A program made the position numbers and the translations under genes. From Pseudomonadota bacterium (GTDB lineage: Bacteria; Pseudomonadota; Gammaproteobacteria; Burkholderiales; JABEVD01): 64,000 nucleotides of DNA. The notes under the pieces were generated by a model. That model made no database searches, was not told the DNA's origin, and worked only from the letters and a program-made list of their open reading frames with translations. Position 1 is the stretch's first letter. Each line of letters starts with the position of its first letter. The stretch covers positions 131,129 to 195,128 of the forward strand of contig JAJZTQ010000002.1 in the NCBI GenBank assembly GCA_021848825.1, given 5' to 3'. Of the stretch, positions 1 to 64,000 are shown one piece after another.

Positions 1-126
1 GTGCTCAAGGATTATTTCGGCCAGGTCACCGTCATCCATTTCACGAAAATGGAAGTGAACCCGAAGATCCCTGCAAAATCATTCGAATTCTCTCCGCCCA
101 AGGGAGCGGACGTGATCGGTGAGTGA
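1..126 (+). CDS. lolA: LolA, outer-membrane lipoprotein carrier (C-terminal end only)
   Basis: Frame 1 is open from the first base to TGA at 124-126, giving the last 41 residues of a protein whose start lies outside the window. It ends in FEFSPPKGADVIGE, the usual C-terminus of LolA, the periplasmic chaperone that ferries lipoproteins from LolCDE to LolB. The next gene, rarA, starts eight bases before this stop. The lolA-rarA-serS order, common in proteobacteria, supports the call, although the fragment is short. Confidence 0.85.
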   Translation: MLKDYFGQVTVIHFTKMEVNPKIPAKSFEFSPPKGADVIGE

Positions 127-1423
127 CCTTTTTTCAATCGAGCCTTCCGCGCCGCTTGCAGAGGCCCTGAGGCCGAAAACGGTCGGGGAGATGGTGGGCC
201 AATCCCATCTCCTCGGAGAAGGCAAGCCCTTGAGGCTCGCATTCGAGGCGAAAAAGCTCCATTCGATGATATTGTGGGGGCCGCCGGGGGTCGGAAAGAC
301 GACCATCGCTCGCCTGACCGCGAATGCGTTCGGATGCGAATTCATCGCGCTTTCGGCGGTATTCTCTGGCGTCAAGGACATCAGGGCAGCCGTGTCCATG
401 GCCGAGCAGAATCTTGCTCTGGGCAGGAAGACCATCCTTTTCGTCGACGAGATACACCGGTTCAACAAGGCGCAGCAGGATGCGCTCCTGCCCTTCCTCG
501 AATCGGGTCTCGTGACCTTCATAGGCGCGACGACGGAGAATCCTTCGTTCGAGGTGAATTCCGCTCTCCTTTCCAGGGCGCAGGTCTACGTATTGAAATC
601 GCTTTCGGAAGAAGACCTGAGGCTTCTTTTCGAGCGTGCAAAGAAGCAGGCTCTTTCGCATCTTGATTTCGACGAAAAGGCCGTGGATCTGCTGGTAGGC
701 TATGCAGACGGGGATGCAAGGCGCCTGCTGAATCTTCTCGAGCAGCTCGATACCGCATCGCGCGCCTCGGGGACCGAAAAAATCACGCCCGAATTCGTGG
801 AGAATGCGCTGATGCTCAACGCCAGGCGGTTCGACAAGGGCGGGGATTATTTCTATGACCAGATCTCCGCGCTTCACAAGTCCGTTCGCGGATCGAACCC
901 GGATGCGTCCCTCTACTGGCTGTGCAGGATGCTCGACGGGGGGGCTGATCCGAAATATCTCGCCAGAAGAATCATCAGGATGGCATGGGAAGACATCGGG
1001 TTGGCGGATCCCAGGGCCCTGCAGATCGTCAACGACGCGGCCGAGACTTACGAGCGTCTGGGTTCTCCGGAAGGGGAGCTCGCGCTTGCCCAGGCTGTGA
1101 TCTATCTCGCCGTCTCGCCGAAAAGCAATGCGGGCTATCTTGCCTACAACCAGGCCATGGCTTTCGTGAAACAGGACAGGAGCCGCGAAGTGCCTGTTCA
1201 TCTGAGGAATGCGCCGACAAGGCTGATGAAGGAACTAGGATACGGGCATGAATACCGGTATGCGCACGACGAGCCGGAAGCCTATGCGGCAGGGGAGACC
1301 TATTTCCCCGAAGGCCTCTCCCCTTCATGGTACAAGCCGACCGATCGAGGGATGGAAGGAAAGATAGCGGATAAGCTCGAACATTTGAAGGAACTAGACA
1401 GGCTTGCGAAGAAGAAGGATTGA
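119..1423 (+). CDS. rarA: Replication-associated recombination protein A (RarA/MgsA AAA+ ATPase)
   Basis: 434 residues, the usual length of RarA, a clamp-loader-like AAA+ ATPase that acts at stalled replication forks and single-strand gaps. Walker A (GPPGVGKTT) is at residues 54-62, Walker B (FVDEIHRF) follows, and the GATTENPSFEVNSALLSRAQV stretch carries sensor 1 and the arginine-finger region. The C-terminal half holds the tetramerisation domain (DPRALQIVNDAAE, AVIYLAVSPKSNAGY). The GTG start at 119 overlaps the end of lolA by eight bases, so the two are probably translationally coupled. Confidence 0.96.
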   Translation: MSDLFSIEPSAPLAEALRPKTVGEMVGQSHLLGEGKPLRLAFEAKKLHSMILWGPPGVGKTTIARLTANAFGCEFIALSAVFSGVKDIRAAVSMAEQNLALGRKTILFVDEIHRFNKAQQDALLPFLESGLVTFIGATTENPSFEVNSALLSRAQVYVLKSLSEEDLRLLFERAKKQALSHLDFDEKAVDLLVGYADGDARRLLNLLEQLDTASRASGTEKITPEFVENALMLNARRFDKGGDYFYDQISALHKSVRGSNPDASLYWLCRMLDGGADPKYLARRIIRMAWEDIGLADPRALQIVNDAAETYERLGSPEGELALAQAVIYLAVSPKSNAGYLAYNQAMAFVKQDRSREVPVHLRNAPTRLMKELGYGHEYRYAHDEPEAYAAGETYFPEGLSPSWYKPTDRGMEGKIADKLEHLKELDRLAKKKD

Positions 1424-1542
1424 CCCACTTGAATCTTGGAGCGGCCGGATCCAAAATCGATTCGTGTCTCTTTCATCCTGCTTCCAGAACCGCCAGCCCC
1501 GCTTTTCTGCAGAGCGTTGTAGTTGAAAATCTTAAGGCCCTA

Positions 1543-2304
1543 ATGCGCTCCGCACTAGAAATTACTTGGGTATTCAGTCCGAAGGATTTGTTCGAGGAGC
1601 AGTTTTCCGCTGTATGGGAAAATTGCGTGGTTACGATCGGCGAAGGAAAAATAGTAGCTGCTATACCCTTTGACTCTGTCGGGATCGATCCAGCGTTGCG
1701 AGCAAAGGTTGAGAGAAAAGTCACCAGTCTCTTCCTCGGCGTTCAAGTCGTGTCACATGTCCTTTACGAACTATCGCGCCCCGAGGTTGTTATACTTCAT
1801 GAAGATGGATCCAGGGAACTAATCATCGAATGTGTACCCCAACCTGTGCGAGTCAAGGGTTGTCCGGCCGATATCCGCTGTACTGAAGCCGATGGTGCCG
1901 TCGTCGATACCCGGCGGGAACGCATAGATCGCAAGATAAGGCTGAGTCGACTCTCCGCAGACTGGGCCTCCAATGATGATACGCTAATTCGAATGCTCCG
2001 CAGCTATGGTGCGGCGATACGCGATCCAAGTGATGAACTGATTCATCTCTATGAGGTTCGGGAAAGTCTTGCTAGCCGCTTTGGCTCTAAACCAAATGCG
2101 TTGCGTAAACTTCGACAACCAGATAAAGATTGGTCCAGATTGGGGGGGATTTGCAATGACCTTCCATTGCGACAGGGGCGACACCGTGGGAAATTTGGGG
2201 ACGATTTACGCGACGCGACAGAGCAAGAACTCGCTGAGGCAAGGAATCTGGCGGCATCATTCATAGAAGCCTACCTGAGGTATTTGAGTGCTGGTGGCAC
2301 TTGA
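1543..2304 (+). CDS. Hypothetical protein, probably acquired
   Basis: I do not recognise the family. From ATG 1543, six bases after a weak AAGG site, it has 253 residues. The frame stays open back to a TTG at 1420 that overlaps the rarA stop, so a 294-residue form is possible. There is no signal peptide or membrane segment. The C-terminal half looks helical and polar and contains NDLPLRQGRHRGK. Codon use differs from its neighbours: arginine is mostly CGN rather than AGG, and CCA, AGT, TCT and CTA are frequent. This, and its position inside a usually tight rarA-serS pair, suggests horizontal gain. Confidence 0.6.
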   Translation: MRSALEITWVFSPKDLFEEQFSAVWENCVVTIGEGKIVAAIPFDSVGIDPALRAKVERKVTSLFLGVQVVSHVLYELSRPEVVILHEDGSRELIIECVPQPVRVKGCPADIRCTEADGAVVDTRRERIDRKIRLSRLSADWASNDDTLIRMLRSYGAAIRDPSDELIHLYEVRESLASRFGSKPNALRKLRQPDKDWSRLGGICNDLPLRQGRHRGKFGDDLRDATEQELAEARNLAASFIEAYLRYLSAGGT

Positions 2305-3684
<1,380 letters not shown>

Positions 3685-3714
3685 GCTTCCGCACCGGTGC
3701 GTCGGCCGATCGGA

Positions 3715-5109
3715 TCATGGGGTCAGCTGGAAGCTTGGCTTGAAGACCGGGACATAGGGAGACTTGTATTTCTCCAGGATGTCGTAATAGTTTCTGATGT
3801 TGGCGACCATCACGACAGCTTCCCCGCCTCTTGCAAAGCCGTGCTTCAACTGGCTGAAGAATCTGGACCGGGAGAGAAGCGGAAGGGTGTCCTTGAGATC
3901 GACCCATGAGTTCGGGTTGCGTTTCATTTTCTGCGCGAGCACCCTCGCATCTTCGAGATGGGCCGTGCCGAGATTGTAGGCTGCGAGCGCGAACCATGTC
4001 CTGTCGGGTTCCTTGATCGAAGGCGGGAGCTCGTCCTTCAGCATGGCGAAGTAGCGCGCGCCTGCGATGATGCTCTGTTTCGGATCAAGCCTATCCGTCA
4101 CTTTCAGCCTGTCCGCCGTATCGCTTGTCAGCATCATCATGCCGCGCACCCCCGTCGGCGAAGTCGCATGCTCGTCCCAGTGCGATTCCTGATAGGAAAG
4201 CGCCGCCAGAAGCCGCCAGTCTATGCCTGTCAGTTCGTTGGCTTCCTCGAAATAGGGTTTGAGGGTGTCCAGCCTGCCGTCCATCTTGCCGAGGAAGCTC
4301 ACGATGTCGTTTTGCTCCAGCCTGTAGATGTGGCCGTAGTAGCGGTCGGCATATTGCGCGAGCGTGCCGTCCTTTTCTATTCCGTCGAAGAAATCCTGGG
4401 TTTTCTGCAGCAGATCCTGGCTTGCGTCAGCCGGGAATGCCCAGGCAAGGCTGGAAGGTTTGCCCATGTCGAATGCGGTGGCAATGTTCGGATAATAGTG
4501 CTCGGCGATGTCGACCTGGTTGGAATAGGCGATTGCGTAATCCGCAGTGCCTTCCGATACCGCCGAGAGCAGCTCGTCGCTGGATGCCGTTTTCTGCTCG
4601 CCGAAATCGACCGAAGGATATTGCGTCTTCAGATTCTTGACGAGGGAGGCGATAACAGGGTCGCCGATGTAAATGATCCGTTTGCCTGAAAGATCGGAAA
4701 GGCTTTTCGGCTTTTCCCCTGTCGTGTTGTAGACGAGCTGGGGCCTGACGCCGAAATAGGTCGGGCCGAATTTCATGCCGGAGTCATTTCCCTCGGGCGG
4801 AATGACGAGTCCTGCTGCGGCAAGGTGGACCTTGTGATGGGTCACTGCATCGGTGATCTGCTCCCTGTTTTCGAAGACGACGAATTTCGCCCTCATCCCA
4901 ATCTTCTGGGCAAATAGACTGACGAGGTCGTGTTCGAGGCCGGTGTAGTTTCCCTGGGAATCCTCGAAGAAGGTGGTCGGTCCGTTGACCGTGGCGACGA
5001 CGAGTTCGTTCGTTTTTCCGAAAGGGGGAACCTCCCATTCGGGATGGCTGCATCCCCCGAGTACGGCCAGGATAAGCAGTGCGTATCCCCTTGAAAACAG
5101 GGCGGACAT
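3715..5109 (-). CDS. mltF: Membrane-bound lytic murein transglycosylase F
   Basis: 464-residue outer-membrane lipoprotein that cleaves peptidoglycan glycan strands to 1,6-anhydro-muropeptides. A signal sequence ends in lipobox LGGC with acylated Cys20 followed by Ser, which favours the outer membrane. Residues of about 30-270 form a periplasmic solute-binding-like (SBP_bac_3) domain. The C-terminal SLT domain has catalytic Glu308 in ALSYQESHWDE and the downstream GVRGMMML motif. This SBP plus SLT arrangement is diagnostic of MltF; E. coli MltF is somewhat longer (about 518 residues). It is the only gene on the minus strand in this part. Confidence 0.93.
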   Translation of the reverse strand: MSALFSRGYALLILAVLGGCSHPEWEVPPFGKTNELVVATVNGPTTFFEDSQGNYTGLEHDLVSLFAQKIGMRAKFVVFENREQITDAVTHHKVHLAAAGLVIPPEGNDSGMKFGPTYFGVRPQLVYNTTGEKPKSLSDLSGKRIIYIGDPVIASLVKNLKTQYPSVDFGEQKTASSDELLSAVSEGTADYAIAYSNQVDIAEHYYPNIATAFDMGKPSSLAWAFPADASQDLLQKTQDFFDGIEKDGTLAQYADRYYGHIYRLEQNDIVSFLGKMDGRLDTLKPYFEEANELTGIDWRLLAALSYQESHWDEHATSPTGVRGMMMLTSDTADRLKVTDRLDPKQSIIAGARYFAMLKDELPPSIKEPDRTWFALAAYNLGTAHLEDARVLAQKMKRNPNSWVDLKDTLPLLSRSRFFSQLKHGFARGGEAVVMVANIRNYYDILEKYKSPYVPVFKPSFQLTP

Positions 5110-5220
5110 CGGTTTTATTATGAATGTCGTAGCGGTTGAAATGGGCTGTCTCCCGTATTCGGCATCGACCGAAGTTTACCATCAAAGCATGACGAAACCC
5201 TTATGAGCTTCTTACGGCGC

Positions 5221-5249
5221 TCAACAAATGCTGCATAAGCTGGTAGAAT
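5221..5249 (+). promoter_or_regulatory. Promoter of tRNA-Ser
   Basis: -35 TCAACA (5221-5226, 4 of 6 consensus bases), 17-base spacer, and extended -10 TGGTAGAAT (TAGAAT at 5244-5249). Transcription would begin about five bases before the tRNA. Confidence 0.6.
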
Positions 5250-5260
5250 TGCGCCTTCCC

Positions 5261-5350
<90 letters not shown>

Positions 5351-5358
5351 CTGATACA

Positions 5359-5390
5359 GAAAGCGCCTGCAAAGGCGCTTTCTTCATTTC
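5359..5390 (+). terminator. Rho-independent terminator after tRNA-Ser
   Basis: Perfect 10-bp stem GAAAGCGCCT/AGGCGCTTTC (5359-5368 and 5373-5382) with a GCAA tetraloop, followed by the T-rich tail TTCATTTC. Confidence 0.8.
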
Positions 5391-5502
5391 GAGGGATGAG
5401 AACCCTCGGGTTCGACCAGGAGCCCGACCAGTGGAAGGGCGACGCAGGACGCACAACGTGCGGTCCCGAAGGGATGGTGATTCGCTCCAGGCGAATCGTC
5501 AC

Positions 5503-5521
5503 AATCCCTCCCTCTCCGCCA
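5503..5521 (+). repeat. 19-bp repeat of the tRNA-Ser 3' end
   Basis: AATCCCTCCCTCTCCGCCA is identical to the last 19 bases of tRNA-Ser (5332-5350), 171 bases further on. It follows a small inverted repeat (GTGATTCGC...GCGAATCGTCAC, about 5477-5501). It could be the tail of an element once integrated in the tRNA gene, or a tail repeat like those downstream of E. coli tyrT. No integrase is visible nearby. Confidence 0.8.
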
Positions 5522-5760
5522 ATCGCTGCAACTCCTTGAATGCAAGTTCAAGTATTTGATTCGCTATAGCATTTCTGCTCCTGCTACAAGAGAGTGCTAC
5601 AAATAGAAAGCGAATCATGGCGAGAAGTTCCCGATGCCGGTTGCGATAATGCGCTTGCCATGCTGTCCCGATTTTGCGGTCACAAGGCGAATTTGATCCG
5701 CTGTCTTTGGCCGCTATTTGGCCATGAAGAACCACGCAGAAAAGGGGTCCGATTTTGTTC
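5522..5760. other. Intergenic stretch without a supported gene
   Basis: Between the tRNA tail repeat and the promoter at 5761 I see no ORF with coding character on either strand. A minus-strand frame across 5499-5855 is open but has no ribosome-binding site and no family resemblance. The bases are more AT-rich than the flanking genes. It may be degraded mobile-element DNA, but nothing identifies it. Confidence 0.5.
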
Positions 5761-5789
5761 TTGACCGGATGTTCTGGAATGCTTAGAAT
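5761..5789 (+). promoter_or_regulatory. Promoter of the outer-membrane barrel gene
   Basis: -35 TTGACC (5761-5766), 17-base spacer, -10 TAGAAT (5784-5789). The predicted 5' leader is about 90 bases and AT-rich, ending in AAGGG (5876-5880) six bases before ATG 5887. Confidence 0.7.
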
Positions 5790-5886
5790 TCGAAATAAGT
5801 TTAATATGTAATTGATTGTACATATAAAACTAAGGCCTGTTCGTTTTTTGTTCAAGTCTAAATTTAAATCTAAGTAAGGGAAAACA

Positions 5887-6504
5887 ATGAAGAAAACTAT
5901 TTTGGCCGTATTCGCAATTGCCGGCCTTTCTGGTGCGTCAGCCGCATTGGCAGGCGATCAGGGGTGGTATATTTATGGAGCAGTTGGCCAGACGTTTAAT
6001 AACAACGACAAATCAACTCTGGATACCTTGCTTTCGTCGGCCGGAGCAACGGGCTTTTCGTCGAGTATCAACAAGCCTACTGTATATAATCTCGATATCG
6101 GCTATCAGCTCGATAAAAATGTTGCCTTTGAAGGCGGCTATGTCGGCTCGAATAACGAGACTTACACCGCTTCGGGCGGAAATCTCGCCGGTCCTCTTTC
6201 TGCATCGGCCGACATATCAGGTTGGGATGTAAAAGCGGTTGGGATATTGCCTGTTGCCAATCAGTTTAGCCTCCTTGGAAAAATCGGTGTTGCAGACATC
6301 AAAGAATCTGCAACCGTGGTGGGACCTGGCGGAGCTGCGTCGTTAAGCGGCTCGAAAACGGATATCACCTATGGCGCTGGCGCAAAATACGATATTACTC
6401 AGTCTGTTGCCGTTAGGCTCGACTGGGATCGCTACAGCGTTGGCAGTTCTTCGGATTACTCCCATTCCGATGTCTGGACGATAGGCGTTGCTTACAAGTT
6501 TTAA
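5887..6504 (+). CDS. Outer-membrane beta-barrel protein (small, eight-strand type)
   Basis: 205 residues with a clear Sec signal peptide (MKKTILAVFAIAGLSGASAALA, cleaved about residue 22). The mature part alternates polar and aromatic residues as in small barrels of the OmpA-transmembrane/opacity superfamily (YIYGAVGQTF, YNLDIGYQLDKNVAFEGGY, LRLDWDRY-like strands). It ends in WTIGVAYKF, whose terminal Phe is the usual recognition signal for the BAM complex. There is no OmpA-type peptidoglycan-binding domain. Substrate or function cannot be read from the sequence. It is monocistronic, with its own promoter and terminator. Confidence 0.85.
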   Translation: MKKTILAVFAIAGLSGASAALAGDQGWYIYGAVGQTFNNNDKSTLDTLLSSAGATGFSSSINKPTVYNLDIGYQLDKNVAFEGGYVGSNNETYTASGGNLAGPLSASADISGWDVKAVGILPVANQFSLLGKIGVADIKESATVVGPGGAASLSGSKTDITYGAGAKYDITQSVAVRLDWDRYSVGSSSDYSHSDVWTIGVAYKF

Positions 6505-6521
6505 GCCAAGCTTGCCCCAGT

Positions 6522-6556
6522 TGGAAAGACCCCTCATGACCGGGTCTTTCCAGTTC
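6522..6556 (+). terminator. Terminator after the barrel gene
   Basis: 11-bp perfect stem TGGAAAGACCC/GGGTCTTTCCA (6522-6532 and 6542-6552) with a 9-base loop. The tail (GTTCTGC) is T-poor. It lies between convergent genes and could also serve ackA from the other strand. Confidence 0.6.
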
Positions 6557-6656
6557 TGCAGCCTGCTACCGCTATAGTGCTGACTTAAAGTCGGGAATTC
6601 CTGAGACGACAACAAGCCTGGCGTCGAATTTTGTTGTCAATTTCTCGAATTCCCAA

Positions 6657-7727
6657 TCACGCTGCTCTTGAGGCGAATCCGAGGCAAAGGTCGCGGATCA
6701 CGGATTCCTCGTCTGCCGAGACGATCAGGATGGGTCTGGAATGCTTTCCCGATATTTTCCTGAGATTCAGCCTGTTGGCCTTGTCTTCCAGGGAAAAACC
6801 CATGAATTCGAGCGGTGAGCAGATCTTTTCCCGGATGGTCGGCGCATGCTCGCCTATCCCGCCGCTGAATACCAGGGCATCGACTCCGCCCGCCTTTGCG
6901 GCATAAGCCCCTATCGTGGCGCGGACGGAATTGCAGAAAAAGTCTATTGCGAATCCGGCTCTTTCGCTTTTGCTTTTCAACAGATCGGTCATGTCAGCGC
7001 TTTCCCCGCCTGACAGCGCGTGAAGCCCCATTTCGTGGTAGACGATCCGGGTCAGCGCCTGATGATCCATTCTCTTCGAGAGCGCCAGCATCACGCCGGG
7101 ATCGAGATCCCCGCTTCTCGTGCCCATGACGATTCCGCCCGCGGGTGAATAACCCATGGTGGTGTCGACGGATTTCAGGTTTTCCATGAGGCAGAGGCTG
7201 GCCCCGCTCCCCAGGTGGGCTGCGACGATGGTGCCGTAGGCGGCATCCCCCAGGAGCGCGGGGAGCTGTTTCGAGATGTAATTGTAATTCAGGCCGTGAA
7301 AGCCGTATCGCTTGATCCCGAAACGCTCGGGAATTGGGAATTTCCTCGATGCTTCGGGCATTGTCGAATGGAATGAAGTGTCGAAGCAGGCAACCTGGGG
7401 AACCCCGAATCTCGTGCAGTATTCGAGCCCCATGATGTTTCCGGGAAGGTGGAGCGGGGCGAGCGGGATCAGTTTCTTCAGCCTTTCCAGTTCCGCCTCA
7501 CTGACAAGTCTTGCCGCATCTTCGATTTCTCCGCCATGGACGAATCGGTGCCCGATCAGATCGGGTTTTTCATCTATTTCTTCGATCAGCCTTTCGAAAG
7601 CCGCCTCCTGCCCGTCCAGGCGCCCGTAAGCATAGTCCTTTCTCGATCCATCTCTGGAGAAGAGACTGGCTTTCAGCGAAGAAGAGCCGCTGTTGATCGT
7701 GAGTACGCTCAGTTCTGCCATTGCCAC
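6657..7727 (-). CDS. ackA: Acetate kinase
   Basis: Transfers phosphate between acetyl phosphate and ADP, giving acetate and ATP. Signature NSGSSSLK is near the N-terminus and [15 protein letters not shown] in the middle; the catalytic Asp lies in [12 protein letters not shown] and the late Glu in SADEES. At 356 residues it is about 40 shorter than E. coli AckA. It starts at GTG 7727, eight bases after GGAG and 19 bases inside the end of xfp; ATG 7721 is an alternative. The overlap shows an xfp-ackA operon, where the kinase takes the acetyl phosphate made by phosphoketolase. No pta gene is present here. Confidence 0.95.
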
Positions 7728-10063
7728 CCGGTTATCTCCGGCATGTCCTCGCCGTGCAATTCGATGTATTCCTTGTGCTCGATCAGCTTGTCGCGCATCT
7801 TCTGCCTGATGTGGGGGGCCATGTCGCTCAGCGCGAACACCCTTTCGGCGGCATCCACGACGAGATGGAAACGGTCGAGCTCGTTGAGCACGGTCATGTC
7901 GAAAGGCGTGGTGGTGGTGCCTTCTTCCTTGTAGCCCCTGACATGGATGTTCGCACTGTTCTTCCTCCTGTAGGTGAGGCGGTGGATCAGCCAGGGATAG
8001 CCGTGATAGGCGAATATGACGGGTTTGTCAGGGGTGAAGAGGGAAATGAATTCCTTCTCGGAAAGACCATGGGGATGCTCCTCCCTCGGCTGCAGCGTCA
8101 TCAGGTCGACCACGTTGATGACCCTGATCCTGAGGTTAGGCGCGAAATTTTTCAGGATTTCGACCGCGGCCAGCGTTTCAAGCGTGGGCACGTCCCCGCA
8201 GCAGGCCATCACCAGATCGGGCTCTCCTTCATTGTCGGAGGACGCCCATTCCCAGATTCCTATTCCCGCAGAAACATGCTTGATCGCGGCATCCATGGTG
8301 AGCCACTGAAGGGCGGGCTGCTTGCCGGCGACGATGACGTTGACGTAGTTGCGGCTCTTGAGGCAGTGATCGGTGACGCAGAGCAGGGTATTGGCGTCGG
8401 GCGGCAGATAGATCCTGATGATGTCCGATTTCTTGTTGACGACATGATCGATGAAGCCCGGGTCCTGATGGGAGAAGCCGTTGTGGTCCTGCCGCCAGAC
8501 ATGGGAAGTGAGCAGATAATTGAGGGAAGCGATCGGGCGCCGCCACGGGATTTCGCGGCTTGTCGTCTTCAGCCACTTCGCATGCTGGTTGAACATCGAA
8601 TCGACGAGATGGATGAAGGCTTCGTAGCAGGAAAACAATCCATGCCTTCCGGTCAACAGATAGCCTTCCAGCCAGCCTTGGCAGGTATGCTCGGAAAGAA
8701 TTTCCATCACCCGGCCGTCCGGGGAAAGATGGTCGTCGTAATCGCGGGTTTCGAGCATCCAGGTTCTGGGGGAAGCTTCCAGTACCGCGCCAAGTCTGTT
8801 GGAGGCCGTCTCGTCGGGGCCGAACAGCCTGAAATTGTCGATGTTCTTCAACATCACGTCCCGGAGCAGATTGCCCATCACCCGGGTTGCTTCCGCGATG
8901 ACATTCCCGGATTTCCCGATCTTCACTTCGTAGTCCCTGAAATCAGGCATCCTGAGGTCCTTCAGCAGCATGCCGCCGTTTGCCTTCGGGTTCGAACCCA
9001 TGCGGCGATTCCCTTTGGGGGCGAGCTCCTTCAGTTCCGGTCTCAGTTTTCCGTTTTCGTCGAAAAGCGCCTCAGGCCCGTAGGATTTCATCCAGGATTC
9101 GAGCAGTTCGAGATGCCCGGGATTTTCCCTCAATTCCGAAAAAGGAACCTGGTGGCTTCGCCAGAAGCCTTCCGTCTTTTTTCCGTCCACTTCTTTCGGA
9201 CCGGTCCATCCTTTCGGCGAGCGCAATATGATCATGGGCCACATGGGCCTAGAATTGATGCGTTTTTCCCTGGCATTTCTCTGGATTTCCCTGATTTCGG
9301 CAACCACGATGTCCACCGTTTCCGCCATTTTCCGGTGCATGTGTTCGGGGTCCTCGCCTTCGACGAAATAGGGCCGGTAGCCGTATCCCTTGAAAAGGTT
9401 TTCAAGCTCTTCGTGGCTTATCCGGGCGAGCAGGGTCGGATTGGCGATCTTGTAGCCGTTGAGATGGAGGATCGGCAGCACTGCGCCGTCGCGCTCCGGA
9501 TTCAAGAATTTGTTCGAATGCCAGGAAGTCGCCATCGGTCCCGTTTCCGCTTCGCCGTCGCCCACCACGCAGCAGGCGATGAGTTCTGGGTTGTCGAATA
9601 CTGCGCCATAGGCATGGGAAATCGCATAGCCGAGCTCCCCGCCTTCATGAATCGAGCCGGGGGTCTCGGGCGCCACATGGCTCGGGATGCCGCCGGGAAA
9701 GGAGAATTGCCTGAAGAGGCGCTTCAGCCCTTCTCCGTCTTCGGAGACATTGGGGTAGAATTCGCTGTAGCTCCCCTCGAGATAGGTGTTCGCAACGAGC
9801 GCAGGCCCGCCGTGCCCCGGTCCCGCGAGATAGATCATGTCGAGGTCGAATTTTTTGATCGCCCTGTTCATGTGCAAATAGATGAAATTGAGCCCAGGCG
9901 TCGTTCCCCAGTGGCCGAGCAGCCGGGGCTTGACGTGATCTATGGAGAGCGGGATTTTGAGGAGCGGATTGTCATAAAGATAGATCTGCCCGACAGAGAG
10001 GTAATTCGCCGCGCGCCAGTAGGCGTCCATTTTTTCCACCTCGTCGGCTGTCAGCGTCGCCAT
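7709..10063 (-). CDS. xfp: Xylulose-5-phosphate/fructose-6-phosphate phosphoketolase
   Basis: 784-residue thiamine-diphosphate enzyme that splits xylulose-5-P (and usually fructose-6-P) with phosphate to acetyl phosphate plus glyceraldehyde-3-P (or erythrose-4-P). Visible family blocks: [34 protein letters not shown], the ThDP motif [11 protein letters not shown] with N downstream, and [20 protein letters not shown] 10063 is chosen because CAGGAGG lies seven bases before it and [16 protein letters not shown] fits the family; the frame continues upstream without a better start. It is transcribed with ackA and divergent from the GGDEF-EAL gene. Confidence 0.97.
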
Positions 10064-10206
10064 CACTCGGCCTCCTGAAAAAAAACCAATTCTAGACCAT
10101 GGCGGCAGCAGGGATGTGACAAGGGAAGAAAATATTTGATTAAGCGCCTCCGATAAAGTAACCTCCTGCACAATTTTGAATTGGTCTAGTTCTGTATCAG
10201 AGCGTC

Positions 10207-12696
10207 ATGTCTAAAGCTCAGGCGCATCAAGCGCAGCGCATCCTTTCCGAACAGATAGCGATACTGTTTTCCCGCGCTCAGGTGGTCTATCTCGTCAACA
10301 TCCTGGTTTCGGTTGCAACTGTTGCTGTGCTCTGGAATGTCGCGCCGAAGACCGCTCTGCTTTCCTGGTGCTCGATCGTCGTGATCTTCACGCTTGCAAG
10401 GTTTCATTACCTGCGGGTTTACCGGGCGAACGGACGTGAAAGGATCGAGTTCTGGCGCCGGCTCGCGATCGCCTTTTCCGCATTTTCAGGCTTGTTGTGG
10501 GGAGGGCTGGGCATGGTTTTCTTCCCCGAGAATCAGCCGGTTTACCAGGCCTACTTGCTGCTCGTGGTGAGCGGCATGCTGGCAGGAGCGGTTTCGTCCT
10601 GGTCCGTCTACATGCCCGCCTTCAGGGCTTTCTTCGTCCCTGCAAGCCTTTTCATGCTGCTACGGCTTTTCATCGCCATGCTGGAAGGGGGAAACAGGAC
10701 CCTGTTCGCGCTGGCGATATTGTTCGCAGGCTTTTCAGCTGCGCTTTATTCATTTGCGAAGAATGCGAACAAGGTTCTCCATGATTCCCTCAATGCCCAG
10801 TTCGAGAAGCTTGCGATTGCGAAAACGCTCGAGGAGAAAAGGCGCGAGGCGGAGTATTCGGAGGAGAGGCTGAAAAAGGCGCACCGCGCCCTCCAGGCGA
10901 TAAGCGAATGCAACGAGACCATGGTTCGAGCCAATCTCGAATCGGAATTGCTTCACGACTTCTGCAGCATCCTGGTGAAGCGGGGGGGATACCGGCTCGC
11001 CTGGGTGGGATATGCCAGGCAGGACGGCATGAAGGACATATCGCCGATTGCAAGGGCTGGTTTCGACGAAGGCTATCTCGAATCGCAGCGTTTTTCATGG
11101 GACGAGGGTCAATGGGGCGGCGGTCCGGAAGGCTTGGCCATCAGAGCGGGAAGCCCGGTGGCGCTCAACAATCTGCAGTTCGATCCGAGATTCAAGCCGT
11201 GGCGCAAGGAGGCCTTGAAAAGAGGGTATGCCTCGATGATTTCGCTTCCGCTCAGGATGGGCGGCGCAGTAAGCGGCGTATTGAGCGTCTACGCTTCGGA
11301 ACAGAACGCCTTCGACGCTGCCGAGATGGAGCTGCTCCTCCAGCTGTCGGAAGACCTCGCTTACGGCATTAAGAGCCTCAGGACCAGAGCGGAAATCGCG
11401 AAGCAGGCCTGGCACGATTCCCTGACAGGGCTGCCGAACCGCTCGCTGCTCGGGGACAGGATGCGCCAGGCAATGGCTCACGCGAAGCGAACTGAACGCA
11501 TTCTCGCCGTTCTTTTCCTGGACCTGGACGGATTCAAGCAGATCAACGACCAGTACGGGCACGCATCGGGCGACGAGCTGATCAGGGAGATTGCGGCGCG
11601 CCTCGTCAACTCGGTGAGGGCGGAGGATACCGTGGCGAGGCTGGGCGGCGACGAATTCGTCATCCTGCTCGATATCGGCTCCCAGGAAGAAATGGAGCAG
11701 TGCATCGACCGGATCATGATGGAAGTCAAGAACCCCGTTGCCATGGACGGGCGAGCCGTTTCGGTTTCCGCGAGCATCGGGATCACGCTTTTCCCCCAGA
11801 ACGAAGCGGATGCCGATGCGCTTCTTCGCCACGCCGACATGGCGATGTATCAGTCGAAGCAGGCAGGGCGCGACTGTTACCGAATTTTCGATGTCAACAT
11901 GGACCAGTCGGCAAGGCTCAATTTCCAGATGAGGGAGCGCATCGCCCAGGCGATAGAGGCGCGCGGATTCCGCCTTCATTACCAGCCCAAGGTGAATCTG
12001 AGAACAGGACAAATGTTCGGGGTCGAGGCGCTGATCAGATGGGATCATCCGGAAAAAGGACTGCTTCCCCCGCTCGATTTTCTTCCTTTCGCGGAAAATT
12101 CCGAACTCATCATCAGGCTCGGAGACTGGGTGCTCGACGAGGCATTGCGCCAGCTCTCCGCCTGGAAGAAGGAGGGCATCGATATCGGCGTCAGCGTGAA
12201 CGTCGCATCGGAGCAGTTGCACGAGCCGAATTTCTGCAGGAAGCTCAGGGAAGCGATATCGAGATACGGCAATCTCCATCCTTCCTGCCTTGAACTCGAG
12301 ATCCTCGAAAGCACGGCGCTTCAGGACATACAGCTCGTCAAGAAGGTGCTGAATGACTGCAAGGCGCTCGGCGTCATGCTTTCGCTGGACGATTTCGGAA
12401 CAGGCTACTCCTCCCTCGCCTATCTGAGGCATCTTCCCGTCGACACGCTCAAGATAGACCAGAGCTTCGTCAGGGACATGATCGACGATCGGGAGGATCT
12501 CGCAACGATAGAAGGCGTGATCAGCCTCGCCCGGATATTCAAGCGCGACCTGATTGCAGAAGGCGTGGAGACCAAGGAGCACGGCAGCCTGCTGCTGCAA
12601 ATGGGATGCGAAAGGGGCCAGGGGTACGGGATAGCGAGGCCGATGCCGGCTGAAGAGATTCCTGGCTGGATGGAATCCCGTCAGCCCTCCGGATAG
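10207..12696 (+). CDS. Membrane GAF-GGDEF-EAL protein (cyclic di-GMP turnover)
   Basis: 829 residues. Roughly the first 190 contain about six hydrophobic segments, a membrane sensory module I cannot name. A short coiled coil leads to a GAF-like domain (about 230-390). The GGDEF domain (about 395-560) has intact GGDEF at 480-484 and an inhibitory RxxD site (RAED) five residues upstream of RLGGDEF's GG. The EAL domain (about 575-820) has EAL at 607-609 plus DDFGTGYSSL and KIDQSF. Both cyclase and phosphodiesterase residues look intact; the net activity cannot be told from sequence. It is divergent from xfp and stops just before the tRNA-Tyr promoter. Confidence 0.93.
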   Translation: MSKAQAHQAQRILSEQIAILFSRAQVVYLVNILVSVATVAVLWNVAPKTALLSWCSIVVIFTLARFHYLRVYRANGRERIEFWRRLAIAFSAFSGLLWGGLGMVFFPENQPVYQAYLLLVVSGMLAGAVSSWSVYMPAFRAFFVPASLFMLLRLFIAMLEGGNRTLFALAILFAGFSAALYSFAKNANKVLHDSLNAQFEKLAIAKTLEEKRREAEYSEERLKKAHRALQAISECNETMVRANLESELLHDFCSILVKRGGYRLAWVGYARQDGMKDISPIARAGFDEGYLESQRFSWDEGQWGGGPEGLAIRAGSPVALNNLQFDPRFKPWRKEALKRGYASMISLPLRMGGAVSGVLSVYASEQNAFDAAEMELLLQLSEDLAYGIKSLRTRAEIAKQAWHDSLTGLPNRSLLGDRMRQAMAHAKRTERILAVLFLDLDGFKQINDQYGHASGDELIREIAARLVNSVRAEDTVARLGGDEFVILLDIGSQEEMEQCIDRIMMEVKNPVAMDGRAVSVSASIGITLFPQNEADADALLRHADMAMYQSKQAGRDCYRIFDVNMDQSARLNFQMRERIAQAIEARGFRLHYQPKVNLRTGQMFGVEALIRWDHPEKGLLPPLDFLPFAENSELIIRLGDWVLDEALRQLSAWKKEGIDIGVSVNVASEQLHEPNFCRKLREAISRYGNLHPSCLELEILESTALQDIQLVKKVLNDCKALGVMLSLDDFGTGYSSLAYLRHLPVDTLKIDQSFVRDMIDDREDLATIEGVISLARIFKRDLIAEGVETKEHGSLLLQMGCERGQGYGIARPMPAEEIPGWMESRQPSG

Positions 12697-12699
12697 GTT

Positions 12700-12728
12700 T
12701 TGACAATTTCCTTTTCAGTCTTTAGAAT
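12700..12728 (+). promoter_or_regulatory. Strong promoter of the tRNA-tufB operon
   Basis: Consensus -35 TTGACA (12700-12705), 17-base spacer, -10 TAGAAT (12723-12728). It begins four bases after the stop of the GGDEF-EAL gene. Transcription would start near 12735, nine bases before tRNA-Tyr. Confidence 0.85.
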
Positions 12729-12743
12729 AGGCGGTTTCGCTCA

Positions 12744-12828
<85 letters not shown>

Positions 12829-12863
12829 GATTTGATTTGGCCGGTAATTCGGCTTTGGGATTT

Positions 12864-12937
12864 GCGGGTGTAGCTCAATGGTAGAGCAGAAGCCTTCCAA
12901 GCTTACGACGAGGGTTCGATTCCCTTCACCCGCTCCA
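12864..12937 (+). tRNA. glyT: tRNA-Gly (anticodon TCC)
   Basis: 74 bases. Acceptor GCGGGTG pairs with CACCCGC, followed by T and encoded CCA. The anticodon loop CTTCCAA presents TCC, reading GGA and GGG. Second tRNA of the tufB operon, 35 bases after tRNA-Tyr. Confidence 0.96.
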
Positions 12938-12948
12938 GTTAAGGGTTT

Positions 12949-13023
<75 letters not shown>

Positions 13024-13062
13024 GGGTTTTTGATATTAACTTGATGTCAAGAGGAAATCGAC

Positions 13063-14253
<1,191 letters not shown>

Positions 14254-14266
14254 GATTTGAAGAATT

Positions 14267-14342
14267 AGGCCAGTAGCTCAATTGGCAGAGCGTCGGTCTC
14301 CAAAACCGAAGGTTGGGGGTTCGAAGCCCTCCTGGCCTGCCA
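14267..14342 (+). tRNA. trpT: tRNA-Trp (anticodon CCA)
   Basis: 76 bases. Acceptor AGGCCAG pairs with CTGGCCT, discriminator G, encoded CCA. Anticodon arm TCGGTCTCCAAAACCGA presents CCA. It sits between tufB and secE, a common bacterial arrangement, 13 bases after the tufB stop. Confidence 0.96.
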
Positions 14343-14379
14343 GAACACAGACGGCTTTCTGAGCCGTGGTACAGGGAAT

Positions 14380-14727
14380 ATGGCGGATAAGATTAAACTC
14401 GCGCTGGCAGTACTTCTCGTCGTGGCCGGCATCGCGGGATTCTACCTTTTGCAGAACAGCGCAATGGTGCTCCGCGTGGTTTCGGTTCTCGCAGGACTCG
14501 CTTTCGCTGCTGCAGTCGCATGGCTTTCCGAGCCGGGGAAGCGCTTCGTGCAGTTCGGGCGTGAATCGATGAGCGAGGCCCAGAAGGTGGTCTGGCCGAC
14601 GCGCAAGGAGACCCTTCAGACGACAGGCGTCGTGGTCGCCTTCGTCGTGGTGATGGCGATCTTCCTTTGGGTTGTCGACGCGACATTGATGTCTGCCGTA
14701 AAGTTATTGATAGGCCAGGGGGATTGA
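14380..14727 (+). CDS. secE: Preprotein translocase subunit SecE
   Basis: 115 residues, the three-helix proteobacterial form. Two N-terminal membrane segments (about 5-25 and 28-50) precede the amphipathic SecE core ([18 protein letters not shown]) and the final membrane helix (about 88-110). It clamps SecY in the SecYEG channel. Its stop overlaps the nusG start by one base, the classical secE-nusG pair. Confidence 0.97.
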
Positions 14728-15260
14728 TGGCGAAGCGCTGGTATGTTGTCCATGCCTATTCGGGTTTCGAGAAGAGCGTGATGCGTGCGCTCCAGGAGCG
14801 GATCGAGCGTGCCGGGATGGGCGACAAGTTCGGCAGGATACTGGTTCCTGTCGAGGAAGTCGTCGAGATGAAGGGCGGGCACAAGAACATCAGCGAGCGC
14901 AAGTTCTTCCCGGGATATGTGCTTGTCGAGATGGAAATGACCGACGAGACATGGCACCTCGTCAAGAATACCAACAAGGTGACGGGATTCGTCGGCGGCA
15001 GCGCCATGAAGCCTACCCCGATCAGCGAGAAGGAAGTCGAGAACATCCTGAAGCAGATCCAGGAAGGCGTGGAAAAGCCTCGTCCGAAGGTGCTCTTCGA
15101 GGTGGGGGAATCGGTCAGGGTCAAGGAAGGTCCTTTCACGGATTTCCATGGCGTCGTCGAGGACGTCAATTACGACAAGAGCAAGCTCAGGGTTTCGGTG
15201 ACGATCTTCGGTCGCGCCACCCCGGTCGAATTGGGATTCGGTCAGGTCGAAAAGACCTGA
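14727..15260 (+). CDS. nusG: Transcription termination/antitermination factor NusG
   Basis: 177 residues. The N-terminal NGN domain ([18 protein letters not shown]..., with [12 protein letters not shown]) binds the RNA polymerase clamp. The C-terminal KOW domain ([33 protein letters not shown]) binds Rho or S10. ATG 14727 overlaps the secE stop and matches the family N-terminus; upstream in-frame starts lie inside secE. Confidence 0.98.
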
Positions 15261-15312
15261 TTTTTCAGGGGAGCCTGAAAAGGCGTTTGTACCCATTTTA
15301 TAGGAGCTTCAA

Positions 15313-15747
15313 ATGGCAAAGAAAGTCGTAGGCTATGTCAAGCTGCAGGTGCCAGCTGGAAAAGCCAATCCAAGCCCGCCCATCGGGCCTGCGCTCGGGC
15401 AGCGCGGTCTCAACATCATGGAATTCTGCAAGGCCTTCAATGCAGCGACCCAGGGCATGGAAGTGGGGCTGCCCATTCCTGTCGTGATCACCGCCTATGC
15501 GGACAAGAGCTTCACCTTCGTGATGAAGACGCCGCCTGCGACGATCCTCATCAAGAAGGCTGCAGGAATCAAGTCGGGAAGCGCCAAGCCGCACACCGAC
15601 AAGGTCGGCAAGCTGACGCGCGCCCAGGCTGAAGAAATCGCCAAGACAAAGATGCCCGATCTCACTGCGGCCGACATGGATGCGGCAGTCAGGACGATCG
15701 CGGGTTCGGCCCGAAGCATGGGCATAGACGTTGAAGGAGTGGTTTGA
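15313..15747 (+). CDS. rplK: 50S ribosomal protein L11
   Basis: 144 residues (E. coli 142). It binds 23S rRNA at the GTPase-associated centre. The N-terminal proline-rich block [28 protein letters not shown] is intact. The upstream gap of 52 bases includes an 8-bp hairpin (TTTTCAGG/CCTGAAAA near 15262-15281). In E. coli the L11 leader is where L1 represses this operon; I cannot confirm the L1 site here. rplA follows one base after the stop. Confidence 0.98.
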
Positions 15748-15748
15748 C

Positions 15749-16447
15749 ATGGCGCAGCTTTCCAAACGCGTTAAGGCGGCACGCGGCAGGGTAGACCGCA
15801 CGAAAACCTACACTCTCGAGGAAGCGCTGAAGCTTGCCAAGGAGAATGCAACGGCGAAATTCGATGAATCGATCGACATCGCAGTGAACCTCGGGGTCGA
15901 TGCAAGGAAGTCGGACCAGCTTGTCAGGGGTTCCGTCGTTCTCCCGAGGGGAACGGGCAAGACCGTCAGGGTCGCCGTTTTCGCGCAGGGCGACAAGGCC
16001 AAGGATGCGCAGGCCGCCGGTGCGGACATCGTCGGATTCGAGGACCTCGCGGAATCGATCAAGGCCGGCAACATCGACTTCGATGTCGCGATCGCGAGCC
16101 CGGATGCGATGAGGATAGTGGGTCAACTCGGCCAGATCCTGGGGCCCAGGGGACTCATGCCCAACCCCAAGGTCGGGACGGTGACGCCCGATGTCGCTTC
16201 CGCGGTGAAGAATGCGAAGGCGGGTCAGGTCCAGTACAGGACGGACAAGGGCGGCATCGTGCAGTGCACGATAGGGCGCGCTTCTTTCGAGGTGGATGCG
16301 CTGACGGAAAACCTCCGCGCACTGATCGATGCGCTCAACAAGGCCAAGCCCGCCGCAGCCAAGGGCGTTTATTTGAGGAAGATTTCCGTTTCCAGCACGA
16401 TGGGTGCGGGAATCAGGATAGATCAATCGAGCATTGCAGCTCAGTAA
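15749..16447 (+). CDS. rplA: 50S ribosomal protein L1
   Basis: 232 residues, the usual length. It forms the L1 stalk that helps release deacylated tRNA and, in well-studied bacteria, represses its own operon. The [21 protein letters not shown] and [29 protein letters not shown] blocks are typical. ATG 15749 lies one base after the rplK stop; an in-frame start at 15731 inside rplK is less likely. Confidence 0.98.
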
Positions 16448-16457
16448 AGACTTTGGG

Positions 16458-16487
16458 CTCCCCGTCCACTCTCGAGTGGACGGGGAG
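16458..16487 (+). terminator. 13-bp hairpin between rplA and rplJ
   Basis: Perfect 13-bp stem CTCCCCGTCCACT/AGTGGACGGGGAG with a CTCG loop. The tail ATTGTC is not a T-run, so it may be a weak terminator, a processing site or an mRNA stabiliser at the L11/L10 boundary. Confidence 0.55.
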
Positions 16488-16499
16488 ATTGTCAAAGAC

Positions 16500-16620
16500 C
16501 GCAGGAGTCTCAGGACTTAATATTGGCAGCATCCTGCGCAGATGGTGGTCCCAAACAGGCTTGTCTCCTGATTTGAGGTCGCTGTAGTGGGGCGTAAGCC
16601 CCGAATGCAACAGAAGGAGG
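16500..16620 (+). ncRNA. Candidate L10 leader (autoregulatory region of rplJL)
   Basis: A gene-free 179-base interval precedes rplJ. Its second part holds short helices, including TGGGGC/GCCCC near 16593-16609, just before the AAGGAGG site. In E. coli and many bacteria L10(L12)4 binds such a leader to repress translation. The assignment rests on position and foldability; a match to the L10-leader covariance model would decide it. Confidence 0.5.
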
Positions 16621-16626
16621 TTGACC

Positions 16627-17151
16627 TTGGGTCTCAACATTGAAGAGAAGAAGGCGGTAGTTGCCGAGGTGAGCGGCCATGTGGCCAATGCCAAGGCGAT
16701 CGTCGTCGCCGAGTATCGTGGCCTCGAAGTCGGTGAAATGACCGAACTGCGTGCGAAAGCGCGCAATGCGGGCATTTATTTCCGGGTTCTGAAGAACACG
16801 CTGGTTCGCCGCGCTGTTGCCGACACACCCTATGCTGTGCTTTCCGAGCATATGGTGGGTCCGCTGGCCTATGGCATAGGGAGTGATCCCGTCGCCGTAG
16901 CCAAGGTGCTGAACGATTTCGCCAAGGCGAACGATAGGTTCGTCGTCAAGGCTGGCGCGATGGGTGGCAAAGTGATGACATCGAAGGATGTCGCTGCGCT
17001 TGCCAACATGCCCAGCCGTGAGGAACTTCTGGCGAAATTGCTTGGAACGATGCAGGCGCCCGTCGCGAAATTCGTCCAGACACTCAACGAAGTGCCTGCG
17101 AAATTCGTGCGCGGACTGGCTGCCGTTCGTGACCAGAAAGAGGCTGCTTGA
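16627..17151 (+). CDS. rplJ: 50S ribosomal protein L10
   Basis: 174 residues. It anchors L7/L12 dimers on the ribosomal stalk. [32 protein letters not shown] is typical. No ATG is available; TTG 16627 is chosen because AAGGAGG (16614-16620) sits six bases before it, while the TTG at 16621 would touch the site. The rare start may limit initiation in a gene thought to be autoregulated. Confidence 0.96.
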
Positions 17152-17191
17152 TTTAACCGGGATTTTCCCGACCACATTTTAGGAGATTATT

Positions 17192-17578
17192 ATGGCAATT
17201 GCCAAAGCTGACATTCTCGATGCAATCGCAAACATGACCGTTCTCGAACTTTCCGAGCTCATCAAGGAAATGGAAGAGAAATTCGGCGTTTCCGCCGCTG
17301 CCACTGCAGTCGCAGTCGCGGCGCCTGCCGCTGGCGGCGGCGCTGCAGCCGCTCCTGCGGAAGAGCAGACGGAGTTCACCGTTATCCTGAAGGCCGCGGG
17401 TGAGAACAAGGTCAACACCATCAAGGTTGTCCGCACCATCACCGGGCTGGGCCTGAAGGAAGCCAAGGATCTCGTCGACGGCGCACCCAAGCCCGTCAAG
17501 GAAGGCGTTTCCAAGGCGGATGCCGATGCCATCGCAAAGCAGCTGACCGAAGCCGGCGCGACTTGCGAAATCAAGTAA
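17192..17578 (+). CDS. rplL: 50S ribosomal protein L7/L12
   Basis: 128 residues. An N-terminal dimerisation domain, an alanine-rich hinge ([15 protein letters not shown]) and a C-terminal factor-binding domain ([31 protein letters not shown]) recruit elongation-factor GTPases. AGGAG precedes ATG 17192. It is 40 bases after rplJ and followed by a hairpin before rpoB. Confidence 0.98.
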
Positions 17579-17591
17579 TTGCAGCAACAGG

Positions 17592-17621
17592 AAAAGGCTG
17601 GCGGTTTTCCGTCAGCCTTTT
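17592..17621 (+). terminator. rplL-rpoB intergenic hairpin (attenuator)
   Basis: 13-bp stem AAAAGGCTGGCGG/CCGTCAGCCTTTT with one G-U pair and a TTTT loop, 13 bases after rplL. There is no long T-run beyond the stem (GCTGCTTC). E. coli has an attenuator at this position that lowers rpoBC relative to rplJL, which this could match. Confidence 0.6.
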
Positions 17622-17750
17622 GCTGCTTCTGGAAGGAAGCCAGCAGTCAGAAGATGAAACCAATGAAACGGAGGACTTGTCTTAGACTATGATTGTTCTA
17701 TCGTCTTCTCACTCCTGTCTTTTATCCCTTTCCCCTGTCGTGGAGATGTC

Positions 17751-20700
17751 ATGACCTATTCTTTTACCGAGAAAAAACGCATCCGCAAGAGCTTTGCCAA
17801 AAGGGCGAGCGTATTGCAGATTCCATCCCTGCTCGCGATGCAGCTGGATTCCTATTACGGTTTTCTTCAGGAAGAGGTCCCGCCTCACGAAAGAAAGAAC
17901 GAGGGGCTGCAGGCTGCCTTCACTTCCATTTTCCCCATCGTCAGCCATTCAGGCAATGCCAAGCTCGATTTCGTCAGCTATTATCTCGGCACGCCGCCTT
18001 TCGACGTCAAGGAATGCCAGCAGCGCGGTCTGACTTTCGCGGCGCCTTTGCGTGCGCGCGTCAGGCTCACCATCATGGACAGGGAGGCTTCCAAGCCGAC
18101 CGTCAAGGAAGTCAAGGAGCAGGAAGTCTACATGGGCGAGATCCCGCTCATGACCACGACCGGATCCTTCGTCATCAACGGCACGGAGCGGGTCATCGTT
18201 TCCCAGCTTCACCGCTCGCCCGGCGTTTTCTTCGAGCATGACAGGGGCAAGACCCATTCTTCAGGCAAGCTGCTCTTCTCCGCGCGCATCATTCCGTATC
18301 GCGGATCGTGGCTTGATTTCGAGTTCGATCCCAAGGATTACCTCTATTTCCGCGTGGACAGGAGGAGGAAGATGCCTGTCACTACGCTGCTGAAGGCGAT
18401 AGGCTACACGCCCGAGCAGATTCTGGCCGAATTCTTCGTCAACGATACCTTCCATCTGGACAAGAGCCACGCCGAATTCGAACTGGTGCCTGACCGATTG
18501 CGTGGCGAGATCGCGCGCTTCGACATCGTCACGGCAGGCGGAAAGACCATCGTCGCGAAGGACAAGCGCATCACGGTCAAGCATATCAGGGAAATGCAGG
18601 AAACCGGCCTTTCCAAGCTTGCGGTTCCCGACGAATTCGTGATCGGGCGGGTGATCGCAACCAATGTGGTTGACAAGGAGAGCGGCGAAATCGTGGCTTT
18701 TGCCAACGACGAAATCACCGAAGAATTGTTGGGCAAGCTGAGGGAAGCGAAGGTCGGTTCGATCAAGACCCTCTACACCAACGATCTCGACCAGGGCGCC
18801 TACATTTCGCAGACGCTGAGGGTGGACGACACTGAAGACCAGAATGCCGCCCAGGTTGCGATCTACCGCATGATGCGTCCCGGCGAGCCGCCGACCGAGG
18901 AGGCCGTTCTGGCGCTCTTCGACGGTCTTTTCTACAGCGAGGAACGCTACGATCTGTCGGCCGTGGGAAGGATGAAGTTCAACAGGAGGATGGGCAGGAC
19001 CGAGCTCACCGGGCCCGGCACGCTTTCGAACGACGACATCGTTGCCGTCATCAAGGTTCTGGTTGAACTCAGGAACGGAAGAGGCGAAATCGACGACATC
19101 GATCACCTCGGGAACAGGCGCGTCAGGTCGGTTGGAGAGCTCGCCGAGAACCAGTTCAGGTCGGGGCTTGTCAGGGTCGAGCGCGCGGTGAAGGAGCGGC
19201 TTTCGCAGGCCGAATCCGAGAACCTGATGCCGCACGATCTGATCAATGCCAAACCCGTATCGGCTGCGATCAAGGAATTCTTCGGCTCATCCCAGCTTTC
19301 CCAGTTCATGGACCAGACCAATCCGTTGTCCGAAATCACCCACAAGCGCAGGGTATCGGCGCTGGGTCCGGGCGGATTGACCAGGGAGCGCGCCGGATTT
19401 GAGGTGCGGGACGTCCATCCCACCCATTACGGGCGGGTCTGTCCTATCGAGACGCCTGAAGGCCCGAACATCGGCCTCATCAATTCGCTCGCCCTTTATG
19501 CCAGGACGAACGAATACGGCTTCCTCGAAACCCCTTACAGGAAGGTCGAGAACGGCCGGGTCACCGACAAGATCGAATATCTTTCGGCGATCGAGGAAGG
19601 CCAGTACATGATCGCCCAGGCGAACACGGAACTGGACAGCGAAGGAAGATTCGTCAACGACATCGTTTCCGCGAGATACAAGAACGAATTCACGCTCTCC
19701 TCTCCGGAAAGAATCGAAGCCATGGACGTGGCCCCCGCGCAGATCGTCTCGGTCGCGGCGTCCCTGATTCCTTTCCTGGAGCATGACGATGCGAACCGCG
19801 CATTGATGGGTTCCAACATGCAGCGCCAGGCCGTTCCCTGCCTGAGAGCCGAGAAACCGCTGGTCGGAACGGGAATCGAGCGCACGGTCGCCGTCGACTC
19901 CGGAACGGCCGTCCAGGCCTTGAGGGGCGGTATCGTCGACTACATCGATTCGGGCAGGATCGTGGTCAGGGTTCATGACGCCGAGACGAAGGCCGGCGAA
20001 GTGGGTGTGGATATCTACAACCTCATCAAGTACACCCGCTCCAATCAGAACACCAACATCAACCAGAGGCCGCTGGTGAAGCGCGGAGATGTCATCGCCA
20101 GGGGCGACGTGATCGCCGACGGCGCGTCCACCGACATGGGCGAACTCGCGCTTGGACAGAACCTGCTTGTCGCCTTCATGCCCTGGAACGGCTACAACTA
20201 CGAGGATTCGATCCTGATTTCGGAGCGGATCGTGGCTGAGGACAGGTTCACCTCCATCCACATCGAGGAGCTCTCGGTCGTCGCGCGCGACACCAAGCTC
20301 GGGCCGGAAGAGATCACCAGGGATATTTCCAACCTCTCCGAGACCATGCTCGGCAGGCTGGACGATTCGGGGATCGTCTATATTGGGGCGGAAGTCGATG
20401 TGGGCGATGTGCTGGTCGGCAAGGTGACGCCCAAGGGCGAAACCCAGCTGACGCCGGAGGAGAAGCTCCTTCGCGCGATCTTCGGCGAGAAGGCGTCCGA
20501 CGTGAAGGACACCTCGCTCCGGGTGCCTGCGGGTATGTCGGGCACCGTGATCGATGTCCAGGTCTTCACGAGAGACGGGATAGAGCGGGATGCAAGGGCT
20601 CAGCAGATCATCGACGACGAATTGAAGCGCTACAAGAAGGATCTTGCAGACCAGATGCGCATCGTCGAAGGAGATGCCTTCCAGCGTATCGAGCGCCTTA

Positions 20701-21824
20701 TCGTCGGCCAGGCCGTGAACGGTGGCCCCAAGAAGCTCGCCAAGGGCTCGACCGTGACGAAGGAATATCTCGATTCGATCGAGCATCATCACTGGTTCGA
20801 CATCAGACTTGCAGACGAGCATGCGAGCCGTCAGCTCGAGCAGATTCAGGAAGGGCTCGCGCAGAAGCGACTGGACTTCGATGCGGCTTATGAAGAGAAG
20901 AAGAAGAAGCTCACCAGCGGAGACGAGCTTCCCGCAGGCGTGCAGAAGATGGTGAAGGTCTACATCGCCGTGAAGAGAAGGCTGCAGCCTGGCGACAAGA
21001 TGGCGGGCCGCCACGGAAACAAGGGCGTGATCTCGAAGATCGTCCCTGTTGAAGACATGCCTTACAGCGCGGACGGCACTCCCATGGATGTGGTCTTGAA
21101 TCCGCTCGGCGTGCCTTCGCGCATGAACGTGGGACAGATCCTGGAGACCCATCTCGGCTGGGCGGCGAAGGGGCTCGGCAAGAAGATCGGCGACATGCTG
21201 GCGGCGCAGGCGAAGATCCATGAACTCAGGGATTTCCTGAACAAAATCTACAACAGCAGCGGAAAGCCGGAAGACATCGATTCGCTCTCCGACGCGGAGA
21301 TCATCGATCTGTGCAGCAATCTCAAGAAGGGCGTGCCTTTCGCGACCCCCGTTTTCGACGGCGCGACAGAGGAAGAAATCAAGACCATGCTCGAACTCGC
21401 GGGATTCCCGAAATCCGGCCAGATCCATCTTCACGACGGCAGGACGGGCGAGGCATTCGACAGGGCTGTCACGGTCGGCTACATGCATGTGCTGAAGCTG
21501 CACCATCTCGTCGACGACAAGATGCATGCGCGTTCGACAGGGCCTTACAGCCTGGTCACGCAGCAGCCTCTGGGCGGAAAGGCGCAGTTCGGCGGACAGC
21601 GCTTCGGGGAAATGGAGGTGTGGGCGCTCGAAGCCTACGGCGCTTCCTATACCTTGCAGGAAATGCTGACGGTCAAGTCGGACGACGTCAACGGCAGGAC
21701 GAAGGTCTACGAGAACATCGTCAAGGGCGAACACAAGATCGAAGCCGGCATGCCGGAATCGTTCAACGTGCTGGTGAAGGAAATCAGGTCGCTCGGTATC
21801 GACATGGAACTCGACCGCTATTGA
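17751..21824 (+). CDS. rpoB: DNA-directed RNA polymerase subunit beta
   Basis: 1357 residues (E. coli 1342). It forms half of the catalytic cleft and the rifampicin pocket. The rifampicin cluster ([20 protein letters not shown]..., from residue 512) carries wild-type Asp521, His531 and Ser536, equivalent to E. coli D516, H526 and S531, so the pocket looks sensitive. [15 protein letters not shown] and the C-terminal [24 protein letters not shown] are intact. It is separated from rplL by a 172-base gap with a hairpin and precedes rpoC by 49 bases. Confidence 0.99.
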
Positions 21825-21873
21825 TTGATATTGAAGTATTAGCTATGGCAGGAAGCCAAAACCGGAGGTTTTC

Positions 21874-24800
21874 ATGAAAGCATTGCTGGATTTGTTCAAG
21901 CAGGTAACGCAGGAAGAGGAATTCGATTCGATCAGGATCGGGCTCGCTTCTCCAGACAAGATCAGGTCCTGGTCCTACGGCGAAGTCAAGAAGCCGGAGA
22001 CGATCAACTACAGAACGTTCAAGCCCGAGCGCGACGGATTGTTCTGCGCCAAGATTTTCGGTCCGATCAAGGACTACGAATGCCTTTGCGGAAAATACAA
22101 GCGCCTGAAGCATCGCGGCGTGATCTGCGAAAAATGCGGCGTCGAAGTGACGCTTTCCAAGGTGAGGCGCGAGCGCATGGGGCATATCGAGCTCGCCAGC
22201 CCGGTCGCCCATATCTGGTTCCTGAAGTCCCTTCCCTCCCGTCTCGGGATGGTGCTCGACATGACCCTGAGGGATATCGAGCGCGTGCTCTATTTCGAAG
22301 CCTATGTCGTGACCGATCCCGGCATGACGCCCCTGACGCGCTGCCAGCTTCTGACCGAAGAGGACTACCTCAACAAGCTCGAGGAATACGGCGACGAATT
22401 CTCCGCCAGCATGGGCGCTGAAGGGATCAGGGCGCTGCTTGCCAATCTCGACCTCAACGGCGAGATCGATGCGCTCAGAACCGAGCTTTCCACGACCGGA
22501 TCGGATGCCAAGATCAAGAAGATCTCGAAGCGCCTGAAGATCATGGAAGCCTTCGCAAGGACGGGCATGAAACCCGACTGGATGATACTGGAAGTGCTGC
22601 CCGTTCTGCCTCCCGAATTGAGGCCGCTGGTTCCGCTCGATGGCGGACGGTTCGCAACCAGTGACCTCAACGATCTGTATCGCCGCGTCATCAACAGGAA
22701 CAACCGCCTGAAGCGCCTCCTGGAACTGAAAGCCCCGGAGATCATCGTCAGGAACGAGAAGCGCATGCTTCAGGAAGCGGTCGATTCCCTGCTCGACAAC
22801 GGCAGGCGGGGAAAGGCCATGACCGGCGCCAACAAGCGCCCCCTGAAGTCGCTTGCAGACATGATCAAGGGCAAGGGCGGACGCTTCCGCCAGAATCTCC
22901 TGGGCAAGCGCGTCGACTATTCCGGCCGTTCGGTTATCGTGGTCGGCCCGCAATTGAAGCTTCACCAGTGCGGATTGCCGAAGAAGATGGCGCTCGAACT
23001 CTTCAAGCCGTTCATCTTCCACAAGCTGGAAATCCTCGGACTTGCGACGACCATCAAGGCGGCGAAAAGGCTGGTCGAGCAGGAAGTGCCCGAAGTATGG
23101 GATATCCTGGAAGACGTCATCAGGGAGCACCCTGTATTGCTGAACCGTGCGCCGACCCTTCACAGGCTGGGCATCCAGGCTTTCGAGCCGATCCTGATCG
23201 AGGGCAAGGCTATCCAGCTGCATCCTCTGGTCTGCGCGGCATTCAATGCCGACTTCGACGGCGACCAGATGGCCGTTCACGTACCGCTGTCGCTCGAAGC
23301 GCAGATGGAGTGCCGCACGCTGATGCTCGCTTCCAACAACGTGCTTTTCCCGTCGAACGGCGAACCCTCCATCGTGCCTTCCCAGGACATCGTGCTCGGG
23401 CTCTATTACGCGACCCGCGCGAAGATCGGGGCAAGGGGCGAAGGCATGCACTTTTCCGATGTGGGCGAGGTGCTGAGGGCTTATGAATCCCGCCAGGCCG
23501 AGCTCAATGCCAACGTCGTCGTCAGGATTCCGGAGACCGTCAAGAACGAATCGGGAGAGATCATAGCGAGAATCACGCGCTATGAAACGACCGTGGGCCG
23601 TGCGCTGCTCTCCGAAATATTGCCGAAAGGACTGCCCTTCTCGGCGATCAACAAGGCGCTGAAGAAGAAGGAAATATCGAAGCTCATCAATGCCGCATTC
23701 AGGAACTGCGGGCTCAGGCAGACGGTGATCTTCGCCGACAGGCTGATGCAGAGCGGGTTCACCCTCGCCACCCGTGCGGGCATTTCGATCTGCGTGGACG
23801 ACATGCAGGTTCCGCCGCAGAAGGGCGAGCTGATCGATGCCGCCGAGAAGGAAGTGAAGGAAATCGAGGCGCAGTACACTTCCGGTCTCGTGACCCAGGG
23901 CGAACGCTACAACAAGGTCGTCGACATCTGGGGGCGCGCCGGCGACATGGTCGCGAAGGCGATGATGGAGCAGCTCGGCTCCGAGCCCATCATGGTCGAG
24001 GAAGAAGGAAAATTCGTCCGCAAGAAGGACGAGGCGGGCAAAGGCCTTTCGCAGGAATCCTTCAATGCCATCTACATGATGGCGGACTCGGGCGCGCGCG
24101 GCTCGGCTGCGCAGATCAGGCAGCTGGCAGGCATGCGGGGTCTGATGGCGAAGCCTGACGGATCGATCATCGAAACGCCGATCACCGCGAACTTCAGGGA
24201 AGGGCTGAACGTGCTGCAGTACTTCATCTCCACCCACGGCGCGCGCAAGGGTCTTGCGGACACGGCATTGAAGACGGCGAATTCGGGTTATCTCACCAGG
24301 CGTCTGGTCGACGTGACGCAGGATCTCGTCGTCACGGAAATCGATTGCGGCACGACGAGCGGCGTCTCGATGAAGGCGCTGGTCGAAGGTGGCGAAGTGG
24401 TCGAACCGCTCAGGGAAAGGATATTGGGGCGTGTTTCCGCGACGGATATCGTCGATCCCGAGACCGGCGCCACCCTGTTCGATGCGGGTACGCTGATAGA
24501 CGAAGACAAGGCTGATCTCGTCGAGGCGAAAGGCGTCGACGAAGTCAAGGTCAGGACGCCGCTCACCTGCGATACCCGCTACGGCCTCTGCGCGAAATGC
24601 TATGGCCGCGATCTCGGCCGCGGCCAGCTCGTCAATGTCGGCGAAGCTGTCGGTGTGATTGCGGCGCAGTCCATCGGCGAACCGGGAACGCAGCTCACCA
24701 TGCGCACTTTCCACATCGGCGGTGCGGCATCGCGTGCTGCAGTGGTGAGCCAGATCGAATCGAAGTCTGCGGGTATTGCGAAATTCACCCCGGCATTGCG

Positions 24801-26097
24801 GTCGGTGACGAACGGCAGAGGCGAACAGATCGCGATCTCGAGAAGCGGGGAAGTGATCATCCAGGACGAAAACGGCAGGGAGCGCGAGCGCCACAAGGTG
24901 CCTTACGGTTCCACCCTGATGGTCTCGGAGGCAAGCACGATCCGGGCAGGGCAGGTTCTGGCGAGCTGGGATCCGCATACCCGTCCGATCATCACCGAAT
25001 ACGGCGGCGTGGTTCGCTTCGAGAACATCGAGGAAGGCGTGACGGTGGCGAAGCAGATCGACGAAGTGACGGGGCTTTCCACCCTCGTCGTGATCGATCC
25101 GAAGCGGCGAGGCGCCGCGCAATCCAAGGGATTGAGGCCTCAGGTGAAGCTGCTCGACGACGACGGCCTTGAAGTCAAGATCGCCGGAACCGATCTGCCT
25201 GTCAACATCACGCTGCAGATCGGCTCGATCATCACGGTGAAGGATGGCCAGAAGGTCTCGGTCGGTGAAGTGCTGGCGAGGATCCCCCAGGAGTCCTCCA
25301 AGACGCGCGACATCACGGGCGGTCTGCCCAGGGTTGCCGAGCTTTTCGAAGCGCGCTCGCCGAAGGATGCAGGGGTGCTCGCGGAAGTCACCGGTACGGT
25401 TTCGTTCGGAAAGGATACCAAGGGCAAGCAGCGTCTCGTCATCACCGATCTCGACGGCATCGCCCACGAATACCTGATTCCGAAGGAAAAGCATGTCACA
25501 GCTCATGACGGACAGGTTGTCAACAAGGGCGAGATGATCGTCGACGGTCCGGCGGATCCGCACGACATCCTGAGGCTGCTCGGGGTCGAGGCGCTTGCCC
25601 TCTATATCACCGACGAAGTGCAGGATGTCTACAGGCTCCAGGGCGTGAAGATCAACGACAAGCACATCAACGTGATCGTCAGGCAAATGTTGAGGCGCGT
25701 CGTGATCAGCGACGCTGGTGACACCCGCTTCATCCAGGGCGAACAGGTCGAGCGCGCCGAAGTGCTGGAAGAGAATGCCAAGATGACGGAGGAAGGCAAG
25801 CAGCCTGCAAGCTACGACTACATGCTGCTCGGCATCACCAAGGCATCGCTCTCCACGGATTCCTTCATCTCCGCCGCTTCCTTCCAGGAAACGACCAGGG
25901 TGCTTACCGAAGCGGCGATTATGGGCAAGCGCGACGACCTGAGAGGCCTCAAGGAAAACGTGATCGTCGGCAGGCTGATCCCCGCTGGTTCCGGGCTCGC
26001 CCATCACAACAACAGGAGGAAGCAGCGTGCAGGAGAAGACGCTGCGGAAGGGCGTGCGCTGCTCGAAGCAGAGAAGCTCTTCGCGGAGGAGACTTGA
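21874..26097 (+). CDS. rpoC: DNA-directed RNA polymerase subunit beta'
   Basis: 1407 residues, as in E. coli. The N-terminal zinc site begins at Cys70 ([20 protein letters not shown]). The catalytic NADFDGDQM has the Mg-binding aspartates at 460, 462 and 464. The second zinc site includes [15 protein letters not shown], and the trigger-loop region [28 protein letters not shown] is intact. The stop codon overlaps the -35 box of the rpsL promoter. Confidence 0.99.
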
Positions 26098-26122
26098 CAT
26101 CTCCAGCATTACACCATAAAAT
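26094..26122 (+). promoter_or_regulatory. Promoter of the str operon (rpsL)
   Basis: Consensus -35 TTGACA (26094-26099) overlapping the rpoC TGA, 17-base spacer, -10 TAAAAT (26117-26122). The predicted start near 26129 gives a 75-base leader that contains the terminator hairpin at 26166-26193. Confidence 0.8.
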
Positions 26123-26165
26123 CCACAATCTTTTTAGCCGCGATGCGGCCAGGATTGTTTTGATT

Positions 26166-26193
26166 GGGACGGCCCTGGCCGTCCCGGTTTTTT
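26166..26193 (+). terminator. Terminator/attenuator between rpoC and rpsL
   Basis: 8-bp GC-rich stem GGGACGGC/GCCGTCCC (26166-26173 and 26178-26185) with a CCTG loop, then GG and six Ts. It ends 10 bases before the rpsL ATG, so it terminates rpoBC transcripts and also lies inside the transcript from the promoter at 26094. Confidence 0.85.
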
Positions 26194-26203
26194 AGGAACG
26201 ACG

Positions 26204-26578
26204 ATGCCGACAATAAATCAGTTAGTGCGCAGCCCCCGCAAGGAGAAGCGCGTAAAGAGCAAGGTGCCAGCCCTCGAGAACTGCCCGCAGAAGCGCGGGG
26301 TGTGCACTCGAGTCTACACCACGACGCCGAAAAAGCCGAATTCCGCGCTCAGGAAGGTTGCCCGCGTGCGCCTGACGAACGGATTCGAAGTTTCGAGCTA
26401 CATCGGCGGCGAAGGACACAATCTTCAGGAGCACTCGGTTGTGCTGATCAGGGGCGGTCGCGTCAAGGATCTTCCGGGTGTGCGTTATCACATGGTTCGC
26501 GGCAGCCTGGATACGGCCGGCGTGAAGGATCGCAAGCAGGCGCGTTCGAAGTACGGCGCCAAGCGTCCCAAGAAGTAA
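26204..26578 (+). CDS. rpsL: 30S ribosomal protein S12
   Basis: 124 residues. A decoding-centre protein. Lys43 ([13 protein letters not shown]) and the KDLPGVRYH block with Lys88 are wild type, so no streptomycin-resistance change is visible. It ends [10 protein letters not shown]. First gene of the str operon, directly after the hairpin. Confidence 0.99.
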
Positions 26579-26601
26579 ACTTGATTTGAAACGGGGTTGA
26601 T

Positions 26602-27072
26602 ATGCCAAGACGTAGAGAAGTTCCCAAGCGGTTGATTCTGCCGGATCCCAAGTTCGGAAGCCAGGATGTGGCCAAGTTCGTCAACGTGCTGATGCAGGAT
26701 GGCAAGAAGTCCGTTGCCGAGCGCATCATATACGGTGCGCTGGATCAGGTTTCCAGGAAGGGCGGCAAGGATCCCGTGGAGGTCTTTCTCCAGGCGCTTT
26801 CCAATGTCAAGCCGCTGGTCGAGGTGAAGAGCCGCCGCGTGGGCGGGGCCAATTACCAGGTTCCGGTCGAAGTGCGCGCATCGCGCAGGACTGCGCTCGC
26901 CATGAGGTGGCTGAAGGAATCCGCAAGGAAGCGCGGCGAGAAGTCGATGGGCGCGAGGCTTGCAGGTGAATTGCTGGATGCGGCTGAAGGTCGCGGCGGT
27001 GCAGTGAAAAAACGAGAGGAAGTCCATCGTATGGCGGAAGCCAACAAGGCTTTCTCGCATTTCAGGTTCTGA
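26602..27072 (+). CDS. rpsG: 30S ribosomal protein S7
   Basis: 156 residues. It nucleates assembly of the 30S head and contacts E-site t[31 protein letters not shown] and the [19 protein letters not shown] loop are typical. Second str gene; in E. coli S7 represses this operon from the rpsL-rpsG interval, which here is only 23 bases. Confidence 0.99.
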
Positions 27073-27089
27073 AGGTTTAAGGGTATATC

Positions 27090-29183
27090 GTGGCACGTAA
27101 AACACCAATCGAGCGTTATCGCAATATCGGCATCAGCGCCCATATCGATGCCGGAAAGACGACGACTACCGAGCGCATTCTCTATTACACCGGGGTCTCC
27201 CACAAGATCGGCGAGGTGCATGACGGTGCCGCGACCATGGACTGGATGGAGCAGGAGCAGGAAAGGGGGATCACGATCACTTCCGCTGCGACCACCTGCT
27301 TCTGGAAGGGCATGGACAACAATTATGCCGAGCACCGTATCAACATCATCGATACGCCCGGGCACGTCGACTTCACCATCGAAGTCGAGCGTTCCATGCG
27401 TGTCCTGGACGGTGCATGTATGGTCTATTGCGCAGTGGGCGGTGTTCAGCCCCAGTCAGAGACGGTTTGGCGTCAGGCCAACAAGTATGGCGTGCCGAGG
27501 CTTGCATTCGTCAACAAGATGGACAGATCGGGCGCCAACTTCTTCAAGGTTCACGACCAGATGCGCGCGCGCCTGAGGGCGAACCCCGTTCCCATTCAGG
27601 TTCCCATCGGCGCTGAAGACAAGTTCGAGGGCGTCGTCGACCTCGTCAGGATGAAGGCGATCTACTGGGACGAGGCTTCCCAGGGCATGAAATTCGAACT
27701 CAGGGATATCCCTGAGGAACTGAAGGATGTCGCCCAGGAATGGCGCGAAAAGATGGTCGAGTCCGCTGCGGAAGCGTCCGAGGACTTGATGAACAAGTAT
27801 CTCGAGGAAGGCGATCTTTCGGAAGCCGACATCAAGGCTGCATTGCGTGCCAGGACCATCGCCGGCGAGATCGTGCCGATGATGTGCGGTTCCGCTTTCA
27901 AGAACAAGGGCGTTCAGGCGATGCTCGACGCTGTCATCGATTTCCTGCCCGCGCCTGTCGACATTCCCGCCATCAAGGGTGAGAAGGAAGACGGGTCGGA
28001 AGGCGAACGCCATGCAAGCGACGAAGAGCCTTTCTCCGGTCTTGCGTTCAAGATCATGACCGATCCTTTCGTCGGTCAGCTGATCTTCTTCCGCGTCTAT
28101 TCGGGCGTGGTGAATTCGGGCGATACGGTCTACAACCCCGTAAAGGGCAAGAAGGAGCGCATCGGCCGTATTCTCCAGATGCATGCGAACCAGCGCGAGG
28201 AAATCAAGGAAGTGAGAGCGGGCGACATCGCCGCTGCAGTCGGCCTGAAAGAGGCAACCACCGGCGATACGCTTTGCGACCCGCAGAACGTGATCACGCT
28301 CGAGCGCATGGTTTTCCCCGAGCCTGTGATCCATGTTGCAGTGGAACCCAAGACCAAGTCCGATCAGGAGAAGATGGGCATCGCGTTGAATCGCCTCGCC
28401 CAGGAAGATCCTTCCTTCAGGGTCAGGACGGACGAGGAGTCCGGGCAGACCATCATCTCGGGCATGGGCGAGCTTCACCTCGAAATTTTGGTCGATCGGA
28501 TGAAGCGCGAATTCGGCGTCGAGGCGAACGTGGGTGCGCCCCAGGTTGCCTACCGCGAAGCGATCAGGAAGCCTGTCGAAATCGAAGGCAAGTTCGTCAA
28601 GCAGTCTGGCGGGCGCGGCCAGTACGGTCACGTTTGGCTCAAGATGGAGCCGAACGAGGCGGGCAAGGGATTCGAGTTCGTCGATGCCATCAAGGGCGGG
28701 GTCGTGCCTCGCGAATACATCCCTGCAGTGGAGAAGGGGCTGATCGACACGCTGCCCAACGGCGTGATTGCGGGCTTCCCTGTTGTCGATGTGAAGGTCA
28801 CGCTGTTCGACGGTTCCTATCACGATGTCGATTCGAACGAAAACGCGTTCAAGATGGCTGCGTCGATCGCCTTCAAGGACGGCATGAGGAAGGCGAATCC
28901 GGTATTGCTCGAGCCGATGATGGCTGTGGAAGTGGAGACGCCGGAAGAATACACGGGTACCGTGATGGGCGACCTTTCCTCGCGCCGCGGCATGGTCCAG
29001 GGCATGGAAGACATGGCCGGAGGCGGAAAAGTGGTCAAGGCCGAAGTGCCCCTTGCCGAGATGTTCGGTTATTCCACTGCGCTTCGCTCCGCAACGCAGG
29101 GCCGCGCGACCTATACCATGGAATTCAAGCATTACAGCGAAGCGCCCAAGAATGTCGCGGACGCGGTCGTCAGCAAGAAGTGA
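27090..29183 (+). CDS. fusA: Elongation factor G
   Basis: 697-residue translocation GTPase. G1 [13 protein letters not shown], switch [13 protein letters not shown]3 DTPGHVDFT and G4 NKMD are intact, followed by domains II-V ending in the [16 protein letters not shown] block. It starts at GTG 27090, 17 bases after rpsG, the usual start region for the family ([14 protein letters not shown]). Confidence 0.99.
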
Positions 29184-29227
29184 ATTTGACTAATTGGACC
29201 CTGAAGGGCTAAACAAAGGAAATCGAC

Positions 29228-30418
<1,191 letters not shown>

Positions 30419-30428
30419 GGTAGGGAAC

Positions 30429-30737
30429 ATGCAAAGTCAGAAAATCAGGATTCGCCTCAAGGCATTCGACTATCGTCTGATCGATCAGTCCGCGCTTGAG
30501 ATCGTCGATACGGCGAAGCGTACCGGCGCGGTGGTCAAGGGGCCCGTTCCCCTTCCCACCAAGATCGAGCGCTTCGACGTGCTGCGTTCGCCCCATGTCA
30601 ACAAGACATCGCGCGACCAGTACGAGATCAGGACGCATTTGAGGCTGATGGACATCATCGATCCCACGGACAAGACGGTTGACGCGCTGATGAAGCTCGA
30701 CCTGCCTGCCGGGGTGGATGTGGAGATCAAGCTGTAA
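30429..30737 (+). CDS. rpsJ: 30S ribosomal protein S10 (NusE)
   Basis: 102 residues. A 30S head protein that also pairs with NusB and NusG in antitermination. The [16 protein letters not shown]-terminus and [22 protein letters not shown] loop are typical. ATG 30429 is preceded by TAGGGAA; starts further upstream lie inside tufA. It joins the str and S10 gene clusters with no separate promoter visible. Confidence 0.98.
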
Positions 30738-30801
30738 AATTCGGGGTATTTTCCCCATTTTTATGCCGGTCAATCGTAACTGGCTGATTTAAAGGATAAT
30801 A

Positions 30802-31443
30802 ATGATGACTTTAGGACTTGTCGGTCGCAAGATCGGCATGACCCGCATTTTCACGGAAGATGGCAACAGCCTTCCCGTGACGGTGCTGGACATGTCCGAC
30901 AATCGCGTTACCCAGATCAAAACCGATGACACCGACGGCTATTCGGCCGTGCAGGTGACTTTTGGAACACGTCGCGCGAGCCGCGTGAACAAGGCGACTG
31001 CCGGCCATTGCGCCAAGGCGGGCGTCGAAGCCGGCTCGGTATTCAAGGAATTCAGGCTGGATTCCGCGCCTGCGTTTGCGCCAGGAGAAAAGATTTCTGT
31101 CGAGATCTTCTCCGTCGGGCAGATGGTGGACGTGACCGGAACATCCAAGGGCAAGGGCTTTTCCGGCCCGATCAAGCGTCACAACTTCTCTTCCAACCGC
31201 GCGAGCCATGGCAATTCCCGTTCCCACAACAGCCCGGGTTCCATCGGCATGGCGCAGGACCCTGGGCGCGTCTTTCCGGGAAAACGGATGGCCGGCCAGT
31301 ACGGTAACGTCAAGAAGACCGTGCAGAATCTCGAAATTCTCAGGGTGGACAAGGAACGCCAGCTGCTGCTCGTCAAGGGCGCGCTTCCCGGATGGAATGG
31401 CGGGACGGTGATCGTCAGACCCAGCGTCAAGGCAGGTGCATGA
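30802..31443 (+). CDS. rplC: 50S ribosomal protein L3
   Basis: 213 residues. An early 50S assembly protein reaching towards the peptidyl transferase centre. [19 protein letters not shown] and the [37 protein letters not shown]-type loop are typical, including the glutamine that PrmB methylates in many species ([15 protein letters not shown] region). Tandem ATGs at 30802 and 30805 are both possible starts. It overlaps rplD. Confidence 0.98.
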
Positions 31444-32060
31444 TGGAAATCAAACTCATAGACGAAAAAGGCAAGACTTCGACCGTGGCCGCATCGGATG
31501 TTCTTTTCGGTCGCGATTACAACGAAGCGCTAGTGCACCAGGTGGTGACCGCTTACATGGCCAACGCGCGGAGCGCGAACAGGGCGCAAAAAGGCCGCTC
31601 GGATGTCGCGAAATCGACCAGGAAACCGTTCCGCCAGAAGGGAACGGGGCGTGCGCGCGCAGGGATGGCCTCCTCCCCGCTGTGGCGTGGCGGCGGCAAG
31701 ATCTTCCCGAACAGTCCGGATGAGAATTTCGGGCACAAGGTCAACAGGAAAATGTACCGCGCCGGGATCTGCACGATTCTTTCGCAGCTCGTCAGGGAAG
31801 ACAGGCTCTCGGTGATCGAGAACATCACGATGGCGAGCCCCAAGACCAAGGAACTCGCCACGAAGCTGAAAGGCATGGGGCTGGAACAGGTATTGATCGT
31901 CACCGACAGCTTCGACGAAAATCTTTACCTTTCTTCGCGCAATTTGCCCAACGTGTATGTCGTCGAGGCGCAATATGCCGATCCGGTCAGCCTCGTCAGG
32001 TACCCTTCGGTATTGATGACGAAGGGGGCTGTCGCCAAGATTGAGGAGATGCTGGCATGA
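31443..32060 (+). CDS. rplD: 50S ribosomal protein L4
   Basis: 205 residues. It lines the peptide exit tunnel; the loop [20 protein letters not shown] is the extended tunnel arm altered in macrolide resistance and looks wild type. In E. coli L4 also represses the S10 operon. The start is within ATGATG at the rplC stop (31440 or 31443), and its end overlaps rplW by four bases. Confidence 0.98.
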
Positions 32061-32353
32061 ACAAGGAACGCCTGATGCAGGTCATTTTGGCACCCGTGAT
32101 TTCGGAAAAGAGCACCTACGTTGCCGACAAGTTCGAGCAGGTGATCTTCAAGGTGGTGCCCAGTGCGACAAAGGATGAGGTCAAGGGTGCAGTCGAGCTG
32201 ATGTTCAACGTCAAGGTCGATTCTGTCCAGATGCTGAACGTGAAGGGCAAGAAGAAGCGCTTCGGCCGCTACATGGGCAGCCGCAAGGACTGGAAGAAAG
32301 CCTATGTCTGCCTCCAGTCCGGGCAGGAAATCAATTTTGCCGGCGAAAGCTGA
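32057..32353 (+). CDS. rplW: 50S ribosomal protein L23
   Basis: 98 residues. It sits at the tunnel exit as the docking site for trigger factor and [20 protein letters not shown] and [25 protein letters not shown] are typical. ATGA overlap with rplD indicates coupling. Confidence 0.98.
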
Positions 32354-32364
32354 GGGTATAAATT

Positions 32365-33192
32365 ATGGCACTGATCAAAGTTAAACCGACTTCCCCCGGC
32401 CGCAGGGCCGTGATCCAGGTGAAGACCCCGGGTCTTCACAAGGGTGCACCCCATGCGCCGCTTCTCGAGAAGCAGTCGAAGACGGCTGGCCGCAATCACA
32501 ACGGGCATATAACGACCCGCCATATCGGCGGCGGCCACAAGCAGCATTACCGGATCGTCGACTTCAGACGCAACAAGGACGGCATTCCCGCAAAGGTCGA
32601 GCGCCTCGAATATGATCCGAACAGGAGCGCGCATCTGGCGCTGCTGTGCTATGCGGACGGCGAGCGCCGCTACATCATCGCGCCGAAGGGGTTGACGGAA
32701 GGGACGGTTCTCTTCAACGGACCGGAATCCCCGATCAAGCCCGGCAACTGTCTTGCGCTCAGGCATATTCCTGTGGGTTCGACGATACACTGTGTCGAGA
32801 TGCTGCCTGGAAAAGGCGCGCAGCTCGCGCGTTCTGCAGGGGCGTCTGTCCAGCTGCTGGCGCGTGAAGGCGCGTATGCCCAGCTGAGGCTGCGCTCCGG
32901 CGAAATCAGGAAGGTTCATGTCGATTGCCGCGCAACCCTCGGGGAAGTCGGCAACGAGGAGCATTCGCTGAGGTCGATAGGCAAGGCCGGCGCCAACAGG
33001 TGGAGAGGCATCAGGCCGACTGTCAGGGGCGTGGCGATGAACCCGGTCGATCACCCGCATGGCGGCGGTGAAGGCAAGACAGCAGCGGGCCGCGATCCTG
33101 TGAGCCCATGGGGAACGCCTGCGAAGGGTTTTCGCACCCGCAGGAACAAGCGCACTTCGGGCATGATCGTCCGTCGTCGTCACAAGAATTAA
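32365..33192 (+). CDS. rplB: 50S ribosomal protein L2
   Basis: 275 residues. Needed for subunit joining and peptidyl transferase activity. The RNA-binding domain ([22 protein letters not shown]) and the C-terminal [18 protein letters not shown] block with the conserved histidine are intact. 11 bases after rplW. Confidence 0.99.
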
Positions 33193-33202
33193 GAGGTAGC
33201 TT

Positions 33203-33478
33203 ATGGCACGTTCAGTTAGCAAGGGTCCATTCGTCGACGCCCATCTGATCAAGAAGATCGAGGCGGTCAGGGCGACGAACGACAAGCGTCCGGTCAAGAC
33301 ATGGTCGCGTCGTTCCACCATCCTGCCGGATTTCGTCGGCCTCACCATCGCCGTGCACAACGGCAAACAGCATATTCCGGTTTACATCTCCGAGAATATG
33401 GTCGGCCACAAGCTCGGCGAGTTTTCGCTGACCCGCACTTTCAAGGGTCACGCCGCCGACAAGAAAGCCAAGAAATAG
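33203..33478 (+). CDS. rpsS: 30S ribosomal protein S19
   Basis: 91 residues. A 30S head protein that contacts A-site tRNA with S13. [20 protein letters not shown] and the [24 protein letters not shown] block are typical. 10 bases after rplB in the S10 cluster. Confidence 0.99.
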
Positions 33479-33487
33479 GAGCCCGTT

Positions 33488-33811
33488 ATGAAAGCGATTT
33501 TGCGTGGCGTAAGGTTGTCTGCACAGAAGGGCAGACTTGTCGCGGACCAGATCAGGGGATTGCCGGTCGAGAAGGCCCTCAATATCCTGGCGTTCAGCCC
33601 GAAGAAGGGCGCCGACATCATCAGGAAAGTGCTCGAGTCCGCGATTGCCAATGCGGAACACAACGAGGGCGCTGATATCGACGAACTGAAAGTGTCGGAG
33701 ATCCTGGTCGACGAGGGGACGACGCTGAAGCGTTTCACGGCAAGGGCGAAAGGGCGCGGCAACCGCATCAGCAAGCGCACCTGCCATATTCAGGTCACTG
33801 TGGGCGTTTAG
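33488..33811 (+). CDS. rplV: 50S ribosomal protein L22
   Basis: 107 residues, close to the E. coli 110. Exit-tunnel protein whose beta-hairpin tip ([21 protein letters not shown]) lines the tunnel and is a macrolide-resistance site; no insertion or deletion is evident. Nine bases after rpsS. Confidence 0.99.
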
Positions 33812-33831
33812 CCTTTTATAAAGGATAGGTA

Positions 33832-34536
33832 ATGGGTCAGAAAATACATCCGACAGGCTTTCGGTTATCGGTGCTGAAAAACTGGTCGTCGAAATGGTAT
33901 GCGAACAGCAAGAAATTCCCGACCATGCTGCTCGAAGACATCAAGGTCAGGGAATTTCTCGGCAAGAAGCTCGCGCACGCATCGGTAGGCAAGATCGTGA
34001 TCGAGCGTCCTGCGAAGAATGCGCGCATCACCATCTTCAGCTCGCGTCCCGGCATCGTGATCGGTAAGAAGGGCGAAGACATCGAAGTGCTGCGTGCGCA
34101 GCTTCAGAAGATGATGGGTGTTCCCGTCCACATCAACATCGAAGAAATCAGGAAGCCTGAAATCGATGCCAAGCTGATCGCTGACAGCATCGCCCAGCAG
34201 CTGGAGAAGCGGATCATGTTCAGGCGCGCGATGAAGCGTGCGATGACGAATGCGATGCGTCTCGGCGCGCAGGGCATCAAGATCATGAGCGCGGGCCGTC
34301 TCAACGGCATTGAGATCGCCAGGCGGGAATGGTACAGGGAAGGCCGCGTGCCGCTGCATACGCTGCGCGCGGATATCGATTACGGTGTTTCGGAAGCCAA
34401 GACCACTTACGGCGTGATCGGCGTCAAGGTCTGGGTTTACAAGGGTGAAGGCGGCAGGATGGAAGCGCAGGTTCAGCAGCCCGCCGAGCCGGAAAAGAAG
34501 GGCAGGAAGGGAGTGAAGAATGCTGCAGCCGTCTAG
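33832..34536 (+). CDS. rpsC: 30S ribosomal protein S3
   Basis: 234 residues. The KH domain carries [22 protein letters not shown] (GxxG loop). The C-terminal domain ([33 protein letters not shown]) forms part of the mRNA entry tunnel. It has a lysine-rich tail. Its last 17 bases overlap rplP. Confidence 0.99.
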
Positions 34537-34936
34537 AACGAAGTTTCGCAAACAGCAAAAGGGCAGGAATACCGGCCTTGCGACGAGGGGCGCAAAAGTG
34601 TCCTTCGGCGAGTTCGGCCTCAAGGCAGTCGAGCGCGGTCGCCTGACGGCGCGCCAGATCGAGGCAGCGCGTCGCGCCATGACCCGTCATATCAAGCGGG
34701 GTGGCCGTATCTGGATCAGGATTTTCCCTGACAAGCCGATTTCCAAGAAGCCTGCCGAAGTGCGGATGGGTAACGGCAAGGGAAGTCCGGAATACTGGGT
34801 TGCGGAGATCCAGCCGGGCAAGGTGTTGTACGAAATGGAAGGTGTGGATGAAGCGATCGCAAGGGAAGCGTTCAAGCTTGCCGCTGCCAAGCTTCCTATT
34901 TCAACGACGTTCGTCGTCCGTCAAGTGGGGCAATGA
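34520..34936 (+). CDS. rplP: 50S ribosomal protein L16
   Basis: 138 residues. It organises the A-site architecture of 23S r[20 protein letters not shown] and [25 protein letters not shown] are typical. The start lies inside rpsC, and the end overlaps rpmC. Confidence 0.99.
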
Positions 34937-35121
34937 TGAAAGCGAGTGAACTGAGACAGAAGGACAAGGAAGGGTTGAACGAAGAGCTGCTGGAATTGCT
35001 GAAGGCGCAATTCAGTCTTCGCATGCAGCTTTCAACCCAGCAGCTTGCAAATTACAGTCAAATGAAGAAGGTGCGCAGGGACATCGCGCGCGTTCGCACC
35101 GTCATGAGAGAAAAGGCATGA
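34933..35121 (+). CDS. rpmC: 50S ribosomal protein L29
   Basis: 62 residues, two helices ([30 protein letters not shown] ... [19 protein letters not shown]). It sits near the tunnel exit with L23. Tandem ATGs at 34933 and 34936 are both possible starts. Both ends overlap neighbours by about four bases. Confidence 0.97.
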
Positions 35122-35378
35122 GTGAACTACTGAAGCGCACGCTGACTGGCGCTATCGTCAGCGACAAGATGGACAAGACGGTGACGGTTCTCGTCGAGAG
35201 AAGGGTGAAGCATCCCCTTTACGGCAAGATCATCACGCTCAGCAAGAAGTATCACGCTCATGACGAGAACAACGAGTTTCACAATGGCGACGTCGTCGTC
35301 ATTGAGGAATGCCGTCCGCTTTCCAGGACGAAGAGCTGGCGCGTCGCCAAGCTCGTCGAAAAGGCTCGCAGCGTTTGA
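35118..35378 (+). CDS. rpsQ: 30S ribosomal protein S17
   Basis: 86 residues, an OB-fold primary 16S rRNA binder. [31 protein letters not shown] and [21 protein letters not shown] are typical. Last gene of the S10 segment; a hairpin and a promoter follow in the 122-base gap before rplN. Confidence 0.98.
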
Positions 35379-35380
35379 CC

Positions 35381-35409
35381 TTGCAATGAACGGGAATTTC
35401 GGATAGAAT
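35381..35409 (+). promoter_or_regulatory. Putative promoter of the spc segment (rplN)
   Basis: -35 TTGCAA (35381-35386), 17-base spacer, -10 TAGAAT (35404-35409). The -10 lies in the loop and right arm of the terminator at 35392-35424, so the same bases serve both signals. Predicted leader to rplN is about 85 bases. Confidence 0.55.
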
Positions 35410-35424
35410 TTCCCTCTTTTTTAG
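35392..35424 (+). terminator. Terminator/attenuator between rpsQ and rplN
   Basis: 9-bp stem GGGAATTTC/GAATTTCCC with one internal mismatch and loop GGATA, followed by TCTTTTTT. It is the only T-run terminator inside the S10-spc-alpha stretch. Confidence 0.65.
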
Positions 35425-35500
35425 ACCTGACCCGGACGGGATCCAATACTGGTCGACTGTAACGGCGACAGCCGTGGTCGGGATAAGTTGGAGTTGAAAA

Positions 35501-35869
35501 ATGATACAAATGCAATCCAGGCTCGATGTGGCCGACAACACCGGCGCGCGCTCGGTGATGTGCATCAAGGTGGTGGGTGGCTCGAAGCGCCGCTATGCCG
35601 GTATCGGCGACATTATCAAGGTGAGCATCAAGGAAGCCGCCCCCAGGGGTCGCGTCAAGAAGGGTGAAGTCTACAATGCTGTCGTCGTCAGGACTGCAAG
35701 CGGCGTGCGCAGGCAGGACGGCTCGGTGATCAGATTCGACGGCAATGCTGCAGTGTTGCTCAACAACAAGCTCGAACCCATCGGTACCCGCATTTTCGGC
35801 CCTGTCACGCGCGAGCTGAGGACGGAGCGTTTCATGAAGATCGTGTCACTGGCACCTGAAGTGCTTTGA
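35501..35869 (+). CDS. rplN: 50S ribosomal protein L14
   Basis: 122 residues. It contacts 16S helix 44 across the subunit interface and binds Rsf[29 protein letters not shown] is typical. First gene of the spc segment, after a long intergenic gap with its own putative promoter. Confidence 0.99.
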
Positions 35870-35883
35870 GGTAAGGAATAGCT

Positions 35884-36201
35884 ATGCGCAAGATCAGAAA
35901 AGCCGATGACGTCATCGTCATTGCCGGCAAGGACAAGGGAAAGCGTGGCGCCGTGCTGCGCGTTGTGGATGATGAGCATGTGGTCGTGACCGGCGTGAAC
36001 CAGGTCAGAAAACACAGGCGGCCGAATCCTGCCAAGGGAGACCAGGGCGGCATCGTCGAGAAGGAAATGCCTATCCATGTGTCCAACGTCGCGCTTTACA
36101 ATCCGGCGACGAAGGCTGCCGACAGGGTGGGAATCAAGGTGCTCGAGGACGGGCGCAGGGTTCGTTATTTCAAATCAAACGGCGAAGTGATCGGAGCATA
36201 A
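35884..36201 (+). CDS. rplX: 50S ribosomal protein L24
   Basis: 105 residues with the KOW motif near the N-terminus ([20 protein letters not shown]). It initiates 50S assembly and lies near the tunnel exit. [25 protein letters not shown] is typical. One base separates it from rplE. Confidence 0.99.
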
Positions 36202-36202
36202 G

Positions 36203-36742
36203 ATGGCCCGTTTAAAGGATTTTTACAGGAATGAGGTGGTGCCGAAGCTGACCGCCCAGTTCGGCTACAAGTCTGTCATGGAAGTGCCGAGAATAGAGAA
36301 GATCACGCTCAACATGGGCGTGGGCGAAGCGGTTGCGGACAAGAAGGTGATGGAATTCGCGGTGGGTGACATGCAGAAGATTGCCGGGCAGAAGCCTGTC
36401 GTTACGAAGGCCAAGAAATCCATTGCCGGATTCAAGATCAGGGAAGGTTATCCTGTCGGGTGCAAGGTGACGCTCAGGAACATCAGGATGTACGAATTCC
36501 TGGATCGCCTCGTTTCCATCGCGATCCCCCGGATAAGGGATTTTCGCGGGATTTCCGGCAAATCTTTCGACGGTCGAGGCAATTACAACATCGGCGTCAA
36601 GGAGCAGATCATTTTTCCAGAAATCGAATACGACAAGATCGATGCATTGCGCGGGATGAATATCACCATCACGACCACGGCGAAAACCGACGAAGAGGCG
36701 CGTGCCCTGCTTGCAGCCTTCAAATTTCCATTCAAGAATTGA
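36203..36742 (+). CDS. rplE: 50S ribosomal protein L5
   Basis: 179 residues. It binds 5S rRNA and contacts P-site t[26 protein letters not shown] and [35 protein letters not shown]-type blocks are intact. Confidence 0.99.
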
Positions 36743-36751
36743 GGAAGAATC

Positions 36752-37057
36752 ATGGCCAAAACTGCTTTGATCAACCGCGAAAAGAAGCGCCGCGAAATGG
36801 TGCAGAAATATGCTGCCAAGCGCGCTCAACTGAATGCCATCATCAGGAACGTCAATCTGGGCGAGGACGAGCGCCATGAAGCTCGGCTCGCGCTGCAGGC
36901 CCTGCCCAAGGATTCGAGTCCCGTTAGGCAGCGTAACCGCTGCGCGCTGACCGGAAGGGCGAGGGGCGTTTACAGCAAGTTTGGTCTCGGCAGGATCAAG
37001 CTGCGCGAAACGATCATGCGCGGCGAAGTGCCGGGCGTGGTCAAGGCTAGCTGGTAG
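36752..37057 (+). CDS. rpsN: 30S ribosomal protein S14
   Basis: 101 residues, the long zinc-independent form: the CxxC pairs of the short type are absent and only one Cys ([20 protein letters not shown]) remains. A 30S head protein near the A site. Nine bases after rplE. Confidence 0.98.
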
Positions 37058-37070
37058 GAGAATAGAACAG

Positions 37071-37466
37071 ATGAGTATGAGCGATCCCATTTCCGACATG
37101 CTGACCCGCATCCGGAATGCGCAAATGGCTGAAAAGCCCTCCGTTTCCATTCCTTCATCGAAGCTCAAGGTTTCGATTGCCAAGGTGCTTCACGACGAAG
37201 GCTATATCGAAGGGTACAGGGTGAGCGGCGCGGAAGCGAAGCCCACGCTTGAAATCGAGCTGAAGTACTATGCTGGCCGTCCCGTCATCGAGAGAATCGA
37301 GCGCGTGAGCCGTCCGGGGCTTCGCACTTACAAGGGGCATTCGAGCATCCCCAGCGTGATGAACGGCCTGGGCGTTGCGATCATCTCGACTTCGAAAGGC
37401 GTGATGACCGACCGCAAGGCGCGCGCGAACGGCATCGGCGGCGAAGTGCTGTGCATAGTTGCATAA
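37071..37466 (+). CDS. rpsH: 30S ribosomal protein S8
   Basis: 131 residues. A primary 16S rRNA binder; in E. coli it represses spc translation. [16 protein letters not shown] and the C-terminal [26 protein letters not shown] are typical. ATG 37071 gives MSMSDP; the second ATG at 37077 is possible. Earlier in-frame codons lie in rpsN. Confidence 0.98.
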
Positions 37467-37475
37467 GGAACGAAA

Positions 37476-38009
37476 ATGTCACGAGTAGCTAAAAACCCGG
37501 TGATTGTGCCGAAAAACGTGGAAGTTTCCCTGAATCCTGGAAAGATATCGGTGAAGGGGCCGCTCGGTTCGCTCACCCAGGAATATCCGGATTACGTCAG
37601 CATCTCGGCAGAAGGCGAAAGTCTGCAGTGCAGTGCGGCAAACGATACGGCCCAGTCCCATGCGATGTCCGGCACGCTGCGCGCGCTGGTTGCGAACATG
37701 GTGAAGGGCGTCTCGACAGGATTCGAGAAGAAGCTGACCTTGGTCGGCGTGGGCTATCGCGCCCAGGCGGCAGGGGATACGCTGAATCTGACGCTGGGTT
37801 TTTCCCATCCTGTCGCCTACAAGTTGCCTCAGGGGGTCAAAGCCGAGACGCCGACCCAGACTGAAATCCTGATCAAGGGTGCGGACAAGCAGAAGGTCGG
37901 GCAGGTTGCGGCGGAAATCAGGGCATATAGGAGCCCCGAGCCATACAAGGGCAAGGGCGTGAGGTATGCAGACGAAGTGGTTATCCTCAAGGAAACCAAG
38001 AAGAAATAA
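37476..38009 (+). CDS. rplF: 50S ribosomal protein L6
   Basis: 177 residues with two related domains. It lies near the sarcin-ricin loop and factor-binding site. [30 protein letters not shown] and the C-terminal [23 protein letters not shown] block are typical. Confidence 0.99.
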
Positions 38010-38032
38010 TCTTCGAATCTAAAGGACTGAAA

Positions 38033-38386
38033 ATGATCAACTTTGACGCGCGCCAGCGCAGAGCACGCAAAACCCGTGCCAAAATTGCTGAGCAGAGAGC
38101 GATCCGCCTGTCGATCCATCGCAGCAACTCGCACATTTATGCACAGATCATCGATGCGACAGGCGACAAGGTCCTGGTCAGCGCTTCGACCCTGGAGCCT
38201 GAAGTCAGGAAGGATTTGAAGAATGGGGGCAATGTCGCCGCAGCCGCAATTGTCGGCAAGCGCATTGCGGAGAAGGCAAAGCAGGCGGGAATCGAAACGG
38301 TTGCCTTCGACCGTTCCGGGTTTAAGTATCACGGACGCGTCAAGGCGCTGGCGGAAGCCGCGCGCGAGAACGGTCTCGTGTTTTGA
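38033..38386 (+). CDS. rplR: 50S ribosomal protein L18
   Basis: 117 residues. With L5 it attaches 5S rRNA to the large subunit. [16 protein letters not shown] and [25 protein letters not shown] are typical. Confidence 0.99.
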
Positions 38387-38399
38387 TCGGGGTTAGATG

Positions 38400-38921
38400 A
38401 TGGCGAAGATGCAGGCTAAGGTGCAGCAGGCTGAGGAAAGGACGGACGGCCTCAGGGAAAAAATGATCAGCGTGAACCGCGTGACCAAGGTCGTCAAGGG
38501 CGGCCGGATACTCGGGTTTGCGGCGCTCACCGTCGTTGGTGACGGGGACGGCGGGGTCGGCATGGGCAAGGGCAAGTCTCGCGAAGTGCCGGTCGCCGTG
38601 CAGAAGGCGATGGACGAAGCAAGGCGCAAGATGGTCAAGATCGATCTCAAGAATGGCACGCTCCATCACGCCGTAGTGGGACGTCATGGCGCGGCGAAGG
38701 TTTACATGCAGCCTGCTTCCGAAGGTACCGGGATCATCGCCGGCGGGCCGATGAGGGCCATTTTCGAGGTGATGGGCGTCACCAACGTGCTGGCGAAATG
38801 CATCGGCTCGACAAATCCCTATAATATGGTGAGGGCGACGTTGAACGGACTGATGGCGATGAATTCGCCTTCCGAAATCGCCGCAAAGCGCGGCAAGAGC
38901 GTAGAAGAGATTCTGGGGTAA
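38400..38921 (+). CDS. rpsE: 30S ribosomal protein S5
   Basis: 173 residues. It has the N-terminal double-stranded RNA-binding domain ([42 protein letters not shown]) and a C-terminal domain, and acts in decoding fidelity at the mRNA entry. Tandem ATGs at 38397 and 38400; the second is chosen for spacing to GGGG. Confidence 0.98.
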
Positions 38922-38923
38922 TC

Positions 38924-39112
38924 ATGACCAAAGCAGAGAAGAAGATTAGTGTGACGCTGGTCAAGAGCGTGATCGGAACGAAGGCTTCCCATCGCGATAC
39001 CGTTCGCGGTCTGGGACTCAGGCGTCTGAATCATACGGTTGTCGTCGAGGACACGCCGGCGATACGCGGCATGATCGACAAGGTGAGTTATCTACTGAAG
39101 TACGAGGCATAA
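38924..39112 (+). CDS. rpmD: 50S ribosomal protein L30
   Basis: 62 residues, the short bacterial form. [45 protein letters not shown] is typical. Two bases after rpsE and one before rplO. Confidence 0.98.
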
Positions 39113-39113
39113 G

Positions 39114-39548
39114 ATGCAGCTGAACGACATCAAACCAGCAGAAGGCTCGAAGCGCCCAAGGCGCAGGGTGGGTCGGGGAATAGGTTGCGGCCTGGGCAAG
39201 ACTGCCGGACGCGGCCACAAGGGACAGAAATCCCGTTCCGGCGGATTCCACAAGGTCGGTTTCGAGGGCGGTCAGATGCCCATGCAGAGAAGGCTGCCCA
39301 AGCGCGGCTTCGTTTCCCTGACGGCTGGCAGCACGGCCGAGGTTAGGCTCTCGGATCTGGAAAAGCTGCCGGTGGACACGGTCGATCTGCTCGTGCTGAA
39401 GCAGTCGGGGATCGTCGCGCACGATGCGCTGCATGCAAAGGTGATCCTCTCCGGTTCCATAACGAAGGCGGTCAAGCTTCAGGGGCTCGGCATCAGCAAG
39501 GGCGCGAAGGCTGCGATCGAAGCGGCTGGCGGATCGGTAGAGGGCTGA
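39114..39548 (+). CDS. rplO: 50S ribosomal protein L15
   Basis: 144 residues. A late-assembly 50S protein with the glycine- and arginine-rich N-terminus ([32 protein letters not shown]). Immediately precedes secY, one base before its TTG. Confidence 0.99.
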
Positions 39549-39549
39549 T

Positions 39550-40863
39550 TTGGCTAATCCCGCGCAAGCTTCCTCCATCGGGAAATACGGCGACCTCAAC
39601 AAGCGCCTGTTTTTCCTGCTTGGCGCCCTGATCGTCTACAGGATAGGCGCGCATATTCCGGTGCCCGGAATCAATGCGAGCGTCCTTGGAGACCTGTTCA
39701 AGAGCCAGCAGGGCGGCATACTCGGCATGTTCAACATGTTCTCCGGGGGCGCGCTCAGACGGTTCACGATTTTTGCGCTCGGGATCATGCCCTACATTTC
39801 TTCATCCATCATCATGCAGCTCGGCGCGGTGGTCTTTCCCCAGCTCGAACAGCTGAAGAAGGAAGGGGAATCGGGAAGGAAGAAGATCACGCAGTACACC
39901 CGGTATGGCACGCTCGCGCTTGCCGTGTTCCAGTCGATCGGCATTTCGATGGCGCTCGAGGCGCAGCCCGGGCTCGTTCCCGATCCGGGATTCCTTTTCA
40001 GGATCACGACCGTGATCACGCTCGTCACCGGAACTATGTTTCTGATGTGGCTGGGTGAGCAGATCACCGAACGCGGTATAGGAAACGGCATTTCGATGAT
40101 CATCTTCGCCGGTATCGCGGCGGGGCTTCCCCATGCCATCGGTGGCACGCTGGAACTCGCCAGGACCGGCGCATTCTCCATCCCGCTGGTGCTGCTCCTG
40201 CTCGCCGCGGTGGTGGCGGTGACGGGGCTCGTCGTGTTCGTCGAGCGCGGCCAGCGAAGGATCGTCGTGAATTACGCCAAGCGGCAGGTCGGCAGGAAGA
40301 TATATGGCGGTCAGAGCTCCCATCTTCCGCTGAAGCTCAACATGTCCGGCGTGATTCCGCCCATATTCGCTTCTTCCATCATCCTCTTTCCGGCAACCGT
40401 TGCAGGATGGTTCAGCAGCCACAAGTCGCTTTCATGGCTTTCCGACATCAAGGATGCCTTGTCGCCGGGGCAGCCGATCTACGTCGTGCTCTATGCGAGC
40501 GCGATCATATTCTTCTGCTTCTTCTATACGGCGCTCGTTTTCAATCCCAAGGATACCGCGGACAATTTGAAGAAGAGCGGCGCTTTCGTTCCCGGGATCA
40601 GGCCAGGCGAGCAGACGGCGCGTTACATCGAGCGCATCATGATGAGATTGACTCTGATCGGCGCGTTTTACATCACGCTCGTATGCCTGCTTCCAGAATT
40701 CCTGATCGTGAAATGGAACGTCCCCTTCTATTTCGGCGGAACCTCTCTTCTGATCATCGTGGTGGTGACGATGGACTTCATGGCCCAGGTTCAGGCCTAC
40801 ATGATGTCGAACCAGTACGAGAGCCTGCTGAAGAAGGCGAATTTCAAGGGCGGCGGTATTTAA
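39550..40863 (+). CDS. secY: Preprotein translocase subunit SecY
   Basis: 437 residues with ten membrane segments. It is the protein-conducting channel. The plug and first-helix region ([20 protein letters not shown]), the pore segments and the cytoplasmic loops with [11 protein letters not shown] and [13 protein letters not shown] are intact. It starts at TTG 39550 ([20 protein letters not shown]), one base after rplO, the only family-consistent start. Confidence 0.98.
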
Positions 40864-40866
40864 GGA

Positions 40867-41085
40867 ATGGCAAAGGAAGAAACGATACAGATGCAGGGGG
40901 AGATTCTCGAAACCCTCCCCAACGCGACTTTTCGCGTGAAGCTGGAAAACGGACATGTGGTATTGGGTCACATCTCCGGAAAGATGAGGATGCACTACAT
41001 CAGGATTCTGCCCGGAGACAAGGTCACCTGCGAGATGACCCCTTATGATCTGAGCCGCGTGAGGATCACATTTAGAGCGAAGTAA
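40867..41085 (+). CDS. infA: Translation initiation factor IF-1
   Basis: 72 residues, a single OB-fold ([43 protein letters not shown]). It binds the A site of the 30S subunit during initiation. In this lineage infA sits between secY and rpmJ. Three bases after secY. Confidence 0.98.
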
Positions 41086-41097
41086 CAGGAGAGAAAC

Positions 41098-41211
41098 ATG
41101 AGAGTTCAGGCATCGGTCAAGAAGATTTGCCGGAATTGCAAGATCATACGCAGGAACAGGATCGTCCGCGTCATCTGCACGGACCGCAGGCACAAGCAGC
41201 GCCAGGGTTGA
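41098..41211 (+). CDS. rpmJ: 50S ribosomal protein L36 (zinc-binding form)
   Basis: 37 residues: [20 protein letters not shown] and so on, ending RRHKQRQG. The C11-x2-C14 ... C27-x4-H32 ligands form the zinc ribbon, so this is the zinc-containing form. AGGAGAG lies just before ATG 41098. Its stop codon overlaps the -35 box of the rpsM promoter. Confidence 0.97.
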
Positions 41212-41236
41212 TGGAATGTCGCCTGGTTGTTATAAT
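41208..41236 (+). promoter_or_regulatory. Promoter of the alpha operon (rpsM)
   Basis: -35 TTGATG (41208-41213), 17-base spacer, extended -10 TGTTATAAT with a perfect TATAAT at 41231-41236. The -35 overlaps the rpmJ TGA. The predicted leader is about 25 bases. Confidence 0.8.
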
Positions 41237-41265
41237 AATCAATTTTTCTAAGTTGGAGTGATCGA

Positions 41266-41619
41266 ATGGCCCGGATAGCAGGGGTTAACATTCCGAATCA
41301 TCAGCATGCTGAAATCGCGTTGACCGCGATTTACGGTGTTGGTCGCACTCGGGCACGTCAAATTTGCGCTGCAGCAGGGGTGAATGCTTCGGCCAAGATC
41401 AAGGATCTGAGCGAAGCGGAAGTCGAGAAGCTGCGTGACCAGGTGGCGCAATTCACGGTGGAAGGCGATCTTCGCCGCGAAGTGTCCATGAACATCAAGC
41501 GTCTTATGGACCTCGGCTGCTACCGTGGGTTGAGGCACAGGCGCGGTCTTCCGGTGCGCGGGCAGCGCACCAGGACAAATGCCAGGACCCGCAAGGGACC
41601 TCGCAAGTCCGCGAAATAA
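41266..41619 (+). CDS. rpsM: 30S ribosomal protein S13
   Basis: 117 residues. A head protein that bridges to the 50S and contacts P-site t[32 protein letters not shown] and [25 protein letters not shown] are typical. First gene of the alpha segment, behind its own promoter. Confidence 0.99.
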
Positions 41620-41634
41620 CACAAGGGATTCCTC

Positions 41635-42024
41635 ATGGCAAAGACTAATACCAGGGTGCGCAAGAAGGTCAAGAAGAATGTCTCCGAAGGCATTGCGCAT
41701 ATCCATGCTTCTTTCAACAACACCATCGTGACGATCACGGACCGTCAGGGCAATGCGCTTTCCTGGGCGACCTCGGGAAGCGGCGGGTTCAAGGGCTCTA
41801 GGAAGAGCACGCCTTTCGCTGCCCAGGTGGCTGCGGAAGCGGCGGGAAAGGCGGCGCAGGAATACGGCGTCAAGAACCTGGAAGTCCGCATCAAGGGTCC
41901 CGGTCCCGGGCGCGAATCGGCAGTGCGCGCGCTGAATTCTGCAGGCTTCAAGATCACCAGCATTTCAGACGTCACACCCATACCCCATAACGGCTGCCGT
42001 CCGCCCAAGAAGCGCCGTATTTAA
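41635..42024 (+). CDS. rpsK: 30S ribosomal protein S11
   Basis: 129 residues. A platform protein at the Shine-Dalgarno helix. [30 protein letters not shown] and the C-terminal [18 protein letters not shown] are typical. Confidence 0.99.
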
Positions 42025-42038
42025 TTCAGGAGTCGACA

Positions 42039-42665
42039 GTGGCAAGAAATCTCGATGCAAAATGCCGTCAATGCCGCCGGGAAGGCGAAAAGCTTTTCCT
42101 GAAAGGCGAAAAATGCTTTTCGGACAAGTGCGCAATCGAGCGCAGGAATTATGCGCCGGGTCAGCATGGACAGAAGAAGGGCAGGCTTTCCGATTACGGC
42201 GTCCAGCTCAGGGCCAAGCAGAAGCTTCGCCGCATCTACGGCGTGCTCGAAGGGCAGTTCCGCCTCACCTACAAGGAAGCTGAAAGGCAGCGCGGCGTCA
42301 CCGGCGAGAACCTGCTTCAGCATCTCGAATGCAGGCTCGACAACGTCGCACACAGGATGGGCTTCGGTATTTCCAGAGGCGAAGCGAGGCAGGTGGTCAG
42401 GCACAACGGCATTCTGGTCAACGGCAGGCGGGTCAACATCCCCTCCTACCAGGTGAAGACGGGCGATGTCGTCGAGGTGGCGGATGGCGCCAAACAGCAT
42501 CTCAGGATCAAGGCATCGGTCGAGGCGGCAGAGCAGCGCGGCTTCCCGGAGTGGGTGGACGTCGACGTCAAGGCGATGAAGGGCGTATTCAAGGCTAAGC
42601 CCCAGCGTGCCGAACTGCCTTCGACCATCAATGAAAATCTGGTCGTCGAGCTTTATTCCAAGTAA
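42039..42665 (+). CDS. rpsD: 30S ribosomal protein S4 (four-cysteine form)
   Basis: 208 residues. A primary assembly protein and, in E. coli, repressor of the alpha operon. The N-terminus has Cys9, Cys12, Cys26 and Cys31 ([11 protein letters not shown]...KCFSDKC), the zinc-binding C+ arrangement; E. coli S4 lacks it. The S4 RNA-binding domain ([19 protein letters not shown]) follows. GTG start at 42039 after CAGGAG. Confidence 0.98.
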
Positions 42666-42682
42666 ACCGAGGGATACAGGAT

Positions 42683-43660
42683 ATGCAAAGCAGTACTCTT
42701 CTCAAGCCGCGCATCATTGAAGTGGAAAACCTTACGCCCAACTACGCAAAGGTGACGATGGAGCCTTTCGAGCGCGGCTATGGTCATACCCTGGGCAATG
42801 CGCTCAGGCGCATCCTGCTTTCTTCGATGACGGGTTATGCGCCCACGGAAGTGCAGATCAGTGGCGTGCTGCACGAGTATTCGAGCCTTGACGGCGTTCA
42901 GGAAGACGTGGTCGACATCCTTCTGAACCTCAAGGGCATCGTGCTGAAACTCCACAACCGCGAAGAAGCCTTTCTGACGCTGAAGAAGCAGGGAGAAGGA
43001 CCTGTCACGGCCGGAGACATCGAGGCTTCCCATGACGTCGAAATCGTCAATCCCGAACATGTCATCGCCCATCTCACGGCAGGCGGGAAGATCGAGATGG
43101 AGATCAGGGTCGAAAAGGGACGCGGTTATCAACCCAGTTCGGTCAGGATCAAGTCGGGTGAAAACAGGACGATCGGGCGTATCATGCTCGATGCCTCTTT
43201 CAGCCCTGTCAGGCGAGTCAGCTATGCGGTTGAAAGCGCGCGCGTCGAACAGAGAACCGACCTCGACAAGCTGGTGATGGACATCGAGACGAACGGCGTG
43301 ATCGATCCCGAGGATGCGATCAGGCATGCGGCAAGGATACTCGTCGATCAGCTCAATGTCTTCGCGGATCTCGAGGGCACGCCTGCGGCGACAGAGCAGC
43401 CGAAGGCCCCGCAGATCGATCCGATCCTGCTGAGGCCTGTGGACGACCTCGAGCTGACGGTGAGGAGCGCAAACTGCCTCAAGTCGGAAAACATTTTTTA
43501 CATCGGCGACCTGATCCAGTGCACCGAGCATGAACTGCTCAAGGCACCGAATCTGGGCAGGAAGTCGCTCAACGAAATCAAGGAAGTGCTCGCCTCCCGC
43601 GGCCTTTCCCTTGGAATGAAACTGGAAAACTGGCCTCCTGCAGGACTGGAAAAGCCTTAA
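42683..43660 (+). CDS. rpoA: DNA-directed RNA polymerase subunit alpha
   Basis: 325 residues. The N-terminal domain ([24 protein letters not shown]) dimerises and assembles beta and beta'. After a flexible linker (about 235-250) the C-terminal domain ([24 protein letters not shown]) binds UP elements and activators, with the Arg equivalent to E. coli R265 in TVRSANCLK. Confidence 0.99.
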
Positions 43661-43673
43661 GAAAGGACATACC

Positions 43674-44039
43674 ATGCGTCACCGTCTCGGATTGAGGAAG
43701 CTCAACGTCACCAGCAGCCACCGCATCGCGATGCTGCGCAATATGACCAATTCGCTTCTGAAGCACGAAACCATCACCACCACCCTGCCCAAGGCCAAGG
43801 AGCTGCGGCGGGTTGCGGAACCCCTGATCACGCTCGGCAAGAAGCCCAGCCTCGCGAACAGGCGCCTTGCATTTGATCGCCTGCGCGATCGGGAGATGGT
43901 CGTCAAGCTCTTCGACGAACTCGGGCCCCGCTATGCAAACCGCAACGGCGGCTATCTCAGGATACTGAAGGCAGGATTCCGCCAGGGCGACAATGCGCCC
44001 ATGGCGCTCGTCATGCTGATGGATCAGCCCGAAGCCTGA
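43674..44039 (+). CDS. rplQ: 50S ribosomal protein L17
   Basis: 121 residues. A tunnel-exit protein. [24 protein letters not shown] is typical. Last gene of the superoperon, followed by a strong terminator. Confidence 0.99.
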
Positions 44040-44056
44040 GCGGTCGTGCAAGCGCG

Positions 44057-44092
44057 AAAGCCCGTCGCCTGAAGAGGTGACGGGCTTTTTAT
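44057..44092 (+). terminator. Terminator of the alpha operon
   Basis: 14-bp stem AAAGCCCGTCGCCT/AGGTGACGGGCTTT with one G-U pair and a GAAG loop (44057-44070 and 44075-44088), ending in a T-run. Confidence 0.85.
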
Positions 44093-44234
44093 CGTGCTCA
44101 TGGAACTCCGGAAAGCAATTGATATTCGATATTGTCGATAAGATTAAATCGAAACAAAGCTTTACGAATTGTCGGATAAGGTAATAAAATCCCCGAAAGA
44201 TGACATTTATTTTACAATGCGCATGGGAGGGGTG

Positions 44235-44615
44235 ATGAGCAACAGGCTCTACAGACTGATCTACGGCATTTTCCTGCTGGCGGCCCTTTACTTCAATCTG
44301 ACCTATCTGGTTTATTTTCTCATCGCCACGATGGTCCTGGAAGGGATCACCAACTGGCGCGTTCCCGTCCTCGTGACCAGGCTCAGGGGCATTCCCGAAA
44401 ACGAGGATCTCAATGCCGGCTCGCAGTGCCGGTTCGACATCGAAGCCGAAAGGGTATGGCGGCTCGCCATCGGCCTCACTCTGCTCGTCACCTATGTCTT
44501 TCTGCAGGACAAACTCTGGTTTGTTCCATGGTTCCTCGCTTTCGTGATATTCGGCGCAGGCGCCAGCGACGTTTGCCCCGGGCTCATCGCCATCAGGAAG
44601 GCGGGATGTAAATGA
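44235..44615 (+). CDS. Small inner-membrane protein of unknown function
   Basis: 126 residues from ATG 44235, which has GGAGG four bases upstream; ATGs at 44217 and 44223 and a TTG at 44169 are open alternatives. There are about four hydrophobic segments in two hairpins (around residues 8-40 and 75-115) with a soluble loop between. It ends in DVCPGLIAIRKAGCK. The N-terminal hairpin is reminiscent of the small YgaP/DUF2892 membrane module, but I would not assign it. Its end overlaps the next gene by four bases, so it is coupled to the GGDEF-EAL protein and may share its signalling role. Confidence 0.75.
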   Translation: MSNRLYRLIYGIFLLAALYFNLTYLVYFLIATMVLEGITNWRVPVLVTRLRGIPENEDLNAGSQCRFDIEAERVWRLAIGLTLLVTYVFLQDKLWFVPWFLAFVIFGAGASDVCPGLIAIRKAGCK

Positions 44616-47056
44616 GGGGGAGCCAGGCCCCCGATATCACCACCAGTCTTTCCACGAAAATAACGGGAATCGTCTTCTGGGGCACCCTGCTGGTCGGGCT
44701 CCTGATCGCGCTGATCATGATGCAGGGCAGGGAGAAGGAACTGTCATTGCGAAGAAGCAGCGATGCGATGCTGGTGGCAAGGGAAGTCGAGGATATACTC
44801 GAACAGCATTATTCCAGCCATATTCTCGAAAGCAACAAGGAGCTGCTCAGGCAGGCCGTCTGGCACATTCAGCCCAGGCTTCATTTCGAAGCGATTTCAC
44901 TTTCAAGCGGCAGCGATACCCTGCTGATCGGGGAAGAAAAAAAAGGGCAGGAGCCGATTTCCCAGCAAATCCTGGTCCGCTCCCATGAAGCGCCGGCCAC
45001 TCTTGTTACCGTCACCGCCTATTTTCCCAATTTCGAGCAAACCATCTCCGTGTACCGCAGACAGATCCTGATGGCGATAGGGCTGATGGTGCTGGTCTAT
45101 GCGCTTGTGCTGCAGCTCATACTGCACAGGCTGCTCTCCCTGCCCTTTTCGAAAATGGTTTCTACTGCGAAAAGATTCGCGAACGGCAATCCCGATTCGC
45201 GTTTCGACGAGAAAGGGGGGAGCGAATTCGGATTTCTTTCAAAATTCATCAACGAGGCGCTCGACGCCATAGCCGAGAACCAGAAGGAATTGAGCGAGGC
45301 GTTGAATCGGGCGACGCGCTCGGAAGCGGCGCTGTACAGGGAAAAGGAGTTTGCCGAGGTGACGCTGAAATCGATCGCCGAGGCGGTCCTCACGACCAAT
45401 TCGGCAGGAGAGGTTCAATACCTGAATCCAGTGGCCGAGCGGATCATGGGGTGGACGAACCTCGATGCGCATGGACTGGCGCTCTCCGAGATCGCCAGCA
45501 TCGTTCAGGAAAACAGCGGAAAACTGCTCTCCAATCCCGTCTACGAGTGTCTCAAGAACAACCATGTCGAAACGCTTGCGAGTCACGCCGCCCTGCTGAG
45601 GCGGGACGGCGAAATCATCCCGATCGAGGCTTCTGCCGCGCCCATGCGAAACGATCATGGGGAAGTGATCGGCGCGGTCATGGTCTGCCAGGATGTCAGC
45701 CAGGCGAGGAAGCTCGCCTATCAGCTCACCTACCAGGCGCGCCATGACGCCCTGACCGGGCTCTACAACAGGCGGGAATTCGACAACAAGCTCGTCGAGC
45801 TGCTCGAGCATGCGAAAACGAGCGGAAGCCAGCATGTGCTGCTCTACCTCGATCTCGACCAGTTCAAGGTCGTCAACGATACCTGCGGCCATACCGCGGG
45901 AGACAAGCTGCTTCTGCAGCTTTCCATCCTGCTCGGGCACAAGATCCGCAAGAACGATATCCTGGCAAGGCTGGGCGGAGATGAATTCGGCGTGCTGCTG
46001 GTAGGCTGCGACGTCGAATTCGGCAGGAAGATCGCGGAAACCTTCCTCCATCTGATATCGGACTTCAGGTTCGTCTGGGAAGACAAGATCTTCCAGGTGG
46101 GGGTCAGCATTGGCCTCGTTCCGGTGACAGGGCAGAGCGAGAATGCGGCTGATGTGATGAGCGCGGCGGATGCGGCCTGTTATGTCGCGAAGGACGAAGG
46201 GAGAAACAGGATCCAGGTCTTCATGGGCGATGAGGGGAGAGGCAAGAAATACGGGGAAATGCAGTGGGTGCCGAGGATACACAAGGCGATAGAGGAAAAC
46301 AGGCTGCATCTCTACCGGCAGAATATCGTCGAACTCTCGGGAGGGGACGGCACGGCGCATGCCGAAATCCTGCTCAGATTCGAGGCGGAGGATGCCTCGA
46401 TCACCCCGCCCATGGCTTTCATCCCGGCCGCCGAGCGATACAACATCATGCCCCTCATCGACAGGTGGGTCGTGAAGAACACGCTCGAATGGCTCAAGGC
46501 CCATCCCCTTGCCGCAAACGGGCTGCCGCAGTCCTTCTCGATCAATATCTCTGCCCAGTCGCTGGGGGACGAGCAGTTTCTGGGCTACATCCTCGACCAG
46601 TTCGAGTGCACAGGGGTGCCATACCAAAGGATATGCCTCGAAATCACCGAGACGGCGGCGATCGCCAATATCGGTCTCGCCATCGGCTTCATCACCGCGC
46701 TCAAGGAAAGAGGCTGCTCTTTCGCGCTCGACGATTTCGGAAGCGGCATGTCATCCTATTCCTATCTGAAGAATCTGGACGTGGATTTTCTCAAGATAGA
46801 CGGCTCTTTCGTCAAGGACATGGCGGAAGATCCGGTTGACCTGGCGATGGTCGAGTCGATCAACAGGATAGGACAGGTGATGGGAATCAGGACCATTGCC
46901 GAATTCGTCGAGAACGATGTGGCGCTCGAGAAGCTGAGAAACATCGGGGTGAACTATGCCCAGGGCTACCGGGTCCACAAGCCGGAACCGCTCGCAGGTT
47001 CCGAATCTTCCCAGAAAAGCCTCTCTCTGGAGCTGCTTCCGGTCGAGGCAGCCTAG
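44612..47056 (+). CDS. Membrane PAS-GGDEF-EAL protein
   Basis: 814 residues. Two membrane helices (about 16-38 and 150-172) flank a periplasmic sensor of some 110 residues. A HAMP-like segment follows, then PAS (about 245-370), GGDEF (about 375-540) and EAL (about 545-800). GGDEF at 455-459 is intact with inhibitory RxxD (RKND) upstream. The EAL signature reads EIL from Glu585; the catalytic Glu is kept, as are NISAQSL, EITETA, DDFGSGMSS and KIDGSF, so phosphodiesterase activity is plausible. It is translationally coupled to the small membrane protein and convergent with uvrA. Confidence 0.92.
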   Translation: MRGSQAPDITTSLSTKITGIVFWGTLLVGLLIALIMMQGREKELSLRRSSDAMLVAREVEDILEQHYSSHILESNKELLRQAVWHIQPRLHFEAISLSSGSDTLLIGEEKKGQEPISQQILVRSHEAPATLVTVTAYFPNFEQTISVYRRQILMAIGLMVLVYALVLQLILHRLLSLPFSKMVSTAKRFANGNPDSRFDEKGGSEFGFLSKFINEALDAIAENQKELSEALNRATRSEAALYREKEFAEVTLKSIAEAVLTTNSAGEVQYLNPVAERIMGWTNLDAHGLALSEIASIVQENSGKLLSNPVYECLKNNHVETLASHAALLRRDGEIIPIEASAAPMRNDHGEVIGAVMVCQDVSQARKLAYQLTYQARHDALTGLYNRREFDNKLVELLEHAKTSGSQHVLLYLDLDQFKVVNDTCGHTAGDKLLLQLSILLGHKIRKNDILARLGGDEFGVLLVGCDVEFGRKIAETFLHLISDFRFVWEDKIFQVGVSIGLVPVTGQSENAADVMSAADAACYVAKDEGRNRIQVFMGDEGRGKKYGEMQWVPRIHKAIEENRLHLYRQNIVELSGGDGTAHAEILLRFEAEDASITPPMAFIPAAERYNIMPLIDRWVVKNTLEWLKAHPLAANGLPQSFSINISAQSLGDEQFLGYILDQFECTGVPYQRICLEITETAAIANIGLAIGFITALKERGCSFALDDFGSGMSSYSYLKNLDVDFLKIDGSFVKDMAEDPVDLAMVESINRIGQVMGIRTIAEFVENDVALEKLRNIGVNYAQGYRVHKPEPLAGSESSQKSLSLELLPVEAA

Positions 47057-47074
47057 GGCGTGATCACGCCCTAG
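47053..47074. terminator. 22-bp palindrome covering both stop codons of convergent genes
   Basis: A perfect palindrome, CTAGGGCG-TGATCA-CGCCCTAG. It includes TAG of the GGDEF-EAL gene (47054-47056) and, on the minus strand, TAG of uvrA (47071-47073). RNA from either strand can fold the same 8-bp hairpin. There is no T-run on the plus side (CTTGTCC). Confidence 0.55.
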
Positions 47075-49893
47075 CTTGTCCTGAGCACCTTTTCCAGATA
47101 TCGACCGGTGTGGCTTTGCGGGAATTCGATTATCTTTTCAGGCGGCCCTTGCGCGATGATTTCGCCCCCGCCGTTGCCGCCTTCGGGGCCGAGATCGACT
47201 ATCCAGTCTGCGGTCTTGATGACGTCGAGATTGTGCTCGATCACGACCACCGTATTACCCTGTTCGCGCAGTCGATGCAGCACTTTCAGCAGCATGGCGA
47301 TGTCCTGGAAATGGAGCCCGGTCGTGGGTTCGTCCAGGATGTAGAGGGTTCTCCCGGTGTCCCGCTTGGAGAGTTCGAGAGAAAGCTTGACACGCTGGGC
47401 TTCGCCGCCCGAAAGCGTTGTCGCGCTCTGGCCAAGGGTGATGTAGCCGAGCCCCACGTCGAGCAGAGTCTGCAGCTTCCTTGCGACGATCGGTACGGCA
47501 GAGAAGAATTCGTGAGCCGCTTCGACGGTCATCTCGAGGATTTCGTGGACGTTCTTTCCCTTGTACTGGATCTCCAGCGTTTCCCTGTTGTAGCGCTTGC
47601 CGTGGCAGACATCGCAGGGGACGTAGATGTCCGGAAGGAAATGCATCTCGACCCTGATCACGCCGTCGCCCTGGCAGGATTCGCATCTCCCGCCCTTGAC
47701 GTTGAATGAGAATCGCCCAGGGCCGTATCCCCTTTCCCTCGATTGAGGCGTGCCGGAGAAGAGCTCCCTGATCGGCGTGAAGAGCCCGGTATAGGTTGCC
47801 GGATTCGATCTCGGCGTCCTGCCTATCGGGCTCTGGTCCATGTTGATCACCTTGTCGAAAAATTCGATTCCCGACAAGGACTCGTAGGGAGCGATTTCGC
47901 GGCTCGAGCCGTAAAGATGATTCGATACGGCTGCATAGAGCGTATCGTTGATCAGGGTCGACTTTCCCGATCCCGAGACGCCGGTCACCGCCGTGAGGAG
48001 GCCGACAGGAAGATCGAGGTCCACCTGCTTCAGGTTGTTGCCGGATGCGCCCTTGAGCCTGAGCCATCTGGGCTCTTTCGGTTCTGTCCGCATCGGCGGA
48101 ACGGGAATCGATTTCTTGTGGCAAAGGTAGAGGCCGGTGAGCGAATCCGGGTTTTTCTCGATTTCGAGAGGCGAGCCTTCCGCCATGATCTGCCCGCCGT
48201 GTACGCCTGCGCCCGGTCCGATGTCGACGACATGGTCGGCCGTCCTGATCGCATCCTCGTCGTGTTCGACCACGATCACCGTGTTTCCGAGGTCCCTCAG
48301 GTGCCTCAACGTATCGAGCAGTCGGGTGTTGTCTCGCTGGTGAAGCCCTATGGAAGGCTCGTCCAGAACGTACATCACGCCGGTCAGCCCCGAGCCTATC
48401 TGGCTCGCGAGCCTGATCCGCTGCGCTTCACCGCCTGAAAGCGTGTCTGCGCTGCGGTCGAGGGAAAGGTAGTCGAGCCCCACGTTGTTGAGGAATGAGA
48501 GGCGGCTCACGATCTCGTGGGCGATTTTCTCGGCGACGGCTTTCCTGCTTCCCTCCAGGGAAAGGGTTTCGAAAAATGAAAGCGTTTCCTTCAGGGGCTT
48601 CTGGCTGATTTCATGAAGGGTGAGGTCAGCCACCTTGACGTATCTCGCCTCGCGCCTCAGCCGCGTGCCATGGCATTCGGGGCAGGGGCTGTTGGTCAGG
48701 TATTTCGAGAGCTCTTCCCTGACCATCACGGAATCTGTTTCCCTGTAGCGGCGTTCGAGATTGTGGATGATGCCTTCGAAGCTGTGCTGCTGGATGCGTC
48801 TCGATCCCCGCTCTGTCGGGTAGAAAAACTCGATCTTTTCCCGGCCCGAGCCGTAGAGCACGATTTTCTTCGCCGACTCGGGAAGGGATTCGTACGGGGC
48901 CTCGATGTCGAAGCCGTAATGGGAGGAGAGCGAGGAGAGCATCTGGAAATAGAAATGATTGCGCTTGTCCCATCCCTTTATCGCGCCGGACGCGAGGGAA
49001 AGATGGGGAAAGGCGACGACCTTTTTCGGGTCGAAAAGGCTGACCTGGCCCAGACCGTCGCATTTCGGGCAGGCGCCCATGGGATTGTTGAATGAAAAGA
49101 GTCGGGGCTCCATTTCGGGAAGCGAATAGGAGCAGATCGGGCAGGAGAACTTGGCGGAAAAGAGGTGCTCCGTTTCACTGTCCATCTCCACGGCAAGCGC
49201 CTTGCCGTCGGAATGCCTGAGCGCGGTCTCGAGCGATTCGGCGAGGCGCTGCTTCGAATCAATGCTCACCTTCAGCCTGTCGACCACGACCTCGATGGTG
49301 TGCTTCTTGTTCTTGTCGAGCTTGGGCGCTTCGTCTATTTCATGGATTTTGCCGTCCATCCTGAGCCTCACGAATCCCTGCGCCCTCAGTTCGTCGATGA
49401 GGTCGACCTGCTCCCCCTTCCTTGCCACGACGAGCGGAGAGAGGATCATCAGCCTCGTTCCCTCGGGCAACGAAAGGATATGGTCGACCATCTGGCTCAC
49501 GCTCTGCGCCTTCAGGGTGATGCCATGCTCCGGGCATATCGGGTCTCCCGCCCTTGCGAAAAGCAGCCTCAGGTAATCGTGGATTTCCGTCACCGTTCCG
49601 ACGGTCGATCTCGGGTTGTGGGAAGTCGCCTTCTGCTCGATCGAGATGGCCGGGGACAATCCCTCGATCAGGTCGACATCCGGCTTTTCCATGAGATGCA
49701 GGAACTGTCTCGCATAGGCTGAAAGCGATTCGACATAGCGGCGCTGTCCCTCTGCATAAAGGGTGTCGAAGGCCAAGGACGATTTTCCGGAGCCTGAAAG
49801 GCCGGTTATCACGATGAGCCTGTTCCTCGGCAGATCGAGATTGACGTTCTTGAGGTTGTGCGTCCGCGCCCCTCTGATCCTGATGTATTCCAT
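47071..49893 (-). CDS. uvrA: Excinuclease ABC subunit A
   Basis: 940 residues (E. coli 940). The damage-sensing ATPase of nucleotide excision repair. Walker [10 protein letters not shown] near residue 31, the insertion with zinc cysteines ([14 protein letters not shown]), ABC signature [14 protein letters not shown], second Walker [11 protein letters not shown], the zinc hairpin ([16 protein letters not shown]...CDVCHGKRY) and second signature [12 protein letters not shown] are all present. It is divergent from the MFS gene and shares a palindrome with the convergent GGDEF-EAL gene. No LexA-type operator is obvious. Confidence 0.99.
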
Positions 49894-49960
49894 GAGATGT
49901 AATCAAAATGAACTCAACCTGCTAATATACCGTCTTATCGGAATTTGCGGAAAAATAATC

Positions 49961-51349
49961 ATGAGAAAATCGAACAACGGGGAAAGCATGACGCCACTGG
50001 AGCGCCGGGCGAGCATGGGACTGGCAGGCATCTTCGGGCTCAGGATGCTGGGCATGTTCCTGATTCTGCCGGTATTCGCGATTTATGCGAAATCGCTTCC
50101 CGGGGGCGAGAACCATGTATTGATAGGATTGGCGCTCGGCATGTACGGGCTCACCCAGGCGCTTCTGCAGCTGCCCTTCGGCATGGCCTCAGACAGGTTC
50201 GGCAGGAAGCCCGTGATCTATTTCGGTCTTGCAGTCTTTGCGCTGGGGAGCTTCGTCGCCTATTCGGCGCACGACATCTACTGGATCATCATCGGTCGAG
50301 CTATCCAGGGCGCAGGCGCGATCTCTGCGGCGATCACGGCGCTTCTCGCCGACCTGACAAGGGAAGAGCACAGGACGAAGGCGATGGCGATGATAGGGAC
50401 GACGATAGGCATGACTTTCGCGGTCTCGATGGCCGTGAGCCCCATCATCTACCAGATGATAGGCGTTCCGGGCATGTTCGCCCTGACAGGCGTTCTTTCC
50501 ATCCTGGCGATCTTGGTCGTGGCGAAAATGATCCCGGACCCGGGGAAGAGCGTTTTCCACTCGGATGCGGAGGTTTCGACATCCAGGCTTTCAGGGGTGC
50601 TGAAGAATGCCCAGCTTCTGAGGCTCGATTTCGGCATCTTCAGCCTCCATTCCGCCCAGATGGCGATGTTCGTCGTGATTCCTTCTGCGCTGATCACATC
50701 GGGGCATCTGCCTGAGGCGCAGCACTGGAAGATTTATGTACCGGTGATGATACTCGCCTTCGTGCTGATGGTGCCGATGATCATCTATGGAGAGAAGAAG
50801 GCAAAGCTCAAGAACGTCTTCGTGGCGGCGATCGTCCTTCTTCTCTTTTCCCAGATACTCTTCTCGATGGTGCTTTCCTCGTTCTGGGGAACCGTTTTTG
50901 GCCTGCTGCTTTTCTTCACCGCATTCAACATTCTCGAGGCGAGCCTGCCTTCCCTTGTTTCGAAGATCGCGCCTGTTTCGGCCAAGGGCACGGCGATGGG
51001 GGTTTACAATACCAGCCAGTCGCTCGGCCTTTTCACTGGCGGCGCGGTGGGCGGTGTTCTGGCGAGCTACGGCGGGCATTCTGCCGTATTCGTTTTCGGT
51101 GCTGCGATGAGCCTGCTCTGGCTCCTTGCAGCCGCGACGATGAAGGCGCCTCCCGCCATCAGGACGAAGATGTATCCGGTCGAAAAAATGGCCGAGGACC
51201 AGGCGAAGCTGCTGTCCCAGCAGCTTTCGGGTCTGGAAGGGGTGTTTGAAGCGGTCGTGGTGGGATCTGAAGGGGTCGCCTATCTGAAGACAAGCCTGAA
51301 AGGCTTCGACGAGGAAGGAGTATTGAAGCTCGCAGGCGTCAAGCCCTGA
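49961..51349 (+). CDS. yajR: MFS exporter of the YajR type
   Basis: 462 residues from ATG 49961; the ATG at 49988 (MTPLERR, after GGGGAA) is an equally good start. Twelve membrane segments. MFS motif A is seen as GMASDRFGRKP between helices 2 and 3. The sequence follows E. coli YajR closely (TPxERRA, FGLRMLGMF, LADLTREEHRTKAMA). The last 65 residues form the soluble ferredoxin-like YAM domain typical of YajR. Substrate is unknown. Its last 11 bases overlap the end of the convergent hemerythrin gene. Confidence 0.88.
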   Translation: MRKSNNGESMTPLERRASMGLAGIFGLRMLGMFLILPVFAIYAKSLPGGENHVLIGLALGMYGLTQALLQLPFGMASDRFGRKPVIYFGLAVFALGSFVAYSAHDIYWIIIGRAIQGAGAISAAITALLADLTREEHRTKAMAMIGTTIGMTFAVSMAVSPIIYQMIGVPGMFALTGVLSILAILVVAKMIPDPGKSVFHSDAEVSTSRLSGVLKNAQLLRLDFGIFSLHSAQMAMFVVIPSALITSGHLPEAQHWKIYVPVMILAFVLMVPMIIYGEKKAKLKNVFVAAIVLLLFSQILFSMVLSSFWGTVFGLLLFFTAFNILEASLPSLVSKIAPVSAKGTAMGVYNTSQSLGLFTGGAVGGVLASYGGHSAVFVFGAAMSLLWLLAAATMKAPPAIRTKMYPVEKMAEDQAKLLSQQLSGLEGVFEAVVVGSEGVAYLKTSLKGFDEEGVLKLAGVKP

Positions 51350-53180
51350 AAACCCGGTTGCGTCCCGAGCGCTTCGCCTCGTATAGCGCTTTGTCGGCAG
51401 TGGCGAGCAGGCTGTCGAGACTATCCTGACCGGACGAGAGCGTGGCCACACCGATCGATGCGGTGAAGGCGAGGACGCTGTCCGAGACTTCGATGCTTTC
51501 CCTGGCAAGCTGCTGCCTCAGCCGCTCTGCGGCTTCGAACGCCTGGGTCATGTCGGTTTCGGGGAGCAGGACCGCGAATTCTTCGCCGCCTAGTCTTCCG
51601 GCGATATCGATGCTGCGCATCGTCCTTTTGCATGTTTCGGCGAACTTCATCAGCACCCTGTCGCCTGTCTGGTGGCCATGCAGGTCGTTGATGGACTTGA
51701 ATTCGTCGAGATCGATCATCATGATGGAAACAAGGCCGCCGTACCTTTTGGCTCTCGCCAGTTCCAGTTCGGCAAGCTCGAAAAAGCGTCGTCGGTTGGG
51801 AAGGCCAGTCAGCATGTCCGTTCTCGCCTGATGGACGAGCTCATGCTGCAGCGTGATTCGCTCCGAAATGTCAGTTCCAAGCCCGACCAGAAAATGATCT
51901 CCATCGATCAGCATCTTGTGGTTCGTCAGGAAATAGGGAATCGACATGCCGCTTTTCGTCACGATTTCCGTTTCAAGCGCGGACTCCCCCTTTTCGAAAA
52001 CCTCGTTCATCTTTTCAGAGAACGCCAGCCTGTTCCTGCCGTCGAAAAGATCGAAGAGATTCCTTCCCGCAATTTCGGATTCCGCATAGCCCGTGACTTC
52101 GAGAAACTGCGGATTCGTCCTGACGATCCCGCCCTTGACGTCGACCATGTAGAAAATGCCGGGCAGGCTGTTGATGATGACCTCGGAGAATTCCTTCTGA
52201 TGGCTCAGCTCTTCCAGCGCCTGCTTTCTTTCGGTGATGTTTTCCTGGATTGAAACGTAATGGGTGATCTTCCCCGCCGCATCGAATATGGGGGAGATGG
52301 AGACATGGTCCCAGTACAGTTCGCCGCTCTTCTTCCTGTTCCGGAATTCGCCGCGCCATTCCTGTCCTGCGGCAAGCGCCTCCCTCATGTCATCGTACAG
52401 CCATTCCGGAGTCAACCCGGACTTCAGTATTGCGGGCGTGTGTCCGTCGAGCTCGTGGAAGGCGAAGCCCGTCATTTCCGTGAATTTCGGGTTCACATAT
52501 TCGAAAATCCCCCGGTCGTCAGTGATCAGGATGGAAACAGGGCTGTGCTCGACGGCATTGGAAAACTTGTGCAGTTCGTATTCAGTGAGCTTGTGGGCGT
52601 CGATTTCCCTTCTCAGGCTGCGGCTGATTTCGAACAGCTCATTCGTTTTTTCGGCGAAGCGATCGAGGAGCTTTGCCATTGCATTGAGGAGGGTTTCATT
52701 CGTTTTCGATTCGAAATGGACTTCATGCGCTTCGTCACGAGGCAATGCGGATTCGATGGCGAGATATTTCCGGGCCATGCGCATGTCCATGCCGATGATG
52801 TGCACGATCAGCCATTTTGAAAGAAAGCCGAGCAGTTTGCCGGCCGTCTCGCAGGGCGCGCTTCCCGCCTCGAGCCTTGCCTCCTCCAGATAACGCCTGA
52901 ATTCCTCGTGGCTCCGTCTGTGCATCGCTTCCTCCAGGGAAGAGAGCGCTGTAGGCATCAATTCTTCCTCGCGGCTGAAATGGAAGTCGGCATAGACGGA
53001 AAGGGATTCGATGATTTCGAGCAGCGATTGCCTGCAGTGGGCAATGTCTTTTTCGAGGAAAAGGATGCTGCCAATGGAATTGACGAGGTCGACGAGATGA
53101 CGATGCTGCCTGTCGAGTTCGGGCATCCCTGTCTCGAAATGGCTATCCCATGGGAAAATGTCCGGGTTGTCTGGGTGCAT
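51339..53180 (-). CDS. Hemerythrin-PAS-PAS-GGDEF diguanylate cyclase
   Basis: 613 residues, no membrane segment. Residues 1-140 form a bacteriohemerythrin domain. Candidate di-iron ligands are His26 (DRQH), the HxxxE pair in DFHFSREEELM, His in RSHEEF, and HxxxxD in VHIIGMD. After a linker come two PAS domains (about 205-320 and 330-440) and a GGDEF domain with GGEEF at 531-535 and inhibitory RxxD (RSID). The enzyme probably makes cyclic di-GMP under control of oxygen or di-iron redox state; known hemerythrin-GGDEF proteins behave so. No EAL domain. It is convergent with yajR (11-base overlap). Confidence 0.94.
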   Translation of the reverse strand: MHPDNPDIFPWDSHFETGMPELDRQHRHLVDLVNSIGSILFLEKDIAHCRQSLLEIIESLSVYADFHFSREEELMPTALSSLEEAMHRRSHEEFRRYLEEARLEAGSAPCETAGKLLGFLSKWLIVHIIGMDMRMARKYLAIESALPRDEAHEVHFESKTNETLLNAMAKLLDRFAEKTNELFEISRSLRREIDAHKLTEYELHKFSNAVEHSPVSILITDDRGIFEYVNPKFTEMTGFAFHELDGHTPAILKSGLTPEWLYDDMREALAAGQEWRGEFRNRKKSGELYWDHVSISPIFDAAGKITHYVSIQENITERKQALEELSHQKEFSEVIINSLPGIFYMVDVKGGIVRTNPQFLEVTGYAESEIAGRNLFDLFDGRNRLAFSEKMNEVFEKGESALETEIVTKSGMSIPYFLTNHKMLIDGDHFLVGLGTDISERITLQHELVHQARTDMLTGLPNRRRFFELAELELARAKRYGGLVSIMMIDLDEFKSINDLHGHQTGDRVLMKFAETCKRTMRSIDIAGRLGGEEFAVLLPETDMTQAFEAAERLRQQLARESIEVSDSVLAFTASIGVATLSSGQDSLDSLLATADKALYEAKRSGRNRVFRA

Positions 53181-53329
53181 GGATGATCTGAAATTGAATA
53201 ATTCTAACTATAACACCATCGCCGTTCGAGGTATGTTCGCCAGACAACATAGGGTGGGGTGAAGAGTTTCCGCCGATGAGATAGAATATTAAGCCTGAGG
53301 GAAGAATATCAATATAGGAGAAGCGTGAC

Positions 53330-53764
53330 ATGGCATCTGTGAACAAGGCGATATTGATCGGCAATCTGGGGAAGGATCCCGATGTGCGCTATTCCCCGGA
53401 TGGATCGGCGATCACGAACATCACGCTCGCCACGACGGAATCCTGGAAAGACAAGAGCGGGGAAAAACAGGAAAAGACGGAATGGCACAGGGTTGCGTTT
53501 TTCGGAAAGCTGGCCGAAATAGCGGGGGAATACCTGAAGAAGGGGAGCCAGGTCTATGTCGAAGGGCGCATCCAGACTCGGAAATGGCAGGACAAGGATG
53601 GACAGGACAGGTATACCACCGAAATCGTCGCAGACAAGATGCAGATGCTGGGAAGCCGCGGAAACAGCTTCGAAGTGAGCGATTCCCAGACCGAATCGAG
53701 ACCTTCGAAGCCCGCCCCCAAGACGGGCGGCTTCGACGACATGGACGACGACATCCCTTTCTAG
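53330..53764 (+). CDS. ssb: Single-stranded DNA-binding protein
   Basis: 144 residues. The N-terminal OB-fold ([53 protein letters not shown]) binds ssDNA as a tetramer. A short linker leads to the acidic tip DMDDDIPF that recruits repair and replication partners. AGGAG precedes ATG by nine bases. A TAGAAT at 53282-53287 might be a -10 but lacks a good -35. A terminator follows. Confidence 0.98.
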
Positions 53765-53782
53765 AGATTCGCTATCCGTCTT

Positions 53783-53810
53783 GAAAAGGCCCGCGAAAGC
53801 GGGCTTTTTC
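53783..53810 (+). terminator. Terminator of ssb
   Basis: Stem GAAAAGGCCCGC/GCGGGCTTTTTC with one G-U pair and a GAAA tetraloop (53795-53798), ending in five Ts. Confidence 0.85.
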
Positions 53811-53840
53811 ATTTCACGGGTAATGAGAATCAAGGACTGG

Positions 53841-53869
53841 TTGACACTTAATCGTTGCTTGAACATAAT
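53841..53869 (+). promoter_or_regulatory. Strong promoter of the small membrane-peptide unit
   Basis: Consensus -35 TTGACA (53841-53846), 17-base spacer, -10 CATAAT (53864-53869). Transcription should start near 53876, inside or just before the nested hairpin at 53871-53917. Confidence 0.75.
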
Positions 53870-53870
53870 A

Positions 53871-53917
53871 AACCATGAAGCAAATATGGTTTAGTAAAAA
53901 CCATTGTCTTCATGGTT
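53871..53917 (+). promoter_or_regulatory. Nested hairpin in the 5' leader of the small ORF
   Basis: Outer arms AACCATGAAG (53871-53880) and CTTCATGGTT (53908-53917) are perfect 10-bp complements. Inner arms ATGGTTT (53886-53892) and AAACCAT (53898-53904) form a second 7-bp stem. The element ends 19 bases before the AGGAG site of the ORF, so it may control translation, RNA stability or transcription. Confidence 0.7.
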
Positions 53918-53946
53918 GTTAAACCCGACAATAAAAGGAGATCGAC

Positions 53947-54045
53947 ATGGACATGCAAGCATACTGGACGTTCGGAATCAGCTGGTTCGCGGTTGCAGCA
54001 CTCACCATACTCACAAGCTGTTATCTCAAGAACAAGCAAGGCTGA
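53947..54045 (+). CDS. 32-residue single-span membrane peptide
   Basis: MDMQAYWTFGISWFAVAALT, then ILTSCYLKNKQG. The hydrophobic stretch of about residues 6-26 is long enough for one membrane span, followed by a basic tail (KNK). AAAGGAG lies six bases before ATG. It sits in its own unit: promoter at 53841, hairpin leader, terminator at 54073. I know no family for it. Possible roles are a small regulator of a membrane protein, an accessory subunit of a respiratory complex, or a type I toxin-like peptide; no antisense RNA is evident from reading alone. Confidence 0.65.
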   Translation: MDMQAYWTFGISWFAVAALTILTSCYLKNKQG

Positions 54046-54072
54046 AGCAGGGGAGAGACTGTTTCACGAGAC

Positions 54073-54104
54073 GAATGCCCGCGAAAGCGAGCATTCTGTT
54101 TTTC
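54073..54104 (+). terminator. Terminator of the small membrane-peptide unit
   Basis: 10-bp stem GAATGCCCGC/GCGAGCATTC with one mismatch and a GAAA loop (54073-54082 and 54087-54096), followed by TGTTTTTC. Confidence 0.8.
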
Positions 54105-54120
54105 GGGCGCCGCAGGTAGA

Positions 54121-54357
54121 ATGGCGTCTCATCTATCTGCATTTTCGAACAGCATGGAACGCCGCATCACAGGTTTTCATCAGGATTCGGAAAATCACTG
54201 GGTGGCCGAGCTCGAATGCGGGCATTTTCAGCATGTGCGCCATATCCCGCCATGGATCAATCGCCCATGGGTCCTTGAGCAGGAAGGCCGCTCTTCCTTC
54301 CTGGGAACCAGGCTTCAGTGCAAGAAATGCGATAACGGTTCTCCGCCGGATCGCTAG
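54121..54357 (+). CDS. DUF3565 family protein
   Basis: 78 residues from ATG 54121 (AGGT five bases before); the family block begins at Met12 (ATG 54154), so a 67-residue form is possible. MERRITGFHQDSENHWVAEL, CGHFQHVRHIPPW, NRPWV and the final CKKC are the conserved features of DUF3565. The histidines and cysteines suggest metal binding, but no function is established to my knowledge. It directly follows the terminator of the small-peptide unit. Confidence 0.85.
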   Translation: MASHLSAFSNSMERRITGFHQDSENHWVAELECGHFQHVRHIPPWINRPWVLEQEGRSSFLGTRLQCKKCDNGSPPDR

Positions 54358-54472
54358 TCATGAATCCCGGGGGATTCCTTGATAGGCGTTGCCTCGCAAT
54401 TTCCGTTCATTGATCTATAAAAAAAATTGAAGCATGGCGACTCGCCATCGATAAACGGAAAAGGGAGGTTTC

Positions 54473-54523
54473 ATGGAAAAGGTTCATGTCTCGCTTGCCG
54501 CAGTGGCGCGCGGGGCGCTTTGA
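54473..54523 (+). CDS. Possible 16-codon leader ORF before the sensor kinase
   Basis: MEKVHVSLAAVARGAL, stop at 54521-54523. GGGAGG (54463-54468) lies four bases before ATG, the best ribosome-binding site in the interval, while the kinase ATG at 54546 has none visible. It is in another frame and ends 22 bases before the kinase. It may be a leader peptide that couples translation; coding is not proven. Confidence 0.4.
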   Translation: MEKVHVSLAAVARGAL

Positions 54524-54545
54524 TACCTTCTGAAGATGGCCTCCG

Positions 54546-57500
54546 ATGGAATGGGTTTCACGGCTATTCGAGCATGCCCAGAGAGCAATCTCGGGGATTG
54601 CGATCGCTGTCGGCGTGCTTGTCCTCTTCGGCTGGGCTTTCGACATCCCGCTGCTGAAGGGAGCCATGCCGGGCTTGGTCTACATGAAGGCGAATACGGC
54701 CCTGGGCTTCATCCTGTCCGGGATTTCGCTCTGGTGCTTTAGGCCGTACCCATCTGTCTCGAAGACCTTCGCAGCCGGCGTGCTGCTGCTCGGGTTTCTC
54801 ACCCTTCTGGAATACGTGAGCGGCATGAATGTCGGCATCGACCAGATCCTGTTCAAAGAAATGACAAATCTGCCGGGCGACATACCGGGGAGAATGGCAA
54901 CCAATACAGCCGTAAGCTTCATGCTGCTCGGCATGGCGCTCTTCCTCCTGCATTTCAAAAGCAGTCGTCTCCCGCTGGTTGCCAATGCGCTCGCCTTCGG
55001 CGTGGTGCTGATAGGCGGGACTGCACTGCTCGCTTATTTCTACGACATCGAGGCCTTCCTGAGGGTCAAACTCAGCTACACCCCCATGGCGATCCACACC
55101 GCTGCAGTCTTCGTTCTGCTTGGAATCGGGACCATGAATGCGAGAGCCGATTTCCCGATGAGGCTGATGATGTCGAGCGATACCATTGCGGGAAGGGCGG
55201 CCAGGAGGCTGTTTCCGGCTGCAATCCTGCTCCAGCTCATGGCGGGCTATCTCATTCTGCAGGGCATCCGGGCGGGATATTTTCACGAAGATGCAGGACT
55301 GGCGCTCTTCACCACGGCGAACATACTGGGTCTGGGCGCACTGATCTATCGGGACATCGTCAGCCTCAACCGCTCCGAGATGGAGCGGAGCACGAGCGAG
55401 GAAAAGCTCAGGGCGTCATCGCTTTATGCGAGAAGCCTGCTGGAGGCGAGCCTCGATCCTCTGGTGACGATAGACCCCGGTGGAAAGATAACGGACGTCA
55501 ATAAGGCAGCCGTTATTGCGACCGGGATCGAGAGGGAAAAGCTGACCGGCAGCGATTTCTCCGATTATTTCACCGAGCCTGAAAAAGCGAAACGGGGCTA
55601 CAGGCAGGTTTTCGAAAAGGGGGAGGTCAGAGATTACCCTCTCACGCTGCGCCGCAATGACGGAAAACTGATCGACGTTCTCTACAATGCGAGCCTCTAC
55701 AAGGACGAAAGAGGCGAAGTCGCAGGGGTATTCGCAGCGGCGCGCGACATCACCGAGAGGAAGGCTTCCGAAAATGCGCTCGCCGAAAGAGTGAAAGAGC
55801 TCCAGGCCTTGTACACGCTTTCGGCGCTTGCGGAACGAAAAGACCTTTCCCTGAGCGAATTTTTTCAGGAATTGGCCCATATTTTGCCGCAAAGCTGGCA
55901 ATATCCCGAGATCGCCTGCGCGAGAATTTCAGTCCGCGAAGCCGAATTCAAGAGCCGGAATTTCAGAGTATCCGAATGGATGCAGCAAGCACCCATCTTC
56001 GCAGAGGGATCGGTCATCGGGAAAGTCGAGATCGGCTACCTTGAAAAAGAGCCCGAGCTAGACGAAGGCCCGTTTCTCAAGGAAGAGAGGCTGGTTCTCA
56101 ATGCTATCGCAGAGCGCCTCGGCCGCATCACGGAGCGTCATGATGCGGAAGCCGCGTTGCGCGCATCCGAGCGCTACGCGAGAAACCTTCTGGAAACGAG
56201 CCTCGATCCCTTGGTCACCATCAGCACCGAAGGGAAAATAACGGACGTGAACGAGGCGACAATCAACGCCACGGGCTTGGCGCGGAACAAGCTCATAGGG
56301 AGCGATTTCTCGGATTATTTCACCGTACCCGAAAAAGCGAAGCGGGGCTACAGGGAGGTTTTCGAAAAGGGAGAGGTCAGAGATTACCCTCTCACCCTTC
56401 GCCGCAATGACGGAAAACTGATCGACGTTCTCTACAATGCGAGCCTCTACAAGGACGAAAGAGGCGAAGTCGCAGGGGTGTTCGCTGTTGCACGCGACAT
56501 CACAGCTCACAAGGCGCTGGAGGAGGCGAGAAGGGTGAGCGAGGCGCGCTTTGCCACGATCTTCAATCAAGCCCCCCTCGGGGTTGCTCTAATCGATTCG
56601 CACACCGGCAGAATCTACGACGTGAACCCGAGATTTGCGGAAATCGCGGGAAGAAGCATAGAAGAGATGGTTTCGATAGACTGGATGAGCATCACCCATC
56701 CTGACGATGTCCAGAAAGACCTGGACCACATGGCGCTCTTGAATGCCGGGAAGATCCTGGGCTTCAACATGGAAAAGAGATACGTGCGCCCTGACGGCAC
56801 TTATGTCTGGATCAACATGACTATCGCACCCTTGAGGGAAGCGGATGTGTCCCCTCGCCATCTCTGCATGATAGACGACATCACGCAAAGAAAAGAGGCA
56901 GAAGAAGAGCTGAAGATTTACCGGGAGCATCTGGAAGAACTCGTCAAACAGCGTACTGAAGAACTCGAAGCCGCGAATGCCAATCTCAAGAAAACATCAG
57001 CCTTCCTCGGGAACCTGATCGAATCGATCCCCGAGCCGATGTTCTACAAGGACCGGCAAGGCGTGTACCGCGGAGGAAACGATGCCTTCTTCGAATACCT
57101 CGGGCTTCCACGGGGCTCGGTAGTTGGAAAGACCGTCTATGACATCAATCCGAGGCATCTCGCCGACCTGTACAGAAAGGCGGACGACGAGCTTTTCGGG
57201 AAGGGCGGGATCCAGGTGTACGAGAGCCGCGTGAGGTATGCGGATGGGGCAGAACACGACGTGATCTTCCACAAATCCATCTTCCAGAATCCTGACGGAA
57301 GCCAGGGCGGTATCATAGGCACGATACTCGACATATCGCAACGGAAGCAGGCGGAGCTCGAGCGGGAGCATCTTCTCGCCGAGATCGAGCAAAGGGCGCG
57401 GGCTGCCGATGAGGCGAACAAGGAACTCGAGAGCTTCGCCTATTCCGTCTCGCACGATCTCAGGGTTCCGCTGCGCGCGGTGGACGGCTTCTCAAAGATG

Positions 57501-58115
57501 ATCCTCGCGAGATACGAGGACAAGCTCGACGATGAAGGAAAAAGGCTGCTGAATGTCGTCCGGGACAATTCGAAGAAAATGGCCCAGCTGATAGACGATA
57601 TCCTTTCCTTCTCCAGAATGGGTCGGCTGGAAATGGATTTTTCGACGGTCGACATGGAAAATCTCGCAAGATCGGTTTATGAGGAGCTGAAGCCGGGGAT
57701 CGAAGGAAGAAAAATCAAAGTCGAATTCGGTGAAATCCCGCCTGCTAAAGGCGATCCCGCGATGCTGCGCCAGGTCTGGATGAATCTTGTGGCGAATGCG
57801 ATGAAGTTCACGAGGCCGAAAGGGGATGCGCTGATAGAAATAGGCGGAACGGTGGAAGGAAACGAACATGTCTACTGTGTGAGGGACAATGGCGTGGGGT
57901 TCGACATGCAGTATGTGGACAAGCTCTTCGGCGTTTTCCAGAGACTGCACGGGGTCGAGGAATTCGAAGGGACGGGAATAGGGCTCGCGATCGTCAAACG
58001 CATCGCAAACCGCCACGGAGGTCGAGCATGGGCGAAGGGGGAGGTAGGAAAAGGGGCGGAATTCTGTTTCTCCCTTCCCGCGAAACAAGGAGGAAAGAAT
58101 GGATCCATTGGTTGA
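54546..58115 (+). CDS. Membrane multi-PAS sensor histidine kinase
   Basis: 1189 residues. About the first 280 hold some eight hydrophobic segments. Then PAS1 (about 295-410), a degenerate GAF-like region (415-530), PAS2 (540-655), PAS3 (660-780), coiled coil, PAS4 (815-940), HisKA with His970 in [13 protein letters not shown], and HATPase (about 1065-1185: N-box [10 protein letters not shown]1 DNGVGFD, G2 [11 protein letters not shown]). PAS1 and PAS2 are near copies, with 80 identical bases. The kinase core resembles phytochrome-type kinases that pair with Rcp1-like regulators, which fits the next gene, overlapping by 17 bases. The ligand is unknown. Confidence 0.93.
55650..55729 (+). repeat. 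PAS duplication, copy 1
   Basis: These 80 bases recur exactly at 56400-56479, in frame and 750 bases (250 codons) apart. Similarity extends on both sides over the whole PAS domain (SDFSDYF...[18 protein letters not shown]). Confidence 0.9.
56400..56479 (+). repeat. PAS duplication, copy 2
   Basis: Exact 80-base match to 55650-55729 within the second PAS domain of the same kinase. Flanking bases differ at scattered positions. Confidence 0.9.
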
Positions 58116-58554
58116 AGAAGTCGAAATTCTGCTCGTCGAAGACAATCCTACGGACGCGGAACTCGCAATGGACGCGTTGAAGGAGCACAAGCTCGCGAAC
58201 AAGCTATTCTGGGTGAAGGACGGGGCCGAGGCGCTGGACTTCGTATTCGCCAGAGGGCAATATTCCGGCAGAAAGATCGTGAACGGCCCCAGGGTGATAC
58301 TCCTCGACCTGAGGCTGCCGAAGGTGGACGGCCTGGAAGTGTTGAGGAAGGTGAAGGGGGACGACAGGACGAAGACGATCCCTGTCGTGGTCCTGACTTC
58401 TTCCAAGGAAGATCGGGACATCGTCGAGAGCTACAAGCTCGGGGTCAACAGCTATATCCAGAAGCCCGTCGATTTCGACGAATTCGCGAAAGTCGTCTCC
58501 CATCTGGGGCTTTACTGGCTCCTGATCAACCGCTCGCCGATTCACAATTCATAG
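58099..58554 (+). CDS. Single-domain response regulator (Rcp1-like)
   Basis: 151 residues, receiver domain only. Acidic pair in [12 protein letters not shown], phospho-acceptor Asp70 in [11 protein letters not shown], Thr/Ser in VVLTSSKE and Lys in [11 protein letters not shown]. The NPTDAEL and LDLRLPK features and C-terminal GLYWLLIN are those of the phytochrome-associated Rcp1 family. It starts 17 bases inside the kinase gene and its stop overlaps the next start, so all three are coupled. With no output domain it probably relays phosphate or acts by protein contact. Confidence 0.95.
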
Positions 58555-60479
58555 TGAACGAATGCGATAAGCTGCGCATTCTCCTCCTCGAGGATCAGCC
58601 GACCGATGCGAGGCTCATCGTCGACGAACTCAAGGATGCCGGCATGGTCTTCACCTCGCTTCGGGTCGAGACGCGCGATTCGTTCGTGTCGGCCCTCCAG
58701 GAGTTTTCGCCGGATGTCGTGCTTGCCGACTACAGGCTTCCGTCTTTCGACGGGAAAGAAGCCCTCGATATAACGAGAAAAACCCACCCCGAAATCCCCG
58801 TGATCATGGTGTCAGGCACATTGGGGGATGAAGGGGCTGTTTCCTTCTTGAAGTCCGGCGCCAAGGACTATGTCCTGAAGGACAACCTGGTCCGGTTGCC
58901 TTCGGCTGTGCAGCGCGTGCTTTCGGCGGAACATGGCATCCGGGCGAGAAAGGCGGCGGAAAAGGCGTTGCGCGAAAGCGAGCGGGAATTGCGCCTTTTC
59001 CGCGATCTCCTCGACAACTCCATGGACAGCATCGAGATAATCGATCCCGTCACCCTGAGATTTCTCGACGCAAACGAGGCTGCATGCAGCAACCTCGGCT
59101 ACAGCCGGGACGAGCTGCTTTCGCTCTCCATGTCCGATATCGACATTTCCTTCGATGCCGAATCGCGGAAGCGGGTCGAGCAGCAGCTGCTTCAACAGGG
59201 CAGCGCGCGCTTCGAAGGGATGCACAGGCGCCAGGACGGCTCGACTTACCCGGTGGAAGTCAATTTGCGCGTGGTGGAACTCGACAGGCGCTATATGCTG
59301 GGCATCGCGCGCGACATCACGGAGCGCAAGGAATCTGAAAGGGCCCTTGCTCGTGCGAATCGCGCATTGAGAACCCTTTCTGCCGGGAACGAGGTGCTGG
59401 TCAGGGCTAAAAGCGAACCCGAGCTCCTCGAATCAGCTTGCAGGGTGATCATCGAGAAGGGGGGCTATCTCGCCGCGTGGATGCTTCATGGGAAAGAGGA
59501 AATGGAGCCTGTCGCTTCTTTCGGGGAAGGTTGCTTCGGGGAAAAAACCGGTATTCTCGAAAAGTTCGCAAAAAGGGCCGCGATCGATGCTGTCGGAAAA
59601 AGGATGACGATGGTTATTTCCGACATCTTGGCCGATCCGCGCTTTGCCCCATGGATCGAGGTGGTGAAGGCATGCGGATGCCGCTCGGCGCTGGCGATTC
59701 CCGTTTTGCAGAATAGCGCCGTATCCGGCGCGATCGTCATTTCGGCATCCGAAGTCGGCGCATTCGGCCCAGAAGAAATCGCGCTTCTCGAAGAACTCGC
59801 CGATGACCTCGCCTACGGCATCGCCACCTTGCGGACGAGGCAGGAGCGGGATCTGGCGCTCGAAGGAGAGAGAATCCAGTCATCGAAGCTCAGCCAGTCG
59901 CTCCAGGAAATGATAGCGGCCATCGCCATGACGCTCGAAAAGAGGGATCCCTATACCGCGGGGCATCAGCAGAAGGTGGCGCAGATCGCGTCCTTGATCG
60001 CTGCGGAACTGGGACTTTCGAAAGAAAAAGTGAACGGCATCCATCTGGGCGCGCTGATACACGACATAGGAAAGATTTATGTCCCGGCGGAAATACTGAA
60101 CAGGCCGGGAAAGCTGACGGAACACGAATTCGCCCTCATCAGGACTCATCCCGACGTGGGATATGACATCGTCAAGGACATCCATTTTCCGTGGCCCGTC
60201 GCGGAAATGGTGAGGCAGCACCACGAGCGTCTCGACGGATCGGGCTATCCCCTCGGTCTGAAAGACGGGGAGATCATTCTGGAAGCGCGCATACTGTCCG
60301 TCGCGGACGTACTGGAGGCGATGGCTTCACACCGCCCTTACCGTGCATCACTGGGAATGGATGCAGCCATCGAAGAGATCGAAAAGGGACGCGGCAGGCT
60401 GTTCGACAGCGGGGTGGTGGATGCATGCCTTCGCGTCATAAGCAGAAGGGAAATCGCCTTCCCGCTGAAGCCCCTCTAG
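58554..60479 (+). CDS. REC-PAS-GAF-HD-GYP response regulator (cyclic di-GMP phosphodiesterase)
   Basis: 641 residues from GTG 58554, which overlaps the previous stop by one base. Receiver with phospho-acceptor Asp59 (VLADYRLPSFDG), PAS (about 145-260), GAF-like domain (about 270-430) and C-terminal HD-GYP domain. The HD pair is His503-Asp504 (HDIGKIYVP) and GYP is at 564-566 in HHERLDGSGYP, with later DVLEAMASHRPYR. HD-GYP proteins hydrolyse cyclic di-GMP to pGpG/GMP using a metal centre. Likely the output of the kinase encoded upstream. Confidence 0.95.
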   Translation: MNECDKLRILLLEDQPTDARLIVDELKDAGMVFTSLRVETRDSFVSALQEFSPDVVLADYRLPSFDGKEALDITRKTHPEIPVIMVSGTLGDEGAVSFLKSGAKDYVLKDNLVRLPSAVQRVLSAEHGIRARKAAEKALRESERELRLFRDLLDNSMDSIEIIDPVTLRFLDANEAACSNLGYSRDELLSLSMSDIDISFDAESRKRVEQQLLQQGSARFEGMHRRQDGSTYPVEVNLRVVELDRRYMLGIARDITERKESERALARANRALRTLSAGNEVLVRAKSEPELLESACRVIIEKGGYLAAWMLHGKEEMEPVASFGEGCFGEKTGILEKFAKRAAIDAVGKRMTMVISDILADPRFAPWIEVVKACGCRSALAIPVLQNSAVSGAIVISASEVGAFGPEEIALLEELADDLAYGIATLRTRQERDLALEGERIQSSKLSQSLQEMIAAIAMTLEKRDPYTAGHQQKVAQIASLIAAELGLSKEKVNGIHLGALIHDIGKIYVPAEILNRPGKLTEHEFALIRTHPDVGYDIVKDIHFPWPVAEMVRQHHERLDGSGYPLGLKDGEIILEARILSVADVLEAMASHRPYRASLGMDAAIEEIEKGRGRLFDSGVVDACLRVISRREIAFPLKPL

Positions 60480-60802
60480 CAGCCCGCTGGAACCGGCCCC
60501 TGACGGAGCGGGCTGTACGGGCAGGAGAGCCGAGCCGCGTGGTATTGCCGGTCACTGCCAGCGCCTTGCGCCTGGCATCCATAGTTAGTCCTGAGCCAAC
60601 GCAGATGCGAAAATAGCGTTAACATGCCTTTGCTTGGCGAAAGTCGGCGCCCGCGGCGAAGGAATGGGTCCATTCCGAATGAATCAGGCGGCCTTGCCGG
60701 AACGCATGTTGGCGTCTACCATTGAATTGCCCGGGGAGCTCGGGGTGGCGGATCGTCATGACGGATCGCGTCCATGGGGTTTCGTGAAATTCTCCGGGCA
60801 AC
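60480..60802. other. Intergenic stretch, no supported gene
   Basis: About 320 bases between the HD-GYP gene and the convergent pentapeptide gene. It opens with a 9-bp inverted repeat CAGCCCGCT/AGCGGGCTG (60480-60488 and 60507-60515) with an 18-base loop and no T-run, and an imperfect TGCCAGCGC/GCGCCTGGCA hairpin near 60556-60577. Short frames on both strands show no ribosome-binding site or family. It could hold a decayed repeat element; I cannot identify one. Confidence 0.5.
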
Positions 60803-61846
60803 TCACGGATGGTTCTGCGGAGCAAAACCCGCCTCCTTGCAGAGGTATTGCCATGTTTTTTCGTCGAAAACAGCCTTCTTCCAGGTTTCTTTGTAGGCCT
60901 TCAACACCGTCTTCAATGCGGATTCGTCGAACTGTGCGCCACGGAAGCGGGTGTTCCTGAGGTTGGCCTGCACGAAACACGCGCCTCTCAGGTTTGCGCC
61001 GTCGAAGTGGGCATCCTGCAGGAAAGCCCTGTTGAACCGGGCGCCGGCAAGGTCGGCATTTTCCAGGCGCGCCGAAACAAGGTTTGCTTCGTGGAGATTG
61101 GCATTCGCAAGACAAGCATCCCTCAGCCTCGCTTCCTGTAGATTACAGCCTGAAAGTCTCGCATTTTCGAGATGCACGCCGATTCCCTTCGCGCGGTAAA
61201 GGTTCGATTTTCCGAGATTCGAATGGCTCAAGTCGGAGAATGCGACGTCTACATCGGAGAGATCCAGTTCATTCAGCCTGATGCGCCTGAAATAGGCGCC
61301 GGCCCAGTCGAGTCCCGCCGCGTCGAGCTTCCAGGACCTCAGATTGACTTCCATCGCCTTTTCGAATCCGTGGACCAGGATCTTCTTGACCGGGTTCGGG
61401 AGTTCGTCGACCTTGAGGGCTGCGAGTATCACCCTGAAGACCTGTTCGTGAAGATGGGGATATTCGGGTTTCAGAAAAATCAGAATGGATGTCGCCGCGG
61501 TCATCATCGCGGGAAGGCCTGAATCGGACGCAAGCTTTTCGACCGTGCCCGCGAATCGTTCGTCCGCTCTGCGCTGGTTCTCGTCCCTTCTTTCTTCCCT
61601 GTTCTTCTGGTATTCGCTCAAGGTCTTGATGGCCGTCCCACCCAGGGTCCCCAGCGCAAGGACGATGGTGATGAGCGATCCGTAACGGCCGCTCCAGCTC
61701 GAAAGCGCGTCATTCTTGAGTTCCAGTTCCCTGATTTCCTGTCTGAGCTTCAGATTCTGGAGGTTCGATTCAGCCGGAAGCGCTTCTGCCTGGCAGGTCA
61801 TGCAGAATGCTGCAGTGAAAAGAGCCAAGCCCCAAGCCTTCCCCAT
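60803..61846 (-). CDS. Exported or membrane-anchored pentapeptide-repeat protein
   Basis: 347 residues from ATG 61846, with GGGGAG seven bases before it; the frame is open 41 codons further but without a site. A signal peptide (MGKAWGLALFTAAFCMTCQA) is followed by a short coiled coil, a second hydrophobic segment (about residues 50-75), and a charged coiled coil (YQKNREERRDENQRRADERF). After a helical domain, residues of about 190-325 are pentapeptide repeats (A(N/D)LxxA: LHEANLVSARLENADLAGA), which fold as a right-handed beta helix. Function unknown. Downstream of feoB on the same strand, with a 67-base gap. Confidence 0.8.
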   Translation of the reverse strand: MGKAWGLALFTAAFCMTCQAEALPAESNLQNLKLRQEIRELELKNDALSSWSGRYGSLITIVLALGTLGGTAIKTLSEYQKNREERRDENQRRADERFAGTVEKLASDSGLPAMMTAATSILIFLKPEYPHLHEQVFRVILAALKVDELPNPVKKILVHGFEKAMEVNLRSWKLDAAGLDWAGAYFRRIRLNELDLSDVDVAFSDLSHSNLGKSNLYRAKGIGVHLENARLSGCNLQEARLRDACLANANLHEANLVSARLENADLAGARFNRAFLQDAHFDGANLRGACFVQANLRNTRFRGAQFDESALKTVLKAYKETWKKAVFDEKTWQYLCKEAGFAPQNHP

Positions 61847-61913
61847 TTTTTTCTCCCCGAACCCATAATCAAACATAGCTCCGGCCGGAGCAGAGTCAAG
61901 GGCGGGTCGAATT

Positions 61914-63701
61914 TCAGTAGCCGAGCGCGCGGGCGCCCTGGTAGAAGACGAAGCTGACGAGCCAGGCAAGGCCGAGCGACCAGGCGAGCGAAAGCAGCAT
62001 GAAGCCGTTGCTTTTCGATTCGCTTCTCAATGTGGCGATGGTGGAGAGACAGGGGGTGTAGATCAGGGTGAAGAGCATGAAGCTGTAGGCCTGAACCCAG
62101 TCGAGCTGGTGCGCCATGAGATTCATCAATCCGGCCCCCTGCATGCCGTAGATCACGGCAAGCGAACCGATCACGATTTCCTTCGCGACGAAGCCGAAGA
62201 TGAGGGCAATGGCGAGCTTCTGGTTGATGCCGATCGGGTCGAGCAGAGGCGAAAATGCGTTCCCTATCATGCCGGCAAGCGTCTGCGGGCTCGCAGGCGG
62301 CACATCGGTCGGGATATGGGTGAGGAGCCAGACCAGGACCACGCCTGCGACGATGAATTTCGTCGCGCGGTTGAGGAAGTGATGCACTTCGTGCCAGCCT
62401 CTCAGGAGCATCTGCCTGAAGGTGGGGAAGCGGTAGGGGGGAACCTCGAGAATGAAAGGTTCGGTGTTCTGATACCGCTTCTTGAAGAGCACTGCGGTGA
62501 GCAGCGCCGTTGCAAAGCTGAAAAGATACATGCTGAAGAGCACGAGCGGCGCGTCCTTGGCCGGAAATATCGCTGCCGTGATGAAGATGAAGACCTGCAA
62601 CCGTGCGGAGCAGAGCGAAAAGGGAATCACCAGCATGGTGAGGAGCCTGAGGCTCCTGGTTCTCATCACCCTCGTTCCCATCAATGCCGGGACGTTGCAG
62701 CCGAAACCCATCAGCAGCATGACGAATCCCCGCCCGTCCAGCCCCAGTCGCGACATCAAGGCATCCATCAGGAAAGCAGCCCTCGAGAGATAGCCGGTGT
62801 CCTCGATGATCGCCATGAAGAGGAAGAAAAGGATGATGATGGGAACGAATGTCGCGACGGTTCCCACGCCGTTGTATATGCCGTCGAGAAGAAGCCCCTT
62901 GACCAGGAATGGGGAATGGGAAAAGAGCGGATCGAGCGCCGCATGGCGGAAGGTGTCGAGCATCCAGGTCACGCCATCCTGAAGCGGCTTGCCGAAGATG
63001 AAGATCGCCTGGAAAGTGAGGTACATGACGAGGAAGAAGAGCGGCAGCCCCGCCCATGGGTGGAGGAGCACGCTGTCCAGACGGGAGGTCAGGTTGTCGG
63101 AGAGCTGGGCCGGGATATCGACCGTCTTCTTCAGGATCTCTTCCATTTCCGATTCTATCCTGTGGTCGACGGCGAGCATTTCGCGCAGTGACTCCAGCCT
63201 GACGGGGCGGCTTTGTTGCAATACTTGTACGAGCAGCTTGTAGGCTTCCTTGTAGCCTGTTCCGTATTTCGCGCTGAGCAGCAGGACGGGCAATTCCAGC
63301 ATCTCGGAAAGCTTTTCAGGATCGACAGTGATGCCGAATTTCTTCGCCTCGTCTGCCATGTTGAGCAGAATGATGGCCGGGAGGCCGAGCTGCTTGATCT
63401 GCATCACCAGACTCAGCTGGCGTTCTATCTGGGAAGTATTGAGTATGACGAGCAGCTGGTCGACAGGATTGTTCTCGAGAAAATGGCGAACGACCTGTTC
63501 GTCGTCGGAGAATCCGTGCAGGTCGTAGATGCCGGGCAGATCGACGATTTCGACCATGTCCTTTCCCAACAGGACCTTCGCGCCGAGCAGGTCGACAGTG
63601 ACGCCCGGCCAGTTCCCGGTCCTGGAAGAGGCACCGGTGATCCTGTTGAAGAAGGTGGACTTGCCCGTATTGGGCATGCCGAGCAGGGCGATGCGTTTCA
63701 T
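61914..63701 (-). CDS. feoB: Ferrous iron transporter FeoB (short form)
   Basis: 595 residues, shorter than the 773 of E. coli FeoB. An N-terminal G domain has GMPNTGKS (8-15), the NWPGVTVD switch region, DLPGIYDL and NMADEA. A helical GDI domain follows, then the membrane domain with gate motifs (GFGCNVPALMGTR, VAKEIVIGSLAVIYG). It imports Fe(II) across the inner membrane. The start overlaps the feoA stop by four bases. The shortness lies mainly in the G-domain linker and C-terminus; all core motifs are present. Confidence 0.96.
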   Translation of the reverse strand: MKRIALLGMPNTGKSTFFNRITGASSRTGNWPGVTVDLLGAKVLLGKDMVEIVDLPGIYDLHGFSDDEQVVRHFLENNPVDQLLVILNTSQIERQLSLVMQIKQLGLPAIILLNMADEAKKFGITVDPEKLSEMLELPVLLLSAKYGTGYKEAYKLLVQVLQQSRPVRLESLREMLAVDHRIESEMEEILKKTVDIPAQLSDNLTSRLDSVLLHPWAGLPLFFLVMYLTFQAIFIFGKPLQDGVTWMLDTFRHAALDPLFSHSPFLVKGLLLDGIYNGVGTVATFVPIIILFFLFMAIIEDTGYLSRAAFLMDALMSRLGLDGRGFVMLLMGFGCNVPALMGTRVMRTRSLRLLTMLVIPFSLCSARLQVFIFITAAIFPAKDAPLVLFSMYLFSFATALLTAVLFKKRYQNTEPFILEVPPYRFPTFRQMLLRGWHEVHHFLNRATKFIVAGVVLVWLLTHIPTDVPPASPQTLAGMIGNAFSPLLDPIGINQKLAIALIFGFVAKEIVIGSLAVIYGMQGAGLMNLMAHQLDWVQAYSFMLFTLIYTPCLSTIATLRSESKSNGFMLLSLAWSLGLAWLVSFVFYQGARALGY

Positions 63702-63931
63702 CCTGCCTTCACGTCTATCTTGTTCGCATCATCCCGTCTCAGCATGAGATCCGTCGTGCCGATGCGCAAATGGAGCGGGCCTGAGAAACGGCCGAGCCTC
63801 AGAATCTGCACGCGCTTGCCGATGCGAAAACCCATCGCCGCAAGCCTGTGGTAGAGCTCGTCCTCCGCATGCAATGCCGTGATCACGCCCGATTGACCGG
63901 GAGAAAGGGCAGACAGTTTGACGGTAGTCAT
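63698..63931 (-). CDS. feoA: Ferrous iron transport protein A
   Basis: 77 residues, an SH3-like cytosolic partner needed for FeoB-mediated Fe(II) uptake. KLSALSPGQSGVITALHAEDELYHRLAAMGFRIGKRVQILR is typical. First gene of feoAB, 13 bases from a Fur-like operator. Confidence 0.95.
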   Translation of the reverse strand: MTTVKLSALSPGQSGVITALHAEDELYHRLAAMGFRIGKRVQILRLGRFSGPLHLRIGTTDLMLRRDDANKIDVKAG

Positions 63932-63943
63932 GAAAAAAATCTG

Positions 63944-63962
63944 AATGAGAATGGTTCTTATT
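63944..63962 (-). promoter_or_regulatory. Fur box upstream of feoAB
   Basis: AATGAGAATGGTTCTTATT is a near-palindromic 19-mer close to the Fur consensus (repeats of AATGAGAAT/ATTCTCATT). It ends 12 bases before the feoA start codon, where bound Fe-Fur would block transcription when iron is plentiful. I see no convincing -10/-35 pair around it. Confidence 0.75.
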
Positions 63963-64000
63963 GTCTCAAAATTCCATCGGCTTGAAAAGGGTTTTTGCTC

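Follow-up and report, generated by a model that had tools for sequence, protein, structure and literature searches.

Tiny membrane proteins are easily missed. Subunit IIa of the B-type (ba3) heme-copper oxidases, a single helix comprising 41 amino acids in Aquifex aeolicus (PMC3128077), was overlooked at first, and CcoM, a protein of 36 amino acids, is a subunit of the cbb3 oxidase of Pseudomonas stutzeri (PMC10433244). Short peptides with a single membrane span are also found among the type I toxins, to which DinQ belongs (PMC3567139).

The 32-residue peptide described here is encoded in a stretch of 64,000 nucleotides (in the following, the window). It resembles subunit IIa as a tiny single helix that was overlooked at first, and also in its putative oxidase partner, to which in the case of the peptide only co-distribution points. 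In contrast, subunit IIa belongs to a B-family oxidase and was shown by mass spectrometry, whereas the peptide has a bo-type oxidase as candidate partner, is encoded by an unlinked gene and was deduced from sequence alone. CcoM is of similar size and represents the kind of small oxidase subunit considered here, but it is part of a cbb3 oxidase. With DinQ-like toxins the peptide has its shortness and its single span in common; unlike type I toxins, it exhibited no common antisense promoter in a consensus scan, and eight of nine genomes of the genus retain a related peptide at a constant site. Among the listed titles and opening lines of abstracts on small membrane proteins and type I toxins, small oxidase subunits, bo3 accessory subunits and small proteins of Ferrovum or acid mines, none describes the peptide.

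A small transcription unit between ssb and a DUF3565 gene

A preliminary description of the window had proposed a complete small unit between ssb (53330..53764, +; PF00436, E 3.5e-43) and a DUF3565 gene (54121..54357, +; PF12088, E 1.7e-32), and all of its elements, namely promoter, hairpin leader, AAAGGAG, 32-codon ORF and terminator, were located where they had been placed. The sigma70-type promoter TTGACA-17-CATAAT (53841..53869, +) consists of TTGACA at 53841-53846, a spacer of 17 nt and CATAAT at 53864-53869. It had been called near-consensus, and it indeed matches 11 of 12 consensus positions. In a consensus scan of both strands of 53301-54600 (cut-off 9/12 positions, 0.7 sites expected by chance over this interval) it was the sole site. 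A core that is conserved in the genus, CTTGAACATAATAAACC (53858..53874, +), spans the 3' end of the spacer, the -10 box and the discriminator.

The promoter is followed by nested inverted repeats (53871..53917, +), which could form a hairpin at the 5' end of the mRNA, an operator dyad, or both. The outer stem of 10 bp is formed by AACCATGAAG (53871-53880) with CTTCATGGTT (53908-53917), and the inner stem of 7 bp by ATGGTTT (53886-53892) with AAACCAT (53898-53904). Folding of 53871-53920 yielded -20.1 kcal/mol (z -6.58), and none of 200 shuffled sequences folded equally well. The Shine-Dalgarno sequence AAAGGAG (53934..53940, +) is predicted to be mostly unpaired (probability 0.88). It precedes the ORF of 32 codons (53947..54045, +), encoding MDMQAYWTFGISWFAVAALTILTSCYLKNKQG, a single membrane helix with a basic C-terminus.

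The GAAA-loop terminator of the preliminary description is likewise present (54073..54103, +) and consists of 6 bp, one mismatch, 3 bp, the GAAA loop and the T tail TGTTTTT. The stretch 54066-54106 showed a z of -3.84, with 0 of 200 shuffles as good; the terminator was absent from the output of an automated terminator scan, presumably owing to the mismatch in the stem. The predicted transcript has a length of about 230 nt. Upstream of the unit, a terminator-like repeat was recognized by eye near 53784-53810, 3' of ssb.

Two other features of the window were recorded. The gene at 51339-53180 (-), divergent from ssb, encodes a Hemerythrin-PAS-PAS-GGDEF protein, which may be a diguanylate cyclase that senses oxygen or iron. 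An Alpha operon ribosome binding site RNA (RF00140) was detected at 41221-41298 (+) with 43 bits at a cut-off of 38.

Conservation and relatives of the peptide

The nine genomes of the genus are referred to as G000, which contains the window, to G008, and the peptide of the window and its closest relatives as type A. A search of related genomes for the 32 residues, as suggested in the preliminary description, detected type A in four of the nine (G000, G002, G003 and G005) but not in the remaining ones. Identities to the peptide of the window, by alignment or search, were 67-68% (G002), 69% (G003) and 65-67% (G005). The reading frame withstood this comparison: dN/dS ranged from 0.15 to 0.33 over the six type A pairs, and start codon, stop codon and a purine-rich Shine-Dalgarno sequence were recognized by eye in all four genes. 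Type A is a protein-coding gene under purifying selection. Fifteen residues are invariant in the four peptides (M3, A5, Y6, W7, F9, G10, I11, W13, A17, I21, L22, C25, N29, K30 and G32), and AlphaFold2 predicted one helix from residue 3 to 31 with a mean pLDDT of 86.6, using the alignment of the four sequences. These results support the earlier proposal of an undescribed single-span membrane peptide, and the gene in the window is a previously unlisted small membrane-protein gene. Residues 22-25 (LTSC) resemble a lipobox, but a lipoprotein was rejected: type C and some of the type B peptides (see below) lack the cysteine, the -1 residue is not conserved and the N-terminus is not basic.

Type A occurs at three unrelated sites, one of which G002 and G005 have in common. 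In G000 the gene lies between ssb and the DUF3565 gene and in G003 near a histidine phosphatase gene. In G002 and G005 an EF-hand-like gene is located on one side, and farther along the other side follows a gene which we take to be purL. Promoter, hairpin, ORF and terminator-like repeat stay together across the type A sites. All four loci possess TTGACA-N17-(C/G)ATAAT, and a GC-rich inverted repeat with a T run was found by eye at most about 60 nt past the stop codon in G002, G005 and G003. The pattern TTGACAN16-18NATAATNNACC occurs exactly once in each of the four carriers and is absent from the other five genomes; the reversed pattern, used as control, gave no hit in any of the nine. All 17 bases of the core CTTGAACATAATAAACC are shared by G000 and G003, unlike its flanks and the remaining leader; in G002 and G005 its position is taken by CTTCAAGATAATTAACC.

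Further peptides were detected in the genus. Type C is a diverged second gene of G000 (contig C49) with 29 amino acids, which shows 38-41% identity to type A and 48% to type B. It is preceded by TTGACA-N18-CATAAT and its own 5' hairpin; the pattern given above misses this copy, in which GACC is one base closer to the -10 box. Type B (33-34 amino acids), a more distant relative, is present in eight of the nine genomes, G008 being the exception. It is located at 94083-94178 of contig C40 in G000 (locus L047) and at comparable places in L048-L051, L053, L054 and L057, near a gene presumably encoding an HslU-like protein in 8/8 loci and near a radical SAM gene in 6/8. The type B peptides follow the pattern MDYMxYxxFG...D...IIL, and their upstream region is conserved but unlike the type A leader. 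Their dN/dS values ranged from 0.07 to 1.07 (7 sequences, 21 pairs), the maximum stemming from a close pair with few changes. Types B and C both have an Asp within the membrane span.

A fourth peptide of 34 amino acids, type D, is similar in look and occurs in five of the nine genomes (G000, G001, G006, G007 and G008); its matches only reached E 0.014-0.65, and homology is not claimed. At its loci (L065, L067, L068, L069 and L074), which encode a peptide resembling MADAIQFTN..., a mini-hairpin follows just after CATAAT, TGCCGAAAGGCA in four of them and TGCCGCAAGGCA in G008, and is followed by CGGAGCAA. Rfam showed no match to this mini-hairpin in the two loci scanned (L065 and L067).

Outside the genus, a search of the order (399 genomes, the genus included) revealed no credible match to the peptide. 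Matches were obtained in 25 genomes at E 0.0021-0.092, the lowest value being the best outside the genus, and none of the three that were opened resembled the peptide. A search of the class (369 genomes) likewise gave no credible match outside the genus. It yielded 62 rows outside G000 (E 5e-5 to 0.05), 38 of them in frames of 1029-1172 amino acids; three that were opened contained FG(L/I)FGL(A/S)GIVVNDSIILVTFY, which to us resembles RND transporters, and these matches were taken as chance likeness of membrane spans. Exact short peptide patterns, which reach close relatives only, hit three loci in the genome_contigs collection, all from members of the genus. Viral contigs, plasmids and phages gave no match to the peptide. 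Pfam, NCBIfam, PHROGs, PDB sequences and Rfam gave matches at chance level only, the best being PHROG 10061 (E 0.0034, two of 11 members) and the Pfam family V-ATPase_su_f (E 0.045); among solved structures no sequence match to the peptides was significant (best E 0.75 and 1.1). By these sequence searches, the peptide family appears to be confined to one genus.

The nested repeats of the leader

The nested stems of 10 and 7 bp claimed in the preliminary description exist in the DNA; the full outer stem does not hold for the RNA if the transcript begins near 53876. With a start about 7 nt past the -10 box, i.e. near this position, 4-5 nt at the beginning of the 10-bp stem would remain untranscribed. 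A fold from 53875 gave only -11.6 kcal/mol (z -2.88, p 0.010), and a fold from 53870 gave -20.5 kcal/mol (z -5.59). Consequently, the full 10-bp stem would be a DNA dyad, and the RNA would retain a stem of about 6 bp plus the inner hairpin.

Five leaders, four of type A and one of type C, were folded from about +1. In all five, the 8th to 11th nt after the -10 box are paired as the 5' side of a stem, and the paired tetramers differ (GAAG, ATCG, ATCG, ACCA and ACAT). Shuffled leaders paired in the same register at a frequency of 0.14-0.22, and shuffles with this pairing and an energy at least as good occurred at 0.0047, 0.0167, 0.0247, 0.0700 and 0.0047; at most four of the five leaders are independent, as those of G002 and G005 are close relatives. 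This common 5'-proximal pairing with differing sequences favours a hairpin at the 5' end of the mRNA, as far as can be judged from predicted folds.

A different reading is that the repeats serve chiefly as a DNA operator, at which a repressor would bind AACCA/TGGTT half-sites over the discriminator and the start, the RNA hairpin being a by-product. It concerns the leader alone and is compatible with any function of the peptide. The AACC in the discriminator is probably untranscribed, yet ACC is invariant in all five leaders; it is complementary to GGTT in G000 and G005 and to GGTC in G002. Moreover, the conservation of CTTSAASATAATWAACC exceeds the need of sigma70, and folds starting directly after the -10 box had a better z in each type A leader but not in that of type C. 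On the other hand, the inner part of the outer arm varies (the tetramers listed above) and still keeps its complement, which an operator does not need, the right half-sites are decayed in G003 and type C, and the exact promoter pattern occurs at no other place in the nine genomes. A role chiefly as operator is rather unlikely. An ACC that is invariant but probably lies outside the transcript, in the discriminator, would nevertheless suit an operator, and hairpin and operator may both be true.

Over the whole leader, folds were weaker than those of the hairpins (p 0.027, 0.197, 0.332 and 0.288 for type A; 0.048 for type C). The unpaired probability of the Shine-Dalgarno sequence in the leaders other than that of G000 was only 0.62, 0.57, 0.20 and 0.44, and the start codon of G000 is itself predicted to be paired (0.09 unpaired). 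Hence, efficient translation can only be presumed, and no switch is claimed.

The RNA itself had been offered as an mRNA, a regulatory RNA or both. The conserved frame speaks for the mRNA; apart from the leader hairpin, nothing speaks for a regulatory role. That the unit specifies a non-coding or dual-function regulatory RNA with an incidental ORF is hardly credible, since the stable 5' hairpin, the terminator and the predicted transcript of about 230 nt are outweighed by purifying selection on the frame, a mean column identity of only 64% among the four type A leaders, and the lack of an Rfam family in the leader of the window (gathering level) and in the five leaders (E 5).

Candidate partners and functions of the peptide

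The preliminary description had left three functions side by side: a small membrane regulator, a respiratory accessory subunit and a type I toxin-like peptide. The second gained some support from the distribution of the bo-type quinol oxidase. Long COX1 genes (648-674 amino acids as called) were found in G000 (two), G002, G003 and G005, exactly the carriers of type A, and all five exceed the cut-off of TIGR02843, which identifies them as CyoB. Thus, presence of type A equals presence of CyoB in 9/9 genomes; the weight of this match is limited, because nine genomes, four of them 82-89% complete, are few and many accessory families could share a 4/9 pattern. All nine genomes contain additional weak partial COX1 hits, and the longer ones in G002 (397-aa frame) and G008 (481-aa frame) are putatively of the cbb3 type. 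If type C is counted with type A, the copy numbers match as well (two cyoB and two peptides in G000, one of each in G002, G003 and G005), although type C is nearer to type B by sequence, so that this match depends on grouping C with A by architecture.

On a small tree built from four concatenated proteins, for which some data were missing, the distribution of type A and CyoB requires three or more concordant changes. Neither of the two is present in G004, the sister of G000 in this tree (support 92), in G008, or in the clade of G001, G006 and G007; G008 was placed with G002 and G005 (support 57). Other genes did not match the type A pattern: cydA (7/9 genomes), nifH (PF00142 matches in 9/9, strong with E below 1e-100 in 7/9), the EF-hand-like protein (6/9) and DUF3565 (1/9). 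Also in favour of the oxidase, the cyd operon of G000 and G008 already contains a CydX-like ORF of its own, and the cyo operons yielded no comparable small ORF in a filtered scan of the cyo stretches.

The genomic context is less favourable to an oxidase partner. In the loci read, type A is not linked to cyo, and the five regions upstream of cyoA that were read have no promoter or leader sequence in common with the peptide genes. The peptides also do not mirror the two CyoB subtypes, as those of G002 and G005 are near type A (67% to G000 type A, 38-41% to type C) and their CyoB proteins are near the second copy of G000 (72-73%, about 64% to the first). In addition, the presence of type B in eight of nine genomes with or without cyo counts against the link. 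In G000 (contig C10, L134), G002 (C60, L137) and G005 (C169, L136), a bo oxidase locus of a second type was observed, which comprises only genes resembling cyoA and cyoB; cyoC, cyoD and cyoE were not called beside them in the stretches read.

MAG 21 from the Cabin Branch acid mine drainage, an unclassified member of the Burkholderiales, is described as having a bo- or bd-type oxidase, form II RuBisCO, N2 fixation and possibly Cyc2 (PMC8357290). It may be a type A carrier of the genus.

Two other partners were considered and rejected. The peptide resembles CydX/YbgT of the bd oxidase, which we take to be covered by PF08173, as a small single-span protein with a superficial likeness in an N-terminal aromatic-Gly motif. 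However, the profile was unmatched in all 11 members at E 10 (within the HMMER filters), and type A lies outside the cydAB operon and does not track cydA. An ORF that presumably corresponds to CydX (MWYFSWILGVGLAMAFGIINVLWLEAEYF...) lies directly 3' of cydB in the two genomes examined, G000 and G008 (L140, 4515-4652; L141, 5093-5230). The EF-hand-like protein, whose Pfam match is weak and below the cut-off, is encoded next to type C in G000. In G002 and G005 its gene lies near type A, but the side is not the same, and in G003, G007 and G008 no peptide of this sort was detected beside it by a pattern search; the proximity was regarded as coincidence.

Taken at its most specific, the peptide would be an accessory helix of the bo-type quinol oxidase, which is a tentative assignment. 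The strong-looking sigma70 promoter would give a short monocistronic mRNA with its 5' end closed in the hairpin, probably protecting it from 5'-end-dependent decay, and AAAGGAG outside the hairpin would drive translation. The product would span the membrane as a single helix and, judging from its charge, keep the basic tail on the cytoplasmic side. This helix might then pack against the bo-type ubiquinol oxidase, stabilise it or help to assemble it, comparable to the part that tiny helices play in other oxidases, even though the gene lies away from the oxidase operon. The fuller proposal of an unknown extra subunit or assembly helix of this oxidase, encoded in trans and gained and lost with it in a genus of acid-mine Burkholderiales, is a little more doubtful still.

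About as likely, but broader and less specific, is a free-standing small membrane protein that, like known small membrane regulators, tunes another membrane protein or the envelope under stress, the match to cyo being ecological or accidental; the chances of this fall not far short of even. The stand-alone unit at three unrelated sites would fit such a regulator, as would the Asp in the span of types B and C and the existence of further peptides (the related B in eight of nine genomes and C in G000, the similar-looking D in five). So would the finding that, in the loci read, the types do not share a neighbour other than the EF-hand-like gene, which lies near C and, in G002 and G005, near A. 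The 9/9 match of type A and CyoB stands against it, and neither a partner nor an inducing condition of such a regulator was identified.

The third function, a membrane-damaging type I toxin held down by an antisense RNA, gained no support and is very unlikely. A toxin would be in keeping with the size, the single hydrophobic span and the basic tail, with the structure in the 5' leader, and with the additional copies and the unlinked sites. But G000, G003 and the type C locus have no sigma70-like promoter with at least 9/12 positions on the opposite strand, where weak ones could be missed, and the sole one in G002 and G005 does not overlap the gene but lies upstream of it at -121, in divergent orientation. 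Plasmids, phages and viral contigs contained no match, and type B stays near the same HslU-like gene in 8/8 loci.

The named records of the lineage are metagenome bins, and the peptide represents a family in which selection has been measured, the expression architecture recurs and the proposed partner can be tested. Should the oxidase assignment prove true, the bo-type oxidase, which serves as a model proton pump, would possess a helix specific to this lineage and comparable to those known from other types of oxidase, and co-distribution could be used to assign small genes that are not linked to their partners.
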